DNA from: Oscillospiraceae bacterium
Lineage (GTDB): Bacteria; Bacillota; Clostridia; Oscillospirales; Ruminococcaceae
Length of the DNA stretch: 64,000 nt
Direction of reading: 5' to 3'
NCBI GenBank assembly: GCA_015067025.1
Contig: SVNC01000006.1
Coordinates: 62,001 to 126,000 of the forward strand
How positions within the stretch are numbered: position 1 is the stretch's first letter; the number at the start of each line of letters is the position of its first letter. Shown one piece after another: positions 1-64,000 of this stretch. Below the pieces are notes generated by a model. That model did no database searches and was not told where the DNA came from. It saw only the letters and a program-made list of their open reading frames with translations. Position numbers and translations under genes: made by a program.

Positions 1-1
1 A

Positions 2-577
2 AACGCAGGTACAAACGTAATTTATGCCGCAAAGGCTGACGGTACAGAAGTACTTTCAAGAGAAGACCTTGATAACACCTGTGCTCTTACAGTTGACACT
101 ATCTTTAAGGCGTCGGCACAGCTTGAGCTTATGAACGCCGACGGTATTGACGGTGAAAATTACGTAGCTATCATTCATCCTTACGCGGCTTATGACCTTA
201 TGAGAAGCAAGGAATGGATCGACGTACATAAGTATGCAGAGCCTGAAAACATCTTTAAGGGTGAAATCGGTTCTATCGGTAACGTGCGTTTTGTAAAGTC
301 CACAGAAGCAAAGATCTGGAAGGATGAGACCTGCCCCGAAGGTCTTGCAGTATTCTCAACGTTAGTGCTCGGTGCTCACGCCTATGCGGTAACAGACGTT
401 ACAGGCGGTGGACTTCAGCACATTGTAAAGCAGCTTGGTTACGGTGACGACCCTCTTAACCAGAGAGCGTCAGTGGGCTGGAAGGCTACAAGAGTGGCAG
501 AAATTCTTTCCGATGAATATATGGTAAGAATTGAAAGCTGTTCTCCCGTTTATTCAGCAAAGGCGAATGCCAACTGA
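2..577 (+). CDS. Phage major capsid protein, N4-gp56 type (5' end missing)
   Basis: The reading frame is open from base 2 and the gene begins upstream of the window, so only about the last 191 residues are present. The C-terminal part, with a YVAIIHPYAAYDL stretch, a glycine-rich LQHIVKQLGYG segment and a DPLNQRASVGWKATR signature, matches what I know of N4-gp56 family major capsid proteins, which form the HK97-fold phage shell. It is the first of a run of plus-strand genes that ends with holin and lysin, which fits a phage late operon. The stop is followed by a GC-rich hairpin. Family assignment is by recalled motif, not by alignment. Confidence 0.82.
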   Translation, partial: NAGTNVIYAAKADGTEVLSREDLDNTCALTVDTIFKASAQLELMNADGIDGENYVAIIHPYAAYDLMRSKEWIDVHKYAEPENIFKGEIGSIGNVRFVKSTEAKIWKDETCPEGLAVFSTLVLGAHAYAVTDVTGGGLQHIVKQLGYGDDPLNQRASVGWKATRVAEILSDEYMVRIESCSPVYSAKANAN

Positions 578-598
578 TAACAACATATAACTGAATAT

Positions 599-622
599 AC
601 CCTCAGGCGAAAGCCTGAGGGT
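599..622 (+). terminator. Hairpin after the capsid gene
   Basis: A perfect 10-bp stem (ACCCTCAGGC/GCCTGAGGGT) closes on a GAAA tetraloop. There is no T-run behind it, so it may be a weak terminator, or an mRNA-stabilising or processing hairpin that lets capsid mRNA accumulate above the downstream genes. Confidence 0.6.
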
Positions 623-649
623 AAATATATAAGAAAGGAAAATTCTATT

Positions 650-901
650 ATGACAAAGAAAGATAATAAGCTCTCAGAGCTTGTAACAATAAAGCTTTTC
701 AAGGACGGAGAAAAGTATAACGACGACGTTTTCGTAGCGGTAAACGGAAATAGTTATCAGATAAAAAGAGGAGAAACGGTGCAGGTGCCTATGTTTATAA
801 AGCTCCAGCTTGACAGAGCAGAGGAGCAGAGAAAAAAGGCTGAATATTACCGCGATGAGGGCTGGAAGCAGTCGCTTATAATTCAGGAAGGAAAGAACTG
901 A
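650..901 (+). CDS. Small phage structural-region protein (83 aa)
   Basis: A small charged protein that starts with ATG behind AGAAAGGA. Its centre (VFVAVNGNSYQIKRGETVQV) resembles the short proteins often found immediately after capsid genes in Firmicute prophages, where a central NG-x-x-(Y/F)QI-(K/R)RG element precedes a helical tail. The C-terminal third here is a lysine- and glutamate-rich helix. It lies between the capsid gene and a connector-like gene, so a role in head decoration or completion is plausible. That role is inferred from position only. Confidence 0.6.
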   Translation: MTKKDNKLSELVTIKLFKDGEKYNDDVFVAVNGNSYQIKRGETVQVPMFIKLQLDRAEEQRKKAEYYRDEGWKQSLIIQEGKN

Positions 902-923
902 AAACAAGCAGAAAGGAGAATTT

Positions 924-1286
924 ATGACAATAAAAGAAGCGATAGAGAGATCTGACAGATTAAGACCGAACAGCTTTTCGGCAGATGAAAAAATCGGTTG
1001 GCTTACCGATTTTGAAAACCGTGTATATAATGAGATCTATTCTACTCATAAGTGCGATATTCCCTTTACTGTAGTTGCTGACGCAACGGAAGAAACAGAG
1101 CTTTTTGTCACCTCTCCCTATGATGAAATGTACCTGCTTTATCTGTGCTCAATGATAGATTTTGCAAATGCAGAGTATGACCGTTACAACAATGATATGG
1201 CAATGCTTGAAAGCGTTTACGGGGATTATGAAAGGTATTTCAACAACACCCACGAATATGCCCTTGGTACGCTGATAAGTGGTTAG
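924..1286 (+). CDS. Putative phage head-tail connector protein (120 aa)
   Basis: A 120-residue acidic, mainly helical protein, started by ATG behind AGAAAGGAG. It begins with a helix (TIKEAIERSDRL) and has a short beta-like middle, then a helical DEMYLLYLCSMIDFANAEYDRY segment. This layout and its place right after the capsid genes suit an adaptor of the gp6/connector kind that joins portal to tail. No catalytic motif is visible. The assignment rests on size, predicted fold and order; it could simply be an uncharacterised virion protein. Confidence 0.5.
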   Translation: MTIKEAIERSDRLRPNSFSADEKIGWLTDFENRVYNEIYSTHKCDIPFTVVADATEETELFVTSPYDEMYLLYLCSMIDFANAEYDRYNNDMAMLESVYGDYERYFNNTHEYALGTLISG

Positions 1287-1294
1287 GAGGAGGT

Positions 1295-3055
1295 ATGAAA
1301 TATAAAAAGCTAAGAAGACTCGGGAATTCCGTAATCTATCAGACCCGGTTCTCCGGCATAAACAACCTTAACGGTACACCGCTTGGTGAATGGGAAGAGA
1401 TGCACAATATGACGTCAGACAGTTATCCTGCGGTACGCAATATGCCTTGCCGCAGATATAAAAGTCTGCCTATTGATATGACAGGCTTTATGTTTAAAGA
1501 CGATATGCTTGTGTATACCGTGTCTGACGGTATATATATCGGAGATACAAAGATCGACCTTGAGCTTACTGAAACAAGAAAAAAGCTTGTATCTATGGGT
1601 GCATATATTGTTATACTTCCTGACTGGATAGTAATAAACACAGAGGATATGACGAATATCGATAGCTTAAGAGTAACGATTACAGGCGGTACGCTTTATG
1701 AGAAAAATATAAATCAGACATCTCCTACAATCGATATACGCAAGCTGATGTATTATGAAACAGATTCCTCAAACCTTTCCCTTTCTCTTTTGCAGGTGGG
1801 TGACAGAGTCACACTTGAATATGCGTATAAAAACAGAGCTTATTCCATCAGAGCTTACATAACCGCTATAAGCGATGATGAGGACTACCTTCCCGAAGGG
1901 AAAACTGCAATAATTTTTGATACAACAGGCGATTTATATCAAAGTACCCGATATTTTTACACAGAACAAAGGGATATGACCGGGGGCAGAACGGTTGCAA
2001 AACATATGAATGTAACGCTTGAGAGGTCTGCTGAAGTTCAGCGTTTGATGATACCTAAGATGGATTATGACCTTGTCATAGAGCATAACAACAGACTGTG
2101 GGGCTGTTCTTCGGAAAATCACGAAATATACTGTTCCAAATTAGGAGATCCTTTTGTTTGGAAGGAATATAACGGAATTTCAACAGACTCCTATGCGGTA
2201 ACAGTCGGTTCTGATGGTGATTTTACAGGCAGTGCGGTATACAATGACAGCATCTTATTCTTTAAGGAAAACTGTGTACATAGCATTTATGGCACAAAGC
2301 CATCTAACTTTACGCTGAGTACAACGGAGCTTCGTGGAGTGCAGAAAGGCAGTCACAATTCAATCTGCAAATCAAACGGTCTGCTTTACTACAAAGCACC
2401 TGAAGGTATATTCGTCTTTAACGGCAGTACATCGGTAAGAGCTGATGCGAGGCTTGGCAGAGATATAACCGATACTGCAGTAGGTGTAGCAGATGATAAC
2501 GCCGTTTATATGGCTACAGATTACAGAGTATACGTCTACGACTGTTTACACGATAGCTGGCATACAGAGGATATTATGGGCGGTTACGGAACAATGATAT
2601 CAGGCCATAACTACGGCGGTGCTTTGTATCTTACTATGGTTATCGGTAATTTCGTAAGACTGTATCTTATGAGAGGTAACGATGACAGCATTACGGAGTT
2701 TGAAGAGGATGTTAGCTTTGGTCTTGTGACAGGCGATTTAAACCGCACGGGTGCAATAATGAGGCATATATCAAAACTCAGATTTGTTATCGGGGTTGAT
2801 GATAAGTACAGAGACGTTTCATTCAGTATCAGTATTTCATACAATGGTGGTGAATATAAGACTGTATACAGCTATGACAGTACAAAGACAAAGCCTAATA
2901 CAGAGATATTTACGGTACCGATTATCCCCATGCGTTGTCAGAGAATGAAAATTAGAATTGGCGGCAGAGTAACGGAAAACGGTTACGGAAATACACCTGC
3001 CTTTACCCTTTACGGCATTTATTACAATACCGAGGGAGGTACAGAGCTTGGCTGA
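1295..3055 (+). CDS. Phage neck or tail-hub protein, probably beta-propeller-like (586 aa)
   Basis: A large protein, rich in beta strands and aromatic residues, starting 8 bases after the previous stop behind AGGAGG. The middle (about residues 260-410) has repeated strand-turn elements such as RLWGCSSENHEIYCSKLGDP and EGIFVFNGS, recalling the propeller-like plug and hub proteins of short-tailed phages (P22 gp10/gp4-type stabilisation proteins). No tape-measure, sheath or tube gene occurs between capsid and lysis genes, which supports a short-tailed particle. Its last bases overlap the TTG start of the fibre gene by 8 nt, so the two are probably translationally coupled. Function is inferred. 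Confidence 0.55.
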   Translation: MKYKKLRRLGNSVIYQTRFSGINNLNGTPLGEWEEMHNMTSDSYPAVRNMPCRRYKSLPIDMTGFMFKDDMLVYTVSDGIYIGDTKIDLELTETRKKLVSMGAYIVILPDWIVINTEDMTNIDSLRVTITGGTLYEKNINQTSPTIDIRKLMYYETDSSNLSLSLLQVGDRVTLEYAYKNRAYSIRAYITAISDDEDYLPEGKTAIIFDTTGDLYQSTRYFYTEQRDMTGGRTVAKHMNVTLERSAEVQRLMIPKMDYDLVIEHNNRLWGCSSENHEIYCSKLGDPFVWKEYNGISTDSYAVTVGSDGDFTGSAVYNDSILFFKENCVHSIYGTKPSNFTLSTTELRGVQKGSHNSICKSNGLLYYKAPEGIFVFNGSTSVRADARLGRDITDTAVGVADDNAVYMATDYRVYVYDCLHDSWHTEDIMGGYGTMISGHNYGGALYLTMVIGNFVRLYLMRGNDDSITEFEEDVSFGLVTGDLNRTGAIMRHISKLRFVIGVDDKYRDVSFSISISYNGGEYKTVYSYDSTKTKPNTEIFTVPIIPMRCQRMKIRIGGRVTENGYGNTPAFTLYGIYYNTEGGTELG

Positions 3056-4787
3056 GAATATCAATATCGACTTTATGCCCAACAGAAATACTCCTGATAT
3101 ACAGAGAGTGACAACGGTTGAGGATTATCTGAAGCTTTTTACCGACAGAACAAAGTTCTGCTTTGCAAGTGTGTATGACGATTTTGCAGATATGGGAAAG
3201 CGTATAGAATACCTTGAAAATTATTCTCTTGCAATGCCTTCTTCTGTAGATTTAACGGTTGAAAACGCTGTTATCCTTCAGGAAAAGGAAAGTCAACAGG
3301 TGATACATAATTTCACAAAGACTCATTATGTTAAAGGGAACAACGTCGGCTACGGCGGTGTCGGTAACAGCTTTGTCCTCGGTGGGTATCTTGTCACAAC
3401 CGAATATATGATGGGCGATGCCGATTATCTTTACAGTGAAATAAGCTTTCCTAAGGGTACAAGGATAAATTCGTCAGGTGTTCACGGTGATACCTATGAC
3501 AACCTTAAGTTCTATTCTGTTATCAAGGGTGCAAATGAAAATCAACTGTGGTATGTCGACGGCTTCAGTTCTGACGGTGAGCAGATATCAGAAATGGAAA
3601 CACATCACTATGTTCCTAACGGCTGTGCCTTCGGCTACGGGCTAAAGCTGGCAAGTGTGATAAATCCTCCTGACGATACCTTCGCTTACGGTTCTGCAGA
3701 TGTTCAGATGTATAGTTCCTACGATACGGCTACAAACTACCGGACAAGTTACCGGTTCCGCCTGCCATTTCAGTCCGAAGCGGAATACAATGCCGCAATA
3801 GGTCTTACCAATACCCCGATAGAGCTTATCGAATTAAAGGATTTTCAGTACCTTGTACCTGAAAGTCAGATGATCGTTGATAAGGCTTTATCCCCTGATA
3901 GTGACAACGTGATAGCGAATTCAGCGGTAGCAAAGGCTTTAGAGCAGAAAGCGGATAAGGAAGCTGTTGAAAATCTCTCTCTTGTGGTAGATAGTAAAGC
4001 TGATATCATCGAGATTGAAGCACTTGCGGAGATTGTGAACAGCAAGGCTGACAGTGCAGATGTGCAATCAATTGCACAGGCGGTAGAAAGTAAAGCTGAA
4101 AGTTCTGATCTTACATTGCATACAAGCAATACGGCAAATCCTCATAACGTTACTAAGGAACAGATAGGGCTTTCAAAGGTGGAAAATAAATCATCTTCGG
4201 AGATATTGTCTGAGCTTCAGATCGGCGGTACACAGATACTGCGAAACACACAGACCACAATCCTCGGAGAAGTAACCATACCTGCACTATGGAGTGAGGG
4301 TGCTTGGCGAAAGGCATCGGGAACAAACGGCACGTGGGAGAGCATAGATATAACTGACTGCCCCGAACCTTATATCGAAAAAGGTTGGAAAATCACCTCG
4401 AATTCTGCAACGATCACGATATCGCAGAATAATATTCCGCTTGTTGTCGGCAAGGAATATACCTTATCCTGCTATGTAAGAGGCAAGGGAAGGCTTGTAA
4501 TGAATGGTCAATCGGCATCAGGCGGCGGTTATACCACGTCTCAATTTGATATCGACAGCACAGAGTGGGTGAAGTATCTCCACACATATACTGCTCAGGT
4601 TTCGTCAGAACAAAGTGTATATATCGGTGTCAATTATCAAGGCGACAGTATAGATGTTTGCGGAATGAAGCTTGAAATAGGCAATAGGGTTACGGCGTGG
4701 AACATATGCCCTAAGGATATTGCAGACCACGAAGAACGCATCAAAGCCCTTGAAGCAACAATTCTATCGTTGGGAGGTGAAACGTAA
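3048..4787 (+). CDS. Phage tail fibre / receptor-binding protein (579 aa, TTG start)
   Basis: Translation starts at TTG, overlapping the previous stop, with GGGAGGT 8 bases upstream; no ATG fits better. Residues about 285-350 hold short repeats of the form SKADxxxVxxLAxxVxSKAD, a trimeric coiled-coil-like stalk. They are followed by the element HTSNTANPHNVTKEQIGLSK, which is typical of phage fibre and collar proteins. The C-terminal 150 residues look like a carbohydrate-binding jelly roll (KEYTLSCYVRGKGRL, then VCGMKLEIGNRVTAW) and end in a short coiled coil. The protein most likely makes host contact through surface sugars. Confidence 0.75.
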   Translation: MAENINIDFMPNRNTPDIQRVTTVEDYLKLFTDRTKFCFASVYDDFADMGKRIEYLENYSLAMPSSVDLTVENAVILQEKESQQVIHNFTKTHYVKGNNVGYGGVGNSFVLGGYLVTTEYMMGDADYLYSEISFPKGTRINSSGVHGDTYDNLKFYSVIKGANENQLWYVDGFSSDGEQISEMETHHYVPNGCAFGYGLKLASVINPPDDTFAYGSADVQMYSSYDTATNYRTSYRFRLPFQSEAEYNAAIGLTNTPIELIELKDFQYLVPESQMIVDKALSPDSDNVIANSAVAKALEQKADKEAVENLSLVVDSKADIIEIEALAEIVNSKADSADVQSIAQAVESKAESSDLTLHTSNTANPHNVTKEQIGLSKVENKSSSEILSELQIGGTQILRNTQTTILGEVTIPALWSEGAWRKASGTNGTWESIDITDCPEPYIEKGWKITSNSATITISQNNIPLVVGKEYTLSCYVRGKGRLVMNGQSASGGGYTTSQFDIDSTEWVKYLHTYTAQVSSEQSVYIGVNYQGDSIDVCGMKLEIGNRVTAWNICPKDIADHEERIKALEATILSLGGET

Positions 4788-5023
4788 TGGCACTTAATTT
4801 CGGTGACTGGGTAGTAAAGGTCGCAATAAACGGAGTAAAGGCAGGTTCTTTCGGGCGTGAATGGGCGGCACTCCAGCTTGCGGACTACTACGCAAGAGAT
4901 AAGATTACAGAAGCGGACATTACACGCTTTGATGAGGAAATGACCGCTTACGAAAAGCAGCTTGAAGCTGAAAAGGCTTTGGCTGAAAGTATTATGGAAA
5001 TGGAAGGTGAGGTAAATGAGTGA
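4787..5023 (+). CDS. Small phage protein (78 aa) in the tail-lysis interval
   Basis: The ATG overlaps the fibre stop in a TAATG arrangement, so translation is coupled. The protein is short and acidic. Its middle (SFGREWAALQLADYYARDKITEADI) recalls the small XkdX-like proteins encoded behind tail fibres in Firmicute phages, but it is longer than those. The C-terminus is a glutamate-rich helix. I do not know its function; a virion or assembly role is suggested only by position. Confidence 0.55.
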   Translation: MALNFGDWVVKVAINGVKAGSFGREWAALQLADYYARDKITEADITRFDEEMTAYEKQLEAEKALAESIMEMEGEVNE

Positions 5024-5963
5024 GAAGAAGAAAACAGATGAAGAAAAGAAGGTGATCGGTAGTTTTACAGAAAGCGAATTCCCCCGATATGAAAGCAACT
5101 ATTCTGATGCAGTAAAGCAGAGTCTTTCTGATATACTTAATCGCAAGGAGTATAGCTATAATGCGGAAAACGATCAGCTTTTTTCTAAATATAAAACTAT
5201 GTATACCGAAAACGGTAGAAGAGCTATGCAGGACACTATGGGAAATGCCGCACTGTTTACAGGCGGATATGGTAATACATACGGCACGGTTGCAGGTCAG
5301 CAGGCATATAATAGCTATATGCAGGCACTTAATGAAAAGTCCGCAGAGCTTGAACAAAAGGCGTATGAAAGATATCGTGATGATGAGAACAGAGCTTATG
5401 AAAGGCTGAATACGTTGCTCGGTCTTGAGGGCAGAGATTATGACAGATATCGTGATGCCGTCGGAGATCATAATGCAGATCGTCAGTTCCTTTATAAACT
5501 GGAGCAGGACAGACTTGCACAGGAAAATCTTGAATATGAAAGATACCGTGACGCTTACGAGAGCGATCGTAAATACGAGCTTGATCTTAAAAAGCTGAAC
5601 GCATCTCTTCAGAACGCTGTAGACAACGAGCAGGGAAATACCAATGACGGAAAATTTGATCCTGAAGAAGCCTATAAGTTTATCGAAAAGAATAATAGAC
5701 TTATATATACGGATGAAGAGTTTGCTGAAACACTTTATCAGCTTTACGGAGAAAGAAAGGGATTTTTCAATTGGCTGAAAACTCTCGAAGTCCCCGGAAA
5801 TACCGATGGAGAAACCTATCTTGAAATACTTTATTATCTCCATCCCGAGCTTCAGATACCCTATGAGCATACCTATGATGATTGGGAGTACGGAGCAATT
5901 ACAGGCGGTGCTGTACCTCCTGCCGATGCAAGAGACCGAGCAAAAAGAGAGGGGAAGCAATGA
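5016..5963 (+). CDS. Coiled-coil phage virion protein, possible ejection protein (315 aa)
   Basis: The gene overlaps the previous one by 8 nt. Residues 60-105 include a glycine-rich ALFTGGYGNTYGTVAGQQAY stretch followed by a long helical region with repeated YERYRD(A/D) units (about 115-200), rich in charged residues and tyrosine. I recall similar proteins, small and with a TGG-x-x-(S/N)-x-Y segment before long helices, in Clostridia prophages near the lysis genes. Such a helical, glycine-hinged protein would suit an internal or ejection protein of a short-tailed phage. This is an inference; no enzymatic motif is present. Confidence 0.5.
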   Translation: MSEKKKTDEEKKVIGSFTESEFPRYESNYSDAVKQSLSDILNRKEYSYNAENDQLFSKYKTMYTENGRRAMQDTMGNAALFTGGYGNTYGTVAGQQAYNSYMQALNEKSAELEQKAYERYRDDENRAYERLNTLLGLEGRDYDRYRDAVGDHNADRQFLYKLEQDRLAQENLEYERYRDAYESDRKYELDLKKLNASLQNAVDNEQGNTNDGKFDPEEAYKFIEKNNRLIYTDEEFAETLYQLYGERKGFFNWLKTLEVPGNTDGETYLEILYYLHPELQIPYEHTYDDWEYGAITGGAVPPADARDRAKREGKQ

Positions 5964-6373
5964 CAAGGATACAGGTTATAATTGATAGTATTGCAGGTGC
6001 TTTCGGTGCGGTCATCGGCTTTCTTTACGGGGAGGTAACAGGGCTTTTCTGGGCACTTATAGCCTTTATGGCAATGGATTATATAAGCGGAGTAATTGTA
6101 GCTGTCATTAATCATAAACTTTCAAGTGAGGTCGGATTTAAGGGGCTTGCCAAAAAACTTTTTATTCTTTGCTTTGTGGCGATGGGGCATATACTCGACG
6201 CTTATGTTATAGGCAGCTCTTCCGTTGCTATGACGGCGGTGATACTGTTTTACATTGCCAATGAAGGAATATCGCTACTTGAAAACGCCACGCTTTTAGG
6301 TCTCCCCGTACCTGCAAGGATAAAGGAAATTTTACAGCAGATAAAAAAGAAGGGAGAAGAATCTAATGAGTGA
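5960..6373 (+). CDS. Phage holin, toxin-secretion/holin family (137 aa)
   Basis: I chose the ATG at 5960 (MTRIQVIIDSIAG), which overlaps the previous stop as ATGA and has GAGGGGAAG upstream. An in-frame extension to 5882 would overlap the previous gene by 80 nt and lacks a binding site. The protein has three to four membrane segments (near residues 10-25, 28-50, 65-85 and 90-105), with the DYISGVIVAVINHKLSSEVGFKGLAKK pattern between them being typical of TcdE/Cph1-type holins. It would form the membrane lesion that lets the adjacent endolysin reach the cell wall. Confidence 0.85.
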   Translation: MTRIQVIIDSIAGAFGAVIGFLYGEVTGLFWALIAFMAMDYISGVIVAVINHKLSSEVGFKGLAKKLFILCFVAMGHILDAYVIGSSSVAMTAVILFYIANEGISLLENATLLGLPVPARIKEILQQIKKKGEESNE

Positions 6374-7424
6374 TATTAATATAAAGGGTGTTGATCTCTC
6401 CTATGTTCAGGAGGGGATAAGCGGAAAATTACTTGCTGACAGTAAGGTGAGATTTGCAATCATCCGACTGGGGCTTTCAGAATCAGAGGATGTTACAGCA
6501 GAGGGTCATATAAAAAGCTGTAAGGAAAATGGTATAGATTACGGCTTTTACTGGTACAGTTACGCTATGAGTACGGAAGAAGCAAAAAAAGAAGCTGACG
6601 CCTGCGTTACTGCCCTGAAAAAATACGGTAGACCCTTATATCCCGTATTTTTCGATATGGAGGAAAAAAGACAGATAGACGGTCTTGATAATAAGACCCG
6701 TACCGATATGGCGATAGCTTTCTGTGATAGAATAATCGAGGGCGGATATCCCTGCGGTATCTACGCAAATCCCGCTTGGCTTGAAAGCTATTACGATAAG
6801 GAGAGACTTATCGGCAGATATGATATCTGGCTTGCCCACTGGACGGGAAGTCCTGACAAAAAGAGCCGATATGAATACGGTCAGAAGATGTGGCAATGGG
6901 GACTTGACAGTATAGACGGTTATGACGTTGACGGAGACGTGTGCTTTGTTGACTATCCAGTTATTACAAAGGAATTTTATGACAGGCTCCCTGAAAAGCC
7001 GATTGCCGAAGTTCTCAGGAAAGGTGACAGGGTACAGCTTTTAAATACCCCGCTTTATATTTCTGCTTCTGCAAGAAATAAGTCCACGACCATTTCGGGT
7101 TATTATTATATCCGGAGCGACGGGGTGATAAATAATCGTATCAGAATAACCACGCCAAAGGGTAACAGCGAAGTTACGGGCTGGGTCAATGTGGATAGTA
7201 TAAAAAAGCAGGAAGAGCAGAAGGTAGATATCAAGGTAGGCGACAGGGTAAAAGTTAAGACGGGTGCACTCTCTTTTTCGGGCAAAAAACTTGCAACCTT
7301 TGTTTATACTGCCACCTTTGACGTTATTCAGTCAGGTATAAACGGTTATCCCGATTATATCGTAATAGGTATGAACGGCGACGTTACCGCCGCAATGCAT
7401 GCCGATGATCTTATAAAGGTATAA
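6366..7424 (+). CDS. Phage endolysin, GH25 lysozyme with SH3-like C-terminal part (352 aa)
   Basis: Residues 6-205 form a glycoside hydrolase 25 (muramidase) domain that cuts the glycan strand of peptidoglycan. Visible features are the opening VDLSYVQ with D10, the strand-end YPVFFDMEE with D97 and the catalytic E99, and the closing MWQWG and VDGDVCFVDYP segments. After a linker, residues 230-352 hold two strand-rich SH3-like segments (KGDRVQLLNTPLY and VGDRVKVKTGALSFSG) that probably bind the wall. There is no signal peptide, so export depends on the holin, whose gene overlaps this one by 8 nt. Confidence 0.92.
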   Translation: MSDINIKGVDLSYVQEGISGKLLADSKVRFAIIRLGLSESEDVTAEGHIKSCKENGIDYGFYWYSYAMSTEEAKKEADACVTALKKYGRPLYPVFFDMEEKRQIDGLDNKTRTDMAIAFCDRIIEGGYPCGIYANPAWLESYYDKERLIGRYDIWLAHWTGSPDKKSRYEYGQKMWQWGLDSIDGYDVDGDVCFVDYPVITKEFYDRLPEKPIAEVLRKGDRVQLLNTPLYISASARNKSTTISGYYYIRSDGVINNRIRITTPKGNSEVTGWVNVDSIKKQEEQKVDIKVGDRVKVKTGALSFSGKKLATFVYTATFDVIQSGINGYPDYIVIGMNGDVTAAMHADDLIKV

Positions 7425-7428
7425 AAAG

Positions 7429-7456
7429 AACCGCTGAGGTTTTATCCTCAGCGGTT
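7429..7456. terminator. Bidirectional terminator between endolysin and CAP gene
   Basis: An 11-bp perfect stem (AACCGCTGAGG/CCTCAGCGGTT) with a TTTTAT loop. T-rich DNA follows on the plus side and A-rich DNA precedes it, so it can end both the phage late operon and the convergent minus-strand gene. Confidence 0.85.
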
Positions 7457-7460
7457 AATT

Positions 7461-8570
7461 TTATTTATAAGTAGTGAATTCCTGCACCCAGTAATAATGA
7501 TAATAGTCATCCGCTTCATAAAAAGCAATTGCTATATTATCAAATTCGGGATTAAGAATATTTTTACGGTGGCTGGCAGAAGCCATCCAGGAATCGACTA
7601 CGTCTTTGGCAGAATGTTGACCTGATGCGATATTTTCACCTATGTGGCTGAAAATATGAGTCGGATTTTCGCCCTGCCCGTATACAGAGTAACAGCGAGT
7701 TCCGTCTGCACGATAGTGTCCCCAGCAGGTGACAATCTCTTTTACTCTCGTTTTTGCTGCAGCGTATGCTGTAGGGTCCCATTTGAGCTTTGCAACGCCA
7801 TTCTGCACACGGATGTCGTTTATAAGATTGAAAACTTCAATTTCAAAAGCGTTACAGCTACTGGGTGCGGTTGCGGTTATACCCTCTCCAAATCCTGTAG
7901 GTAACTGAACAGGTGTATCTGTCTTAGGCTTTTCGGTAGTGGTTGTAGTTGTAGTTTCAGCAGGCTTTGAGCTGCTTAAATAATCGTTATGTACAAAAGA
8001 ACCGTCGGCAAGCTTACTGTAGCTTGTATCAGTGGTGGCTACTATCTTTACCTTATCACCGTAGTTAAGAAGTGAAACTGTTGCCGCACCGGGCACAGCC
8101 TCTTTTCTTGAATAGCAGGAAACTGTAATATACATCTCCTTACTGCACTCGGTTTCAGTCCATAAGGGCTTAGGCACATCGGTAACGGGAAGAGTTGTAG
8201 TAGTCGTGGTTGTTGTAGTTCTTGTAGTTGTAGTGGTAGTCTGCTCTGTTGCAGAAGTTGTAGTCTGCTCCGTTGCAGGGGGAGGCGTAGTCTGTTCTTC
8301 CGATTGGGATATCGGGGGTGTTTCAGAGCTTTCGGGACTGCTCACCTCTGTTGTACTTGTATCCGTTTTTTCCGGAGTCTTCGAATTATCATCAGGTATT
8401 GTCGTGCCTGTGCTCTCGCTTTCTGTTACGGAGCTTGTAGCTTGAGAACTACCATTATCTGTACCAAACCAGGAAAATCTGCTTGAAAGCACGCATAAAC
8501 CTATAACGGCAACAATACCTAAAATAATAAGAAGAACCTTTAAAACAGGGCTTTTCTTCTTATCTTCCAT
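7461..8570 (-). CDS. Membrane-anchored CAP/SCP-domain protein with Thr-rich linker (369 aa)
   Basis: An N-terminal membrane segment (about residues 9-30) is followed by a long Ser/Thr/Pro/Glu linker with a run of threonines (about 110-128). A short strand-rich, SH3-like segment (GAATVSLLNYGDKVKIV) and a second Thr-rich stretch come next. Residues about 235-369 are a CAP (YkwD/SCP) domain, with FNLINDIRVQNGV, WGHYRADGTRCYSV, GENIASG and WMASASHRKNIL motifs. Such proteins act outside the cell; their biochemical role in bacteria is poorly known. The gene stands alone with its own promoter and is probably host rather than phage. Confidence 0.85.
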   Translation of the reverse strand: MEDKKKSPVLKVLLIILGIVAVIGLCVLSSRFSWFGTDNGSSQATSSVTESESTGTTIPDDNSKTPEKTDTSTTEVSSPESSETPPISQSEEQTTPPPATEQTTTSATEQTTTTTTRTTTTTTTTTLPVTDVPKPLWTETECSKEMYITVSCYSRKEAVPGAATVSLLNYGDKVKIVATTDTSYSKLADGSFVHNDYLSSSKPAETTTTTTTEKPKTDTPVQLPTGFGEGITATAPSSCNAFEIEVFNLINDIRVQNGVAKLKWDPTAYAAAKTRVKEIVTCWGHYRADGTRCYSVYGQGENPTHIFSHIGENIASGQHSAKDVVDSWMASASHRKNILNPEFDNIAIAFYEADDYYHYYWVQEFTTYK

Positions 8571-8626
8571 ATATTTATCCTTACTGTAATAAAATGTAAA
8601 GCTGTATTCGGCTTATAATTATAGTT

Positions 8627-8655
8627 ATTTTATCATAAATGTGCTCAAATGTCAA
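8627..8655 (-). promoter_or_regulatory. Sigma-A promoter of the CAP-domain gene
   Basis: On the minus strand, TTGACA (8655-8650) and TAAAAT (8632-8627) are separated by 17 bases. Transcription would begin near 8620 and run into the CAP gene. Confidence 0.8.
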
Positions 8656-8740
8656 TATAACTGCTGATTGATGATAAAAATATGTGGAATTTAAACAAAT
8701 TTTGGCGGATGATTTTTACATTAAGGATAAACAGGAGCAC

Positions 8741-8771
8741 GATAAATTGTTGTTCAAACGCGTGGCGTTTG
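8741..8771 (+). repeat. GATAAATTGTTGTT repeat unit with hairpin, copy 1
   Basis: The 14-base core at 8741-8754 is followed directly by a palindrome, CAAACGC-GTG-GCGTTTG. The same core recurs at 8846, 8951, 9512 (inverted) and 26886. Confidence 0.75.
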
Positions 8772-8845
8772 ATCCAAACACCGCCTTTAAATATCATCGT
8801 GGTGTGCGAAGGTTTTCGAACAGTGGCATCGCATATTAGGTGTAA

Positions 8846-8875
8846 GATAAATTGTTGTTTGCGGTGTGCCACCGC
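8846..8875 (+). repeat. GATAAATTGTTGTT repeat unit with hairpin, copy 2
   Basis: The core at 8846-8859 is followed one base later by a different palindrome, GCGGTG-TGC-CACCGC. The core is conserved while the stem sequence varies. Confidence 0.7.
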
Positions 8876-8950
8876 GGGCATCTCCTGCCTTTAAAAATCA
8901 TTGATGATGGCAACGCATTGTGAACGGCAGGAATCATATGTTAAATGAAC

Positions 8951-8964
8951 GATAAATTGTTGTT
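8951..8964 (+). repeat. GATAAATTGTTGTT repeat core, copy 3
   Basis: An exact copy of the 14-base core. The following DNA has only a weak GCC-GTA-GGC palindrome (about 8974-8982). Confidence 0.65.
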
Positions 8965-9480
8965 TATAGGGTTGCCGTAGGCATTGTAGCCCCCAACCCC
9001 CTTACCCCCTTCCCCCTTAGGGAATATATTTCGGCAAAAGTATTTGCCGAAATTGTCGCAGTTCTGCGAACTGCTGGGGCTGGGAGCAGTCCGATAGGAC
9101 TGCGTGACTTTATGAAAATGCAATTTTCGTAAAGTTTAGGCTACCGCCCCTTGTGACCCTTTGGGGCTACGCCCCAAACCTCTTTTATTTCGGCGTTTGA
9201 GGGCAATTTACCACCTTATTTTAATTATAATCATTTCCGTAGGGGCGACTGTTTCGTAAGAAACAGTCGCGGTCTTTAGACCAACGACTACTCAGATGCT
9301 CGCCGCCGTAGGCGGAATTGGGAGCGGCAGCCGTCCAAGGGACTGTGACGCCCTTTAGGGCAATAAACCACCTTGCATATCAAGGCTTGTGGGTTATTTG
9401 AAAAAAATTACAACAACATTGTAACACCGCCGTTCATAATGTTTTGCCAATTGCAATGGCTTGTAAAGGCGGAAATTGGA

Positions 9481-9512
9481 TTGAACGCCACGCGTTCAAA
9501 CAACAATTTATC
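9481..9512 (-). repeat. GATAAATTGTTGTT repeat unit with hairpin, copy 4 (inverted)
   Basis: The core occurs on the minus strand (9512-9499) and is followed in that direction by TTGAACG-CGTGG-CGTTCAA, a near-variant of the hairpin in copy 1. Copies 1 and 4 therefore form a large inverted repeat around the palindrome mosaic. Confidence 0.75.
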
Positions 9513-9600
9513 ACATATTCAATGTGCAACCTCCTGTTGTGCATAAATATCTGACTCCCGTCATTTATAACACATACCGGTTAAAATCTTGCATTTTTTG

Positions 9601-9629
9601 TTGACAAAATCACCCGTTTACTATATTAT
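9601..9629 (+). promoter_or_regulatory. Promoter of the polyamine genes
   Basis: TTGACA (9601-9606), a 17-base spacer and TATTAT (9624-9629) lie 48 bases upstream of the speD start codon. Confidence 0.8.
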
Positions 9630-9677
9630 TATAGATGTGTTTTAATTACGAAAATCAGGAAAGGCAGTGATACTACA

Positions 9678-10502
9678 TTGGATAAAAAGCTTAAGCTTTA
9701 CGGTTTTAACAATCTGACTAAAACTCTCAGCTTCAACATTTACGATGTTTGCTATGCAAAAAGTGCGAGAGAGCAGAGAGATTATATAGACTACATAGAC
9801 GAGCAGTATAATTCTGAGCGACTTACAGGTATACTCTGTGACGTTACAGACATAATCGGTGCTAACGTGCTTAATATATCAAAGCAGGACTATGACCCTC
9901 AGGGAGCAAGCGTTACTCTGCTTATCTCCGAAAAGGCAACGGCAGGTACAGAGATAGACCCCAGCTGTAATAAGGGAATGGTAAACGGCGAACCGCTCAA
10001 TCCCAGAATGCAGAAGAGTGAAACGGTAGTTGCCCATCTTGACAAATCTCACGTTACTGTACATACCTATCCTGAGTACCATCCGAATAACAGTATATCC
10101 ACTTTCCGTGTTGATATAGACGTTTCCACCTGTGGAGAAATATCACCGCTGAACGCCCTTGATTACCTTATCGGCAGTTTTGATTCTGACATAATCACGA
10201 TCGACTACAGAGTAAGAGGCTTTACAAGAGATTTAAGCGGACACAAGCTGTATCTTGACCACGATATCACTTCTATTCAGGATTTTATAAACGACTACAC
10301 TCTCACAAAATACGACGCTACGGATATAAACGTATATCAGGCTAATATTTTCCATACAAGACTTATGATAAGAGAAATGGAACTGAAAAATTACCTTTTC
10401 AATTCCGACATCTACGATATTCCACCCAAGGAAAGATTACGTATTACAGAAAGTCTTCGCCGCGAGATGATAGAGATATATTCCGGGATGAATATATATT
10501 GA
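9678..10502 (+). CDS. speD: S-adenosylmethionine decarboxylase proenzyme (274 aa)
   Basis: This enzyme makes decarboxylated SAM, the aminopropyl donor for spermidine synthesis. It is the long Gram-negative-like SpeD type (E. coli about 264 aa). The self-cleavage site is visible as [14 protein letters not shown]: cleavage between K123 and S124 would convert the serine to the catalytic pyruvoyl group. C152 in [15 protein letters not shown] and the aromatic [15 protein letters not shown] segment also fit the family. Translation starts at TTG behind AGGAAAGG. It heads a group with a PLP decarboxylase and SpeE, together forming most of a spermidine pathway. Confidence 0.93.
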
Positions 10503-10616
10503 AATTTGCATTGCAAATTTCAAGTGAAGTATCTGCATACGCAGATGTGAAGAAGTGAAGCGTGCCTGTGGCACGTGAAGTCGCTTCGCTTGTAAAGGTA
10601 TCCGCCATTGGCGGAT
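10501..10616 (+). repeat. Array of four hairpins separated by GTGAAG
   Basis: Between speD and the decarboxylase gene lie the palindromes GAAATTTGCA-T-TGCAAATTTC (10501-10521, overlapping the speD stop), ATCTGC-ATAC-GCAGAT (10531-10546), CGTGCC-TGT-GGCACG (10561-10575) and ATCCGCC-ATT-GGCGGAT (10600-10616). GTGAAG occurs at 10524, 10547, 10555 and 10575 as a spacer. No T-run follows, so readthrough into the next gene is likely. The elements could affect mRNA stability, or be inserted repetitive DNA. Confidence 0.7.
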
Positions 10617-10642
10617 GAATTTTATATGTTAGGATAAAATAT

Positions 10643-12088
10643 ATGGAAAATCAGAACAAAGCCCCTATTTATGAGGCACTAAAAACCTATAAACAAAAAA
10701 GAATAGTTCCCTTTGACGTTCCGGGACATAAGATGGGCAGGGGTAACCCTGAACTGACAGAATTTTTAGGCAAAGAATGTATGACGGCAGACGTCAATTC
10801 TTCAAAGCCGCTTGATAATCTCTGTCACCCCGTTTCTGTGATAAAGGAAGCGGAAAAAATTGCTGCCGATGCCTTTGGCTGCAAAAACGCTTTCTTTATA
10901 GTAAACGGAACTACGGCGGCGGTGCAGGCAATGGTGCTTGCAGTTGCAAAGCGTGGCGAAAAGATCATTATGCCGCGAAACGTACACCGTAGTGCAATTA
11001 ACGCCCTTATCTTAGGCGGTGCTGTACCCGTTTACGTAAATCCGGGTGTTAATAAGGAGCTTGGCATCCCTCTTGGTATGAGATATGAGGATGTGGAAAA
11101 GGCGATAAAGGAAAATCCTGATGCCAAGGCGGTATTTGTGAATAATCCTACCTATTACGGCGTATGCTCGGATATAAAGAGAATTGCCGACCTTGCCCAC
11201 GAAAACGGAATGTATCTACTTGCAGACGAGGCTCACGGCACACACTTTTATTTTGCCGACGGAATGCCCGTTGCAGGTATGCACGCAGGTGCTGATATGG
11301 CGGCTGTAAGTATGCATAAAAGCGGTGGTTCACTTACTCAGAGCAGTTTTCTGTTAACAAGTGATGCTGTGAATGAGGGGCACATAAGACAGATAATAAA
11401 TCTTATGCAGACCACCAGCGGCAGCTATCTTTTAATGTCCAGCCTTGACATTTCAAGAAGAAATCTTGCTTTAAACGGTAAGGAGATCTTTGAAAAGGTT
11501 AAAAGCTATGCGGAATATATGCGTAGCGAGATTAACGAGATAGGCGGCTATTACGCCTTTTCAAAGGAGCTTTGTGATGGCGGAGCGTTTTATGATTTTG
11601 ACGTGACCAAGCTGTCAATTCATACGAGAGATATCGGACTTGCAGGAATTGAGGTTTACGATATCCTGCGTGACAGCTACGGTATACAGATAGAATTTGG
11701 TGACATCGGCAATATTTTAGCCTACGTTTCAATAGGTGACAGAGAGCTTTATCTTGACCGCCTTATAGGTGCTTTAAATGACATCAAGCGTATTTATCAG
11801 AAGGATAAAACGGGTATGCTTGACCATGAATATATAAATCCCATTGTAAAGCTGTCACCTCAGGAGGCGTTTTACGGAGATAAGGTTTCCGTACCTATTG
11901 AAAAGAGTGCGGGTAAGATAAGCGGAGAATTTGTAATGTGCTATCCGCCAGGTATTCCGATACTTGCTCCGGGTGAGCAGATAACCGAGGAAATTCTCGC
12001 ATACATAAAATATGCAGGGGAGAAGGGCTGTTTCCTCACAGGTACGGAGGATCTTGAAATTAAGAATATAATGATTCTTGAAAATTAG
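10643..12088 (+). CDS. speA: PLP-dependent arginine/lysine/ornithine decarboxylase (481 aa)
   Basis: A fold-type I basic amino acid decarboxylase of the short B. subtilis SpeA/YaaO type. The PLP lysine is K226 in SMHKSGGSLTQ; D195 in LLADEAHGTHF would hold the pyridine nitrogen; the N-terminal PGHKMGRGN segment is also typical. The C-terminal domain (about 370-481) ends with the GEFVMCYPPGIPILAPGE element. In B. subtilis the homologue gives agmatine from arginine; here no agmatinase lies alongside, so lysine to cadaverine or ornithine to putrescine cannot be excluded. The symbol is used in the B. subtilis sense and substrate is uncertain. Confidence 0.85.
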   Translation: MENQNKAPIYEALKTYKQKRIVPFDVPGHKMGRGNPELTEFLGKECMTADVNSSKPLDNLCHPVSVIKEAEKIAADAFGCKNAFFIVNGTTAAVQAMVLAVAKRGEKIIMPRNVHRSAINALILGGAVPVYVNPGVNKELGIPLGMRYEDVEKAIKENPDAKAVFVNNPTYYGVCSDIKRIADLAHENGMYLLADEAHGTHFYFADGMPVAGMHAGADMAAVSMHKSGGSLTQSSFLLTSDAVNEGHIRQIINLMQTTSGSYLLMSSLDISRRNLALNGKEIFEKVKSYAEYMRSEINEIGGYYAFSKELCDGGAFYDFDVTKLSIHTRDIGLAGIEVYDILRDSYGIQIEFGDIGNILAYVSIGDRELYLDRLIGALNDIKRIYQKDKTGMLDHEYINPIVKLSPQEAFYGDKVSVPIEKSAGKISGEFVMCYPPGIPILAPGEQITEEILAYIKYAGEKGCFLTGTEDLEIKNIMILEN

Positions 12089-12100
12089 AAAGGCGAAAAA

Positions 12101-12958
12101 ATGGAATTATGGTTTACCGAAAATCACAGTGACAGCGTAAGATTTTCAATAAGAGTAGATGAACATTTGTACACCACAGAAACAGATTATCAGAGGATAG
12201 ACGTATTTCAGTCGCTGGAGTTCGGAAAGCTCCTTGCTCTTGACGGCTACGTGATGATAACCGAAAAGGACGAATTTATATATCACGATATGATAGTGCA
12301 CGTTCCTATGGCGGTAAAGAAAGACGTTAAGAACGTTCTTGTAATAGGTGCAGGCGACGGCGGTACTGTAAGAGAACTTTGCCGTTATAAAAACATTGAA
12401 CATATTGATTTAGTGGAAATTGATGAAAAGGTAGTAGAGGTGTGTAAAGAATACTTCCCCTCGATGACAGTTTCTATGGATGACCCGCGACTCAGCATCC
12501 ACTATGCAGACGGACTCCGCTTTGTAAGACGCAAAAAGGAAGAATACGACCTTATCATAGTTGATTCTACTGACCCCTTCGGACCGGGCGAGGGACTTTT
12601 TACAAAGGAATTCTACGGCAATTGCTACAATGCCCTTACAGAAAACGGAGTGCTTGTAAATCAGCACGAAAGTCCCTTTTATATAAACGACGCCAAGGCA
12701 ATGTGTGCGGCACACGAGAGAATAAGCTCGGTATTTCCTTTACACAGGGTGTATCAGGCTCATATCCCTACTTATGCCAGCGGACATTGGCTCTTCGGTT
12801 TTGCAAGTAAGGGACTTGATCCGTTAAAGGACCTTGACGAAGAATATTGGAACAGTCTTGGTATCAGGACTAAATATTATAATACAGAGCTTCATAGGGG
12901 CTGCTTTGCATTACCTAATTACGTTATAGATATGATAAAAAACGGTATGGATAATTAA
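12101..12958 (+). CDS. speE: Spermidine synthase (285 aa)
   Basis: It transfers the aminopropyl group of decarboxylated SAM to putrescine, using the product of speD. The N-terminal beta hairpin region contains the substrate-pocket sequence FGKLLALDGYVMITEKDEFIYHDM-type spread over residues 42-66. The Rossmann methyltransferase-like core has the nucleotide motif VIGAGDGGTVREL (about 82-94), the acidic VEIDE strand end and the catalytic-loop IVDSTDPFGPGEGLF (about 154-168). The length is normal. The gene starts 12 bases after the decarboxylase stop behind AAAGGCG and is surely in the same operon. Confidence 0.94.
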   Translation: MELWFTENHSDSVRFSIRVDEHLYTTETDYQRIDVFQSLEFGKLLALDGYVMITEKDEFIYHDMIVHVPMAVKKDVKNVLVIGAGDGGTVRELCRYKNIEHIDLVEIDEKVVEVCKEYFPSMTVSMDDPRLSIHYADGLRFVRRKKEEYDLIIVDSTDPFGPGEGLFTKEFYGNCYNALTENGVLVNQHESPFYINDAKAMCAAHERISSVFPLHRVYQAHIPTYASGHWLFGFASKGLDPLKDLDEEYWNSLGIRTKYYNTELHRGCFALPNYVIDMIKNGMDN

Positions 12959-12972
12959 TATGAGGAGAAGTT

Positions 12973-13977
12973 ATGGCAATTACAAACGAATTTAAAACAG
13001 CCTGCCGTAAAGTCGGTCTTGCTCTTGGTGCAGTACTTTTGTGCAGACTTCTGACAGAGGGAATATCTTTTCTTCTTAGCACGCTGTTAAAAGATGCAGA
13101 TTCCACTTTAAGCTATATTATAATCTGGGCAGTTTCGGTTATAGTGCTTTACGGCGGCGTTATCGTTACGTCTGCCTTTATATTCGGTTATAAATGGGAT
13201 GACAACAGGATATATTATAAAAAGTGCAAGCGTCTTGGCAAGGCGGTATCCTGGGTATTACCCTCCTATGGTGCAGGACAACTGATAAACATCACAGTCC
13301 TTGCGATCTCATTGCTGCTTGCAAATAACAACGGGGCAGTACAGGATACTTACGCTCCGATAACCGGTGGAGAGGCAACCTCCTTTTCTACTGTTATAGT
13401 TCTTGTTTTTCAGATGGTGGTGATAGCTCCTATTTTTGAAGAATTCTGGATAAGAGGCATTATTCAGACGGGACTTTCAAAGTACGGACACGGATTTTCT
13501 ATTATGGTATCAGCACTGATCTTTGGCTTTGCCCATGGTAACGTGCATCAGTTCTGCTTTACCTTTGTAATAGGTATAGTTTTAGGTTACGTAAGATATG
13601 CGGCTGACAGCATCATCCCCACAACGATAATACATTTTATTTTGAACTCCATAGCGGCAACCATAATGCTTATCGGTACCAGTGACCCCGTAATATCAGG
13701 CATTGTCAAAATGCAGGAGGGTAAAGAACTCAGCACCACTGAAAATACTATGATCACCGTACTTCTCATATTTGTGGTAGTGGTATTTGCCTTTATGATC
13801 GCAGGTATGATAAATGCAATAAAAAAGCTTAAAAACAACAGACTTTACCGTCCTCAGAACAATTATCCCGAAATGACCAAAAGTGAAAAAGCGATAGCAC
13901 TTATAAAAGATCCCGTATTTACGATAAGCACAGTTTTATTTATCGCTTTAATGATAGCCGTTATTTTCATAAGCTGA
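12973..13977 (+). CDS. CPBP family intramembrane glutamic protease (334 aa), first of a pair
   Basis: A polytopic membrane protein with about eight hydrophobic segments. The Rce1/Abi (CPBP) catalytic signature is present: IFEEFWIRGIIQ (EExxxR), FGFAHGN (FxxxH) and a final HFILN. Members cleave membrane or prenylated peptides; in Firmicutes some process bacteriocins or confer immunity, but no bacteriocin gene is visible nearby. It follows speE by 14 bases behind GAGGAGAAG and may be co-transcribed with the polyamine genes. Substrate unknown. Confidence 0.87.
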   Translation: MAITNEFKTACRKVGLALGAVLLCRLLTEGISFLLSTLLKDADSTLSYIIIWAVSVIVLYGGVIVTSAFIFGYKWDDNRIYYKKCKRLGKAVSWVLPSYGAGQLINITVLAISLLLANNNGAVQDTYAPITGGEATSFSTVIVLVFQMVVIAPIFEEFWIRGIIQTGLSKYGHGFSIMVSALIFGFAHGNVHQFCFTFVIGIVLGYVRYAADSIIPTTIIHFILNSIAATIMLIGTSDPVISGIVKMQEGKELSTTENTMITVLLIFVVVVFAFMIAGMINAIKKLKNNRLYRPQNNYPEMTKSEKAIALIKDPVFTISTVLFIALMIAVIFIS

Positions 13978-13993
13978 CAGAAGAAAGGTTTTT

Positions 13994-15025
13994 ATGCAGG
14001 AAACAAACATAATTGACAAAATCAAAGAACGCTACACCCAGTATAATTTAAGCCGTGTTGAAAGTCTTGATATGCTGAGACCCTCAGATATAAGACGGCT
14101 TTGCTTTGACGTGGGAGCGTCACTTTTAATACTTGCTTTTCTTGAAATACTGATAAAGAATGCGGCACTTTATATGCTGTCCTTTATAGTTTATCACGTT
14201 TTCTCTGAAATCTCACCGGTTATCGCTACAACGATAAGCCACATTTTTTCAAGCTTTGTATCTTATGCACCGAAGTTGCTGGTGTTCTGGTTCTTATATC
14301 GTAAGTACAGAAAATTAAATCACCTTCTACCCACATATAAGAATAATTTTATGTATCCCGTTGTAATGCTTTTTGCAACTTTCTCCTTCGGAATGTGCGG
14401 CTCGTATATAACAAAGGTGATAAATTACGCACTACAGATATTATTCGGTGCGGGAGAGATACCAAACGTAATGGAACAGACTGCTCCTCTCGATTCGTCG
14501 TCCGGACTTGTGATGCTCATATTCTCAGCTCTTATAGCACCCATCTGTGAAGAGCTTATCTACAGAAAGTTCCTTCTCGGATCATTAAGACCTATGGGCG
14601 AAACGCCTGCAATATTGCTTTCATCCCTTATATTCGGTCTTGCTCACGGAAACTTTGATCAGTTCGCATACGCAATGCTGAGCGGTATCGTATTTGCAAT
14701 ACTTGCAGTAAGATACAGGAGCATTATCCCGACGATAGTTCTTCATATACTGAACAATCTTCTTGTAAGCGTCGTGGTGTACAGAGACATTTTACTTACA
14801 GGAAATAATGTTATTGACAGTATTATAGATGCCGTTTGCTTTGTCGGAAATTCCGTTACAAATATCGCTTATGTTGCTATGCCCTTTATCGTGCTTACAG
14901 TCGCCCTTTGCGGAGTGGCAAAGGTTCAGCCGGTAACGGGAGAAGATAAGAAAGAAAAGTTATGCACGGTATTCTGTCCTATACTTATTTTAGGACTTTT
15001 CACAATGCTGATGAAATTTATATAA
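13994..15025 (+). CDS. CPBP family intramembrane glutamic protease (343 aa), second of a pair
   Basis: It is similar in layout to its upstream neighbour and probably arose by duplication, with divergence outside the core. Catalytic motifs are CEELIYRKFLLG, FGLAHGNFDQF and HILNN. About eight membrane segments are visible. It starts 17 bases after the first protease behind AGAAAGG. The tandem pair is followed by a strong bidirectional terminator, so it ends the transcription unit. Substrate unknown. Confidence 0.87.
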   Translation: MQETNIIDKIKERYTQYNLSRVESLDMLRPSDIRRLCFDVGASLLILAFLEILIKNAALYMLSFIVYHVFSEISPVIATTISHIFSSFVSYAPKLLVFWFLYRKYRKLNHLLPTYKNNFMYPVVMLFATFSFGMCGSYITKVINYALQILFGAGEIPNVMEQTAPLDSSSGLVMLIFSALIAPICEELIYRKFLLGSLRPMGETPAILLSSLIFGLAHGNFDQFAYAMLSGIVFAILAVRYRSIIPTIVLHILNNLLVSVVVYRDILLTGNNVIDSIIDAVCFVGNSVTNIAYVAMPFIVLTVALCGVAKVQPVTGEDKKEKLCTVFCPILILGLFTMLMKFI

Positions 15026-15030
15026 AAATA

Positions 15031-15060
15031 AATCCCTTTATCATTACGGATAAAGGGATT
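15031..15060. terminator. Bidirectional terminator after the CPBP pair
   Basis: A 12-bp perfect stem AATCCCTTTATC/GATAAAGGGATT followed by TTGTTATTGTT on the plus strand and preceded by an A-rich run. It lies between converging genes. Confidence 0.9.
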
Positions 15061-15075
15061 TTGTTATTGTTATTA

Positions 15076-17604
15076 TTACGCAGTAACAATGCTGTCAGCC
15101 TTGTGTAACTTCAGCTTTTCTACAGCCTGTTCTCTCATCTTGTACTTTAATATCTTGCCCGCCGCATTCATAGGGAAGCCGTCTACAAAGTCAACGTATC
15201 TGGGCACCTTGTGCTTTGCCATATGGTCACGTACAAAGGTCTTGATCTCTTCCTCTGTAGCCGTTTCACCTTCCTTAAGTACGATGCAAGCCATGATTTC
15301 TTCGCCGTACTGTTCGTCAGGAACACCGATTACCTGAACGTCCTTTACCTTATCGTTTGTGTATAAGAATTCTTCAATCTCCTTAGGATAGATGTTTTCG
15401 CCGCCACGGATGATCATATCCTTGATACGACCCGTGATCTTGAAGTAGCCGTCCTTTGTGCGTCTTGCAAGGTCGCCTGAATGTAACCAACCGTCAGAGT
15501 CGATTGCTGCCGCAGTAGCCTCGGGCATCTTATAGTAACCCTTCATTATGTTGTAGCCTCTTGCACAGAATTCGCCGTCTGTTTCATCGGGTAATTCTTC
15601 GCCTGTTTCGGGGTCAACAATCTTACATTCAACGCCGAAGATAGGACCGCCTACCGTATTTACTCTTGCCTCGATAGTATCGGAGGTCTTGCTCATTGTT
15701 GTAGCAGGGCTTGCTTCTGTCTGACCATAGGTGATGCATATTTCAGGCATATGCATCTTTTCGATAACCTCTTCCATTACCTTTATAGGACAGGGAGAGC
15801 CTGCCATAATACCTGTTCTCATATGTGAGAAGTCAGTCTTGTCAAAGTCAGGGTGTTCAAGCATTGCAATGAACATCGTAGGTACGCCGTGGAAGGCAGT
15901 GATCTTTTCTTCGTTTATGCAGTGCAGACCCTTTCTGGGAGAAAATGCGGTGATAGGGCTCATAGTAACGCCGTGGGTTACAGATGCTGTCATTGCCAGT
16001 ACCATGCCGAAGCAGTGGAACATAGGAACCTGAATCATCATCTTATCAGCAGTTGAAAGATCCATACAGTCACCGATAGCCTTACCGTTGTTTACTACGT
16101 TGTAGTGTGTCAGCATAACGCCCTTGGGGAAGCCTGTAGTGCCTGATGTGTACTGCATATTGCATACATCGTGCTTGTCAATGGCACGACGCATATTTTC
16201 AACCTCGCTTAAGGGTACAGTTTCGGATAACGCCATAGCTTCATCCCATGTAAAGCAGCCGGGCTGTTTTGAGTCGGTTGTAACGATGCTCTTAAGTCTG
16301 GGGAGCTTTGCACTGCGGAGCTTACCGGGTTCGCAGGTCTTCAGTTCAGGGCACAGCTCGTTCATAATAGCAACGTAGTCGCTATCCTTGTAGCCATCTA
16401 CCATAACTAAGATATCCGTATCTGACTGACGGAGCAGGTATTCTGCTTCGTGTACCTTGTATGCTGTATTTACAGTAACTAAAACCGCACCGATCTTTGT
16501 TGCTGCCCAGAACGTGATATACCATGCAGGAACGTTTGTTGCCCAGATAGCAACGTGGCTGCCCTTCTTTGCACCCATTGCGATTAAGGCACGGGCGAAG
16601 GTGTCAACGTCGTTTCTGAATTCGGGATAGGTTCTTGTATAGTCAAGCTCTGTATATCTGAAAGCGTACTGGTCGGGGAATTCTTCGCATACTCTGTCTA
16701 AAACGTCAGGGAATGTGTAGTCGATAATTCTTTCCTTGGGCCAGATATACTTACCTGTTCCTCTGTTGTCTGTCTGTAAGGGGTGCTTGTGCTGTTTTTT
16801 CTTGTAAGGTGTCATATAGTCCATATACTGAGGGAATACGATACCCGCATCACACAGATTATTGGACCAACGCTTTACCCATTCAAGAGATACGTAGCCC
16901 TCATAGCCTGTAGCCCTCAGAGAATCCAGCATATCCTTTAAAGGCATATCGCCTTCACCCATAAGCTTATACTGTAACTCTCCGTCTGTCATTACACTGT
17001 CCTTGATGTGGCAGTATCTGATATATGTACCGAGGTTTGCAATAGTATCATTGGCACTTTCTCCGCAGTAGCGGTAGGGGTGATGCATATCCCACAATGC
17101 GGCAACCTCGCTTCTGCCTACCTTGTCAAGTAAAGCCTTTAAACGCTTTGTATCCGCATATACGCCGTTTGTTTCTACAAGCAGAGTAACGTCGCACTTT
17201 TCCTTTGCAATATCAGCAAGCTTTGTGAGAACGGATGCTACGTAATCATCGTCCACTTCGTCAACGGGCATAGGATCTCTGTCGCCGAGGATACGGATGT
17301 ATGGAGTGCCTAATTTTGCCGCAAGCTCAATATAGCTTGTGATCTCGCTGATCGTTTCTGCTTCCTTTTCCTTGTACTTTAAAGCACAGCCTGAAGAAAG
17401 GCAGGGAATTTCGAGATCAAGGCTCTTAAGCTTGTTTACAGTACCGGGCAGGTGCTTTTCTGTAAAAGGCTTTGCCTTTACAGCAACGATATCCTGACCC
17501 AGACCACGGATCTCAATTCCGTCATAGCCTAAGTCCTTTGCCATAGAGTAGATGTCTGTCCATTCAAAATCGGGACAAGCGAGAGTTGAAAAACTGATTT
17601 TCAT
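15076..17604 (-). CDS. Fusion of a sugar-isomerase-like TIM barrel and an acyl-CoA synthetase (842 aa)
   Basis: Residues 1-270 are a xylose-isomerase-like TIM barrel (sugar phosphate isomerase/epimerase family). Likely metal ligands sit in LLVETNGV, ALWDMHHPYRY, YCHIKDS and VSLEWVKRW. Residues 290-842 are a complete AMP-forming acyl-CoA synthetase, with YTSGTTGFPKGVML for ATP binding, YGQTEAS, DGWLHSGDLARR, the hinge GRIKDMIIRGGENIYP and the catalytic lysine in MNAAGKILKYKM. The open frame is uninterrupted, so this is one polypeptide. The gene is alone between a terminator and a T-box leader. The ligase would activate a carboxylic acid; acid and barrel substrate are not known. Confidence 0.87.
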   Translation of the reverse strand: MKISFSTLACPDFEWTDIYSMAKDLGYDGIEIRGLGQDIVAVKAKPFTEKHLPGTVNKLKSLDLEIPCLSSGCALKYKEKEAETISEITSYIELAAKLGTPYIRILGDRDPMPVDEVDDDYVASVLTKLADIAKEKCDVTLLVETNGVYADTKRLKALLDKVGRSEVAALWDMHHPYRYCGESANDTIANLGTYIRYCHIKDSVMTDGELQYKLMGEGDMPLKDMLDSLRATGYEGYVSLEWVKRWSNNLCDAGIVFPQYMDYMTPYKKKQHKHPLQTDNRGTGKYIWPKERIIDYTFPDVLDRVCEEFPDQYAFRYTELDYTRTYPEFRNDVDTFARALIAMGAKKGSHVAIWATNVPAWYITFWAATKIGAVLVTVNTAYKVHEAEYLLRQSDTDILVMVDGYKDSDYVAIMNELCPELKTCEPGKLRSAKLPRLKSIVTTDSKQPGCFTWDEAMALSETVPLSEVENMRRAIDKHDVCNMQYTSGTTGFPKGVMLTHYNVVNNGKAIGDCMDLSTADKMMIQVPMFHCFGMVLAMTASVTHGVTMSPITAFSPRKGLHCINEEKITAFHGVPTMFIAMLEHPDFDKTDFSHMRTGIMAGSPCPIKVMEEVIEKMHMPEICITYGQTEASPATTMSKTSDTIEARVNTVGGPIFGVECKIVDPETGEELPDETDGEFCARGYNIMKGYYKMPEATAAAIDSDGWLHSGDLARRTKDGYFKITGRIKDMIIRGGENIYPKEIEEFLYTNDKVKDVQVIGVPDEQYGEEIMACIVLKEGETATEEEIKTFVRDHMAKHKVPRYVDFVDGFPMNAAGKILKYKMREQAVEKLKLHKADSIVTA

Positions 17605-17669
17605 TTTTCTTTTCTTCCTTTCTTTGTCGGGGAGTCAGATATTCCGATATATGAGAAGGGTACTGATGA

Positions 17670-18000
17670 TAAAATAAAAAACCCGTCCCAAAGATAATTC
17701 TTTGAGACGGGTGTATAAACGTTACCCGCGGTACCACTCAAATTGCATTCTCATGCCACTCAGACTCCATTAAGTCTTATGCAGTTACGTTGCAGTTACG
17801 GAAAACACTACTCGCAAAAACAAGTGTAATAACGTCGTTGATCACATCACTACCGTCGTTTTACCTGCTATCGCCTTTATACTTGCCGCTTTCGCATTTT
17901 CAGCTCAGAAGGGAGAGGCTATTCAGCTATAGATGTCGGCTCGCACCATCCGCCGATTCTCTGAGATCCTTTTACTGTTGCCGTCTTCGTCACAGCCATT
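17670..18000 (-). promoter_or_regulatory. T-box leader upstream of the acyl-CoA synthetase fusion
   Basis: On the minus strand the leader has Stem I hallmarks: an AGTA element, CAGAGA and the GGTGCGA loop between paired TCGGC/GCCGA. These are followed by other helices and the T-box GTGGTACCGCGGG (17739-17723). The terminator stem (17712-17681) is followed by a T-rich run. The bulge UGGU would pair with a tRNA ending A73-CCA. The specifier is not certain; CTC (leucine) before TCCCTTCTGAGC is my best candidate, because tRNA-Leu has A73 while serine tRNAs (for the alternatives TCC or AGC) usually have G73. Binding of uncharged tRNA would prevent termination and raise expression. Confidence 0.9.
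17681..17712 (-). terminator. Intrinsic terminator of the T-box switch
   Basis: On the minus strand ACCCGTCTCAAAG pairs with CTTTGGGACGGGT (one G-T wobble) around AATTAT, followed by TTTTTTATTTTAT. The upstream T-box can pair with the 5' arm to form the competing antiterminator. Confidence 0.9.
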
Positions 18001-18006
18001 GAGAGT

Positions 18007-18035
18007 ATCATATCACAAAAATTTTCTGTTGTCAA
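18007..18035 (-). promoter_or_regulatory. Promoter of the T-box transcript
   Basis: TTGACA (18035-18030), a 17-base spacer and TATGAT (18012-18007) on the minus strand give a start near 18000, exactly at the 5' end of the T-box structure. Confidence 0.88.
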
Positions 18036-18109
18036 TAATTTTTGTGAAAAAATTTATTTTTTTCTGCGAATTTGTTGAAAACTCCTGAAACCTTTTAAAT
18101 ACTGAACTT

Positions 18110-20071
18110 TTAAGATTTTGTAATATATGTCATAAGCTTGATTTTTATATAGTCACAAGGTGATTTTTTTTGTAGCTTATCAGCAGGCTTCAGAAGATTA
18201 TTGTAGAATGCCGGTGCAAACTTATGACAGGATGATAAGCCAAGCTTTTTATTGTACCGCTCGTAGATCTTATAATCCTCTTCTGAGGGACAACTGAAGC
18301 CCGAATAAAGGGTGTAATATCTCCAACGTTCATGGAGCAGGCATACAAGAGCTTCAAGCTCCTTCTGATTTTCATCCCTGAAGTAGTAATCGTCATCTGT
18401 GGGAGTGAAGGTGAACGAGGGGTCTGCTATGTGACTCAGCATTGCCTTTTTATCAGGATGTGTACAGCCGTTTATCAGGTATCTCAGGCAGATGGCTTCT
18501 TCGTTTGTACTGTCTATATCATATTTGCTGGCGTATTTATTTGCAAAGGCATCAAACTTCTTGCTAAGTTCAGCAAAGGACTTTGTAAGGTCATCCTCTC
18601 CTGAATTGCAATTTATCGCAAAAAGTTTTTTAGCAATACTGTCAATATCATTTGTGCTGAGCGTCTTGTAGTTATAGACTGTTTCGATACTGCCAAAGGG
18701 GATAAGTCTGACATCGTCATTCCCGGAGAATACGAATTCTGATTTCTTGCCGTCGCGGATCTTTACAACAAGGGGTGGGATAAGATCAAATAATTCCTCG
18801 TTGCTATCCGGCATTTTGTTTTCGTGTATTATTTTTCTGATGAAATAACGCTTTAAGGATTTTGTAATTCTGATATTTGCTTCGTCGTTATTGGTTGCTA
18901 CTACGCAGTAATCTATTTTGTCAAGGTTATCAAGCATAGCGATCATTTCCGCATTTTCTGCATTGCAGGAAACTATATCAAGAGAACCCTCGTTCTGCAG
19001 AGTCGTAATAAAATCAGGACTTTCCATAAGTGCTCTGTCACGCAATACGTCAGCCTGGATATCAACAGCGGTAATTTTGAGCTTTACGGGGTTGCCGTTC
19101 TTATTAAGAAAATGACAGCTTCCGAAAACGTTTCCTATAAACTGATATCCGAATTTACCCATACCGACAACGAGTATGCACATATCTTCTCTTTCCTCGT
19201 TTACGTAGTCGTAGAGAGGATAGTTTCTCAGAATGGAATGTACCGAGCTTTTATAGGTGTCGGAAAGAAAGACGTCAATATTAGATTTATCCGATACTCT
19301 GTGGATAAGGGATTTGTATCTCTTTTCGGATACTGCGTCTGTATTGAAAATGTTAAGGGTGAGGTGATTAGTGCAATTCTCAGTCAGGTAGTTTTCGGTA
19401 AATGCAATAATCTCACTTGTCCTTATAATACCGTCAAAGCAGAAATCCCATATCTGCGTATTTTTAACCTTTAAGGTGTTTATTTTCAGCTCCTGAAGAG
19501 TGCTTGATGAAAGAATTGCGGGCAACTGTTTGTTTTTAAGCAATTCCTTGTTACCGCTTAAAAAGATGAACTGGATATCCTTCTTTTCTTTTTTATCATT
19601 AAGACCGTCAAATTTGGTCTGAGCTGTTATAAGCGTTTCGGGAGTAAGCTCTGTAAAGATGTAAAGAATTTTTTTCTTGATCGTTTTTTTGTTGAAAAGA
19701 CTGTTTATTCTGTTAAGTGTTGAAATCAGAACACCGCCGGCAGCTATGGGAGAAATAAACCATATCGCATATAGCCATACGCAGTATATCTGATTGAAAA
19801 GATTATCTCCAATCTTAAATTCATCTATAAATGAAGTGTTTGCTTCACCGCCCATCGCCTTTACAGAAGAACCGATAGCCTGTAGTATACTTGACGCGTC
19901 AAGTCCGCTTAAACTTGCAAGGCCGATGGTCAGTATAAGCATCTGTGCGAAGCAGGAAATGGCTACTGCAAACACGATAGAGTCAAGATTTTTCTTTCTT
20001 TTTACAAAATCAGCTACTGCAATGACAGTAAAAACAAGTGTGACAAGTGATAGTATAAAGCAGATGATCAT
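18110..20071 (-). CDS. Membrane protein with TrkA-N-like Rossmann domain and possible RyR-like C-terminus (653 aa)
   Basis: Three membrane segments occupy residues 1-22, 30-52 and 96-118. Residues 135-285 look like an alpha/beta domain. A second, clearer Rossmann domain starts with CILVVGMGKFGYQFIG (GxGxxG at 303-308) and contains VVATNNDEANIRI, as in TrkA-N/RCK nucleotide-binding domains of potassium channels. Near residue 590 the stretch LLHERWRYYTLYSGF, with a later CHKFAPAFYNNLLKPADKL, resembles the RyR-type repeat that accompanies TrkA-N domains in some bacterial proteins. A ligand-gated ion channel or transporter subunit is plausible, but the RyR call is tentative. Start: ATG after AAGGGAG. 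Confidence 0.6.
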   Translation of the reverse strand: MIICFILSLVTLVFTVIAVADFVKRKKNLDSIVFAVAISCFAQMLILTIGLASLSGLDASSILQAIGSSVKAMGGEANTSFIDEFKIGDNLFNQIYCVWLYAIWFISPIAAGGVLISTLNRINSLFNKKTIKKKILYIFTELTPETLITAQTKFDGLNDKKEKKDIQFIFLSGNKELLKNKQLPAILSSSTLQELKINTLKVKNTQIWDFCFDGIIRTSEIIAFTENYLTENCTNHLTLNIFNTDAVSEKRYKSLIHRVSDKSNIDVFLSDTYKSSVHSILRNYPLYDYVNEEREDMCILVVGMGKFGYQFIGNVFGSCHFLNKNGNPVKLKITAVDIQADVLRDRALMESPDFITTLQNEGSLDIVSCNAENAEMIAMLDNLDKIDYCVVATNNDEANIRITKSLKRYFIRKIIHENKMPDSNEELFDLIPPLVVKIRDGKKSEFVFSGNDDVRLIPFGSIETVYNYKTLSTNDIDSIAKKLFAINCNSGEDDLTKSFAELSKKFDAFANKYASKYDIDSTNEEAICLRYLINGCTHPDKKAMLSHIADPSFTFTPTDDDYYFRDENQKELEALVCLLHERWRYYTLYSGFSCPSEEDYKIYERYNKKLGLSSCHKFAPAFYNNLLKPADKLQKKSPCDYIKIKLMTYITKS

Positions 20072-20140
20072 CTTATTTTCTCCCTTATTTTTCTTATGGA
20101 AAAATTATATCATATATTTCGTGTTTTGTCTACAAAAATA

Positions 20141-20170
20141 CCGTACCGATCCTTGAAAATCGGTACGGTG
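20141..20170 (-). terminator. Terminator of the wall-anchored protein gene
   Basis: An 11-bp perfect stem (ACCGTACCGAT/ATCGGTACGGT) around an 8-base loop. On the minus strand it is followed directly by ATTTTTG. Confidence 0.85.
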
Positions 20171-20184
20171 ATGATTATTTACTC

Positions 20185-22581
20185 TTATGCATTGTTCTTG
20201 GTTTTTCCAAGTGTTACAAGCACTACACCTGATGCTAAGATAAGTAACAGTAAAAGATTAAGGTTTATAATGTCGTGGTTACCTGTGTCAGGAGAAACCT
20301 TGTCATCTTCTTCGGGTTTATCAGTGTCCTCAGGCTTGTCAGTGTCCTCAGGCTTGTCAGTGTCCTCAGGCTTGTCAGTGTCCTCAGGCTTGTCAGTATC
20401 CTCGGGCTTGTCAGTATCCTCAGGCTTATCTGTATCTTCGGGCTTATCTGTGCTTTCGGGATCGGCATTTATTGTGACGGGTATTTCGACATATGAATAT
20501 ATCATATTTTCGCCGGCTGTATAAACTGTGCTCCAATTTCTTACATAACTCTGCTTTATAAAAGTAAATACGATAGTATGATCGCCCGGCTCAATGTCTG
20601 CTGTATCAATAGCTCCCTGCTCTGTCATTTCGGAGAGTTTTCCACTGATTTCCGTGTCTTTTACTTTCCATGAGACAGGCTTCCATCTTTCTGTGCCGGC
20701 AATGGGATTTATTATATCATAGCCTGCACCCTTTACTTCGAATGTTATTTCGTCACCTACAGTGTATTCGCTGTCAACACCTGTTACTTTGCAGTCCTCT
20801 TCACTCACATCATAAAAGGTCTCGATCATAGCAGGGATAATGTATTTTTCTTCGCCGTTTTCTTCTGTTTTTATAACTATATTACCATTATGCGGATTAT
20901 AAAGCTCGTCATACCATTCGCCTGTGTATAATACGTTTCCGTCAAAGTCGGTAATTCTGATCGTTCCGCAAAGAGAGATATCTGCGTATGTTTCACCACT
21001 CATAATGCCGTCATTTTCATCAATGATGAAACGGAATGCGGCATTATCGGTAAACGTCACCTTATTGCGGCAAAGCGTGAATCCATAACTGCCTGCACGT
21101 ATTTCCATAGTACCGCCGCTGATATTTACAGGCATATTTCCTATAATATCAAAACCGGCAAAATCGCAGGAAACAATGAAAGCAGTATCTGTAAAGTTGA
21201 TAGCGGCAAGCTCTGAGTATATACCTGTGTCATCGGAATATATTGTTATTTTACAGTTCTTGACGGTTATACTGAAATCGCTGGTTGCGTCTTCAGCATA
21301 AATATCTTCTTCTGTTGATGCAACGGTTATACCACGATCTTCTGTCTTTATCAGAATTTCAGAATCGTTTATTTCGATATTTCCGTCTGTTGTGCGGATG
21401 CCGTCGCTGTCGGTAGTTACCTTGATATTGCACTTGTTTATTGTTATGTTGCCGCCGTCAAGAGCATTGATACCGTCATCACCGCAATAGGCAACTGTAA
21501 GTTTCGGCATAGTGCCATCTTCGGCAGGCTCACCGTTTATGGTAAGATCGCCTGTTATTTCTATAGCGTCAGATTCGGTAGAAGAAATGATAAGCTCTGC
21601 TCCGGCTGACAGGTTTATTGTAAGTGAGCCTTCATCGTTCAGTATAGCTTCTTCAAATGAGCCTAAAGTTGCCTTGCCAAGAACGTTGATGGTAGAGTCG
21701 GCAGGTAGATATATTGCGTGGTTAAGCTGTGTTTGCTGTGTAAATCCATCCATCAGGGTAAGTGTTCTTGTATCTTTGTCCCAGTTCCAGAGTTCATCCT
21801 CATCGGGAGTTCTGATATTTTCGGCATTAAATAAAGGAAGTACCTTTAAGCTTTCTTTTTCTATTTTAACGTTACAATCAGAGTTGTACATACCATCGTG
21901 GCACATCATACATATAAGATACTTCCTGCTTTCAGGAGCTATGAAGTGAACGCTTGTGCTGTCTTCATCTTCATCTGAAAATCCGGTCAGGAGTTCCACA
22001 CTGTCGGTCGTTTCGTCATATTCCCAGATTGCTGTAAATATTCCTGAAAAGTCTGTATCGACAAATTTGCCTTCAATATGAATTATATCATTTGCCTTAA
22101 GGTCAACTTCATAAATCTTTGCACTGAACGCAAAGGGGGATAAGATGTCTTCCTCTTTAAACTGTACAGTTTCAGCAAAAGGCAGAGGATCGACCTTTGT
22201 AACGTCTGAGTTGTAATCAAAGCTTCTGCCCGCTACGAAATAAATCTCAAGGCTTTCGATATTTTCATATTCTGCAGTGTGTACGGTAAGAGTACCTGCA
22301 GAAGTATCTATATCGTATGGGATGGTTTCATCTGTATCACCGTATAAAATATATACTTCCTCGTAAATAAGATAATAACCTTCTTTTATAGTGAAGGTGG
22401 TGATGTAGTCCTCGCCGATGGTAAGCCTGTCTTCACCTGCGGCATCGTCAGCAAACGTAACATTGTAGCTTGTAATGTTTACATCCGCTTTTGTGTCAGT
22501 GCTCTCAGCCGCTGCTGATAACGCAAGTAACGTTATAGTTATTGCCGCTACAAAAAGCACTGAAAAAAATTTCTTTAACAT
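20185..22581 (-). CDS. Secreted, wall-anchored beta-helix-like surface protein (798 aa)
   Basis: A signal peptide (residues 1-26, ending ALSAAAES) leads into a Thr/Asp-rich beta protein. Residues about 280-560 show repeated DLTINGE, GNITINKCNIKV, GNIEINDSEI rungs as in right-handed beta-helices and carbohydrate-binding DUF4353-like domains. Near residues 700-755 come about eight copies of the hexapeptide DKPEDT, then SPDTG, a hydrophobic helix and a basic tail (GKTKNNA). This resembles a sortase signal of the (N/S)PxTG form used in gut Clostridia. Ligand unknown; adhesion or glycan binding is a guess. No sortase gene is visible in the window. Confidence 0.75.
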   Translation of the reverse strand: MLKKFFSVLFVAAITITLLALSAAAESTDTKADVNITSYNVTFADDAAGEDRLTIGEDYITTFTIKEGYYLIYEEVYILYGDTDETIPYDIDTSAGTLTVHTAEYENIESLEIYFVAGRSFDYNSDVTKVDPLPFAETVQFKEEDILSPFAFSAKIYEVDLKANDIIHIEGKFVDTDFSGIFTAIWEYDETTDSVELLTGFSDEDEDSTSVHFIAPESRKYLICMMCHDGMYNSDCNVKIEKESLKVLPLFNAENIRTPDEDELWNWDKDTRTLTLMDGFTQQTQLNHAIYLPADSTINVLGKATLGSFEEAILNDEGSLTINLSAGAELIISSTESDAIEITGDLTINGEPAEDGTMPKLTVAYCGDDGINALDGGNITINKCNIKVTTDSDGIRTTDGNIEINDSEILIKTEDRGITVASTEEDIYAEDATSDFSITVKNCKITIYSDDTGIYSELAAINFTDTAFIVSCDFAGFDIIGNMPVNISGGTMEIRAGSYGFTLCRNKVTFTDNAAFRFIIDENDGIMSGETYADISLCGTIRITDFDGNVLYTGEWYDELYNPHNGNIVIKTEENGEEKYIIPAMIETFYDVSEEDCKVTGVDSEYTVGDEITFEVKGAGYDIINPIAGTERWKPVSWKVKDTEISGKLSEMTEQGAIDTADIEPGDHTIVFTFIKQSYVRNWSTVYTAGENMIYSYVEIPVTINADPESTDKPEDTDKPEDTDKPEDTDKPEDTDKPEDTDKPEDTDKPEDTDKPEEDDKVSPDTGNHDIINLNLLLLLILASGVVLVTLGKTKNNA
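20311..20462 (-). repeat. 18-bp coding repeats encoding DKPEDT
   Basis: Eight or so near-identical 18-base units (plus-strand unit TCCTCAGGCTTGTCAGTG) encode the wall-spanning linker of the surface protein. The central units are identical while the outer ones differ at synonymous sites, suggesting recent expansion by slippage or recombination. Confidence 0.9.
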
Positions 22582-22686
22582 TGCATTACTTCCTTTCGTG
22601 AAAGAAATTTAGCATTACGCTAAGAAAATTATATCACATTTTCTTCTGTCCTGCAATAAAATCGAATAAAAATATGGTAAAAAAAT

Positions 22687-22716
22687 AAAGCGAAAAAGCC
22701 TTTGCTTTTTCGCTTT
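22687..22716 (-). terminator. Terminator of the DUF6935-like gene
   Basis: A 13-bp stem AAAGCGAAAAAGC/GCTTTTTCGCTTT with a 4-base loop; on the minus strand it is followed by ATTTTTTTACC. Confidence 0.87.
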
Positions 22717-22729
22717 ATAAACTGTTAAA

Positions 22730-23296
22730 TTACGCCCAGGGGTCAGAAGACTTAGGATCACGGATGCCTACCATCAGGAACTGATCCCATAAGAACCACT
22801 TGCCGTCGCCCTTCATTCTGAGAACTATCTCACGTGCGCCGTCAGCACCGCCGCTCTTTATAAAGAGCTTCTTGTAGCCTTCGTTAGCGTCTGAATAGGG
22901 GTTTGTCTCAATCGTTATTGTGAAGGGACTGCTTGGTGTGTAGTCGTTGTCGGGTGTTGCACCGGCAAAATATGAAAAAGGGATGTAGAACTTTCCATCA
23001 CGGAAACGATCGTCAAGGAAAGAGATCTCCTGGTTGCTGAGGGGTCTTGGACCACGCAGCCAGTTGAGCATTTCAATACCTATCTGCTTATCTGCACCAT
23101 ATGCACAAAGAGCACACACAGATAAAGCCGCTGTCTTGAAGGGCGAATCAAGGCTTGCCTCAGGCAATGCCTGAAGCTGGGCAAGGCTTTCAGGTAATGC
23201 GGCAAAGGTAAAGGTTTCCTTTGTGTTGCTTGTTGCATTTGATACTGCGTTCACAGCGTCGTTTGCTACGTTCTTCAGTTTGTCGAAAATTCCCAT
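22730..23296 (-). CDS. Small conserved-type protein, DUF6935-like (188 aa)
   Basis: A soluble protein with an N-terminal amphipathic segment (MGIFDKLKNVANDAVNAVSNATSN), then a mixed alpha/beta domain with the sequences FKTAALSVCALCAYGADK, MLNWLRGPRPLSNQE and DGKWFLWDQFLMVGIRDPKSSDPWA. I recall this pattern from uncharacterised Clostridia proteins grouped as DUF6935. No catalytic residues are evident. It is followed on the same strand by no gene before the surface protein and is preceded by a small gene 40 bases upstream, so the two probably form a short operon. Function unknown. Confidence 0.6.
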   Translation of the reverse strand: MGIFDKLKNVANDAVNAVSNATSNTKETFTFAALPESLAQLQALPEASLDSPFKTAALSVCALCAYGADKQIGIEMLNWLRGPRPLSNQEISFLDDRFRDGKFYIPFSYFAGATPDNDYTPSSPFTITIETNPYSDANEGYKKLFIKSGGADGAREIVLRMKGDGKWFLWDQFLMVGIRDPKSSDPWA

Positions 23297-23335
23297 TGTT
23301 AATTCTCCTTTTATAAAAAATTTTAATAACCTAAA

Positions 23336-23791
23336 TTATTCCTTTACGTATCTTGTAGCGGCAAAGGTGAGAAGACCATCCTTGTCAATGGCTTTTACCC
23401 AAGGGTCAGTTTTTTCTCCGAAGATCTCGCCCTCGATACCGGAATTGAACCACAACTCGCCATCACGAAGCTCGCAGTCCATAGCTTCTGAAACGATAGC
23501 ACCGTCCATAAGCTTTATATGCCCTGCTGCTACTGCCGCATCCACTTCCTGCTGTGAAACGCCTTCGGGCAGAGCCATCATAAGATACATCTTCATATCA
23601 TCTGTGATTTTCACAAAAGAGTTTATCATCCTTTTTCTTTCTCTCATTTCGCTTTCAACTTCGTCCTTATCATTTTCATCAATGTAAGGCATGGGAGAAT
23701 TGAGATACTCTTCTGCATTAAGATAAATGATATTGAAATCATCATCTCTTGCCATCATTGAGTGAAAGACCCATTTTCCTGTGTACTGCAT
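23336..23791 (-). CDS. Hypothetical acidic protein (151 aa)
   Basis: I chose the ATG at 23791 (MQYTGKWVFHSMM) because ACAAGGAGG lies 8 bases upstream. An ATG ten codons further up has no binding site. The protein opens with a YTGKWVFHSM segment and closes with LTFAATRYVKE, while the middle is a charged helix region (DEVESEMRERKRM). The tone is that of lipocalin-like or calycin-like small domains, where a GxW near the N-terminus is common, but I cannot assign a family. It precedes the DUF6935-like gene and is likely co-transcribed with it. Confidence 0.6.
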   Translation of the reverse strand: MQYTGKWVFHSMMARDDDFNIIYLNAEEYLNSPMPYIDENDKDEVESEMRERKRMINSFVKITDDMKMYLMMALPEGVSQQEVDAAVAAGHIKLMDGAIVSEAMDCELRDGELWFNSGIEGEIFGEKTDPWVKAIDKDGLLTFAATRYVKE

Positions 23792-23830
23792 ATAGTTCCT
23801 CCTTGTGAAGTAAATTATCAAATTACTTCG

Positions 23831-23859
23831 TTGACTTGATTTGCGTTTTGTGATATAAT
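23831..23859 (+). promoter_or_regulatory. Promoter of the LuxR-type regulator gene
   Basis: TTGACT (23831-23836), a 17-base spacer and TATAAT (23854-23859) point toward the gene at 24025, leaving an untranslated leader of about 160 bases. Confidence 0.75.
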
Positions 23860-23941
23860 TATATCATATATAGAATTTTTCGACGTTCCATATATATCAA
23901 ACATCACATTCACATTTTATCATATTACCACGCTAAATGTC

Positions 23942-23969
23942 CCCACACTTTACTAAAAAAAAGTGTGGG
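23942..23969 (+). terminator. Hairpin in the leader of the LuxR-type gene
   Basis: CCCACACTT and AAGTGTGGG pair around a 10-base A-rich loop. It lies between the promoter and the start codon, and the T-rich segment AATTTTTAATAAA follows 8-10 bases later. It could be an attenuator or only a structured leader. Confidence 0.5.
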
Positions 23970-24024
23970 AAATGGGTAATTTTTAATAAAAATCGGGCGG
24001 CAAAATAAAAAGAAAGGGGAAATT

Positions 24025-25095
24025 ATGAATAAAAAATTGTTGTGTATGATTCTCCCTGTATTTTTTATGTTTTCGTTGACAGGTTGTAGTGAGATCGGAA
24101 GCAAGGCAGAAAATATATCTGTAATATATGGTGCAACAGCAGTATTTTCATTGTTGCTGTTTATTGCTTACGTAATATTTATAAAGAAAAAAGAAAGATG
24201 GCTTTACGTTCTTTTTTCATCTATATTCGTAGTAGAAACAGGATATTTTATTTTATCCGTATCAGGAAATCTTGAAAACGCACTTTTTGCCAACGCTCTG
24301 TCTTATCTTGGCTCGGTATTTCTGCCACTGTCAATGCTGATGATAATACTCAGAGTTTGCAAGCTGAGCTACCATAAAGCATTGCCGCTTATTCTTATTT
24401 CGGTTGGCGTGCTCGTTTTCCTGCTTGCCGCAAGTCCGGGATTTTGTGATCTTTATTATAAGCAGGTTACAATAGAAGTAGTAAACGGCGTTACAACGCT
24501 TAAAAAGGTATATGGTGCACTACATATCGTTTATCTTGTGTATCTGCTTTCTTACTTTATATCAATGACGATCGTGATAATTTACGCATCGGTAAAACGA
24601 AAGCTTGCAATCAATAAGCAGGCGGTCGTACTTCTGATGGCGGTATTCGGAAATATACTTGTATGGCTTTTCGAACAGCTTGTTGATATACGTTTTGAGA
24701 TGTTATCGGTATCCTATATCATAACGGAGCTTTTCCTTATTGCACTGTATCTTATGATACAGGACGAAGAAAAAAGCGAAAGCAGTAACGTTCTCGAAAC
24801 CGTTCTTTCAGCCCCGCTGAAGACAGAAATCAGGAGTGAAGAAAAGCCTTTCGAAGAGAAACAGAGTGAAGAAGCACTTAAATATTTTACATCAGCAATA
24901 AAGACCCTTACTCCTAAGGAAAAGCTTATATATGACGGTTACGTTTCGGGCGTTACCACTAAGGAGCTTATGGCACAGCTTAACATAACCGAAAACACGT
25001 TAAAATATCACAATAAGAATATATACGGTAAGCTTGGCGTAAATTCAAGAAAACAGCTTGTTAAATACGCAGAGCTTACACAAAAAACAGAATGA
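24025..25095 (+). CDS. Membrane-embedded LuxR-type transcription regulator (356 aa)
   Basis: The N-terminal 240 residues carry about seven membrane segments after a signal-like start (LFMVFSLTG-like hydrophobic run ending in GCSEIGS), resembling the 7TM sensor module found in front of some histidine kinases. Residues about 290-356 are a GerE/LuxR helix-turn-helix, LTPKEKLIYDGYVSGVTTKE followed by NTLKYHNKNIYGKLGV. Fusing both gives a one-component receptor that would bind DNA while in the membrane. There is no receiver or kinase domain. Good start: ATG behind GAAAGGGG. Targets and ligand unknown. Confidence 0.82.
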   Translation: MNKKLLCMILPVFFMFSLTGCSEIGSKAENISVIYGATAVFSLLLFIAYVIFIKKKERWLYVLFSSIFVVETGYFILSVSGNLENALFANALSYLGSVFLPLSMLMIILRVCKLSYHKALPLILISVGVLVFLLAASPGFCDLYYKQVTIEVVNGVTTLKKVYGALHIVYLVYLLSYFISMTIVIIYASVKRKLAINKQAVVLLMAVFGNILVWLFEQLVDIRFEMLSVSYIITELFLIALYLMIQDEEKSESSNVLETVLSAPLKTEIRSEEKPFEEKQSEEALKYFTSAIKTLTPKEKLIYDGYVSGVTTKELMAQLNITENTLKYHNKNIYGKLGVNSRKQLVKYAELTQKTE

Positions 25096-25099
25096 GAAA

Positions 25100-25395
25100 A
25101 CGCTGGAATTTATAAAATTCCAGCGTCCAGACTGAAGACAAACTCACGCACCGCAAAAATGCATAATTTTATTCGAATTTTATGAGCAAGTATAAAATTC
25201 ATGTACAGAAGTTTAGGGGAGCCGTTTTCGGCTCCCCTAAAGCATTTTTGCTTACTTCGTCAACAGCCATCTACCGTACCATTGTACGCCGACGATGGCT
25301 ATTTCCTCGTCTGCGTGCGTTTTTCACCGTCTGACAGCGTGTAGACAAGACTTTGTCTACACGCTGAACGCTGGAATTTATAAAATTCCAGCGTT
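25100..25395. other. Gene-free region with a dense series of strong hairpins; possible structured RNA
   Basis: Between two converging genes lie five inverted repeats in about 300 bases. They are CGCTGGAATTT-ATA-AAATTCCAGCG at 25101-25125; TTAGGGGAGCCG-TTTT-CGGCTCCCCTAA at 25213-25240; AGCCATC/GATGGCT at 25265-25300 enclosing a small GTAC palindrome; CAGCGTGTAGACAA-GACT-TTGTCTACACGCTG at 25335-25366; and an exact second copy of the first palindrome at 25369-25393. No frame of interest is visible. The exact palindrome copies at both ends suggest either duplicated terminators or the ends of a small mobile unit. Confidence 0.6.
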
Positions 25396-25399
25396 ATTT

Positions 25400-26845
25400 T
25401 TATTCAATATTATTTTTTATAACGTCGGCGGAGAGGTCAACCGTCATTGCAGGGCGTATTCCGAAGCCCTCAACACCAACGCTGTAGTTTATTATATTAT
25501 TCTGGGTGTAACTGTTACATACAAGGTATCCCTGATAGCCCGAAGAACCGTCGTTATCTCTCAGCCACCAGTAATGGTCATCTACCCCCACGTCCTTTGA
25601 ATAGGCTTTGTATGTGCCCGATTTGTCAAGCTCTGCCGCCTTGTCGGTGGGTACTGCGCATATACTTACGTCTGCATTATATAGAAGCTCCAGTTCCTCC
25701 TTTGACAGAAGGTATACTTTGTCCTCGGTGGTTACGCTTGTATCTTCAATACCCGTAAGATTTGAAACGGGAACGATAGCTTTCTTTTCTTCATCCGTAA
25801 AGTCGTTTAAAAAGCCTGCTTCTTTATCGTAAGCGTTTTTGCCGTCTGCCATAGCCGCACTTATCGGAGGCTGATCGTTATAGGGTACGTTTTCTCTGTC
25901 AGAGTTGAGCCAGGTGCGGATGTTCGATAGATGCCACTGATTACTGCCTCTCAGCTTATGCTGATCCATCATAGAAAGCTCACTTATATCCTCGGTCCAG
26001 TAGTCCTTATTACCGATGTAGTTATACTTTCCGCTTTCGGCACAGTCGTAGGCTTTTATCGTGAGTATCTCCTGTGCTATTACGACCGCCTTACCGTCCT
26101 TTATATCAATAATTCTCCATTTTATCGGCAGATCGTTATAGGTGCCAAAGGTAAGAGTTGCACCAAGCTTTACATTTGAATCTGTCACGTTTTCTGAAGA
26201 GCTTTCGGTTTCGGATAAAGTATTGAAGCTTTCTGCTATCGTACTGCTTGTGATACTTTCTTTACTGTTTTCGATGGAAGAAACAGAAGAGGAATTACTG
26301 CCGTTGTTACCACCCATAGCAAAAACTATAAGCAGTACGACAAGAGCAATTGCACCGATAAGGATAGCACCGTAGGATATTACTGTAACGGGATTTATTT
26401 TCCTGTCCTGATGCTCAGGCTCTGTTTTTACCTGGGTTGTAACGGGTATATCCGTTTTTCTGCCATCAAGCTGATTTAAGGAATCTGTGATACTGTTAAG
26501 ATCGTCATTTGATGTGCTGTTCAGCCATTGGTGCGACATCAAAAAATATTCCATTGATTTTGTAAGCGTTACGTCCTCGATTTTATATACGATTATCGGC
26601 ATATTGAGGCTTACAGCTCGTTCGATCTCTCTTAGTACGTGGGGAGATTCGTTTGACTGATTTGAAAGTATCAGCACGAGGACGTCACTGCTGTCAATGC
26701 CATTCATAATTTCTTCAGCATAGGGAAAGCCTGTACGGATATCCCTCGGAGCATAAAAACAGCTATGACCGTTTTTCTCTATATGTTGATATATCGCCTC
26801 TGCCTTTTCTGCGTTTGCAGAGGAGTGGGAAATAAAAACCTTCAT
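25400..26845 (-). CDS. TIR domain - membrane helix - DUF6273 protein (481 aa)
   Basis: Residues 1-125 are a bacterial TIR domain: MKVFISHSS, CFYAPRDIRTG, SSDVLVLILSNQSNESPHVL and the following REIERA, where E73 or E75 sits at the position of the NADase glutamate, and HQWLN at the end. A membrane helix lies at about 155-178, then a Ser-rich linker. Residues about 225-475 are a DUF6273-type domain (LPIKWRIIDIKDGKAVVIAQ, HLSNIRTWLN, DHYWWLRDNDG, GIRPAMTVDL), probably extracellular. The topology is that of a receptor with an inward TIR. Downstream neighbour of the pilT gene on the same strand. Confidence 0.82.
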   Translation of the reverse strand: MKVFISHSSANAEKAEAIYQHIEKNGHSCFYAPRDIRTGFPYAEEIMNGIDSSDVLVLILSNQSNESPHVLREIERAVSLNMPIIVYKIEDVTLTKSMEYFLMSHQWLNSTSNDDLNSITDSLNQLDGRKTDIPVTTQVKTEPEHQDRKINPVTVISYGAILIGAIALVVLLIVFAMGGNNGSNSSSVSSIENSKESITSSTIAESFNTLSETESSSENVTDSNVKLGATLTFGTYNDLPIKWRIIDIKDGKAVVIAQEILTIKAYDCAESGKYNYIGNKDYWTEDISELSMMDQHKLRGSNQWHLSNIRTWLNSDRENVPYNDQPPISAAMADGKNAYDKEAGFLNDFTDEEKKAIVPVSNLTGIEDTSVTTEDKVYLLSKEELELLYNADVSICAVPTDKAAELDKSGTYKAYSKDVGVDDHYWWLRDNDGSSGYQGYLVCNSYTQNNIINYSVGVEGFGIRPAMTVDLSADVIKNNIE

Positions 26846-26885
26846 TTTTTACCTTCTGTCTTTATACGTGTCGTTGTCTTGGTAT

Positions 26886-26914
26886 GATAAATTGTTGTTC
26901 AAACGCGAGGCGTT
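26886..26914 (+). repeat. GATAAATTGTTGTT repeat unit with hairpin, copy 5
   Basis: The core (26886-26899) is followed by AACGC-GAG-GCGTT, almost the hairpin of copy 1, 18 kb away. It lies in the short gap between pilT and the TIR gene, ending just before the pilT stop. Confidence 0.75.
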
Positions 26915-26915
26915 C

Positions 26916-27977
26916 TTATTCTCCGACTTTTCTGAGCATTATATCAGGGTGGCTTGCATATTTCAGAAGATTGTGCTTTGAAATAATACCCTGCTTGTAC
27001 ATATTAAAGAGATATGCGTCCATAGTGATCATACCGCTGTCGCCTGAAGAAGTGATAACCGTATCTATCTGATGAGTTTTTGATTCTCTTATCATATTTC
27101 TGATAGCGTTATTGCACTTCATTATTTCAAAGGCAGGACGGAGCAGACCGTCTTCGCAAGGAATAAGCTGCTGAGAAATAATGCAGGATAAAAGCTGGGA
27201 CAGCTGAATTCTTATCTGCTGCTGCTGACTGGGAGGGAAGATGTCTATAATTCTGTCAACGGTATTTTCTGCACCAAGTGAATGTAAAGTGGAGATTACA
27301 AGGTGTCCTGTTTCAGTGGCGGTAAGAGCGGTACTGATAGTTTCATAGTCACGCATCTCACCGAGCAGGATAACGTCAGGTGACTGGCGAAGGCTGGCAC
27401 GCAGAGCAGTGATATAGTTTTCTGTATCGCTGTTTATTTCTCTTTGGCTGATAAGGGATTTTTTATTCTTGTGCAGATATTCGATAGGGTCTTCGAGAGT
27501 GATTATGTGACCGTTGCGATTTTTGTTTATCTCATCAATAATGCAGGCAAGAGTGGTTGACTTACCGCCGCCTGCAGGACCTGTTACGAGTATAAGACCC
27601 TTTGTACTGCCTGCACATTCGTTTATGATGTCAGAGGGGATGTTAAGTGTGCTGTAGTCGGGAATATCAAAGGAAACTACTCTTATTACCGCCGCTAAAG
27701 TACCACGTTGTTTATATGCGTTTATACGGAAACGGCTCAGTCCCTTTACTGATATTGAAAAGTCGTCATCCCCTGTTTCTAAATAACGTGACATATCTCT
27801 GCTGTCAAGGGTGTATATTTCCTTTACAAGAGCCTCTGCGTCCTGAGGCATCAGCTTTTCACTGTCAATGGGGTTTATAACACCGTTTTCCTTGCAGGAA
27901 ACGGGAATGCCTGATATTATGTAGATATCTGAGGCGTTATTTTTTACTGCAGTTTCTAAAATTTTGATCAGTTCCAT
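26916..27977 (-). CDS. pilT: PilT-type twitching ATPase (353 aa)
   Basis: A hexameric type IV pilus ATPase of the retraction kind. Seen in order: N-terminal PAS-like part, the Walker A sequence GPAGGGKSTTLACIID (about 140-155), ITLEDPIEY (Asp box), LRQSPDVILLGEMRD (Walker B) and TGHLVISTLHS (His box). It lacks the extra N-terminal domain of PilB. I place the start at MELIKILETAV (27977), which has AAAGGAAA upstream and keeps family length; a longer frame to 28040 would overlap the preceding gene. It could power extension instead, since no PilB is nearby. Confidence 0.88.
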   Translation of the reverse strand: MELIKILETAVKNNASDIYIISGIPVSCKENGVINPIDSEKLMPQDAEALVKEIYTLDSRDMSRYLETGDDDFSISVKGLSRFRINAYKQRGTLAAVIRVVSFDIPDYSTLNIPSDIINECAGSTKGLILVTGPAGGGKSTTLACIIDEINKNRNGHIITLEDPIEYLHKNKKSLISQREINSDTENYITALRASLRQSPDVILLGEMRDYETISTALTATETGHLVISTLHSLGAENTVDRIIDIFPPSQQQQIRIQLSQLLSCIISQQLIPCEDGLLRPAFEIMKCNNAIRNMIRESKTHQIDTVITSSGDSGMITMDAYLFNMYKQGIISKHNLLKYASHPDIMLRKVGE

Positions 27978-27990
27978 ATTTATTTTCCTT

Positions 27991-28458
27991 TCATGACAGG
28001 GGAATAGTTTCGCCGTCCCAGATGGGCAACGAATCTTCATTCACATAGCTGTTTTTGTTTATTGTTTCGTAGGAAGTTACGAAGAGCTGTCCGCCCTTAA
28101 GTACCACCGTACATAAAATACTGCCGTTTTTGTCGATGCTCTCTGTCAGGGTGAAGATATACTCTCCTCTGCCTGCTGATTTTAAGGTGAAGCCAAGCTC
28201 ACCTGCATATGCTTCTATATCGGATACAGCGTCATCGTCTGCTGCATTCTCAAGTTGTGATAGCTTTTCTGTAACTCTGACGTCTGCCGCGTAATACGCC
28301 TTATGTGCTTCGGCATTTTTTTCTGCACTTGTAAGATCCTGTCTTACCGTAAAGAAGGTGAAAAGTAAAAATACCGTTATTGCGAGTACAACGAAGACGA
28401 TAAGAAGGGTAGAAGCACCGATACCCGTAAAGCCTCTGCTTTTCTGGTTACTGCCCAT
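27991..28458 (-). CDS. Pilus-cluster membrane protein (155 aa)
   Basis: A single N-terminal membrane helix (GASTLLIVFVVLAITVFLLFTFF) followed by a helical, Ala/Glu-rich stretch (LTSAEKNAEAHKAYYAADVRV) and a beta-rich C-terminus. This layout is like type II secretion or pilus accessory proteins and like minor pilins, and the AYYAADVRVTEKLSQLE part recalls PilX/PilW-like proteins. I chose the ATG at 28458 because AAGGAGG is spaced 7 bases upstream; it overlaps the previous gene by 11 nt. It lacks a clear prepilin cleavage site. Confidence 0.65.
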   Translation of the reverse strand: MGSNQKSRGFTGIGASTLLIVFVVLAITVFLLFTFFTVRQDLTSAEKNAEAHKAYYAADVRVTEKLSQLENAADDDAVSDIEAYAGELGFTLKSAGRGEYIFTLTESIDKNGSILCTVVLKGGQLFVTSYETINKNSYVNEDSLPIWDGETIPLS

Positions 28459-28840
28459 TTCCATTCCTCCTTGCACAAGTGATAGAAAGATAGGTCCTGT
28501 CTTCGTCTGATATCTTTATATCAAGATAGCTGATACCGTTTTCTCCACTTCTTTCTGTGAGAGAAGCAATCAAGGTGCCGTTTTTAGTCTCTACCGATAT
28601 CGCTCCGTTTTCGTATACACCTATATCTGTTATATTCTCGGGAGAGCATCCGCTTTTATAGCTTTCTGCTATAAAAGCAGAGATGTGCTTTGCCTCAGTC
28701 AGATTTTCGCTGTAATGAAGCTCCTCGCCCGCAACCGATACCACCTTTAACGCAATGGCGGCACAGATGGCGAATATAGCGATAACAACGCTAAGCTCAA
28801 TAAGAAAAATTCCTGATCTGCTTTTCTGCTTTGATATCAT
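28448..28840 (-). CDS. Type IV prepilin-like protein (130 aa)
   Basis: The N-terminus KQKSRSGIFLIELSVVIAIF fits a type III signal: glycine before the cleavage point and glutamate at position 5 of the mature protein, followed by a hydrophobic helix. The rest is a small strand-rich globular domain ending in TYLSITCARRNGNGQ. I use the ATG at 28840 with GGAAAGGA upstream. A pseudopilin or minor pilin of the cluster is likely. The prepilin peptidase needed to process it is not in this window. Confidence 0.72.
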   Translation of the reverse strand: MISKQKSRSGIFLIELSVVIAIFAICAAIALKVVSVAGEELHYSENLTEAKHISAFIAESYKSGCSPENITDIGVYENGAISVETKNGTLIASLTERSGENGISYLDIKISDEDRTYLSITCARRNGNGQ

Positions 28841-28841
28841 A

Positions 28842-29345
28842 CTACACCGTCCTTTCCGCATTGCTTCTTAAAAAGTAACGCTGACTTGTAGTTTTGCCGC
28901 CGCTTGAAAGAGTGAAGCTTACCGTACCGCCTTCGATACTTATATCAAAGCTTTCACAGGGGAGCATGACCTCTCCGTTACCTGAGATAAACGGAAACTC
29001 AGTATCGGCAAAAAGCTCACACAGCATTCCGTCTTTATGATATATGTAAGTAACATATTCACTGCCGTCTATCGTTTCATAAAGACACAGAACGCTTTCG
29101 CCCTCCATTTCCTTTACGGCAATGGAGTTTTCTTTGTCAAAGGACTGCAGATTTCTTAAAACGAAGGAAACCGCAGTTCCGTTTTCAAACCTGTCATTTA
29201 TTCTTTCGGAGGAGTTTTTGTACACCTTTGCAAAGGCTAACGTAACAAGCAGTAAGCAACATATAAACAGCATAAAGACCATCATAACAAAAATGGTGTC
29301 GAGCTTGCTTTTTTTAGTTTTACGCATACCTGAACCACTGTTCAT
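28842..29345 (-). CDS. DUF4860-like pilus-cluster protein (167 aa)
   Basis: One N-terminal membrane helix (IFVMMVFMLFICCLLLVTLAF) precedes a beta-rich extracytoplasmic domain with paired strands (VLCLYETIDGSEYVTYIYHK, GTVSFTLSSGGKTTSQRYF). I recall this combination as DUF4860, a family seen in Clostridia pilus-like operons next to GspF and prepilin genes. Start: ATG with AGGAGG 7 bases upstream. A minor subunit of the filament or its base is the likely role, inferred from company. Confidence 0.68.
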   Translation of the reverse strand: MNSGSGMRKTKKSKLDTIFVMMVFMLFICCLLLVTLAFAKVYKNSSERINDRFENGTAVSFVLRNLQSFDKENSIAVKEMEGESVLCLYETIDGSEYVTYIYHKDGMLCELFADTEFPFISGNGEVMLPCESFDISIEGGTVSFTLSSGGKTTSQRYFLRSNAERTV

Positions 29346-29356
29346 AAAGCTGCCTC

Positions 29357-29680
29357 CTATTTTGGTATTACCTTTATCTCAGGCACAATGTTTGACGATA
29401 CTGCACTGTAGTGTATAATGCAGTGGTCGTTATCGGTGTAAAGATGATAGTTTTCTATCAGATAATCTATCTTATCGGGGAAAAATCCTTCGCTTGCGTA
29501 GCATTCCATAGCCGCCCGTCTTACACCGTTTTCAATAATTTCGGCGTTTTCTGCTTTTCTTGTTACCTGCACGGAGTTTATTGCTATTATAGCCACAAGA
29601 AAAATTACCGCAAAGATCACGAGTGCCGTAATCAGACTTCTTAGTGCAACAAAGGACTTGTTTTCAGTCTTTAACTTCAT
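29357..29680 (-). CDS. Pilin-like membrane protein (107 aa)
   Basis: Start chosen at MKLKTENKSFVAL (29680) behind AAGGAG; an upstream ATG has no site and would overlap pilC. The N-terminal helix (LITALVIFAVIFLVAIIAI) and the following NSVQVTRKAENAEIIENGVRRAAMECYASEG segment resemble the alpha-1 spine of pilins, with a short C-terminal part. The cleavage motif is not canonical. Probably another minor subunit of the same system. Confidence 0.65.
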   Translation of the reverse strand: MKLKTENKSFVALRSLITALVIFAVIFLVAIIAINSVQVTRKAENAEIIENGVRRAAMECYASEGFFPDKIDYLIENYHLYTDNDHCIIHYSAVSSNIVPEIKVIPK

Positions 29681-29690
29681 TGTCTGCTCC

Positions 29691-30728
29691 TTAGTTAATA
29701 ACTGCCATAATGCCAAGTAACGGGAGCATTACTGAAAGCAGGATAAAGCCTACGGTTACTGCCATTATGATTATCATTGTCGGTTCAAAGCGTGAAACTG
29801 TGGTTTCAATTACGTTTTCCACCTTAGCTTCAGTTTTTTCTGCAACGCTCTTCATAACCTTGTCAAGAGTACCTGTTGAAAAACCGATGTTTATCATTTT
29901 TGCGTAAAGGGGAGGAAACAGCTTTGTCTTGACTATCGCCTCAGAAAAGGGGGTACCCTCAGCCATTTCCTTGCGGCATTTTGCAATACGCTGACGGATG
30001 CTCTGATTTTCTATAAACTTTTCGCTCATTTCCATTGCAGAATCTATATCCATACCGCTGGATAAGGTCATAGAAAGTGAGCTTGCAAATCTTGCACAAT
30101 ATAAAGCCTTTGCGATCTTTGTATGTGACACAAAGGAAAGTACAGCTTTCTTTATCGGGGGTACAAGGCTGTAAAGCAGTATGCCTATTATTATCAGTAA
30201 AACGACAGTCGCCAGTATGTAGACCGCATAGTTGCTGATCGCTCTGCCTATGTTTATAATAACCGCTGCCGAGTCTGACATTGTAAGTCCCATCTGTGCA
30301 AATACCTCCGAGAAGATAGGAAGAACGTAAACCGCCATCAGTATTACGATTGCAAAAACCGTTACAAGCAGTACTGAGGGGTAGATTATTGCACTCTTTA
30401 TCGATGAGGATATTTCGTCAAGCTGGTTGTAATACTCCGACATAGATTCTAAAACGGTATCTAATTTACCTGTTTTTTCACCCACTGATATCATTTCAAG
30501 AAAATATGTAGGAAATGCCTTTGTAGCTTCAAAAGCCGTGTATACCGAGCCGCCGTTTTCGATGTTTTCAAGCATTTCTGTAAGTATTCTTTTCTTAAGT
30601 TTATCGGTTTCATCCTCGCAGATGATAAAGATACCGTCGGTAATAGGGATACCTGCTTTTATAATAGCCGCCAGCTCAGAGCAGATAATAGATATACTCT
30701 GATTTGATAATTGCTTTTTGCCTTTCAT
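29691..30728 (-). CDS. pilC: Type IV pilus/type II secretion inner-membrane platform protein (345 aa)
   Basis: It is the PilC/GspF integral membrane protein that couples the cytoplasmic ATPase to the pilin assembly site. The two tandem T2SSF repeats are visible: residues 9-130 (ISIICSELAAIIKAGIPITDG, then VGEKTGKLDTVLESMSEYY) and 205-340 (ARFASSLSMTLSSGMDIDSA, then IGFSTGTLDKVMKSVAEKTE). Three membrane helices lie near 112-135, 160-190 and 315-342. Start with AAAGGGAAG. It is central in the minus-strand pilus cluster. Confidence 0.9.
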   Translation of the reverse strand: MKGKKQLSNQSISIICSELAAIIKAGIPITDGIFIICEDETDKLKKRILTEMLENIENGGSVYTAFEATKAFPTYFLEMISVGEKTGKLDTVLESMSEYYNQLDEISSSIKSAIIYPSVLLVTVFAIVILMAVYVLPIFSEVFAQMGLTMSDSAAVIINIGRAISNYAVYILATVVLLIIIGILLYSLVPPIKKAVLSFVSHTKIAKALYCARFASSLSMTLSSGMDIDSAMEMSEKFIENQSIRQRIAKCRKEMAEGTPFSEAIVKTKLFPPLYAKMINIGFSTGTLDKVMKSVAEKTEAKVENVIETTVSRFEPTMIIIMAVTVGFILLSVMLPLLGIMAVIN

Positions 30729-30745
30729 ATTTATCTTCCCTTTCG

Positions 30746-31984
30746 TTAATAGTAATAAACGTCGCGATAATTTGAATTGTTGCTGATATAATTTATAAGC
30801 TCACGATAATCTGCTTCATTCTTTGCACTTGCCGCAAAGGTGGGATCCATTCTGTTCCACTTATTTCCGTTAAAGCTGATTATTCCGTCTATCCAGCCAC
30901 TGCCCTTTACGTATACGCTTATCCAGGCGTGATAGATATCACCTGCATAGCCAACGACCACCTTTGTGGGTAGCCTCTGACTGCGTAGCATTGCAGTCAT
31001 GAGCGATGCATAGTCAAAACATATTCCGCTTTTGCTTTTCAGCGTTCTGTCAGGGTAGGGCGTGTAGCCGTTAGCAGCGTTTTCTGCTGTGGAAACGTAA
31101 TCAATATTTTCTGTCACGTATTCGTAAATTGCTTCTATTTTCTGTAGCTCGTTCATTCCTGCCGTAAGTGTTGATGCAAGCTTTATACATTCAGAATTCT
31201 TATCGTACATACAGTACTGGGTAGGAGTAAGGAATACAGAAAATTCATCGCTTATATTAACGTAAAATTCTTCTTTAAGCACTGTTGAGCCTTTGTTTGC
31301 TGAGGTCTGCTTAAGCACGATGACCTTATAATTTCCGCTGCCCTCTGTAAGTGGAATGACCTCATAGCTTCCGTCATTTGCAAGGGAGAAGGTGTATCTT
31401 ACCGATATATCAACTGCGTCAACCAGCACCTTGAAGTTGCCGTCCATCGCTTCTTTTAGCTTTACCATTACGTAACCCTCGTGAGCGTTCGAGGCATCTA
31501 TCAGTGCATAATCATTCTGATATACCGTTTTACCGCTCGCAACAGTCTCTTTTACATAGGGAGGATCGGGATTAGCCGACACAGGCGGAGTAGACTGAGG
31601 CTTTTCGGACTCTGTAGTCGTGGTTTCCGGTAAAGAGGTCTCGGTATCGGGTGGCGGAGTGGTTACAGAAGGCGTCGTTTCAGGCGGCGGGGTTTCGGTA
31701 ACCGACGTATCGGGGGTGCCTACACTTTCCGGTGTACTTGTTTCAGTGCTTCCCGACGTTTCCGATTCACTTACCGGCGGGGGTGTACCCTGCGGCGTTG
31801 AGTCTGAGGAAGTGTCGGTAGGCTTAGTTTCAGGCGGTACTGAAGTCAGAGCAGACGATGACGACTGGGTTGACTGCATCATAGAAGAGGTTGGGTCTGT
31901 ACCGTTACATCCACTCAGTAAAATCGCAATAATAACGGATGTCGCCGTTATAAGCGAAAGTATTCTGTTTTTACTTTTTTTCAA
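30746..31984 (-). CDS. Lipoprotein with transglutaminase-like domain (412 aa, TTG start)
   Basis: TTG start behind GGAGGT. The signal peptide ends at a lipobox ILLSG-C26. Residues 30-140 are a Thr/Ser/Pro/Glu-rich spacer. The C-terminal half is a papain-like transglutaminase domain with Cys in KSKSGICFDYASLMTAML, His in GDIYHAWISVY and Asp in NRMDPTF. Bacterial members usually act as proteases or structural cross-linkers outside the cell. Its position at the head of the pilus operon, 17 bases before pilC, suggests a role in handling or anchoring the surface structure. Substrate unknown. Confidence 0.85.
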   Translation of the reverse strand: MKKSKNRILSLITATSVIIAILLSGCNGTDPTSSMMQSTQSSSSALTSVPPETKPTDTSSDSTPQGTPPPVSESETSGSTETSTPESVGTPDTSVTETPPPETTPSVTTPPPDTETSLPETTTTESEKPQSTPPVSANPDPPYVKETVASGKTVYQNDYALIDASNAHEGYVMVKLKEAMDGNFKVLVDAVDISVRYTFSLANDGSYEVIPLTEGSGNYKVIVLKQTSANKGSTVLKEEFYVNISDEFSVFLTPTQYCMYDKNSECIKLASTLTAGMNELQKIEAIYEYVTENIDYVSTAENAANGYTPYPDRTLKSKSGICFDYASLMTAMLRSQRLPTKVVVGYAGDIYHAWISVYVKGSGWIDGIISFNGNKWNRMDPTFAASAKNEADYRELINYISNNSNYRDVYYY

Positions 31985-32026
31985 TACGGCGACCTCCTTT
32001 GCTTAATTTCAGGTATATATATTTAA

Positions 32027-32055
32027 AGTATACCACATTTTGCTTTCTTTGTCTA
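32027..32055 (-). promoter_or_regulatory. Promoter of the transglutaminase-pilus operon
   Basis: Minus strand TAGACA (32055-32050), 17 bases, TATACT (32032-32027). It is divergent from the promoter at 32131. Confidence 0.72.
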
Positions 32056-32065
32056 TATTTTTTGG

Positions 32066-32118
32066 GTAACCGAAAGGTTACAAAAGGGTTAAAATTTTAT
32101 TACAAAACGGTTACAATT
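32066..32118. promoter_or_regulatory. GGTTAC repeats between divergent promoters, possible operator
   Basis: The short hairpin GTAACC-GAAA-GGTTAC (32066-32081) is followed by related units GGTTACAAAA (32076), GGGTTAAAAT (32086) and GGTTACAATT (32109), spaced by about 10 and 23 bases. Such phased repeats between two divergent promoters suggest a regulator-binding region. Confidence 0.4.
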
Positions 32119-32130
32119 TGCCTTTTGGTA

Positions 32131-32159
32131 TTGATTTACAGAAAAAACAATGGTATATT
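32131..32159 (+). promoter_or_regulatory. Promoter of the WG-repeat gene
   Basis: TTGATT (32131-32136), 17 bases, TATATT (32154-32159), 36 bases before the start codon. Confidence 0.75.
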
Positions 32160-32194
32160 ATACGTAACAATACTGAAAGATAAGGAGAAAAGCT

Positions 32195-35100
32195 ATGAGC
32201 AAGACCTGTCCATCCTGCAACAGAGAAGTTGAAAATGAAATAGTTTTCTGCAATTTCTGTGGTGCCTTTGCAGGTAATGAGCCTGTAAAGGCTGATGATA
32301 CAAAAGTAGTTACTAAAAAGAATATAATAATTGCCGTGTCGGTACTAATAGTACTTTCAGCTATAATGCTATTTGTATTCGTATTTGATATATTCGGACT
32401 TAAAAAAGCAGGTGGGGCAGAGCATATCGGCAAAGGCAGACCGCTTTTTTCAATGGGGCTTACTCCTGTATCTGTACAGGGAAAATGGGGCTACGCCGAT
32501 AAAGAGGGCAATATGGTAATAGAGCCGTCTTTCGAAAATGCCTTTCCCTTTGCTGATGAGGTAAACGGACTCGCCCTTGTAGCAACTATCCTTAAAGATG
32601 ATCTCCTCGTACCTGAAGACGGGAGCGACGTAATAAGATACGGTTTTATTGACGAAAAAGGTGAATATAAAATATCACCCTCATTTTTAGATGCCGAATC
32701 CTTTTTAAAGTCAGGCTATGCAAAGGTAAGAGGTAACAACTATGTAAATACTTCGGGAAATACCGCCTTTGACAATAAATACACCTTTGTTTCGGATTTC
32801 ACAGACAGCGGTTATTCCTATGCGGTATTTGATACGAAATCCGACGGCTTTGAAGAGGGAGAAACTATACCTATAAGCACCACAAAGGCATATCACTATC
32901 TTAACGAATATTACATAATCGGCAGAGATCTAAAAGAAAAGTTTTCTTTCTCTGATCTTAATAATGAGGGTATAGCTGACGTATACGATGATTATTTCGT
33001 ATACTTCAGATATAAAGACAACAGTGACGATGAACTTATTTCACCGAGAGAGTTTGCTCTTGCAAGCTATGATGACGGAAAACCTGTCACCGAGTTTTAT
33101 GACAGGATTTATAAAAGCAATGATTTTTACATCCTCTGCACCTTCGATGAAGAAAGCTGTCTTTATAAAGCGAAGATCTATAATAAAGAGCTGAACAGAT
33201 TTAACGGCGATTATTACGTTGACAGTAGCTTTAAAGCCTATGACAGCGGCTTTGTGCTTTATAAAAAATCAGGCACGAGATACGTAAAGGTGCTTTTAAA
33301 TGATAGCTTTAAGGAAGTATGTGAAGAAGATGCTTATACAAGAATAATTTCAGGCTTTGATAAAAGCAGTATTGCCTGCGTTAAGGAAAAGGACGGATAT
33401 GCAGGCTATAACGCAGAGGGTAAGGTGTTTACCTGTCAGTATCCTTTTGGTAAAATGAACTGCGGGCTTGCTCCCTTTTTAGCCGATGACGGCAGAATAG
33501 GATATATAAATATAAACGGCGAAATTGTACTGAGTGCTGAATATATAGCAGTATCAGAATTTTCCGCAGACGGTTATGCAACGGTATTCAAGAATGGCTA
33601 TTATAAAATTATAGATAACACAGGAAAAGTAATTATAGACGGACTTGACTATCCTATTAACCTCGTTTACGGGAATAACCTTGACCTAAAATGGTACGGA
33701 AATAAGAGTTTTGGCGATAATATAAAGCTTATGTTTGACGACGGAGTATTTTCCGTATCTGCTGAGGGTAGTGCCAAAGCTGTCGGAAATGAAAATATAT
33801 TCGGCTATGAGTATAATCAGCGTCTTTACAGTAAAGAAGGCAAGCCGTTAAGTGATGAAAACGCCCTTATATCCCGCTATGACAGTGAAAAGCTTGGTGG
33901 TGCTTTAGTTGCACAGACAGCAGGCGAGGGACAAAATACGTATTATGAGTATAAGCTTGTGGATAAATACGGTTCGATAAGAGTGACTGATCGTTATTAT
34001 TCTCCTTGTATTCCCGATGAAAACGGAATTATCTGCCTCAAGGAATATACAGATATAAGCGGCAATGCCATAGTTTATTCTTTAGTCAAGAACAAAGGCT
34101 ATACCCATGCTAATGCTATGTTCTATGCTGAAGCGGATGACGGATATTATCTCAGTATCGGTCTTGGCCACGTAGCTAACGTATACAGCAAGGATATGCG
34201 ACAGGTTGCGGTATTTCCCTGCAATACAAATGCGGATATCGAAAACGGTACGGTGCTTTTCTATCGTGACGTAAACTACAGCTTTGACTGGATACCCGTT
34301 GACGTTATTGCCCCTGCAAGAAGCTATTATATTTACGATTATTACAACGGCAGAAGAGTATTAAGACTTGACGACTCAAAGTCAGGTATGTCCGACCTTA
34401 CAGTCACTTTTACCGAAAACGGCTTTATATTCTGTGATTACGTTGCCGGTGTAAGTCCGGACAAGGTATTAAGTTCTGATGGCAAGAAGATAGCTGAGGG
34501 GTATGACGTGGTAAGCGGCACTTATCCCGACATTCTGCTCCTTAAAAATCAGTTCGATGGAAAATATTATTTTATCGACCGATTTGGGAACATAAGCGAA
34601 AAATACGAATTTGCCACCGACTTCAGCTCAGACGGATACGCAACGGTAAAAAAATCAGACGGAAGATATTACTGTATAGACAGCTATTATAATGAGATCT
34701 TCAGCTCTGATAATCAGTTTATGGGCTTTAATAACGGGCTTGCCCCCTTCTATGATGAAAAATCAGGCTATATCGGTTATATGGATATAAACGGCAAAAC
34801 CGCAATAGAGCCGAAATTCCACGCTGTATCTGATTTTTCCTATGACGGCTATGCCGTAGCAAAGGATGACTACGGTGCCGCCTTTATAATTAATAAAAAG
34901 GGCGAGACTGTAATCGGTACAGACGGCTTTCAGGGTATAGAATATGCCCGTCACATTAATGATAACGAGCTTAATACGTATTCAAGATACAGCTTCCAAA
35001 ACGGCTATAAGTATTATCTGTCACTTGACCCTGAAGAGGAAAAGGAAAAGCTCTTCCGCTACGGGCTTGCTCTTATCGGTGGACACGACAGGTATAGCGG

Positions 35101-36217
35101 AAAAATGTATCTTGCCGATGTATATGGAAATATAGTGTACGGTCCTTTTTATAATATGAGCGGTGTAGAAACACTGCCTGACGGCACACCATTTTTCTAT
35201 AACGGACAAAGCTATGTAGGCATTGACGGCAAGCCGATAGATTATCTTGTGGGCTACAATTCGGTTTACGTTATTGATGAAAACAGAATTTATGCAAATG
35301 GTGACATACTTGACAAAAACGGAAAGCCGATACCCCTTACTGAAGAAGGATACGTTTGTAAGGACGAAGACGTCTACGGATATTTAGAAATGAGCCGACA
35401 TGGGGATGAAGTAGAGAATTATCGTGTAACTGAGCGTGTTTATCTCGATAAAAATAATGAAGAAATAAGAGAAGAAGGTATAATATCAGGAAATGATCTT
35501 GTTGCCTTTTATAGCGACCAAGGCGAATATATGCTTAAAAGTATAAGCAGCGGAGAAATTCTCTTTGGCGGTGACGTTCCTTTCAGAGTCTGCGGCGGAA
35601 CGATAACAAGCTGTATAATTACCGAAAAAGATGGTATAACCGATATCTACAGCTACAGCAAGGAAAAAGGACTTGTAAAAGTAATAGAGGACGTTTTGTC
35701 CCACATAGAGCTTAACGAGGATTATTATTACAGGCTTGATTACGGCAATATGCTGTCGGATGAAAAGACGGTGTATTTTGAACTGACCTTTGATCTTACC
35801 GATAAACGACCTGATTATACGAATTATGGTATGCTGGTCTGTGATCTTGAAAAGGGAACAGTAAAGCTTGTAAAGGGATTTCGTCCTATGAATGCAGATG
35901 TCATAAACGGAAAGCCTGTATGGACCGGCTCATACTCGGGTGACGATAGCAGTTATTACATTGATCATCAGTTGACAAAGCATAACGATTACCCTTATGC
36001 TTCTTTGTATGAGGCAACCGATGGATATATCAACGGCTTTAAAATAAAGTGTGAGGAAAGATCGGATTATCAGAGCTACGTAAGAGAAGATGGAAAAACG
36101 GTGGGCTATTTTTCTGATGCTCAGCCCTTCTGCAGCGACGGATACGCTACCGCTTCTCCTATAGATCAGCACAGAGGTTACTCGGTTATCGACAAAAGTT
36201 GCAGCATCATTTATTAA
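32195..36217 (+). CDS. Zinc-ribbon, membrane-anchored WG-repeat protein (1340 aa)
   Basis: Residues 1-26 form a zinc ribbon (CPSCN...CNFCG). A membrane helix follows at about 43-66. The remaining 1270 residues are made of WG-type repeats of roughly 40-60 residues, such as GKWGYADKEGNMVIEPSFENA, DGRIGYININGEIVLSAEY and KSGYIGYMDINGKTAIEPKF. Each repeat has a beta-hairpin and the whole probably forms a long solenoid or propeller series outside the membrane. Function of these proteins is unknown; binding of wall or matrix polymers is a common guess. ATG behind AAGGAG. Divergently transcribed from the pilus operon. Confidence 0.87.
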   Translation: MSKTCPSCNREVENEIVFCNFCGAFAGNEPVKADDTKVVTKKNIIIAVSVLIVLSAIMLFVFVFDIFGLKKAGGAEHIGKGRPLFSMGLTPVSVQGKWGYADKEGNMVIEPSFENAFPFADEVNGLALVATILKDDLLVPEDGSDVIRYGFIDEKGEYKISPSFLDAESFLKSGYAKVRGNNYVNTSGNTAFDNKYTFVSDFTDSGYSYAVFDTKSDGFEEGETIPISTTKAYHYLNEYYIIGRDLKEKFSFSDLNNEGIADVYDDYFVYFRYKDNSDDELISPREFALASYDDGKPVTEFYDRIYKSNDFYILCTFDEESCLYKAKIYNKELNRFNGDYYVDSSFKAYDSGFVLYKKSGTRYVKVLLNDSFKEVCEEDAYTRIISGFDKSSIACVKEKDGYAGYNAEGKVFTCQYPFGKMNCGLAPFLADDGRIGYININGEIVLSAEYIAVSEFSADGYATVFKNGYYKIIDNTGKVIIDGLDYPINLVYGNNLDLKWYGNKSFGDNIKLMFDDGVFSVSAEGSAKAVGNENIFGYEYNQRLYSKEGKPLSDENALISRYDSEKLGGALVAQTAGEGQNTYYEYKLVDKYGSIRVTDRYYSPCIPDENGIICLKEYTDISGNAIVYSLVKNKGYTHANAMFYAEADDGYYLSIGLGHVANVYSKDMRQVAVFPCNTNADIENGTVLFYRDVNYSFDWIPVDVIAPARSYYIYDYYNGRRVLRLDDSKSGMSDLTVTFTENGFIFCDYVAGVSPDKVLSSDGKKIAEGYDVVSGTYPDILLLKNQFDGKYYFIDRFGNISEKYEFATDFSSDGYATVKKSDGRYYCIDSYYNEIFSSDNQFMGFNNGLAPFYDEKSGYIGYMDINGKTAIEPKFHAVSDFSYDGYAVAKDDYGAAFIINKKGETVIGTDGFQGIEYARHINDNELNTYSRYSFQNGYKYYLSLDPEEEKEKLFRYGLALIGGHDRYSGKMYLADVYGNIVYGPFYNMSGVETLPDGTPFFYNGQSYVGIDGKPIDYLVGYNSVYVIDENRIYANGDILDKNGKPIPLTEEGYVCKDEDVYGYLEMSRHGDEVENYRVTERVYLDKNNEEIREEGIISGNDLVAFYSDQGEYMLKSISSGEILFGGDVPFRVCGGTITSCIITEKDGITDIYSYSKEKGLVKVIEDVLSHIELNEDYYYRLDYGNMLSDEKTVYFELTFDLTDKRPDYTNYGMLVCDLEKGTVKLVKGFRPMNADVINGKPVWTGSYSGDDSSYYIDHQLTKHNDYPYASLYEATDGYINGFKIKCEERSDYQSYVREDGKTVGYFSDAQPFCSDGYATASPIDQHRGYSVIDKSCSIIY

Positions 36218-36219
36218 AA

Positions 36220-36253
36220 AAATACGGGCGACTGATGATAGTCGCCCGTATTT
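36220..36253. terminator. Bidirectional terminator after the WG-repeat gene
   Basis: A 14-bp perfect stem AAATACGGGCGACT/AGTCGCCCGTATTT with a GATGAT loop, A-rich before and T-rich within the descending arm, between convergent genes. Confidence 0.9.
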
Positions 36254-36258
36254 CTGCT

Positions 36259-36882
36259 TTATAACACTTCAAACTTGTATCCCACACCCCAGAGGAATTT
36301 TAAACTCCACTTTGACGACAGTCCGTCTATCTTTTCTTTAAGAGAGATCACTGCGTCTTCAATTGCCTTTTCTCCGCTGGGTGCGTCAACGCCTAATACT
36401 TCATAAGCAAGCTGACTGCGGCTGAATACACGATTGGGATTTCTTGAAAGGCAGTAAAGTGCATCGTATTCGTTGAGCTGTAAGGGTATTTCTGTACCTT
36501 CTGCAATTATCTTCATGCCGCTTTTATCGAATTTTATAAATCCTGTTTTGTTTTCATTATGTTTATCGAATACCGCCGATAATTCCGTCATATCTATAGG
36601 ATAGGATAAAAGGCTTAGATCATCGGGATTGCTTTTATTTTCTACGATAGAATAAACGTCAGCCATGAGGGTGCTGTGTGTACATTCGTCATCTTCATCG
36701 GCGTAAGAACCGCTTAAAAGGATTATATCGGGTTTAAACAGGGTACATTCACGGATTATTCTCTGTTCTTCATCACGGATATCGCAGATGACCTTTACGT
36801 TAAAGCCTTCTTTTTCTGCATAGTTAGAGAGAAAATCACAAAGCTCCTCGTTTTCTCCTGCAATGAGTACGTTTTTCGCCAT
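36259..36882 (-). CDS. Orphan OmpR/PhoB-type regulator with degenerate receiver (207 aa)
   Basis: The C-terminal part (about 115-207) is a winged helix of the OmpR type (IPLQLNEYDALYCLSRNPNR, FSRSQLAYEV, then FLWGVGYKFEVL). The N-terminal part has the receiver fold order but lacks its chemistry. The acidic pair after strand 1 is GE in VLIAGENEEL, the phospho-acceptor position reads DIILLSGSYA with serine instead of aspartate, and the usual Lys-Pro is Tyr-Pro in LLSYPID. It therefore probably responds to something other than phosphorylation. No kinase gene is next to it. It is divergent from groESL. Confidence 0.82.
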   Translation of the reverse strand: MAKNVLIAGENEELCDFLSNYAEKEGFNVKVICDIRDEEQRIIRECTLFKPDIILLSGSYADEDDECTHSTLMADVYSIVENKSNPDDLSLLSYPIDMTELSAVFDKHNENKTGFIKFDKSGMKIIAEGTEIPLQLNEYDALYCLSRNPNRVFSRSQLAYEVLGVDAPSGEKAIEDAVISLKEKIDGLSSKWSLKFLWGVGYKFEVL

Positions 36883-37059
36883 TTTTACATCCCGCCTTTT
36901 CTCAGATTATGTCCTTATTATACACCGCAATACGACTTTTTTCAAGGGGATTATTGATTTTCTGACAGAATAATTAAGCCGCTATAAACAAATTATACAA
37001 ATGCCTATTTTGTTTTATGTGAATATAGCACAAAATTATAGAAAATACTCCTTTACCCC

Positions 37060-37088
37060 TTGATTTTTACCTCTAAAAATATTACAAT
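37060..37088 (+). promoter_or_regulatory. Promoter of groESL
   Basis: TTGATT (37060-37065), 17 bases, TACAAT (37083-37088). The start site would fall just before or at the CIRCE element, so HrcA binding would block it. The 170 bases before it, back to 36883, are AT-rich with no visible gene. Confidence 0.8.
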
Positions 37089-37100
37089 AGTGATTAGCGG

Positions 37101-37127
37101 TTAGCACTCAAAGTGTGAGAGTGCTAA
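37101..37127 (+). promoter_or_regulatory. CIRCE operator (HrcA site)
   Basis: TTAGCACTC, nine bases, GAGTGCTAA: a perfect match to the CIRCE inverted repeat. It indicates heat-shock control of groESL by HrcA, whose gene is not in the window. Confidence 0.97.
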
Positions 37128-37142
37128 TTCTTAAAATCATAA

Positions 37143-37484
<342 letters not shown>

Positions 37485-37501
37485 ACGCAGAAAGGACGTA
37501 A

Positions 37502-39142
<1,641 letters not shown>

Positions 39143-39161
39143 TTCCCGATATAATAAAAAT

Positions 39162-39201
39162 GACTGCCTTGCAGATTTTCTGCAGGGCGGTTTTCTTTTT
39201 A
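39162..39201 (+). terminator. Terminator of groESL
   Basis: ACTGCCTTGCAGA pairs with TCTGCAGGGCGGT (wobbles) around a TTT loop, followed by TTTCTTTTT. Confidence 0.85.
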
Positions 39202-39249
39202 TGACAAAATGGCAATTTTTAATTTAATCAATTCTTAGCCCTTTTACAA

Positions 39250-39278
39250 TTGACACGAGCCGTAAAATATAGTATAAT
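39250..39278 (+). promoter_or_regulatory. Promoter of the acyltransferase pair
   Basis: TTGACA (39250-39255), 17 bases, TATAAT (39273-39278): a consensus sigma-A promoter 85 bases before the MBOAT start. Confidence 0.88.
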
Positions 39279-39363
39279 TTAATAAATATGTGCTTACAAT
39301 GAAATGTCAGGAAAAATTGACCTTTTAATATAGAAAATTCAGGTAAAAGGAAGGAAAGTTAAA

Positions 39364-40767
39364 ATGATTTTTGCAGATTTATTCTTTCTGTACGTATTTA
39401 TGGCGGCGTGCTTTATCGCCTATTTTGTCAGTCGCAAAACGGTTTATCGTAACTGGGTGCTTATAGTATTTTCGCTCATATTCTATGCCTGGGGAGAGCC
39501 TGTATGGGTGTTCTTACTGCTGGGCAGTGTAGGAATAAACTACGGTGCGGGATTATTGATAGACAAATGGCGAGATACAAAAAAATCTACCATTGCAATG
39601 GCATCAGCGGTAATATTTGATATATGCGTACTGCTGTTCTTCAAGTATACGGGCTTCTTTGTGGAAAACTTCAATGCGATAAGCCCCGTTGATCTGCCTG
39701 TACCTAACATAGTTATGCCGATAGGTATCAGCTTCTTCACCTTCCAGATACTGTCCTACGTAATCGACTGCTACTGGGGTACTATCAAGGTGCAGAAGAG
39801 TTTCCCTAAATTACTTATGTACATCTCGATGTTCCCTCAGCTGGTAGCCGGTCCTATCGTAAGATACAGCGTTATCGAAAAGGAAATTGACGACCGTGTT
39901 ATTTCAATGTCCGATATCAGCGACGGTATCACAAGGATATGCGTAGGTCTTGCAAAGAAGGTAATTTTAGCAAATAACTTAAGCGTTATAGTTGACGCCT
40001 TCTTCAAAAACGGCAATCTTGGCGAATTATCGGTACTTGGCACATGGTATACGGTAATCGTTTATGCTATGCAGGTATACTTTGACTTCTCGGGCTATTC
40101 TGATATCGCTATCGGTATCGGCAGAATATTCGGCTTCCACTTTGATGAGAACTTCAATTATCCCTTCATCAGTAAGAATATAACGGAATTCTGGCAGAGA
40201 TGGCACATCTCCCTCGGTACGTTCTTCCGTGACTACGTGCTTTATCTCCCTATTTTCGGCAAGAGAAGAAAGTATTTAAACCTTTTCTTAGTATGGTTCT
40301 GCACAGGCTTCTGGCACGGTGCAAGCTGGAACTATATCATCTGGGGGCTTTACTTCGGCGTGTTCATTCTTATAGAAAGAATGATCGGTGCAAAGCGTCT
40401 TAAAAAAATACCTCTTGCAGTAACACACGTCTACAGCAAGCTTGTAATAATCGTAGGCTTCGGTATATTCTACTTTACCGATTTCAGTAAGCTTGGCGTT
40501 TTCCTCGGTAACCTTATAGGTCTTAACGGAAACTCGTTTACAGACAAGATATCACTTCAGAGTATGACGGCAAATCTCTGGCTCTTTATTGCCTGCATCA
40601 TTTTCTGTCTGCCTGTCATACCCTTTATCAAAAAGAAGATGGAAGAGGCAAAGCTGGCTGTGCTTTTCGGTGCAGGTCAGACGGTGTTTAATATAGCGGC
40701 ATTCCTTATGAGCAGTATACTCCTCGTAAATGCCACCAACAACCCCTTCATCTACTGGCAGTTCTGA
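39364..40767 (+). CDS. MBOAT O-acyltransferase of the AlgI/PatA kind (467 aa)
   Basis: A polytopic membrane enzyme that passes acyl groups, usually acetyl, across the membrane for O-acetylation of an extracellular polymer. Conserved regions are PIGISFFTFQILSYVID, FDFSGYSDIAIGIGRIFGF, ITEFWQRWHISLGTFFRDYV and the catalytic histidine in TGFWHGASWNYIIWG. About ten to twelve membrane segments. It is directly followed by a DHHW/AlgX-like gene, the standard pairing of these systems. The polymer (peptidoglycan, teichoic acid or exopolysaccharide) cannot be told from the sequence. ATG behind AAAGGAAGG. Confidence 0.93.
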   Translation: MIFADLFFLYVFMAACFIAYFVSRKTVYRNWVLIVFSLIFYAWGEPVWVFLLLGSVGINYGAGLLIDKWRDTKKSTIAMASAVIFDICVLLFFKYTGFFVENFNAISPVDLPVPNIVMPIGISFFTFQILSYVIDCYWGTIKVQKSFPKLLMYISMFPQLVAGPIVRYSVIEKEIDDRVISMSDISDGITRICVGLAKKVILANNLSVIVDAFFKNGNLGELSVLGTWYTVIVYAMQVYFDFSGYSDIAIGIGRIFGFHFDENFNYPFISKNITEFWQRWHISLGTFFRDYVLYLPIFGKRRKYLNLFLVWFCTGFWHGASWNYIIWGLYFGVFILIERMIGAKRLKKIPLAVTHVYSKLVIIVGFGIFYFTDFSKLGVFLGNLIGLNGNSFTDKISLQSMTANLWLFIACIIFCLPVIPFIKKKMEEAKLAVLFGAGQTVFNIAAFLMSSILLVNATNNPFIYWQF

Positions 40768-40781
40768 AGAAAGGAGAACGT

Positions 40782-42434
40782 ATGGCTGAAAATAATAACA
40801 AAAGCAAAGAGCTTGAAGAGATTGAAAAGATCTACAGAGAAAAACAGCAGGCTGCTCTCGCAAATCAGAATGAAAAGACTGAAAAGAAATCAAAGTCTGT
40901 AAAGGTGTCGGTAAGCAAGGGCGAAACACCTACAGGTATGAGAGATAAGGATAAGAAAAGCAATAAAAAGGTTAAGCCTTCTGTAAAAAATCCTGCACCC
41001 GATAAAAATTCTCCTGAGCAAAAGCTTATTCAGAAAATAAATATCGGCGTATGTGCAAGCGTATTTGCAGTACTTGTGGTATGTCTTCTGGTACTGCCGA
41101 GACCCACTATTTCGGAGTCTGAGAAAAGACCTCTCGCAACCTTCCCCGAATTTACCTGGGACAGCTACTGGAGTGGTAAGTACACTGAGGACATCAGCAA
41201 TTTCTTTAACGACACAGTACCTATGAGAGATGAGCTTAAGCAGTTCGGTGCAAGCTTCCGTTCTCTTTTCGGTTTTTCACTTGACGGCGTTACCTTAAGC
41301 GGCGATATAAACAAGGTAGAAAGCAATGCAAGCCAGACAGAGGTTACGACCCAGTCTACAAAGCCGATCATAATCGTAACACCGCCGCCTGCAACTGATG
41401 ATGAAAGCACACCTGCTCCCGAAAGCACGGATGCTCCTGAAAACAGCAATAGCTCTTCGTCATCAGATGAAACCTCCGCCCCTGCTCCCGAACAAACAAA
41501 GCCTATAGGCGGTTATGTAACTCCCACAGACCCTGCGGCTGAGGTGCTTTATCAGAACGGAAATCAGATAGTATATAACAGCCGCGGCACGCTTTACGCA
41601 AGCGTTTTATATAACGGAAAAAGAAGCTATGCAGAGGATTATGCGGCGGCACTCAATTCTCTTGCGGCACAGCTCCCTTCTATGAATATCTACAGTATGA
41701 CCGCTCTTACCCAGAATACCTTCTTCACACCTGTAGAATTCAACACAGGCACTTATACCGAGCAGGCAGATGCTGCTTATCTAAAGACTAAGCTTGACAA
41801 GAATATAAAGGTAGTTGATACTCTGAACGTTCTTGCACCTCATGCGGGAGAGGATATATTCTTTTTGCGTGATTGTCACTGGCAGCAACTTGGTGCATAT
41901 TATGCGGCAGAGGAACTGGCAAGACTTGCCGAAGTTCCCTTTGCTCCTCTTGACAGCTATCGCAAGGGAGAAGAAGATTGCCTTGGTTCTGTGTATACCA
42001 ATACAAAATACGAGGGACTTATGTACGAGGGTGAGACCTTTACATATTACGTACCTCAGAATGATTTTACGGTAGATTATTATAATTCTGATATGGAATT
42101 TCAGTTTGATTATCCTCTTATGCCTGAAAGTGATTACAGATCAGATGCTTTCTACAGCCTTTTTATGGTGGCAGACAGCTACGTAAAGCATATCAAGACT
42201 GACGTGGATAATGACAGGGTGCTTGTGGTTATTAAGGACGATTATCCCAGTGCTATGATTCCTTGCCTTACGTCTTCCTTTGAAGAAATTTATGTGGTGG
42301 ACGTAAGATACTGCAACTTCAATATCGTTAATTTCTGTATAGAAAAGGGTGCAACCGACGTTTTTGTCGGTATGACGACAGAAAGTGCCCTCACTGACGT
42401 GGGAACGTACTTACCCTATATTATGAGCTTATAA
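40782..42434 (+). CDS. DHHW/AlgX-like membrane-anchored acetyltransferase partner (550 aa)
   Basis: An unusual N-terminus of about 80 charged residues (Lys/Glu-rich) precedes the membrane helix at about 88-108 (VCASVFAVLVVCLLVLP). Residues 115-180 have the RPLATFPEFTWDSYWSGKYTEDISNFFNDTVPMRD pattern of DHHW proteins, then a Ser/Thr/Pro/Glu linker (about 190-250). The SGNH-like domain has the Asp-His pair in FFLRDCHWQQLGAYYAA and a serine in FMVADSYVKHI. It would put the acyl group delivered by the neighbouring MBOAT protein onto the polymer. Starts 15 bases after that gene behind GAAAGGAG. Confidence 0.88.
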   Translation: MAENNNKSKELEEIEKIYREKQQAALANQNEKTEKKSKSVKVSVSKGETPTGMRDKDKKSNKKVKPSVKNPAPDKNSPEQKLIQKINIGVCASVFAVLVVCLLVLPRPTISESEKRPLATFPEFTWDSYWSGKYTEDISNFFNDTVPMRDELKQFGASFRSLFGFSLDGVTLSGDINKVESNASQTEVTTQSTKPIIIVTPPPATDDESTPAPESTDAPENSNSSSSSDETSAPAPEQTKPIGGYVTPTDPAAEVLYQNGNQIVYNSRGTLYASVLYNGKRSYAEDYAAALNSLAAQLPSMNIYSMTALTQNTFFTPVEFNTGTYTEQADAAYLKTKLDKNIKVVDTLNVLAPHAGEDIFFLRDCHWQQLGAYYAAEELARLAEVPFAPLDSYRKGEEDCLGSVYTNTKYEGLMYEGETFTYYVPQNDFTVDYYNSDMEFQFDYPLMPESDYRSDAFYSLFMVADSYVKHIKTDVDNDRVLVVIKDDYPSAMIPCLTSSFEEIYVVDVRYCNFNIVNFCIEKGATDVFVGMTTESALTDVGTYLPYIMSL

Positions 42435-42437
42435 TTT

Positions 42438-42472
42438 AAAGCACCCGATTTTAAAAATAAGTCGGGTGCTTT
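42438..42472. terminator. Bidirectional terminator after the DHHW gene
   Basis: AAAGCACCCGA and TCGGGTGCTTT pair around an A/T-rich loop; followed by GTTGTTT. It serves the convergent dpa genes too. Confidence 0.88.
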
Positions 42473-42477
42473 GTTGT

Positions 42478-43062
42478 TTATATCAGCACCGGCTGTAACT
42501 GCTTACCATCCAGTGCCATTTCAATAGCGGCAGGAATAAGAGAAAAATCCGCCACCATAGAGGTTGTTTTTTTTACATAATCATCCTGACCAAAAGGCAC
42601 AAAGTAATAATTCTTATAATTCATAAGTGCCGCTATATTCTTATATGCTCCTGCAAGAGCATCATTGGTGGCAGGAGCTATCACGACGGGTTTTCCTGCT
42701 CTTAAGTGGCTTTTTACCGCAAGACAGACGGGAGTGTCTATAATGCTTAATGCAAGCTTTGCCATAGTGTTTCCCGTGCAGGGGGCAACTAAGAGTATAT
42801 CCGTCATATCCTTCGGACCTATCGGCTCAGCCTCTGCTATAGAAGAGATTATTTTTCTGCTGCATATCTTTTCAATTCTTTCCTTATGCTCCTTTGCCGT
42901 GCCGAAGCGTGTATCCGTAACAGCCGCATTATAGGACATCACAGGTATTATGTCACAGCCCTTTTCTTTTAAATATTCCATCATAGAAATAGCCTTACTA
43001 AAGGTGCAGAAGGATCCCGTAAGGCAGAATCCCACCCTCAGATCTTTAAAATATTCTTTCAT
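42478..43062 (-). CDS. dpaB: Dipicolinate synthase subunit B (194 aa)
   Basis: The flavoprotein-fold subunit of the enzyme that makes dipicolinic acid, the calcium chelator of the spore core, in the mother cell. Flavodoxin/Dfp-like features: VGFCLTGSFCTF at the start, VMSYNAAVTDTRFGTA, VAPCTGNTMAKLALSI and PVVIAPATNDALAG. Length fits SpoVFB. It overlaps dpaA by 4 nt (ATGA). Its presence indicates an endospore former. Confidence 0.95.
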   Translation of the reverse strand: MKEYFKDLRVGFCLTGSFCTFSKAISMMEYLKEKGCDIIPVMSYNAAVTDTRFGTAKEHKERIEKICSRKIISSIAEAEPIGPKDMTDILLVAPCTGNTMAKLALSIIDTPVCLAVKSHLRAGKPVVIAPATNDALAGAYKNIAALMNYKNYYFVPFGQDDYVKKTTSMVADFSLIPAAIEMALDGKQLQPVLI

Positions 43063-43928
43063 ACGCTATTCTCCGTATCCGTCACGGCTTTATGTTTTTT
43101 GCCGTGTCTGTCAAGTATCTGCTTTATAGAATCTGCAATTATTTTTCCTGCAGTTTTCGGTGCGGTTTTAGAAGGGAGTCCCCCTCCGTTTACAAAATTT
43201 ATTCCATATTCTCTGCAAAGCGTAGTATCAATTCCCGGCTTTGATGCAAGCTCAATATAGACTGTCCGGCGATCTATTTTTTCAGCTGTTTTTTTGTCAA
43301 TTACAAGATCAGGAACGGTATTATATATAAGCGAATATTCTCCGATGACGTTATGAAGATTGCAAAAATCTGTAGCCTTACAACCGTTTATTTCTGCAAG
43401 GATTAGTTTTTCTTCCTTTCTTGCGGCTACGGTTACATCCGCTCCCATAGCCACAAGATATTTTGCGAGAATCGACGCTATCCTGCCGTATCCTGTTATA
43501 AGTATTTTAGCCTTGAAAATGGTATCTGCCGTCATATTTATTCCGAGAGCCAACGCCCCTTCAGCCGATGGCACGGCGTTTTTCAGCACGACAGCCTCAC
43601 TTTTATAATAATCCTCACAAGCTATGCCTTTTTCTCTGCATATCTCATACAGTCGGGGCGGTATCATACCGCCTGTTATTACGCCGTTTTTGTCTACTAT
43701 ATCAGGCAGGATATCAAGGGGGATTTTTTCGTCTGATAAAGGTATATTAACGTTTTCTCCGTCTGTACAGCAGGGGATACCTAATACCAGAACGTCGTAT
43801 TTTCTTTTTTTGTCTGAAAAAAGCCTTTTGTAGTCCCTTAAATATATTTCGGTACTGTATTTTTCGCTCAGGATATCGGCTACATACTGAAGCCTTTTAT
43901 CTGTGCCTAATATAAGTATTTCTGTCAT
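43059..43928 (-). CDS. dpaA: Dipicolinate synthase subunit A (289 aa)
   Basis: The NAD(P)-binding subunit of dipicolinate synthase. The N-terminal domain (residues 1-115) contains LVLGIPCCTDGENVN and ITGGMIPPRLYEIC, and the Rossmann domain has KILITGYGRIASILAKYLVAMGADVTV (about 140-166) and later ELASKPGIDTTLC and FVNGGGLPSKTAPKTAG. All are typical of SpoVFA. Length normal. Only a weak ribosome site is visible, as is common for sporulation genes. Confidence 0.95.
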   Translation of the reverse strand: MTEILILGTDKRLQYVADILSEKYSTEIYLRDYKRLFSDKKRKYDVLVLGIPCCTDGENVNIPLSDEKIPLDILPDIVDKNGVITGGMIPPRLYEICREKGIACEDYYKSEAVVLKNAVPSAEGALALGINMTADTIFKAKILITGYGRIASILAKYLVAMGADVTVAARKEEKLILAEINGCKATDFCNLHNVIGEYSLIYNTVPDLVIDKKTAEKIDRRTVYIELASKPGIDTTLCREYGINFVNGGGLPSKTAPKTAGKIIADSIKQILDRHGKKHKAVTDTENSV

Positions 43929-44018
43929 AGAATTCTCTTCGTGCTCCTTTACCTTTTTACATACTATATGATTTACTTTTCTTTTTTGTGAAGAATAAGA
44001 AAAAATTGCCGTAAACTA

Positions 44019-44047
44019 TTGTATTTTCCTTAGAAATATGGTATCAT
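44019..44047 (+). promoter_or_regulatory. Promoter of the Lys-rich SCP2-like gene
   Basis: TTGTAT (44019-44024), 17 bases, TATCAT (44042-44047), about 87 bases before the start codon. Confidence 0.65.
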
Positions 44048-44133
44048 AGAGCATAAGGGATACATTAAATCCCAATATATCTGTACGAAAATACGGCAAA
44101 TTTTTATAAAAGGTAAGAAAGGATTTTTATATC

Positions 44134-44670
44134 ATGGCTACCAAAAAGACAACAAAAACAGAAACCAAGACTGCTCCCGTAGCAGAAGTAAAGGCAGAAC
44201 CCGCAAAGAAAGAAACAAAGCCCGCCGCTAAGAAGCCCGCTGCAAAGAAAGCTGAAACGAAGGCAACCGCCAAGAAGACTACAACAAAGAAGACAGCAGC
44301 TAAGAAGCCTGTTGCAAAGAAGACTACAAAGAAGGCGGAAAACAATCTCCCTGATATCGTAACTCTTGCTGATATGCTCAGAGCAAAGGTGGAAAAGAAG
44401 GACGCTTCCGCTATAAATGAAAAGATTGCTATTCAGATAAAGGTATACGGCGAATACGAAAACTATATGTACATCCTCGTTGATAACGGTGTTGTTACGG
44501 TAGAACCCTACGGTTACCTTGACAACGACATTCACATTGATATGCCTATCGAAGACGTTATCAGCGTTATAAACGACAAGTATGATTTCAAGGCTAAGGC
44601 TTTATCAGGCGATTTCTACGTATTAGGAAGCCTTACAAAGCTCTTAAAGGTTAAGGAAGCTTTATTTTAA
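44134..44670 (+). CDS. Histone H1-like basic tail fused to an SCP2-like domain (178 aa)
   Basis: Residues 1-70 are nearly all Lys, Ala, Thr and Pro in AAKKP/KKTTTKK-type repeats, like eukaryotic histone H1 tails and bacterial HC1-like proteins; this would bind nucleic acid. Residues 75-178 are a small alpha/beta domain (INEKIAIQIKVYGEYENYMY, GVVTVEPYGYLDNDIHI, LSGDFYVLGSLTKLLKVKEA) resembling SCP2 sterol-carrier folds, which hold hydrophobic ligands. The pairing is odd. ATG behind AAGAAAGGA. It precedes galU by 27 bases. Function unknown. Confidence 0.72.
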   Translation: MATKKTTKTETKTAPVAEVKAEPAKKETKPAAKKPAAKKAETKATAKKTTTKKTAAKKPVAKKTTKKAENNLPDIVTLADMLRAKVEKKDASAINEKIAIQIKVYGEYENYMYILVDNGVVTVEPYGYLDNDIHIDMPIEDVISVINDKYDFKAKALSGDFYVLGSLTKLLKVKEALF

Positions 44671-44697
44671 TTAAATCAGAGAAAAGGTTATTGTAAA

Positions 44698-45567
44698 ATG
44701 GCAAAGGTAACAAAAGCAGTTATTCTTGCGGCAGGTTACGGCACACGCGTTCTTCCCGCAAGTAAGGCAATTCCTAAGGAAATGCTCAACATAGTAGACA
44801 AGCCTGCTATTCAGTATAGTGTTGAAGAAGCACTTAAGTCAGGCATTACAGATATACTCATCGTATTATCAAGAGGCAAGCAGGATATCGAAGACCATTT
44901 CGACCGCAAGCCCGACCTTGAATTACAGCTTAAGAACAGCGGTAAGGAAGAGGCTTATCAGGTTGTATGCGAAATCGCAGAAATGGGTAAGAGAATAACC
45001 TACATCCGTCAGCAGACACAGAACGGTACAGGCGGTGCTGTTATGTATGCAAAGCAGTTTGTAGGTGACGATCCTTTCGTTGTAATGTACGGTGACGACG
45101 TTATCATCGGTGAAGATCCCTGTACAGCTCAGTGTTGCCGTGCTTATGAAAAATACGGCAAGGCTGTAGTATGTATGAAGGAAGTACCCTTTGAAATGGT
45201 ACTGAAGTACTGCACACTTGACGTAAAGCACGCAGAGGGCAACGACTACTATCTCACGAATATGATAGAAAAGCCCAAGCCTGAAGAAGTTATCACTAAC
45301 TTTGCAATTCTTGGCAGATGCGTACTGCCTGCAAAGATTTTTGATATCCTTGAAACGCTTCCTACAGGTGCAGGCGGAGAATATCAGCTTACAGATGCTA
45401 TGAAGCAACTCGCAACCACAGAAGGTATGATAGGCGTAGACTTTACAGGCACACGATATGATATGGGTAACAAGCTTGGTATTATGAAGGCTTGTGTAGA
45501 AGTTGCGTTAAAGCACCCCGAGATCGGCGAAGGCTTCAGAGAATATTTAAAGACGTTAGAAATATAA
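44698..45567 (+). CDS. galU: UTP-glucose-1-phosphate uridylyltransferase (289 aa)
   Basis: It makes UDP-glucose for wall, capsule and glycolipid synthesis. The nucleotide-binding AVILAAGYGTRVLPASKAIPKEML-type opening (residues 8-30), the VDKPAIQYSVEEAL segment, YIRQQTQNGTGGAVMYAK, the VMYGDDVIIGEDPC metal site and the GGEYQLTDAM motif are all present. Length is normal for bacterial GalU. It follows the SCP2-like gene closely and may share its promoter. Confidence 0.96.
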   Translation: MAKVTKAVILAAGYGTRVLPASKAIPKEMLNIVDKPAIQYSVEEALKSGITDILIVLSRGKQDIEDHFDRKPDLELQLKNSGKEEAYQVVCEIAEMGKRITYIRQQTQNGTGGAVMYAKQFVGDDPFVVMYGDDVIIGEDPCTAQCCRAYEKYGKAVVCMKEVPFEMVLKYCTLDVKHAEGNDYYLTNMIEKPKPEEVITNFAILGRCVLPAKIFDILETLPTGAGGEYQLTDAMKQLATTEGMIGVDFTGTRYDMGNKLGIMKACVEVALKHPEIGEGFREYLKTLEI

Positions 45568-45605
45568 ACTACAAAAATAAAAGGTAAATCAGGAGGGTTC
45601 AGTTA

Positions 45606-46892
45606 ATGGAAGAGATAAAGAAGTCTATGGGCGAGAATATGCCGTGGATCATATTCAATCTTTGCCAGAATAAATTTGCTGTGTGCAGCGATATGGTGTC
45701 AGGAATGACCGAGCTGCCCTCCGAGATCGTACCTGTTCCTACCAAAAACAAGGCACTTGTCGGAGTAGGTGTAATAAGAGGTCAGATAGTACCCCTTATT
45801 AATCTCAGAGAATTTTTCGGAATGAGATCTCTCGACGATGAATATGAGGAATTCAAAGAAATGCTCGAACAGCGTAAGCAGGAGCATATAAACTGGGCAA
45901 GCGAGCTTAAAAGATGTCTTGAAACAGGAGAAAAGTTTACTCTTGCAACCGATCCTCACCAGTGCAAATTCGGTAAATGGATTGATGCTTACAGCAGTAA
46001 CAGAAACGATTTAAACGCTCACGTTGCACATATTTCAAAGCCTCACAGCAAGCTTCATAAAATAGCAGAGGAAATATTCAGAGACGATATTTCCGATGCG
46101 GACAAAGAAGAACTTCTTTACGAAGCAGATATATTCTATCTGCCTAAAATTCTTTCTCTTATTGACGAAGCCAAGGAGCTTTTCAAGAGCAATTTCAGAG
46201 GTATCGTTCTTCTTGTTCAGCCCGATGGCAGTGACAAAACGATAGGTCTTATCTGTGATGAAGTTTACTCTGTAGAAGAAGCGGATATCGTATTCCAGGG
46301 TAGCGTACTTAGAAGAATATATTCTTCTCCCTATATATGCGGTATAGCTCATACTGAAAGAGTAGAGGGCGAAATCGTAATGTTAGATGCCGCAAAGATG
46401 ATGAATCTTTATCCTGACATCAAGTTTGAGTTTTCTGAAGAAAAGAAACAGGAAGAGCTTGAAGCGGCAACAGACTCCATTAAGGAAGCTATTGCAGAAG
46501 CATTTGCAACAGGTGAAGATTTTGACAATGTTACCACAGAGGTATCTGAAACTGTTACAGAAGATGGCGAAGAGGCTGTAAAGGTTGAAATCACACAGTC
46601 TACTACCGAAGCTGTTGCGGACGGTAAGAGCGTTAATCCTTGTGAAATCGTAGCCGATGCAGAAAAGATCGCCGATGAAATAGCTGAAAAATCCGATACT
46701 GAAGTAAAAGAAGTCGAAGTTACCGTAGAAATGGCGAAGCCTGATGCAGACTGTGAAGAAGTAAAGACAGAGGTTGCCGAAGCAGTAGCAGAAGTAGCCG
46801 AAGAAGCACCTGCTAAGGAAATAAAGGCGGCAGAAAAGCTTAAAGCAACCAGAAATCAGAAGACTTCTAAAAGAGGCAAAAAGAAAAAATAA
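45606..46892 (+). CDS. CheW-like protein with inserted CZB zinc-binding domain (428 aa)
   Basis: Residues 12-75 are the first half of a CheW domain (WIIFNLCQNKFAV, VGVIRGQIVPLINLREFFG). Residues 85-190 form a CZB domain inserted into it, with expected zinc ligands H94 (QEHINWA), C120 (HQCKFGKW), H147 and H151 (KPHSKLHKI). CheW then resumes (FRGIVLLVQPDGSDKTIGLI, VEGEIVMLDAAKM) to about residue 275. The last 150 residues are an acidic low-complexity tail ending in a Lys-rich patch. CZB domains sense zinc or oxidants such as HOCl. No chemoreceptor, CheA or flagellar gene is present here. Confidence 0.85.
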   Translation: MEEIKKSMGENMPWIIFNLCQNKFAVCSDMVSGMTELPSEIVPVPTKNKALVGVGVIRGQIVPLINLREFFGMRSLDDEYEEFKEMLEQRKQEHINWASELKRCLETGEKFTLATDPHQCKFGKWIDAYSSNRNDLNAHVAHISKPHSKLHKIAEEIFRDDISDADKEELLYEADIFYLPKILSLIDEAKELFKSNFRGIVLLVQPDGSDKTIGLICDEVYSVEEADIVFQGSVLRRIYSSPYICGIAHTERVEGEIVMLDAAKMMNLYPDIKFEFSEEKKQEELEAATDSIKEAIAEAFATGEDFDNVTTEVSETVTEDGEEAVKVEITQSTTEAVADGKSVNPCEIVADAEKIADEIAEKSDTEVKEVEVTVEMAKPDADCEEVKTEVAEAVAEVAEEAPAKEIKAAEKLKATRNQKTSKRGKKKK

Positions 46893-46901
46893 TCCAAACT
46901 C

Positions 46902-46925
46902 AAAGCCCCGATTTTTCGGGGCTTT
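46902..46925 (+). terminator. Terminator after the CheW-CZB gene
   Basis: AAAGCCCCG and CGGGGCTTT pair around ATTTTT, followed by ATTATAAG. Confidence 0.82.
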
Positions 46926-46953
46926 ATTATAAGTTATGAAGGTGTGAATTAAA

Positions 46954-47364
46954 ATGTCCGAAGAAAGATTACCCACAATAGAAGAAGTAAGAGAATTTTT
47001 TAAAAATGACCGTTTTGCAACAGAAAACGGTGCAGTAATTGATGAGATAGGCGATAATTATTCTGTATGCTCTATAGAGCTTACTGAAAAACATCTTAAT
47101 GCGATGAATTCTCTTATGGGTGCAGTACCCTTTACTTTATCCGATTTTGCCTTTGCGGTAGCGGCAAACTGGAAAAAACCCTCTACAGTTTCTATAACCT
47201 CAAATATCTCCTTTATGGGTACTCCAAAGGGTAAGAAGATAATCGCAACTGCAAGCTGTGTAAAGGACGGACGCTCCACCTGTACATATCTTGTCACAAT
47301 AAAGGACGAGCTTGATACGCTTATCACCCAGACCACGATAACAGGATATAAGCTTACTAAATAA
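46954..47364 (+). CDS. Hotdog-fold thioesterase, PaaI-like (136 aa)
   Basis: A small acyl-CoA thioesterase-type protein. The hotdog helix carries NAMNSLMGAVPFTLSDFAFAVAAN, where the usual His/Asn-x-x-Gly-x-x-x-(G/A) pattern is recognisable, with the catalytic acid expected in TLSDFAFA. Paired strands SITSNISFMGTPKGKKIIATASCVKDGRST follow. Substrate cannot be told. Start ATG after GAAGGTGTG is weak but gives family length. It sits just upstream of the MFS leader region and could be co-transcribed with it. Confidence 0.82.
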   Translation: MSEERLPTIEEVREFFKNDRFATENGAVIDEIGDNYSVCSIELTEKHLNAMNSLMGAVPFTLSDFAFAVAANWKKPSTVSITSNISFMGTPKGKKIIATASCVKDGRSTCTYLVTIKDELDTLITQTTITGYKLTK

Positions 47365-47384
47365 ATATCAAAAGGAGTGATATT

Positions 47385-47429
47385 ATGAAAATTATAAGAT
47401 GCAGTGTATCTGCTCTATGCAAGGACTGA
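47385..47429 (+). CDS. Leader peptide of 14 residues upstream of the MFS gene
   Basis: ATG at 47385 has an ideal AAAGGAG 8 bases upstream and encodes MKIIRCSVSALCKD before a stop. Its coding end overlaps the 5' arms of two competing hairpins. The arrangement of short peptide, alternative RNA structures and efflux gene is that of ribosome-mediated attenuators controlling antibiotic resistance genes. Stalling on this peptide would change which hairpin forms. Confidence 0.6.
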   Translation: MKIIRCSVSALCKD

Positions 47430-47479
47430 CAGTTGCATAGAGTATAAGCGTCAGACCTTGCTTATGAAAGAATTTTTTT
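47413..47479 (+). promoter_or_regulatory. Attenuator-like competing hairpins before the MFS gene
   Basis: Structure A pairs CTCTATGCAA (47413-47422) with TTGCATAGAG (47433-47442). Structure B pairs GCAAGGACTGAC (47419-47430) with GTCAGACCTTGC (47450-47461), with one A-A mismatch. They cannot coexist. A third, ATAAGC/GCTTAT (47444-47465), is free only when B is not formed, and is followed after a few bases by AATTTTTTTATT, a terminator-like end. Confidence 0.65.
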
Positions 47480-47497
47480 ATTAAAGGAGCAAGGTAT

Positions 47498-48769
47498 ATG
47501 AAAATTTTAAAAGAACTTAAATCATTTATAATTTTATGGCTTACACAGTCATTTTCAGCACTTGGCAGTGCGATGACCAACTTCGCACTGGTTATATGGC
47601 TTTATAACCGCACAGGCTCTGCAACACAGACGGCACTTCTTACCGTCTGCTCATATGCGCCCTATGTAGTTATGAGTATCTTTGCGGGAGCAATAAGCGA
47701 CAAATGGAATAAGAAGGCCGTTATGCTTACCTGCGACAGTATAGCGGCAATCTGCACTATATCGGTATTTCTGCTTATAAAGACCGATATGCTTGAGATA
47801 TGGCATTTATATATTCTGAATGCTGTAAACGGGATTATGAATACTGTGCAATCTCCTGCGTCCGATGTTGCTACAACGCTTTTAATACCCAAAAAGCATT
47901 ATCAGAAGGCAAGCGGAATGAGAAGCTTTTCAAATTCTCTTGTATCAATACTTACCCCTATATTTGCAACAGCTCTTGTTTCTCTTGCAGGAATTGAAAC
48001 GGTCATCTTTTTTGATCTGCTGACCTTTGCTATAGCCTTTATTATCCTTTTATTCTTTATAAGAGTATCAGAGGTGGAAGGCAAGGAGGACAAAAAAGAG
48101 CCGATATGGAAAGCGGCAAAAAGCGGTATTTCATACCTTAAAGGGAACAAAGGAATACTCTGGATGATTCTTTTCCTGTCCGCAATTAATCTTATTTCAT
48201 CCTTTTATAATGCGGCATTGCCTGCAATGGTGCTTTCAAAAAGTGACGAAACCTCTCTCGGTATGGTTACGGCAACAGTCGGTATAGCTACCCTTGTGGG
48301 AAGTGTGATTGCCACTCTCTATCCAAAACCGAAAAGTCGTATAAAGGTGTTTTGTAATTGTCTGTTTATCTCAATGAGCACAGAAAATTTTCTGCTGGCA
48401 CTTGGCAGCAATACATTTGTATGGTGTCTTGCGGCGGTACTCGGCTGGCTTTTTATACCGCTGATGAGTGCAAATTATGATGTGCTGTTTAAAACAAACG
48501 TACCTGTAGAAATGCAGGGACGAGTTTACAGTGTCAGAAACACTCTGCAATTTTTCACAATACCTCTTGGATATTTCTTAGGCGGCTTTCTTGTGGATAA
48601 CGTTTTCGAGCCTTTTATGGCAGACCTTGATAAAGGTAGTCTGCTTGTTGCAGTATTTGGAGAAGGCAAAGGCTCGGGTGCGGCGTTATTATTTTTTATA
48701 ATGGGAATTGCAGGCGTTTTAGTTTGTCTTATCTTCCGCAGAATAAAAGCACTATACACATTAGAATGA
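47498..48769 (+). CDS. MFS exporter of the macrolide/drug-efflux type (423 aa)
   Basis: Twelve membrane segments typical of MFS. The start (FIILWLTQSFSALGSAMTNFALVIWLYNRTGSAT) and the loop GAISDKWNKKAVMLTCDS between helices 2 and 3 fit the MFS_3 group that includes Mef-type macrolide exporters and other drug pumps. A later segment, NYDVLFKTNVPVEMQGRVYSVRNTL, is also common in that group. AAAGGAG sits 8 bases before the ATG. The leader peptide and alternating hairpins upstream point to induction by a ribosome-targeting compound. Actual substrate is unknown. Confidence 0.85.
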   Translation: MKILKELKSFIILWLTQSFSALGSAMTNFALVIWLYNRTGSATQTALLTVCSYAPYVVMSIFAGAISDKWNKKAVMLTCDSIAAICTISVFLLIKTDMLEIWHLYILNAVNGIMNTVQSPASDVATTLLIPKKHYQKASGMRSFSNSLVSILTPIFATALVSLAGIETVIFFDLLTFAIAFIILLFFIRVSEVEGKEDKKEPIWKAAKSGISYLKGNKGILWMILFLSAINLISSFYNAALPAMVLSKSDETSLGMVTATVGIATLVGSVIATLYPKPKSRIKVFCNCLFISMSTENFLLALGSNTFVWCLAAVLGWLFIPLMSANYDVLFKTNVPVEMQGRVYSVRNTLQFFTIPLGYFLGGFLVDNVFEPFMADLDKGSLLVAVFGEGKGSGAALLFFIMGIAGVLVCLIFRRIKALYTLE

Positions 48770-48782
48770 TCATGATATAAAA

Positions 48783-48815
48783 AGCGACCTATGACGGTTT
48801 TTGTCATAGGTCGCT
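48783..48815. terminator. Bidirectional terminator after the MFS gene
   Basis: A 13-bp perfect stem AGCGACCTATGAC/GTCATAGGTCGCT with loop GGTTTTT; the convergent deaminase gene ends 6 bases away. Confidence 0.88.
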
Positions 48816-48820
48816 GTGTT

Positions 48821-49279
48821 TTAATAAAGTTGCTTGTTTTCCATATCTGAATACGTTTTAAAAAGCTTCAGACACTCGCTTCTTTCAAATTCGCTGTAGA
48901 TAATGCCCATGTCGTCTGAGTGGAGCATTTTGTAGAAAACCTCATCCCGAAAGCCGATGCTTTCAGTATCCTTTGTGTTACATCCATAGTATACAGCTTT
49001 TATACCTGCCCAGAGAATTGCACCCATACACATAGGACAAGGCTCTGCGGTGGTATATATGTCACAGCCTGATAAATCGTGAGTCTGAAGTGTTTTACAG
49101 GCGTCTGTTATCGCCATTATCTCACCGTGTAGGGTGGGGTTTTTCCCACTTATGACACAGTTGTGACCCTTGCCTACGATCACGCCATTCTTGACAATGA
49201 CCGCACCAAACGGTCCGCCGTCGCCGCTATTTATACCCTTGTAGGCTTCGTCCAGAGCCACCTTCATAAATTCATTCAT
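48821..49279 (-). CDS. Nucleoside/guanine deaminase, GuaD-like (152 aa)
   Basis: A zinc-dependent cytidine-deaminase-fold enzyme. Ligands and catalytic residues: H51 and E53 in TLHGEIMAI, C81 and C84 in EPCPMCMGAI. The GDGGPFGAVIVKNG opening, the absence of the features of tRNA-adenosine deaminase, and the C-terminal FRDEVFYKML/CLKLFKTYSDMENKQLY part with the domain-swap-like tail are closest to B. subtilis guanine deaminase (156 aa). Purine salvage is likely. The start overlaps the cellulase stop by 4 nt, so it is expressed with that gene. Confidence 0.86.
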   Translation of the reverse strand: MNEFMKVALDEAYKGINSGDGGPFGAVIVKNGVIVGKGHNCVISGKNPTLHGEIMAITDACKTLQTHDLSGCDIYTTAEPCPMCMGAILWAGIKAVYYGCNTKDTESIGFRDEVFYKMLHSDDMGIIYSEFERSECLKLFKTYSDMENKQLY

Positions 49280-50985
49280 TGAATTTCACCTCTGAACCAT
49301 TTTCTGATCCACGAGCCGCTGGGATTCATATCACTTTCTGTCCAGTTGCCGTTTGCTGAAGCTGACTGCTTGAAGGCAGAAGAGCTTTCGTTCTTGTTTG
49401 CCAAATTCCAGTTGCAATAGCTTACACCGAGACTGTCAAGAAGATCAAGCCACTGCTTTGTCTGATTGAAGTCGTTTGCACCGTTGCCTGATGCGTCACA
49501 ACAACCGAATTCTGAAACGAATACGGGCAGACCGTTGTTTACGCAGTTCTGTACTCTCTGTCTTAACCAGTCGGTATGCGTTGCCGCATAGAAGTGCAGA
49601 GCATACATTACGTTATCAAACTTAAGAGGATTTGCCATAGCCTTATCTATATCCTGGCTCCAGGTGGGAGTACCAACGATTACTATAGAATCAGGGTCGT
49701 TCTTTCTTATAACGGGGATCACGTCTTCAGCATAGGGCTTGATGTCGTTGTCCCACTGAGAATAGCCGTTAGGTTCATTGCAGATTTCGTAAATGATGTT
49801 GGGGTAATCAGCATACTGCTTTGAAATTTCATCAAAGAAACGGATAGCGTCAGCCTTTCTTACGCTGGGTGACTGGTCTGCGAGGATATGCCAGTCAACT
49901 ATAACGTACATATCAAGCTTAATACAGATGTCGATACCCTTCTTTACGAGAGCCTCGTGAGTTGCCATTGCAGAACCTGTATAACCCTCGCTTGCACCTG
50001 TGTACATTGCAAGTCTTACAACGTTTGTGTTCCAGTCGTCACGGAGAGTTTTGAATGCGCTTTCGTTTACAAAGGCAGGGAACCAGCCTATGCCGTGAGT
50101 ACTCATTCCTTTAAGCTGATATGCGTTGCCGTTTTTATCAACTATCTGTGTGCCCTTTACGGATAACTGGCCGTGTACTGATACAGGTGTTGAACCATCG
50201 GGATCGGCAGGGGCAGGGGGCAGCGTTTCTACAGGCTTTGTAGATACAGGCTTGTCATTGTTATTGTTGTCGTTGTTATTATCGTTTGACGGACCGTCAA
50301 CGCTGGGTGTTGCACTGCCGTTGAATTTTATGTATGAGGGAGTAAATTCCTTGGGTGAGCTGTAGTTAAAGCCAAAGGAGATTTCGCCACCGTTTGCGAT
50401 AGTACCGTTATAGCTTTCATTTGTAACGGTAAGAGTTGAGCCGTTTACCTTGTACTTTGCATTCCAGCCGGAGATTATCTCAAAGCCGTTAGGAACTGTT
50501 ACGGTAGCAGTCCAGCTTTCAACCTGCTTACCTGTATTGTTGGTTATTACAACGTCATAACCGCCGCAGTATTTACCGCCGTCCTGCCAGGTACTGCTTA
50601 AATTCCACTGAGCAGTATAGTCGCTGTTCTGAGTGGGCTTATCGTCAGGCTTTTCTGTTTCGGGTTTGCTGGTTTCAGGCTTTTCAGATTGCTCAGTTTC
50701 GGGCTTTTTTGTTTCTTCTTTACTTTCAGTTGTTTCTGAGCTTTCATCCTTGCTGTCGGTTTCGGGAGAAGAAGAGCTTTCATCCTTGCTTTCTGTTTTA
50801 TCAGCTTCAGAAGAATTTTCAGAACTTTCCTGATTTTCAGAATTTTCTGAGTTTTCTGTACTGCTTTCTGATGAGCTTATATTACTGCCGGTATCCGGCA
50901 TACTCACTTCAGGAGCACAGGAGCATCCTGCAAAAAGCATAGAGCAGGCGAGGATGAGTGCAGTTATACGGATTTTTTTCTTCAT
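49276..50985 (-). CDS. Cellulase lipoprotein: CBM2-like module and GH5 endoglucanase (569 aa)
   Basis: A lipobox (FAG-C21) ends the signal peptide. Residues 30-122 are a Ser/Glu/Lys linker. Residues 125-232 are a CBM2-type cellulose-binding module with surface tryptophans (SSTWQDGG, VESWTATVTV, ISGWNAKY). A second Asn/Pro linker precedes the GH5 domain (about 270-565), with acid/base E404 in YEICNEPNG, nucleophile E492 in VFVSEFG, and HFYAATHTDW between. It would cut beta-1,4-glucan while held at the cell surface. It has its own consensus promoter. Confidence 0.93.
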   Translation of the reverse strand: MKKKIRITALILACSMLFAGCSCAPEVSMPDTGSNISSSESSTENSENSENQESSENSSEADKTESKDESSSSPETDSKDESSETTESKEETKKPETEQSEKPETSKPETEKPDDKPTQNSDYTAQWNLSSTWQDGGKYCGGYDVVITNNTGKQVESWTATVTVPNGFEIISGWNAKYKVNGSTLTVTNESYNGTIANGGEISFGFNYSSPKEFTPSYIKFNGSATPSVDGPSNDNNNDNNNNDKPVSTKPVETLPPAPADPDGSTPVSVHGQLSVKGTQIVDKNGNAYQLKGMSTHGIGWFPAFVNESAFKTLRDDWNTNVVRLAMYTGASEGYTGSAMATHEALVKKGIDICIKLDMYVIVDWHILADQSPSVRKADAIRFFDEISKQYADYPNIIYEICNEPNGYSQWDNDIKPYAEDVIPVIRKNDPDSIVIVGTPTWSQDIDKAMANPLKFDNVMYALHFYAATHTDWLRQRVQNCVNNGLPVFVSEFGCCDASGNGANDFNQTKQWLDLLDSLGVSYCNWNLANKNESSSAFKQSASANGNWTESDMNPSGSWIRKWFRGEIQ

Positions 50986-51029
50986 AGTCTTTCCTTTCCT
51001 ATGTAAATAAAAGAATTTTCATACATTAT

Positions 51030-51058
51030 ATAATATACCCATAAACAGAATTTGTCAA
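51030..51058 (-). promoter_or_regulatory. Promoter of the cellulase-deaminase unit
   Basis: Minus strand TTGACA (51058-51053), 17 bases, TATTAT (51035-51030), 45 bases before the start codon. Confidence 0.82.
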
Positions 51059-51077
51059 GGAAAATTAAGGTTTTCTA

Positions 51078-51106
51078 TTGCATATCGGGACGAATTAGGC
51101 TATAAT
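51078..51106 (+). promoter_or_regulatory. Promoter of the FakA-domain gene
   Basis: TTGCAT (51078-51083), 17 bases, TATAAT (51101-51106), 47 bases before the start codon. Confidence 0.78.
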
Positions 51107-51152
51107 TAGATAAAGGCTTTACGCCAAAATAATAAAAGGATGGAAAAAGAAA

Positions 51153-51404
51153 ATGACAGAATTCAGATATGACACTCAGCTTTTAATTGAGGGCGAAGGA
51201 CTTGACGAAGACGAGATCTATGATTATTTCGTAGAGAACTTCAAGGGCGACAGCCTCCTCGCAGTAGGTGATGAAGATCTTATCAAGATCCATTACCACA
51301 CAAACGAACCCTGGAAGGTGCTTGAATACTGTGCATCTCTTGGCGAGATCTTTGATATCGTTGTTGAAGATATGGACAGACAGTCAAGAGGTCTTAAGGG
51401 CTGA
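51153..51404 (+). CDS. Stand-alone FakA/YloV-like middle domain (83 aa)
   Basis: The whole protein matches a piece of the DAK/FakA fatty-acid kinase family: FRYDTQLLIEGEGLDEDEIYDYF, GDSLLAVGDEDLIKIHYHTNEP and WKVLEYCASLGEIFDIVVEDM. In FakA this segment lies between the nucleotide-binding DAK2 domain and the C-terminal domain that binds FakB. Here there is a full promoter, good start (AAAGGATGG) and a terminator straight after, so it is a designed short gene rather than a truncated end. It may act as a trans partner or regulator. Function unknown. Confidence 0.8.
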   Translation: MTEFRYDTQLLIEGEGLDEDEIYDYFVENFKGDSLLAVGDEDLIKIHYHTNEPWKVLEYCASLGEIFDIVVEDMDRQSRGLKG

Positions 51405-51419
51405 TAAAAAACAAAGACA

Positions 51420-51443
51420 AAGCGGAGCTGAAAAGCTCCGCTT
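51420..51443. terminator. Bidirectional terminator between FakA-domain gene and metH
   Basis: A 10-bp perfect stem AAGCGGAGCT/AGCTCCGCTT with GAAA loop, then AAAATTTTA. Confidence 0.85.
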
Positions 51444-51449
51444 AAAATT

Positions 51450-53831
51450 TTACCCTATAACCTTTTTCGCTATATCCACAGCTTCCTTTGCATCCTTTGC
51501 ATAGAAATCTGCACCGATCTTTTCCGCATAATCGGGAGTAAGGACTGCACCGCCTACAACTACCTTGCAATCAGGAAGAGCAGCTTTCAGCAGCTTTATA
51601 GTTTCTTCCATAGATCTAAGCGTAGTAGTCATAAGTGCACTGAGTCCCACGAGCTTTACCTCGTGCTTTATTGCCGCATCGACTACTGCCTGATATTCTA
51701 CGTCCTTGCCAAGATCGATTACCGTATATCCGTAATTTTCAAGCAGTACCTTGACTATATTCTTACCGATATCGTGAATATCACCCTTTACGGTAGCAAG
51801 AACAATTTTACCCTTGCTTATAGGCGTATCTCCTGATTTTGACAACTTCTCCTTTATGACGTCAAAACAGCCCTGTGCCACTCCCGCTGATAAAATAAGC
51901 TGAGGTAGGAATATCTTGCCCTGCTCAAAAAGACTGCCTGTCTTATCAAGGGCAGGGATAAGTCTGCCGTTTATTATATCCATAGGATCGTTTTCGCTTA
52001 GTAATTGTTCTGTGATTTTTGCCGCCTCGGCTTTAAGTCCGTTGTCAATGGCGTATTCGAGAGTTACGCTTTCTGCTTTTTGAACGGGCTTTGCCGCCAT
52101 ATCGGAATATGCGGCTATATATTCTGCTGAGTTTACGTCAATGTTATGCAGTAGCTTGAAGGCTCTTACAGTACCTGTCATAGCTTCGATATTAGGATTT
52201 ATTATCGGAAGGTCAAGTCCGTTTTCAAGGGCAAGGCTTAAAAAGATGTGGTTTAAAAGCTCGCGGTTTGGCAGACCAAAAGAGATGTTAGAAACACCCA
52301 GTACGGTCTTTACGCCATACTGTTCCTTTACCATTCTTACTGCCTTTAAAGTCTCTTTTACAGCCTCTTGCTCGGCAGAAGCGGTAAGGGTAAGACAGTC
52401 AATGTAAATGTCTTCTCTGTCAATACCGATACTTTCAGCTCTGTCTATTATACGCTTTGCGATCTCTACTCTCTGTTCGGCTTTTTTAGGGATACCGTTA
52501 TTGTCAAGAGTAAGACCTACGACTGCCGCACCGTATTTTTTTACGATGGGGAGAATTTTCTGCAGACTTTCCTCTTCGCCGTTTACCGAGTTTACTATAG
52601 CCTTACCGTTATATATTCTTAAAGCCGCTTCGATAACCTCGGGGTCGGTGGAATCTATCTGTAAAGGCGTATCGGTTACACTCTGTATACTCTTTACTAC
52701 CTTTATCATCATAGCCTTTTCGTCAATATCGGGAAGTCCCACGTTGACATCAAGTATATCAGCTCCGGCGTTTACCTGCTCTATAGCTTGATTTAAGATG
52801 TAATTTATATCGTCGTTTTTAAGAGCCTCTTTAAAAAGCTTTTTACCGGTGGGGTTTATTCTTTCACCGATTATTCTGGGGCAGTCGATATGGCATACCT
52901 TTGTGCCACTGCATACAGTACTTTGCTTTTTTGTGTTTCTATCAACACGGTCGATACCTTTAAGCTTTTCGCTGACTGCTTTTATAAATGCAGGAGTCGT
53001 ACCACAGCAACCACCGAAGATATGCACGCCGTACTGTGCCATTTCAGTTGCATAGTATGCAAATTCTTCTGCTGTGATACTGAATTTTCCCGTTTCGGGG
53101 TCAGGCAGGCCTGCGTTGGGCATTACGATAACGGGAAGCGTTGCAAGCTCGCAAAGCTCCTTTACAATGGGCATAAGCTCCTTAGGACCAAGAGAGCAGT
53201 TGATACCTACTGCGTCAGCACCGAGAGCTTCGCATAAGATAACCTCTGCTTCAATAGGACATCCTGTAAAGGTACGACGGTTTTCCTCATACGTCATACT
53301 GCACACTACGGGGAGAGCGGAGTTTTCCTTTACTGCAAGTAAAGCCGCTTTAAGCTCATAAAGATCCGTCATCGTTTCGATGATAAAAATATCTGTTCCT
53401 GCCTTTACACCGGCTGATACCTGCTCTTTAAATATATCGTAGGCGTCTTCAAAGCTGAGCGTGCCTGTAGGCTCTAAAAGCTGACCGATAGGACCGATAT
53501 CCTGAGCAACGTAAACGTCTGTCTTTCCGCTTTCTTCTATAGCTTTTTTAGCGTTTTTTATGCCGGCGGTGATTACTTCGTCAACAGATTTTCCACAGCC
53601 CTCAAGCTTGTAGCGGTTTGCGCCAAAGGTGTTTGCGCTCACTATATCAGAGCCTGCTTTAAGATAATCAAGATGCACAGCCTTTATGATATCGGGAGCG
53701 GTAAAGTTAAGAAGTTCAGGTGTTTCACCCGTTTTAAGACCTCTCGCCTGAAGCTCCGTGCCCATACCGCCGTCAAACATCAGGAATTTTTTCTGTTTTA
53801 TAAGGGATTTTATACTTATTTTATTTTCCAC
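51450..53831 (-). CDS. metH: Cobalamin-dependent methionine synthase, lacking activation domain (793 aa, GTG start)
   Basis: Transfers a methyl group from methyl-tetrahydrofolate through B12 to homocysteine. Order: homocysteine-binding barrel (residues 1-290; zinc cysteines in GINCSLGP and GGCCGTTP), pterin-binding barrel (about 320-570; IIGERINPTGKK, DILDVNVGLPDIDE), B12 cap and Rossmann domain (about 590-793; DIHDIGKNIVKVLL with the cobalt-ligand histidine). The C-terminal SAM-dependent reactivation domain of full-length MetH (about 1200 aa) is missing and is coded by the overlapping gene. Start GTG is inside the end of that gene (11 nt overlap). Confidence 0.95.
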   Translation of the reverse strand: MENKISIKSLIKQKKFLMFDGGMGTELQARGLKTGETPELLNFTAPDIIKAVHLDYLKAGSDIVSANTFGANRYKLEGCGKSVDEVITAGIKNAKKAIEESGKTDVYVAQDIGPIGQLLEPTGTLSFEDAYDIFKEQVSAGVKAGTDIFIIETMTDLYELKAALLAVKENSALPVVCSMTYEENRRTFTGCPIEAEVILCEALGADAVGINCSLGPKELMPIVKELCELATLPVIVMPNAGLPDPETGKFSITAEEFAYYATEMAQYGVHIFGGCCGTTPAFIKAVSEKLKGIDRVDRNTKKQSTVCSGTKVCHIDCPRIIGERINPTGKKLFKEALKNDDINYILNQAIEQVNAGADILDVNVGLPDIDEKAMMIKVVKSIQSVTDTPLQIDSTDPEVIEAALRIYNGKAIVNSVNGEEESLQKILPIVKKYGAAVVGLTLDNNGIPKKAEQRVEIAKRIIDRAESIGIDREDIYIDCLTLTASAEQEAVKETLKAVRMVKEQYGVKTVLGVSNISFGLPNRELLNHIFLSLALENGLDLPIINPNIEAMTGTVRAFKLLHNIDVNSAEYIAAYSDMAAKPVQKAESVTLEYAIDNGLKAEAAKITEQLLSENDPMDIINGRLIPALDKTGSLFEQGKIFLPQLILSAGVAQGCFDVIKEKLSKSGDTPISKGKIVLATVKGDIHDIGKNIVKVLLENYGYTVIDLGKDVEYQAVVDAAIKHEVKLVGLSALMTTTLRSMEETIKLLKAALPDCKVVVGGAVLTPDYAEKIGADFYAKDAKEAVDIAKKVIG

Positions 53832-54486
53832 AGTGGTTGTTATCCTTTCTGTATCTGCACGTATCTTTTAAGTTGCAGTTATCACAGCTTTTATACTTTC
53901 GTGTTTTTTTATCGGATAATCCGATAATTGCCGTTACTGATTTTCTTGGGGTAAGCAGCATACTGTCAGTGGAGCAAAGTCCGATTTTTTTCTGTGCTGA
54001 GAGGAGTGATAAAAACTCCTTCTGAATAGCTATCGGAAGATCGTCATAGCCGGGAGAAAATCTTGTGGTCAGGTGATAATTCTCTGCTGAGCTTCTGATT
54101 TCTTTTTCTACGTAGTCACATAACCGTTCTGTAGCAGAGGATGCAAGGGCATCGATAATGACTGCCTTTGCAAGATCGGTTATCTGTAGCTGTCTTATAA
54201 GGCGGTCTACACCCTGACCGAGCGTTGCACACATCAGCACCGCACTTTTGCAACCGACAAGATGCTTTTTTATTCCTTCGCCCGACAGAAATAAACTGCC
54301 GTTACCTACGTCAACACCATCAGGAACTTCAGCTATTTCGAATTTCCTGAAAAGAAATTTAGGTTCTATGACCTTTAAAAGCTCCTTTTCGCATACGTCG
54401 ATAAGCTCTGCGGTTTTGCTGTCAGGCTCGCCTTTTATCCCAAGATAGCGTAAAGCCTCTTTTTTATTGATACTTTCTATTATCAT
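53821..54486 (-). CDS. Separate methionine synthase activation-domain protein (221 aa)
   Basis: This is the reactivation module of MetH as a separate polypeptide. The order of INKKEALRYLGIKG, FLSGEGIKKHLVGCKSAVL, ATLGQGVDRLIRQLQ, IIDALASSATERLCDYVE, TTRFSPGYDDLPIAIQ and LLTPRKSVTAIIGLS follows the AdoMet-activation fold, in which the RFSPGY segment binds SAM. An extra Cys-rich tail (CDNCNLKDTCRYRK...C) is seen, possibly for metal or redox. It lies between metF and metH and overlaps both (4 and 11 nt), which argues for a stoichiometric complex with MetH. Confidence 0.9.
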   Translation of the reverse strand: MIIESINKKEALRYLGIKGEPDSKTAELIDVCEKELLKVIEPKFLFRKFEIAEVPDGVDVGNGSLFLSGEGIKKHLVGCKSAVLMCATLGQGVDRLIRQLQITDLAKAVIIDALASSATERLCDYVEKEIRSSAENYHLTTRFSPGYDDLPIAIQKEFLSLLSAQKKIGLCSTDSMLLTPRKSVTAIIGLSDKKTRKYKSCDNCNLKDTCRYRKDNNHCGK

Positions 54487-55343
54487 AAAAGCTTTCTTAT
54501 AGCCTCATAAACTCGTTTTGCAACGTAGGGGTTGTTCATCGAATAAAGATGTATACCATCAATGCCGTTTGAAATAAGATCAATTATCTGATCTACTGCA
54601 TAAGCAATACCTGCGTCTATAAGAGCCTCACGGTTATTTTCATAACGCTGTATCATCTTTACAAATTTTGGTGGAAGACTTGCCCCACACATTGACACCA
54701 TTCGTTCGATCTGCTTTTTACTTGTGATAGGCATAATACCTGCAGATATCGGAACTTCAATCCCTGCAATACCAGCCTTTTCACGAAAATCATAAAAGGC
54801 GTCGTTGTTAAAGAAAAGCTGGGTAACAAGATGAGATACGCCGCTGTCTACCTTTTTCTTTAAATTAAGGATATCTTCCTTCTGATTTTTAGCGTCGATA
54901 TGTACTTCGGGATAGCAAGCTCCTGCAATATCAAAGTCACCCTTTGATGAAATATAAGCGGCAAGATCGCTTGCGTGAGGAAAGTCGTTTTTCGGCTCTT
55001 CGTCAGGTTTTACGTCACCTCTTAAAGCGAGGATGTTTTCAATGCCGTTTGCTTTTAAATCGCTGAGTACAAAGTCAACGTCAGATTTTGTACTGTTTAT
55101 GCAGGTAAGATGAGCCATAGCTTCAATCCCGCACTTGTTCTTTATATGAGAAGCTATTTCACAAGTAGAACGGTTAGCTGTGTTTCCGCCTGCACCATAG
55201 GTAACGCTGAAATAGTCGGGTCTTATTTCTGCAATTTCATTTACTGCATTATATACTGTATCTATCGAGAAGTTTTTATTCGGTGGGAATACTTCTACTG
55301 AAAATACCACTCTTTCCTTACCGTAAAGTTCTGCTAATTTCAT
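54483..55343 (-). CDS. metF: Methylenetetrahydrofolate reductase (286 aa)
   Basis: Makes 5-methyl-tetrahydrofolate, the methyl donor for the adjacent MetH. Seen: VFSVEVFPPNKNFSIDTVY with catalytic glutamate, DYFSVTYGAGGNTANRST, AMAHLTCINSTKSD, LALRGDVKPDEEP, the flavin-binding QLFFNNDAFYDF and VPISAGIMPITSKKQ. Normal bacterial length. It heads the metF - activation domain - metH operon; the only interval upstream is 94 bases to metG, where a GGGCG/CGCCC hairpin (about 55406-55425) may act as a weak terminator for metG. Confidence 0.96.
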   Translation of the reverse strand: MKLAELYGKERVVFSVEVFPPNKNFSIDTVYNAVNEIAEIRPDYFSVTYGAGGNTANRSTCEIASHIKNKCGIEAMAHLTCINSTKSDVDFVLSDLKANGIENILALRGDVKPDEEPKNDFPHASDLAAYISSKGDFDIAGACYPEVHIDAKNQKEDILNLKKKVDSGVSHLVTQLFFNNDAFYDFREKAGIAGIEVPISAGIMPITSKKQIERMVSMCGASLPPKFVKMIQRYENNREALIDAGIAYAVDQIIDLISNGIDGIHLYSMNNPYVAKRVYEAIRKLL

Positions 55344-55437
55344 AATTTTTATTCCTTTCCTGCTATAACGTGGAAGTAAATGGAACTTGGTGTATCAAAT
55401 TATAGGGCGATTTTGCAACCGCCCATAATTATTTTAT

Positions 55438-57366
55438 TTATCGTATTGCACTACCGTTAGGTGTATCCTTGTCTAAGAACACGACCTGAACCTTATCGCC
55501 TGCATCGCAGGCAAGCAGCATACCGTTGCTGTCCTCACCGCAAAGCTTTGCAGGGGAGAGGTTTGCAACGAAAATTACCTTCTTGCCGATAAGCTCTTCG
55601 GGAGTGTAGTACTGAGCAATACCGCTTACTATCTGTCTTTCGCCTCTGCCATCGTCAACCTGGAGCTTAAGGAGCTTCTTAGCCTTCTTTATCTTTTCAC
55701 AGGCTGTTATCTCACCGCTTCTGAGCTTTACCTTTGCAAAGTCCTCGATAGAGATTATACCTGCCTTGTCAAGGTCTTCGTCCTCCTTGTATTGTGTTTT
55801 AGGAGTGAGCATTTCGTTAAGAGCGTCGATTTCCTTATCCATATCAATTCTGGGGAAGAGAACGCCACCCTTTGTGACTGTTACTGTCTGAGAAAGTGTA
55901 CCGAACTTATCTGCTGCATCGTAAGTAACGTCAGCCTCTGTTGCACCGATCTGCTTCCATACCTCAGGCATTGTTGTGGGCATAAAGGGGTAAAGGAGTG
56001 TAGAAGTTATACGGATAGATTCCAGCAGGTTGTAAAGTACTGCACAAAGCCTTCCTTTATTGGCTTCATCCTTTGCAAGCACCCAGGGAGCAGTTTCGTC
56101 AATGTACTTATTCGCACGGGAAACGACCTTGAATATCTCTTCAAGTGCCTTTGAAAGCTGTGCGTTGTCAACCGCTTCTTCAACCTTTGCTTTAAGAGCC
56201 TTTGCCATATCAATAAGCTCACCATCGATCTCATCGCTTACCTTATCACTTATAAGAGTACCGCCGAAGTATTTATCGACCATGGCAACTGTACGGGATA
56301 CAAGGTTGCCGAAATCGTTGGCAAGGTCGGTGTTTATTCTGCTGATCATTATTTCGTTTGAGAAGTTGCAGTCAGAACCATAGGGCATATCACGGAGTAT
56401 CTGATAACGTACAGAGTCAACGCCGTAACGCTCTGCAAGTACGAAGGGGTCGATAACGTTACCAAGTGATTTGCTCATCTTCTGACCGTTGAAGTTTATC
56501 CAGCCATGACCGTAAAGACGCTTAGGCAGAGGAATATCAAGCATCATAAGTATAATGGGCCATACGATTGAATGGAAACGTACTATCTCCTTTGCAGTCA
56601 TATGCATATCAGCGGGCCAGTACTTGTCATAATCGTTATACGCACTGTTCTTGTAGCCTAATGCGCTGATATAGTTTGTAAGAGCGTCAACCCATACGTA
56701 AACAACGTGTCCTTCGTCAAAGTCAACGGGAACACCCCAGGTGAAGGTAGTACGGGATACGCATAAATCCTCAAGACCTGCGTTGATGAAGTTGTTTACC
56801 ATTTCGTTTACGCGGGATGCGGGCTGGAGATAATCTGTTTCTGTAAGGAACTTACGGATCTTATCTTCAAAAAGGGACAGCTTTAAGAAGTAAGCTTCTT
56901 CGTCAGCCTCAATAACGTCTCTGCCACAGTCAGGACACTTGCCGTCCTTGAGCTGGGATTCTGTCCAGAAGCTTTCGCAGGGTGTGCAGTATTTACCTGT
57001 GTACTTACCCTTGTAGATATAGCCTCTGTCATAAAGCTCACGGAACACCTTCTGTACGGTTTCGATATGATAATCGTCCGTTGTTCTGATATATCTGTCA
57101 TAGCTTATGTTCATTGTTTCCCATAAACGCTTGAAGTTGTCAACGATGGGGTCAACGTATTCCTTGGGGGTAACGCCCTGTTCTTTAGCTTTAAGCTCGA
57201 TCTTCTGACCGTGTTCGTCTGTACCTGTAAGGAACATTACGTCATAGCCCTGCATTCTCTTGAAGCGGGCAATGGTATCACAGGCTACCGTTGTGTAGCA
57301 GTGACCTATGTGAGGATTACCTGAGGGGTAATATATAGGGGTCGTTATATAAAATTTCTTATCCAT
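55438..57366 (-). CDS. metG: Methionyl-tRNA synthetase (642 aa)
   Basis: Class I aminoacyl-tRNA synthetase. The start is taken at MDKKFYITTPIYYPSG (57366); a frame-in ATG 14 codons earlier lacks a site, while AAGGAG lies 14 bases before the chosen one. Motifs: HIGH in NPHIGHCYTT, zinc ligands in CTPCESFW...CPDCG, KMSKSLGN, and a C-terminal tRNA-binding OB domain (about 540-642; VKLRSGEITACEKIKKAKKL, FVANLSPAKLCGEDSNGM). It is upstream of metF on the same strand, which puts methionine synthesis and its use side by side. Confidence 0.96.
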   Translation of the reverse strand: MDKKFYITTPIYYPSGNPHIGHCYTTVACDTIARFKRMQGYDVMFLTGTDEHGQKIELKAKEQGVTPKEYVDPIVDNFKRLWETMNISYDRYIRTTDDYHIETVQKVFRELYDRGYIYKGKYTGKYCTPCESFWTESQLKDGKCPDCGRDVIEADEEAYFLKLSLFEDKIRKFLTETDYLQPASRVNEMVNNFINAGLEDLCVSRTTFTWGVPVDFDEGHVVYVWVDALTNYISALGYKNSAYNDYDKYWPADMHMTAKEIVRFHSIVWPIILMMLDIPLPKRLYGHGWINFNGQKMSKSLGNVIDPFVLAERYGVDSVRYQILRDMPYGSDCNFSNEIMISRINTDLANDFGNLVSRTVAMVDKYFGGTLISDKVSDEIDGELIDMAKALKAKVEEAVDNAQLSKALEEIFKVVSRANKYIDETAPWVLAKDEANKGRLCAVLYNLLESIRITSTLLYPFMPTTMPEVWKQIGATEADVTYDAADKFGTLSQTVTVTKGGVLFPRIDMDKEIDALNEMLTPKTQYKEDEDLDKAGIISIEDFAKVKLRSGEITACEKIKKAKKLLKLQVDDGRGERQIVSGIAQYYTPEELIGKKVIFVANLSPAKLCGEDSNGMLLACDAGDKVQVVFLDKDTPNGSAIR

Positions 57367-57439
57367 TGTCTTGTTATTTTCTCCTTGTTGATTTATTTTT
57401 GTTTTCATTCGTTTTGTATTATTTTATTTGTATTATTTT

Positions 57440-57560
57440 ATATGTGCCGAGTGCACATTCGCAGACTGATATATCCAGTCTTAAAGCTATAGAATTTTTT
57501 CAAAATACATCAGTCCTTTCGTTTTTTATGAAGAATATGCATTTTTTACATTTGCATACC
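57440..57560 (-). promoter_or_regulatory. Long leader of metG with two hairpins
   Basis: The transcript from the metG promoter has a leader of about 195 bases. It contains hairpins AGACTG/CAGTCT (around 57463-57481) and ATGTGC-ACTCG-GCACAT (57442-57458). A short reading frame begins at TTG after GAAAGGACTG and encodes KKFYSFKTGYISLRMCTRHI through both hairpins. It is not a recognisable T-box or SAM riboswitch. Confidence 0.45.
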
Positions 57561-57565
57561 TATTT

Positions 57566-57594
57566 AGTATACCACTTTCTTCATTTTTTTGCAA
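57566..57594 (-). promoter_or_regulatory. Promoter of metG
   Basis: Minus strand TTGCAA (57594-57589), 17 bases, TATACT (57571-57566). The rest of the gap up to the regulator gene at 57809 is AT-rich and holds no gene; a plus-strand promoter for the regulator is expected near 57660-57690 but no clear pair of boxes stands out. Confidence 0.75.
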
Positions 57595-57808
57595 CATATC
57601 AAAAAAAATTTCAGTAAATTTTGCATTTTATCTGAAAAACACTTGATTTTTCCGAATTTTTTTAGTAAAATATATTTGGTGTATTATTTTTGGAGCTTTC
57701 ACGACAAAATTTCGGTAATTTTGCCTAAAGCGTTAAGACCAAAGACAAAGCAGGGATAAAACCCGACTTTAAAATAACAACAAAGAAATTTCAAAAGGGG
57801 TAAAAAAA

Positions 57809-58894
57809 ATGTCTAACAGATTATTTCAGGGCGTAGTTCATCAGATGAGGGATACAATAGGCAGAGTAATCGGTGTAATCGATGAAAACTCAACTATCGT
57901 AGCCTGCAGTGAGCTTTCCAGAATAGGAACAAACAGCGACTTTTTTACTATCGAACTCGGTGACTCTCACGATGTATTCATCCGTGACGGCTATACATAC
58001 AAGCCCTTCGGCGTTCATGTAAAGCCCGATTATGCAGTATTCATCGAAGGCACGGACGACCAGGCTGCAAAATATGCTTCACTTTTAGCTATCTCACTTT
58101 CCAGCATCAAGCAGTATTATGATGAAAAGTACGACAGAAACAATTTTGTGAAGAACATTATTCTTGACAACGTACTCCCCGGAGATATCACACTCAAAGC
58201 AAGAGAGCTTCACTTCAATGCGGAGATCAGTCGAGTGGTATTCCTTATCAGCATTGTAACGTCAAACGATGTTTCAGCTTACGACGTTATCCAGAATCTG
58301 TTCCCTGATAAGAATAAGGACTTTGTATTCAACATTACAGAAACGGAAATAGTTCTTGTAAAGGAAATAAAGTCAAACATCGACAATAAGGATCTTGAAA
58401 AGCTTGCGCGCTCTATTTCAGATACACTTTCAGGTGAGTTCTTTACCCGTGTAAACGTAGGTATCGGTACACCCGTAACAGGTATCAAGGATCTTGCACG
58501 CTCCTTTAAGGAAGCTCAGATAGCAATCGAAGTTGGTAAGGTGTTCGATACCGACAAGACCATCGTAAGCTATGATAACCTTGGTATCGCAAGACTTATT
58601 TACCACCTGCCCACAACACTTTGCGAAACCTTCTTAAAGGAAGTATTCAAGAAGGGCTCTATCGAATCTCTTGACCACGAAACATTATTTACGATCCAGA
58701 GATTTTTTGAAAACAACCTCAACGTATCCGAAACATCAAGAAAGCTCTTTGTACACAGAAATACGCTGGTTTACAGACTCGACAAGATAAAGAAGCTGAC
58801 AGGGCTTGATCTAAGAGAATTCGACCACGCAATTATTTTCAAGATTGCACTTATGGTTAAGAAGTATCTTGCTGCAGATCCTGTAAAATTCTGA
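57809..58894 (+). CDS. PucR/CdaR-type transcription regulator (361 aa)
   Basis: The C-terminal part (about 290-355) is the PucR-type helix-turn-helix: LFTIQRFFENNLNVSETSRK, LFVHRNTLVYRLDKIKKLTG. The central part (about 130-270) has the fold of the GGDEF-like domain found in CdaR proteins, ending VNVGIGTPVTGIKDLARSFK, EAQIAIEVGKVF. The N-terminal part may bind a ligand. Such regulators control sugar-diacid, purine or amino acid genes; no obvious target sits here. Only an AAAAGGGG ribosome site precedes. It lies upstream of ftsEX but separated by 238 bases. Confidence 0.88.
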   Translation: MSNRLFQGVVHQMRDTIGRVIGVIDENSTIVACSELSRIGTNSDFFTIELGDSHDVFIRDGYTYKPFGVHVKPDYAVFIEGTDDQAAKYASLLAISLSSIKQYYDEKYDRNNFVKNIILDNVLPGDITLKARELHFNAEISRVVFLISIVTSNDVSAYDVIQNLFPDKNKDFVFNITETEIVLVKEIKSNIDNKDLEKLARSISDTLSGEFFTRVNVGIGTPVTGIKDLARSFKEAQIAIEVGKVFDTDKTIVSYDNLGIARLIYHLPTTLCETFLKEVFKKGSIESLDHETLFTIQRFFENNLNVSETSRKLFVHRNTLVYRLDKIKKLTGLDLREFDHAIIFKIALMVKKYLAADPVKF

Positions 58895-58950
58895 TTTCGG
58901 GAAGGAAATTACAATTTAAAGACTCCGCCATTTATCGTTGTATACGTTTC

Positions 58951-59032
58951 CTGCCCTATAAAAATTTGACATCCGTTACGACTACACAGCAATTTTAAAA
59001 AAGTTGCTGTGTATCTGTCAGTTTAAGGGCAG
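58951..59032 (+). other. 82-nt nested inverted repeat between regulator and ftsE
   Basis: Three collinear helices nest: CTGCCCT/AGGGCAG (58951, 59026), TGACA/TGTCA (58967, 59016) and TACACAGCAA/TTGCTGTGTA (58983-58992, 59004-59013). Asymmetric internal loops separate them. No T-run follows. It could be a structured leader of the ftsEX operon or part of the end of the regulator transcript. A smaller hairpin CCGATT/AATCGG follows near 59050-59067. Confidence 0.5.
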
Positions 59033-59132
59033 TAGAAATGATAAGATGACCGATTCGCCATAATCGGACACACACTGTTTTTAACCGATATTTCCGTCAT
59101 CAGTAAAAAACAGAAACAGAAAGGTAATAGAA

Positions 59133-59819
59133 ATGGTAGAACTTAAAAATGTCAGCGTCCATTATAAAGAGGGCGTTGATGCATTAAACAACGTAAATTT
59201 ACGCATAGAAGACGGTGAGTTCGTATTTATAGTAGGTGACAGCGGTGCGGGCAAATCCACACTGTTAAAGCTTATTACAAGAGAAGCGGTTCCTACACAG
59301 GGCCGTGTATTTGTCAACGGATATAATCTCACAAACATAAAGAAAAAGAAAATACCCTATTTCAGACGCTCTATCGGTATGATCTTTCAGGATTTCAGAC
59401 TGATACCCGATCTGAACGTTTATGATAACGTAGCCTTTGTAATGCGAGTTACGGGACAGACCAAAAGAGACATAAGACACAGAGTGCCTTACGTACTTAA
59501 TCTTGTAAAGCTTGCAGACAGAGCAAAAGCGTACCCCGACAAGCTGTCAGGCGGTGAGATGCAGAGAGTTGCTATTGCCCGTGCCTTTGCCAGCGATCCG
59601 GGGCTTATAATAGCAGACGAGCCTACTGCAAACATCGACCCTGCTTTATCCTATGACATCGTAAAGCTGCTTAAGGAGATCAATAAATGCGGCACAACGG
59701 TCATTATGGTAACTCACGAGCACAGCCTTGTTGAATATTTCGGCGGCAGAATTATCAGCCTCAAATCAGGCGAAGTGGTGTTCGACGATTATGTGGGAGG
59801 TGCTGCTGACGATGAATAA
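59133..59819 (+). CDS. ftsE: Cell division ATP-binding protein FtsE (228 aa)
   Basis: ABC-type ATPase that, with FtsX, signals to peptidoglycan hydrolases during growth and division. Walker A is GDSGAGKSTLLKL, followed by the Q-loop FQDFRLIPDLNVYDNVAF, signature LSGGEMQRVAIARA and Walker B LIIADEPTANID. The N-terminus (VELKNVSVHYKEGVDALNNV) is typical. ATG behind AGAAAGG. Overlaps ftsX by 8 nt and is followed by its likely hydrolase partner. Confidence 0.97.
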   Translation: MVELKNVSVHYKEGVDALNNVNLRIEDGEFVFIVGDSGAGKSTLLKLITREAVPTQGRVFVNGYNLTNIKKKKIPYFRRSIGMIFQDFRLIPDLNVYDNVAFVMRVTGQTKRDIRHRVPYVLNLVKLADRAKAYPDKLSGGEMQRVAIARAFASDPGLIIADEPTANIDPALSYDIVKLLKEINKCGTTVIMVTHEHSLVEYFGGRIISLKSGEVVFDDYVGGAADDE

Positions 59820-60699
59820 CTTCTCATATCTTTTAAAGCAGGGACTTTCTTCAGTATGGAAGAACCGTTTTATGTCCTTTGCAAGCTTTTGTATACTTAC
59901 GGTAAGTCTTCTGCTTGTAGGACTTTCCGCTTTCGTAATGCTTGATTGCGGAATAATCCTTGACAGCGTTTCAGATAAGAACGAGATCAGCGTATATATG
60001 GAAGATGACGCAGATTTAGAGCATATAAAGGATGTACTTAAAAGTAATACTCTTGTTACAAACGTAAGATACATCTCTCCCGAAGAAGGTCTTCAGTCCA
60101 TGAAGGAGCAGTATAAGGATCAGACGGAGCTTTTTGAAAACCTGCCCTATAACCCTGTACCTCCTACGTATATGGTAACGATAAACGATCTTGATAAGAT
60201 AGATATGGCGGTAAAGCAGTTTGAAGTGATCGGCGGTGTTTATAAGGTAAATGCTCCCCTTGACTTTGCGGGCTTTATCGAGGATATCCGTAACACCTTT
60301 ACAATTATCGGCATTGCCCTTATAATATCTTTAGGTACTGTCTGCATAATCATTATAGCAAACACAACAAGACTCAGCGTTTTTGCACGTCGCAAGGAAA
60401 TTGCTATTATGCGTATCGTGGGAGCTACCAACAGCTTTATAAGAACACCCTTCTTTATTGAGGGTATGTTTATCGGTCTTGTATCAGGCCTTATGTCCTT
60501 TATACTGACCAAATTCATCTATGAGGGAGTATATACCCTGTTTTCTGAAAAGCTTGGTATGTGGAGTGCACTCGGAATGGACAACATCCTTAAGTTCTCC
60601 GACGTTGCACTTATCACCGTGCTTGTTTACTGCCTTGCAGGTGCAACGCTCGGTGCAATAGGTACAGTTTTCAGTACAGGAAAGCATTTAAAGATATAA
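59812..60699 (+). CDS. ftsX: Cell division permease-like protein FtsX (295 aa)
   Basis: Start taken at MNNFSYLLKQGLSSVWKNR (59812), inside the end of ftsE with GGGAGG upstream. Membrane segments occur near residues 20-45, 165-190, 215-240 and 265-290, with the extracellular loop (about 46-160) between the first two. That loop would hold and activate the secreted PcsB-like hydrolase encoded next. The cytoplasmic RLSVFARRKEIAIMRIVGATNSFIRTPF motif is the FtsX/MacB hallmark. Confidence 0.96.
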   Translation: MNNFSYLLKQGLSSVWKNRFMSFASFCILTVSLLLVGLSAFVMLDCGIILDSVSDKNEISVYMEDDADLEHIKDVLKSNTLVTNVRYISPEEGLQSMKEQYKDQTELFENLPYNPVPPTYMVTINDLDKIDMAVKQFEVIGGVYKVNAPLDFAGFIEDIRNTFTIIGIALIISLGTVCIIIIANTTRLSVFARRKEIAIMRIVGATNSFIRTPFFIEGMFIGLVSGLMSFILTKFIYEGVYTLFSEKLGMWSALGMDNILKFSDVALITVLVYCLAGATLGAIGTVFSTGKHLKI

Positions 60700-60726
60700 G
60701 CAGCAAAGAATGGAAAGGAAGAAATA

Positions 60727-62040
60727 ATGAAAAAAAGACAATTATTTCGTACAGTGCTTTCTTTCGTCATGGTTCTTGCTATAAATGCCGGTATAATATT
60801 ATCATACGCACCCGTATCTGCAAGTAACAGAATGACGGAAGAGGAAATAAAAAACGAGATTGATCGTATAGAGCAGGAAAATGCGGACAGAAAAGAAGAA
60901 ATAGACCGCATTGAAGGCGAAATCGACAAGCAGCAGGAAGAAGCTGATAAGATCGCTCTTATGCTTGGCGAACAGAAAAACGAAGTAGATTACTACAATA
61001 ACCTTGTTTTTTATAAAAACGAAGATATAGCAGAAAAACAGGCTGAAATTGACAAGCTGACAGCTAACGTTGAAAGACTTGAAGATCAGCTTAAAAAGAC
61101 CGAGCAGAAGATCAGCGATGCAGAAGCAGAGAACGCTGAAAATCTTGAAAAATTTGCCCAGATAATCCGCACTATGTACACCAGCGGAAACAGCGATATG
61201 TTCGGCGTGTTATCAGGTGCTACAGACTTCTATCAGCTTATGGTAAGCTCGGAGATAGTAGGTAACATCACAGAAAAGAACTATGAGTTTATGACTCAGC
61301 TTAAGGCTGACATAAAACAGCTTGAAGCGGATAAGAATACCTATGAGACCGATAAAAAGACTCTTGAAGATGAACGCACGGTCCTTGAAGGTGAAAAAAA
61401 GGTTCTTGAAGATGAAAAGACAGAGCTTATAGCTCTTCAGGACACCGCACAGTCAAAGGCTGATGAATATCAGACAGACTACAACAAGTATCAGGGTATT
61501 TTAAACGAGCTTCAGTATGAGCAGGATAATCTTCAGTATCTTGTAACCGTCGGAGAAGCGGAGATAGAAGCTTTTGAAGAACAGTTAAAGGAGCTTATCA
61601 TTCAGAATACCCAGCAGGGTACTACTCTTCAGGAGGGTGACTGGATATGGCCTGTTCCCGGATACGGCTACATTTCCTGCTATTTCGGCTGGGACTATGA
61701 TTTCTGGAGAATGCACAAGGGTATAGATGTCGGCGACTGGGGAATTTGGGGCAGTAACATCTATGCTACGAAGGGCGGTACTGTAATCATCGCTGAGGAC
61801 TGGTACATACCCGGCTACAGCTACGGTAAATACGTTACCGTTGACCACGGCGGCGGATATACCTCCACCTATGCTCATATGGATACGGTAAACGTATACG
61901 TGGGACAGGTAGTGGAAAAGGGTGACGTACTCGGTACAGTAGGCAATACAGGATTTTCTACCGGTCCGCATCTTCACTTCGAGATCCGAATTGACGGTGA
62001 ACCCGTAGATCCTTTCAACTACGTGGAAATATACAGATAA
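60727..62040 (+). CDS. PcsB/EnvC-like murein hydrolase with M23 domain (437 aa)
   Basis: A signal peptide (about residues 1-35) is followed by a long coiled coil (about 40-290; repeated EEI/EQE and LEDERTVLEGEKKVLEDEKT heptads) which should dock on FtsX. The C-terminal M23 domain (about 310-437) has the zinc ligands in HKGIDVGD and GPHLHFEIR plus VTVDHGGGYTSTYAHM. If all ligands are used it cuts peptide cross-links itself. Position in ftsE-ftsX-hydrolase order makes it the operon's effector, as PcsB is in streptococci, though those have a CHAP domain instead. Confidence 0.93.
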   Translation: MKKRQLFRTVLSFVMVLAINAGIILSYAPVSASNRMTEEEIKNEIDRIEQENADRKEEIDRIEGEIDKQQEEADKIALMLGEQKNEVDYYNNLVFYKNEDIAEKQAEIDKLTANVERLEDQLKKTEQKISDAEAENAENLEKFAQIIRTMYTSGNSDMFGVLSGATDFYQLMVSSEIVGNITEKNYEFMTQLKADIKQLEADKNTYETDKKTLEDERTVLEGEKKVLEDEKTELIALQDTAQSKADEYQTDYNKYQGILNELQYEQDNLQYLVTVGEAEIEAFEEQLKELIIQNTQQGTTLQEGDWIWPVPGYGYISCYFGWDYDFWRMHKGIDVGDWGIWGSNIYATKGGTVIIAEDWYIPGYSYGKYVTVDHGGGYTSTYAHMDTVNVYVGQVVEKGDVLGTVGNTGFSTGPHLHFEIRIDGEPVDPFNYVEIYR

Positions 62041-62066
62041 GACAAATTTAAGGCAGAGGAATTTCA

Positions 62067-63266
62067 ATGAATAAAAAGGTTTCGCTTGGCGTAGCTATAA
62101 GCCTTGTGGCAGTTGCCTGTGCAATTACCTTCGTGCTTACAATGACGGTGTCGCTCAATATGTATAACTCAATGGTAACGGGTGTGCAGGAGAGAGAAAC
62201 CATAAACGCCAAAATCAAGGAGATCGATACCTTCGTCAGAAGCTCATCCATTTATGAGCTTGAGGAAAATGACATTTTAAATGGCATTATGAATGGTTAC
62301 ATCTCAGGACTTGATGACAAATACGCTAAATACTACACGACAAGTGAATATTATAAAAAGCAGCAGATAGAAAGCGGCGAGATCATCGGTGTAGGTATTG
62401 AAACCGTGATCGAGGGCGACTATCTGAAGATTACAGAGGTATACGAGGATTCCTCAGCAGAGGTTGCCGAGATCCGTAAGGATTATGTGATCACAAAGGT
62501 AAACGGTAAGGATATTCTGGCTATCGGTGCAGAAGAGGCTCAGCGTATGCTTGATGGTGAAGAGGGCACAAAGCTTACCATAACGACAAAGGCTCCTGAT
62601 GGTACGGAAAATACCGTTACTCTTGTAAGACAGGTAATTGAGCTTCAGTCTGTAAAGGGTGCAATAGTGGATGGCTACGCTTATATAAAGATATCCACCT
62701 TCAACGGTCTTACGGATGATCAGTTTACACAGCTTATTGATAAATATGAATCTCAGTCGGTGCTGGGTTATATATTCGACCTCAGAAACGTGTCAGAGGG
62801 TGATATCGCACCTCTTCAGAGTATGCTCGGACGAATTATGCCAAAGGCAACGGTAGCAAAAAAAGTCCTTGCTGATGGAAGTGAAGAAGAGATTCTCATG
62901 ACTGATGGCGTTCAGGAGATAAAAAAGCCTATATCTGTAATAGTAAACACAGGCACAGCCTGTACAGCAGAGCTTTTTGCAGTGGCACTGAGAGATTTTT
63001 CAAATGCGGTACTGGTAGGCTCGGTAACTGCTGGCAAGGCAGAGCTGCAGACTACAAAAAGCTTCAAGGATGGCAGTGCGGTGTCAATATCTACAGCAAG
63101 AGTATATCCTATGCAGTCAGAAAGCTTTGACGACGCGGGACTGAAACCCGATTATATCATAGATATCACACAGCAGGAGGAAATGGCGATAAAGTTTGCC
63201 GATCCTTCAACCGACGTTCAGCTGCAGAAGGCAGTTGAAGCAGTGGCGTCAATCAATTTACAATAA
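62067..63266 (+). CDS. S41 family C-terminal processing peptidase with Cys in place of Ser (399 aa)
   Basis: A CtpA/CtpB-type membrane-anchored protease: N-terminal helix (about 8-28), PDZ domain (about 95-180; GVGIETVIEGDYLKITEVY, VITKVNGKDILAI) and S41 catalytic domain. At the nucleophile motif, normally NxGSASASE, this protein has NTGTACTAE, so the catalytic serine position is C299. The general-base lysine K324 in TAGKAELQ is kept at the usual distance of 25 residues. It may be a cysteine variant or inactive. It follows the hydrolase gene by 26 bases, and could process it or another wall protein. Confidence 0.88.
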   Translation: MNKKVSLGVAISLVAVACAITFVLTMTVSLNMYNSMVTGVQERETINAKIKEIDTFVRSSSIYELEENDILNGIMNGYISGLDDKYAKYYTTSEYYKKQQIESGEIIGVGIETVIEGDYLKITEVYEDSSAEVAEIRKDYVITKVNGKDILAIGAEEAQRMLDGEEGTKLTITTKAPDGTENTVTLVRQVIELQSVKGAIVDGYAYIKISTFNGLTDDQFTQLIDKYESQSVLGYIFDLRNVSEGDIAPLQSMLGRIMPKATVAKKVLADGSEEEILMTDGVQEIKKPISVIVNTGTACTAELFAVALRDFSNAVLVGSVTAGKAELQTTKSFKDGSAVSISTARVYPMQSESFDDAGLKPDYIIDITQQEEMAIKFADPSTDVQLQKAVEAVASINLQ

Positions 63267-63320
63267 GCCTTTTAAGGCATAATATACCGCACAAGCGGAT
63301 TTTACGGAGGTAACAGACCA

Positions 63321-63797
63321 ATGGCAACTAAACAGACAGTTTTAACAAAAGAAGGACTTAAGAATTTAGAGAATGAGCTGGAGCATTTAAAATCCGTCAC
63401 CAGAAAAGAAATCGCTGAAAAGATCAAGGTAGCACTTTCATTCGGTGACCTTTCAGAAAACTCTGAATACGATGAAGCGAAGAACGAACAGGGTATTGTT
63501 GAAGCAAGAATTGCTGAAATTGAAGCTACGTTAAAGAACGTAAAGATTCTTGATGCAGATGAGATCTCTACAGAACACATAAGCCTCGGTAACAAGGTAA
63601 TATTAGAGTCTCTTGATGACGGCAAGGTGCTTAAGATCTCTCTTGTAGGCTCTAAGGAAGTTGATATGAAGAAGATGAAGATCTCTGACGAATCACCCTT
63701 AGGTAAGGCTTGCATCGGCAAGAAGCTCGGTGAAGAAATTATCGTAGAAGCTCCCAGCGGAATAAAGAAATACGTTATCAAGGAAATTGATAAGTAA
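63321..63797 (+). CDS. greA: Transcription elongation factor GreA (158 aa)
   Basis: Rescues backtracked RNA polymerase by stimulating transcript cleavage. The N-terminal coiled coil (LTKEGLKNLENELEHLKSVT, then FGDLSENSEYDEAKNEQ) carries the acidic tip residues Asp and Glu in GDLSENSEYDEAK, and the C-terminal FKBP-like domain ends GIKKYVIKEID with SPLGKACIGKKLGE. Length is standard. ATG preceded by ACGGAGG. It leads into lysS, a common pairing in Firmicutes. Confidence 0.97.
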   Translation: MATKQTVLTKEGLKNLENELEHLKSVTRKEIAEKIKVALSFGDLSENSEYDEAKNEQGIVEARIAEIEATLKNVKILDADEISTEHISLGNKVILESLDDGKVLKISLVGSKEVDMKKMKISDESPLGKACIGKKLGEEIIVEAPSGIKKYVIKEIDK

Positions 63798-63825
63798 TAG
63801 ATGAAAAGGGAAAGGAAAGACAACG

Positions 63826-64000
63826 ATGGCAAACAATCAGACTGAAGAAATCATACTGACTGAGGAAGAAGCCTTAGCTCAGCTTGACGAACAGCACAGA
63901 ATAAGAATAGAAAAGCTGAACGAATTAAAGCTCAGCGGTAAGAATCCTTATGAAACAACAAAGTTTGACATTACTCACAAGGCAGAGCAGATAAGAGAAA
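63826..64000 (+). CDS. lysS: Lysyl-tRNA synthetase, N-terminal part (runs off the window)
   Basis: Only the first 58 codons are inside the window. The opening MANNQTEEIILTEEEALAQL with EQHRIRIEKLNELKLSGKNPYET is the standard LysRS N-terminus just before the anticodon-binding OB fold. It starts 28 bases after greA behind AAAGGAAAG, giving the usual greA-lysS pair. Identification rests on the short N-terminal pattern and on gene order. Confidence 0.9.
   Translation, partial: MANNQTEEIILTEEEALAQLDEQHRIRIEKLNELKLSGKNPYETTKFDITHKAEQIRE

Follow-up and report, generated by a model that had tools for sequence, protein, structure and literature searches.

A predicted leucine T-box riboswitch upstream of a candidate isovalerate-activating acyl-CoA ligase fusion in an Oscillospiraceae bacterium

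Rumen ruminococci require branched volatile fatty acids and build leucine from isovalerate. Tracer work by Allison (1962, 1966) reportedly followed the ruminococcal carboxylation of isovalerate to leucine. Leucine formation by this carboxylation is also given in PMC7356843; within the literature searched, no gene or regulation was named for the activation step. In Geobacter a leucine T-box lies upstream of leuA (PMC2700814 and PMC2494555). MbcS of Staphylococcus aureus accepts 2-methylbutyrate and isobutyrate, whereas isovalerate is a poor substrate (PMC10026030). In the literature searched, no paper was recognised that places a branched short-chain acyl-CoA ligase under T-box control.

We analysed a window of 64,000 nucleotides from an Oscillospiraceae bacterium (GCA_015067025.1, contig SVNC01000006.1, positions 62,001 to 126,000), in which a fusion gene stands alone as the sole gene behind a T-box leader (Table 1). 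The first-pass annotation had proposed a promoter, a Stem I-like region, a T-box sequence and a terminator, all of which were recovered, and the coordinates it gave are correct; the covariance search aligned the leader to the complete RF00230 model. The leader score lies below the Rfam gathering cut-off of 93 bits, a curator's threshold and no defining feature of a T-box, and a default Rfam scan of the window is consequently empty. The leader has a Stem I with K-turn (adjoining helix GAAG/CUUC, located by a codon-blind picker) and specifier loop, a UGGN bulge and a terminator upstream of the gene. The T-box sequence itself, UGGUACCGCG, occupies 17736–17727 on the minus strand; its UGGU bulge (17736–17733) is complementary to the 5'-ACCA-3' end of tRNA-Leu(GAG). 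The terminator sits before the gene as the predicted competitor of the antiterminator, and tRNA-dependent antitermination is the predicted function of the leader.

Table 1. Features of the T-box leader and fusion gene (window positions).
Feature	Position	Strand	Basis or remark
Promoter	18007..18035	-	Consensus scan, 11/12 matches; TG before -10
Promoter elements	-35 TTGACA 18035-18030; -10 TATGAT 18012-18007	-	17-base spacer
T-box riboswitch leader	17700..18002	-	RF00230, 70.7 bits, E 2.1e-15, model 1-219 of 219
Stem I region (K-turn, specifier loop, distal loop)	17902..18002, approximate limits	-	Covariance alignment
Specifier codon CUC (Leu)	17913..17915	-	Register of the genome's T-boxes and top pick (L020)
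T-box sequence / antiterminator core	17727..17744	-	Sequence
Intrinsic terminator stem-loop, then T run	17681..17712	-	14 pairs, 7 G-C
842-aa fusion gene	15076..17604	-	Pfam, all matches over cut-offs
Terminator-like hairpin after gene, palindromic, on both strands	15030..15061	-	Hairpin scan

At 11 hand-picked loci of relatives, all motif-positive beforehand, RF00230 scored 81.9–124.5 bits, six of them above 93, and among 80 named orthologue loci the T-box motif (at least 9 of 11 positions matched, within 450 bases upstream; four loci have short upstream sequence) was found at 23, against 2.6 expected from shuffles. In Ruminococcus flavefaciens 007c (L071) the gene is present and neither T-box nor leader peptide was found upstream. 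We regard the window leader as beyond chance because of its covariance E-value, the conserved orthologous leaders and a register that it has in common with the other T-boxes of its genome.

That register also identifies the specifier. In nine of the genome's ten other T-boxes, a codon that fits the gene behind them stands at one fixed alignment position, pheS being the exception by one base (gene names were assigned by eye, with a Pfam check for leuA only), and the leuA leader of the same genome carries the identical specifier block CCUCUCCCUUCUGAGC. Several frames are possible by eye in CCUCUCCC, so that another codon such as the neighbouring UCU (Ser) or GCC (Ala) might be read; the common register rules out UCU, AGC and GCC, and a different specifier is scarcely credible. 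A codon-blind picker that requires a helix adjoining the K-turn ranked a leucine codon highest in 33 of the 39 distinct leaders (CUC in 29, CUG in 4). CUC was its top pick in the window leader. Among the six leaders without leucine on top, L120, L124 and L127 have a leucine specifier when judged by eye, L034 has CUC ranked second (by eye CUC, the same leader as L140), L131f has CUC tied for the top pick, and in L037 the motif apparently lies inside an upstream gene and is no T-box; the 23rd motif locus, L078, is outside the specifiers read. On the ten control leaders from the same genome the picker was correct at the top in five and within the top two in seven, and a cruder first version, which permitted K-turns within the distal loop, gave leucine in 21 of 41 leaders. 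The genome encodes tRNA-Leu(GAG), in two copies among the 11 stretches scanned, with A73 and an ACCA end, as the UGGU bulge had implied. Specificity of the leader for leucine tRNA is thus supported by sequence comparison, and the earlier reading of CTC and A73 as signs of tRNA-Leu holds, with the block repeated at leuA, the fixed register, CUC or CUG in relatives, and peptides rich in leucine encoded in the leaders of some relatives that have no T-box.

The downstream gene is a single open reading frame in which PF01261 covers residues 22–245, PF00501 303–691 (310 bits) and PF13193 742–817 (70.6 bits), which bears out the proposed fusion of a TIM barrel to an AMP-forming ligase. The xylose-isomerase-like barrel spans roughly residues 1–270 and the acyl-CoA ligase roughly 295–842. 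The ligase half has the AMP-binding and C-terminal domains of ANL acyl-CoA synthetases together with a TSGTTGFPKG motif that is invariant across 13 aligned sequences, and in a fold comparison its predicted structure matches ANL ligases, the matches listed all falling in the C-terminal half. None of the 25 NCBIfam models listed (113 matched) passes its cut-off for the ligase; the best of those listed is PRK12583, below its cut-off, and the MbcS model is absent from them. A sequence search of the PDB with only the barrel gave no match at E 0.001, and the barrel's best NCBIfam model, fructoselysine 3-epimerase, reaches 45 against a cut-off of 305, which makes it no equivalog.

Across relatives the ligase is commoner in genomes that lack leuC. 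It is present in 18 of 19 genomes lacking leuC versus 16 of 40 bearing it (59 genomes, three fragmentary copies in G004, G017 and G020 counted; Fisher p 5e-5, kinship uncorrected), and in 13 of 13 versus 12 of 33 at a completeness of at least 90%. Some relatives without a T-box have leucine-rich leader peptides instead, for example MKTLNLANLLLLLLLPQEIE: at least five leucines in ten residues occur in 7 of 55 leaders against 0.37 expected from shuffles, and at least six in 4 of 55 with none in shuffles. The presence of the ligase in leuC-less genomes supports a tie to leucine supply. The window organism itself has a full leuACDB operon with a T-box, and a role of the ligase as replacement for a missing pathway was accordingly rejected for it.

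Sister ligases extend the pattern to the other branched-chain amino acids. The T-box motif is present at 14 of 24 sister-ligase loci and absent at 10, and the T-boxes are of isoleucine (AUC) or valine (GUA) type. The sister ligases are closest to MbcS; three of them score 426–450 bits against the MbcS model NF047394, whose cut-off is 850. At the 14 motif-bearing loci the picker returned AUC nine times and GUA twice, misplaced its choice in L158 and L163 and gave none in L161. By eye L161 and L163 read AUC, and L168, where GUA was picked at a poor site, also reads GUA. Isoleucine and valine versions of the T-box–ligase design exist beside the leucine one. In two genomes a T-box sister ligase adjoins genes for 2-ketoisovalerate:ferredoxin oxidoreductase (VOR) and an aminotransferase. 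One of them (L130, G049) has the order Ile T-box, ligase, ATPase, VorB, VorA, IlvE, Leu T-box, LeuA-like gene and fusion, with VorB over its NCBIfam cut-off (535.8 versus 399) and IlvE passing too; in the other (L133/L187, G057), three ligases stand behind Leu, Ile and Val T-boxes, and IlvE and VOR genes come after the last of these ligases.

The fusion itself is seldom found in such company. VorB, IlvE or LeuA-like neighbours occur at 0 of 80 named fusion loci (flanks up to 6 kb), the one weak match in this search being the fusion itself, and clustering of neighbours across the 80 loci gave no widely shared partner; a sister ligase lies upstream of the fusion in five of the 80, divergent in one. 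In the window genome VorB belongs to an ATPase-vorBAC-like cluster, whose remaining genes were assigned by eye; it lies on a contig separate from the fusion, with no T-box found there, and no strong VorB was found in three fusion-bearing genomes, G001, G003 and G007 (80–86% complete). The ten other T-box genes of the window genome, the sister ligase aside, serve tRNA charging or amino acid synthesis, as judged by eye. A LeuA-like gene directly precedes the fusion in five leuC-less genomes (G037, G046, G049, G051 and G057), and in four of them the pair stands behind a clear Leu T-box. All five LeuA-like proteins are without the RDG and HxHN motifs, both of which the window organism's own LeuA has. 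A Leu T-box is likewise present at a ligase that is unfused and has no barrel (L048/L135).

Comparison of sequences shows the T-box, its leucine codon, the cognate tRNA and an evolutionary link between ligase and leucine supply. We favour, with a probability of about 0.82, a model in which a leucine-tRNA T-box switches on a ligase that salvages isovalerate into leucine. In leucine shortage the anticodon of uncharged tRNA-Leu(GAG) would pair with CUC in the specifier loop while the ACCA end binds the UGGU bulge, stabilizing the antiterminator and allowing transcription into the single gene. The ligase would convert external isovalerate to isovaleryl-CoA, a VOR-type ferredoxin oxidoreductase encoded elsewhere in the genome would reductively carboxylate this to 4-methyl-2-oxopentanoate, and a branched-chain aminotransferase (BCAT) would complete leucine. 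Isovalerate is probably the substrate, judging from regulation and gene content, and a reductive, ferredoxin-linked next step would refine the plain carboxylation proposed earlier; both agree with the VOR–BCAT–ligase clusters seen in two relatives and with the substrate selectivity reported for MbcS. Since leuACDB is present, this would be a second, not the only, leucine route in the organism. The central proposal of the first-pass annotation, a T-box on a branched-acid route to leucine, is very probably correct.

The ligase might instead supply branched acyl-CoA primers from which branched-chain fatty acids or plasmalogens are built; control by leucine would then only mirror the usual origin of such primers in leucine breakdown. 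S. aureus MbcS does so with 2-methylbutyrate and isobutyrate (PMC10026030), and the lack of VorB or IlvE neighbours at the 80 fusion loci is in keeping with it. However, the clustered sister ligases of G049 and G057 adjoin VOR and BCAT genes, the ligase is retained in nearly all relatives without leuC, and the other T-box genes of the genome belong to tRNA charging or amino acid synthesis, which makes a primer role unlikely. Breakdown, in which leucine-derived acyl-CoA would yield the acid and ATP, draws on the reversibility in principle of VOR and AMP-forming ligases; we consider it highly improbable because T-box and leucine-codon attenuators are induced when little tRNA-Leu is charged, a logic that does not suit degradation.

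The placement of the fusion behind a LeuA-like gene in five leuC-less genomes, four with a clear Leu T-box, might suggest that LeuA-like protein, barrel (an isomerase fold) and ligase together replace LeuCD in a variant isopropylmalate route. The loss of RDG and HxHN from all five proteins, the lack of a LeuA-like neighbour at the 80 named loci and the Leu T-box of the barrel-less ligase argue against such a route, and we think it very unlikely.

Under the isovalerate-salvage model the window ligase would be the leucine counterpart of the MbcS-like Ile and Val T-box ligases, which probably serve 2-methylbutyrate and isobutyrate. Since sister ligases have Ile and Val T-boxes, in two genomes beside VOR and aminotransferase genes, it appears that the cognate tRNA in each case switches the salvage of branched acids to Leu, Ile and Val. 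We speculate, tentatively, that in gut and rumen Clostridia each branched acid has its own T-box ligase (isovalerate–Leu, 2-methylbutyrate–Ile, isobutyrate–Val) and that, jointly with this, a catalytically dead LeuA in some leuC-less lineages, having perhaps retained its leucine-binding domain, may act as a leucine-sensing partner of the isovalerate ligase. If true, protein-level feedback would be added to the RNA switch.

The fusion is thus a candidate gene for the first step of the rumen pathway from isovalerate to leucine described in the 1960s: a ligase wired to leucine through two unrelated RNA mechanisms and found in all but one of the 19 relatives that lack leuC, with the Ile and Val T-box ligases as equivalent candidates for isoleucine and valine. 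Isovalerate is a by-product of other microbes, and T-box control would thereby extend to cross-feeding on fermentation acids. This is relevant to rumen nutrition and to the prediction of auxotrophy from genome sequences, where the lack of leuC need not imply dependence on leucine.

The Geobacter leuA T-box has the RNA class and tRNA-Leu(GAG) logic of the window leader, which differs in controlling an acyl-CoA ligase fusion and no gene of the isopropylmalate pathway. MbcS resembles the proposed enzyme in the AMP-forming activation of external short branched acids, and the sister Ile and Val T-box ligases find their closest model in it. It feeds fatty acid synthesis, however, and handles isovalerate poorly; the window ligase lies on another branch. 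In chemistry, the route proposed for the window ligase is the same as ruminococcal isovalerate carboxylation.

The first-pass annotation had described a promoter, a T-box leader, a terminator and then one fusion gene, all of which were borne out (Table). The covariance search that it called for recovers the T-box at E 2.1e-15, though under the Rfam gathering score of 93, and for this reason the leader was not reported by the default Rfam scan of the window. The covariance alignment places an insert of ∼ 70 bases 3' of Stem I, which may contribute to the low score; of the 12 T-boxes found in the same genome, six exceed the Rfam cut-off and the window leader ranks eleventh. A 14-pair terminator closes the leader. 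The single 842-aa gene downstream combines a xylose-isomerase-like barrel with a complete AMP-forming ligase (Pfam). The barrel residues E144, D172, H199 and E241 are kept in most of 13 aligned sequences (not in locus L046). The predicted structure, of medium quality (mean pLDDT 76), confirms the ligase fold only. Elsewhere in the window, three adjoining genes resemble a polyamine cluster, by eye only.

Features of the window, its genome and related loci
Feature	Location	Strand	Basis or remark
Promoter, near-consensus	18035-18007	-	consensus scan
T-box leader	17700-18002	-	Rfam covariance match, E 2.1e-15, 70.7 bits
Specifier CUC	17915-17913	-	shared register
Candidate SAM decarboxylase, Orn/Lys/Arg decarboxylase, spermidine synthase	9678-12958	+	by eye
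Register codons UUC and UAC	two DAHP synthases		gene names by eye
Register codons CUC; UGG	leuA; trpB-like gene		gene names by eye
Register codons AAC; UGC	aspS-gatA; cysE-cysS		gene names by eye
Register codons CCC; AUC	proS; ilvA and ileS		gene names by eye
Ile T-box ligase (HTH-cupin-ligase)	L009:569-2902 = C6:109568-111901		own genome
HTH-cupin and ligase, separate genes	C28:84571-86816		own genome
LeuA-like genes	L130:10465-11847 (G049); L131 (G037); L132 (G051); L133:8534-9898 (G057); L134 (G046)		directly 5' of fusion
Leu-rich leader peptides	L097 MKRLNLANLLLLLLFTSKSE; L098 MNRVYSANLLLLDLALLLSEK; L104 MKTLNLANLLLLLLLPQEIE; L106 MKNFSLANLFLLLLLPMNYE
Less extreme Leu-rich leader peptides	L079, L083, L093, L096, L100
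Unfused ligase	L137:8367-11800 (G036)		downstream of transporter gene; leader peptide candidate MSNRNRLISNLFINEALPASLLGLLIIIGCPVVRCVALKV read by eye

The specifier was read in a register set by Stem I alignment of ten of the 11 other T-boxes of this genome, the one left out lying ahead of a sister ligase. In nine of the ten, the codon at one fixed alignment position suits the downstream gene, as named by eye; the pheS T-box is the exception, one base off. Read in this register the window leader presents CUC, and its specifier block CCUCUCCCUUCUGAGC is identical in the leuA leader of the same genome, whose operon reads leuA-leuC-leuD-leuB by eye (LeuA confirmed by Pfam). Two tRNA-Leu genes with anticodon GAG and discriminator A73 occur among the 11 own-genome stretches scanned, and A73 fits the UGGU bulge of the leader. 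The proposed fit of a CTC specifier and an A73-calling bulge to tRNA-Leu is supported. According to Wels 2008 (PMC2494555), specifier and gene role agreed wherever function was verified, which favours the codon as a guide to gene role. Domain make-up, T-box, leucine specifier, cognate tRNA and distribution (below) are demonstrated at the sequence level.

Across 60 genomes, including the window's own, we found fusions at 52–76% identity over most of their length, together with fragments and unfused relatives. A genome collection gave 80 named fusion loci at 70–81% identity (the best 80 of 582), 23 of which carry a T-box motif within 450 bases upstream, versus 2.6 expected by shuffling. Rfam matched T-boxes in all 11 relatives' loci scanned, which were chosen with the motif already present. 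We drew 39 distinct leaders, that of the window among them, from both searches, and in 33 a specifier finder that uses the K-turn helix only and is blind to codon identity ranked a leucine codon top (29 CUC, 4 CUG); the codon therefore varies while the amino acid is constant. Its control on ten own-genome leaders was weaker (correct on top in 5/10, within the top two in 7/10), so some misses are expected.

Mapped on a quick 87-protein tree, the distribution of T-boxes requires at least 12 changes and that of leader peptides five (the leader labels of L094 and L137 were assigned by eye), which suggests repeated loss or exchange of T-box or leader control of the ligase. Most of the 80 named loci (best 80 of 582) lack both a T-box and a recognised leader peptide, and the R. 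flavefaciens 007c locus is one of these. One record titled Methanobrevibacter (L095, JABUVA010000033.1) bears a bacterial fusion that groups with bacterial proteins in the tree, and the assembly concerned is probably contaminated.

In some relatives without a T-box, the ligase gene or its operon is preceded by short Leu-rich reading frames that have ribosome sites, several of them followed by a terminator-like hairpin. At least five Leu per ten residues occur in 7 of 55 leaders without a T-box versus 0.37 expected (one, at L065, may be a chance match), and at least six in four of 55, with zero in shuffles. These look like classical leucine attenuators and are candidates for a second control mechanism. 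At L137 the unfused ligase lies downstream of a major-facilitator transporter gene, whose product may import the acid; the possible leader peptide precedes both.

True leuC (at least 610 bits; remaining matches, at most 283 bits, appear aconitase-like) is missing from 19 of 59 relatives. Of these 19, 18 have the ligase, counted when fused or when unfused at ≥ 54% identity, versus 16 of the 40 with leuC (Fisher p 5e-5, kinship ignored); the sole exception, G039, is 55% complete. In genomes at least 90% complete the figures are 13/13 versus 12/33. Among the 34 genomes with the ligase, it is unfused in five (G006, G021, G036, G040, G059) and present only as fragments in three (G004, G017, G020). 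By this distribution the ligase is tied to leucine supply, and not to a leucine signal alone. Five leuC-less genomes have a LeuA-like gene directly upstream of the fusion. Two motifs of the window genome's LeuA, RDG and HxHN, are missing from the encoded proteins, the LeuA_dimer allosteric domain is kept (Pfam, three of five scanned), and they are possibly leucine-sensing pseudoenzymes.

The second T-box ligase of this genome (AUC, Ile) is a 778-aa fusion whose best family model is MbcS, under the MbcS cut-off. A further ligase, 56% identical to it, is absent from the 12 T-box sites (C28, Table). Among relatives, 14 of 24 sister-ligase loci examined carry a T-box motif, with AUC in most and GUA (valine) in G057 and G022. 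VorB, of 2-ketoisovalerate:ferredoxin oxidoreductase (VOR), lies within ∼ 2 kb of an MbcS-like ligase on the same strand in at least five of the 60 genomes (G045, G046, G049, G057, G059); among the matches listed, such a ligase bears a T-box only in G049 and G057. G049 has the order Ile T-box, ligase, ATPase, VorB, VorA, IlvE (aminotransferase), Leu T-box, LeuA-like gene, fusion. G057 has three ligases behind Leu, Ile and Val T-boxes, the last followed by IlvE and genes for VOR, of which VorB is interrupted in the assembly. The flanks covered for the 80 named fusion loci (best 80 of 582) contain no VorB, IlvE or LeuA-like gene, which counts against the evidence from pathway neighbours. VorB scores above 400 bits in 45 of the 60 genomes; the window's genome has it in a separate ATPase-vorBAC-like cluster, and three fusion-bearing genomes, each 80–86% complete, gave no strong match.

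In the proposed route the ligase would activate isovalerate, VOR would carboxylate the product reductively and transamination would yield leucine. Our finding supplies a directly testable candidate gene for a step described by tracer work. PMC7356843, citing Allison 1962 and 1966, states that rumen microbes can obtain leucine by isovalerate carboxylation. According to PMC10026030, S. aureus MbcS activates 2-methylbutyrate and isobutyrate and is poor with isovalerate, which would account for leucine's need of a separate ligase. The leader belongs to an established RNA class, the T-box; the ligase as its target and the scheme of one design per acid are new as far as our literature searches reach.
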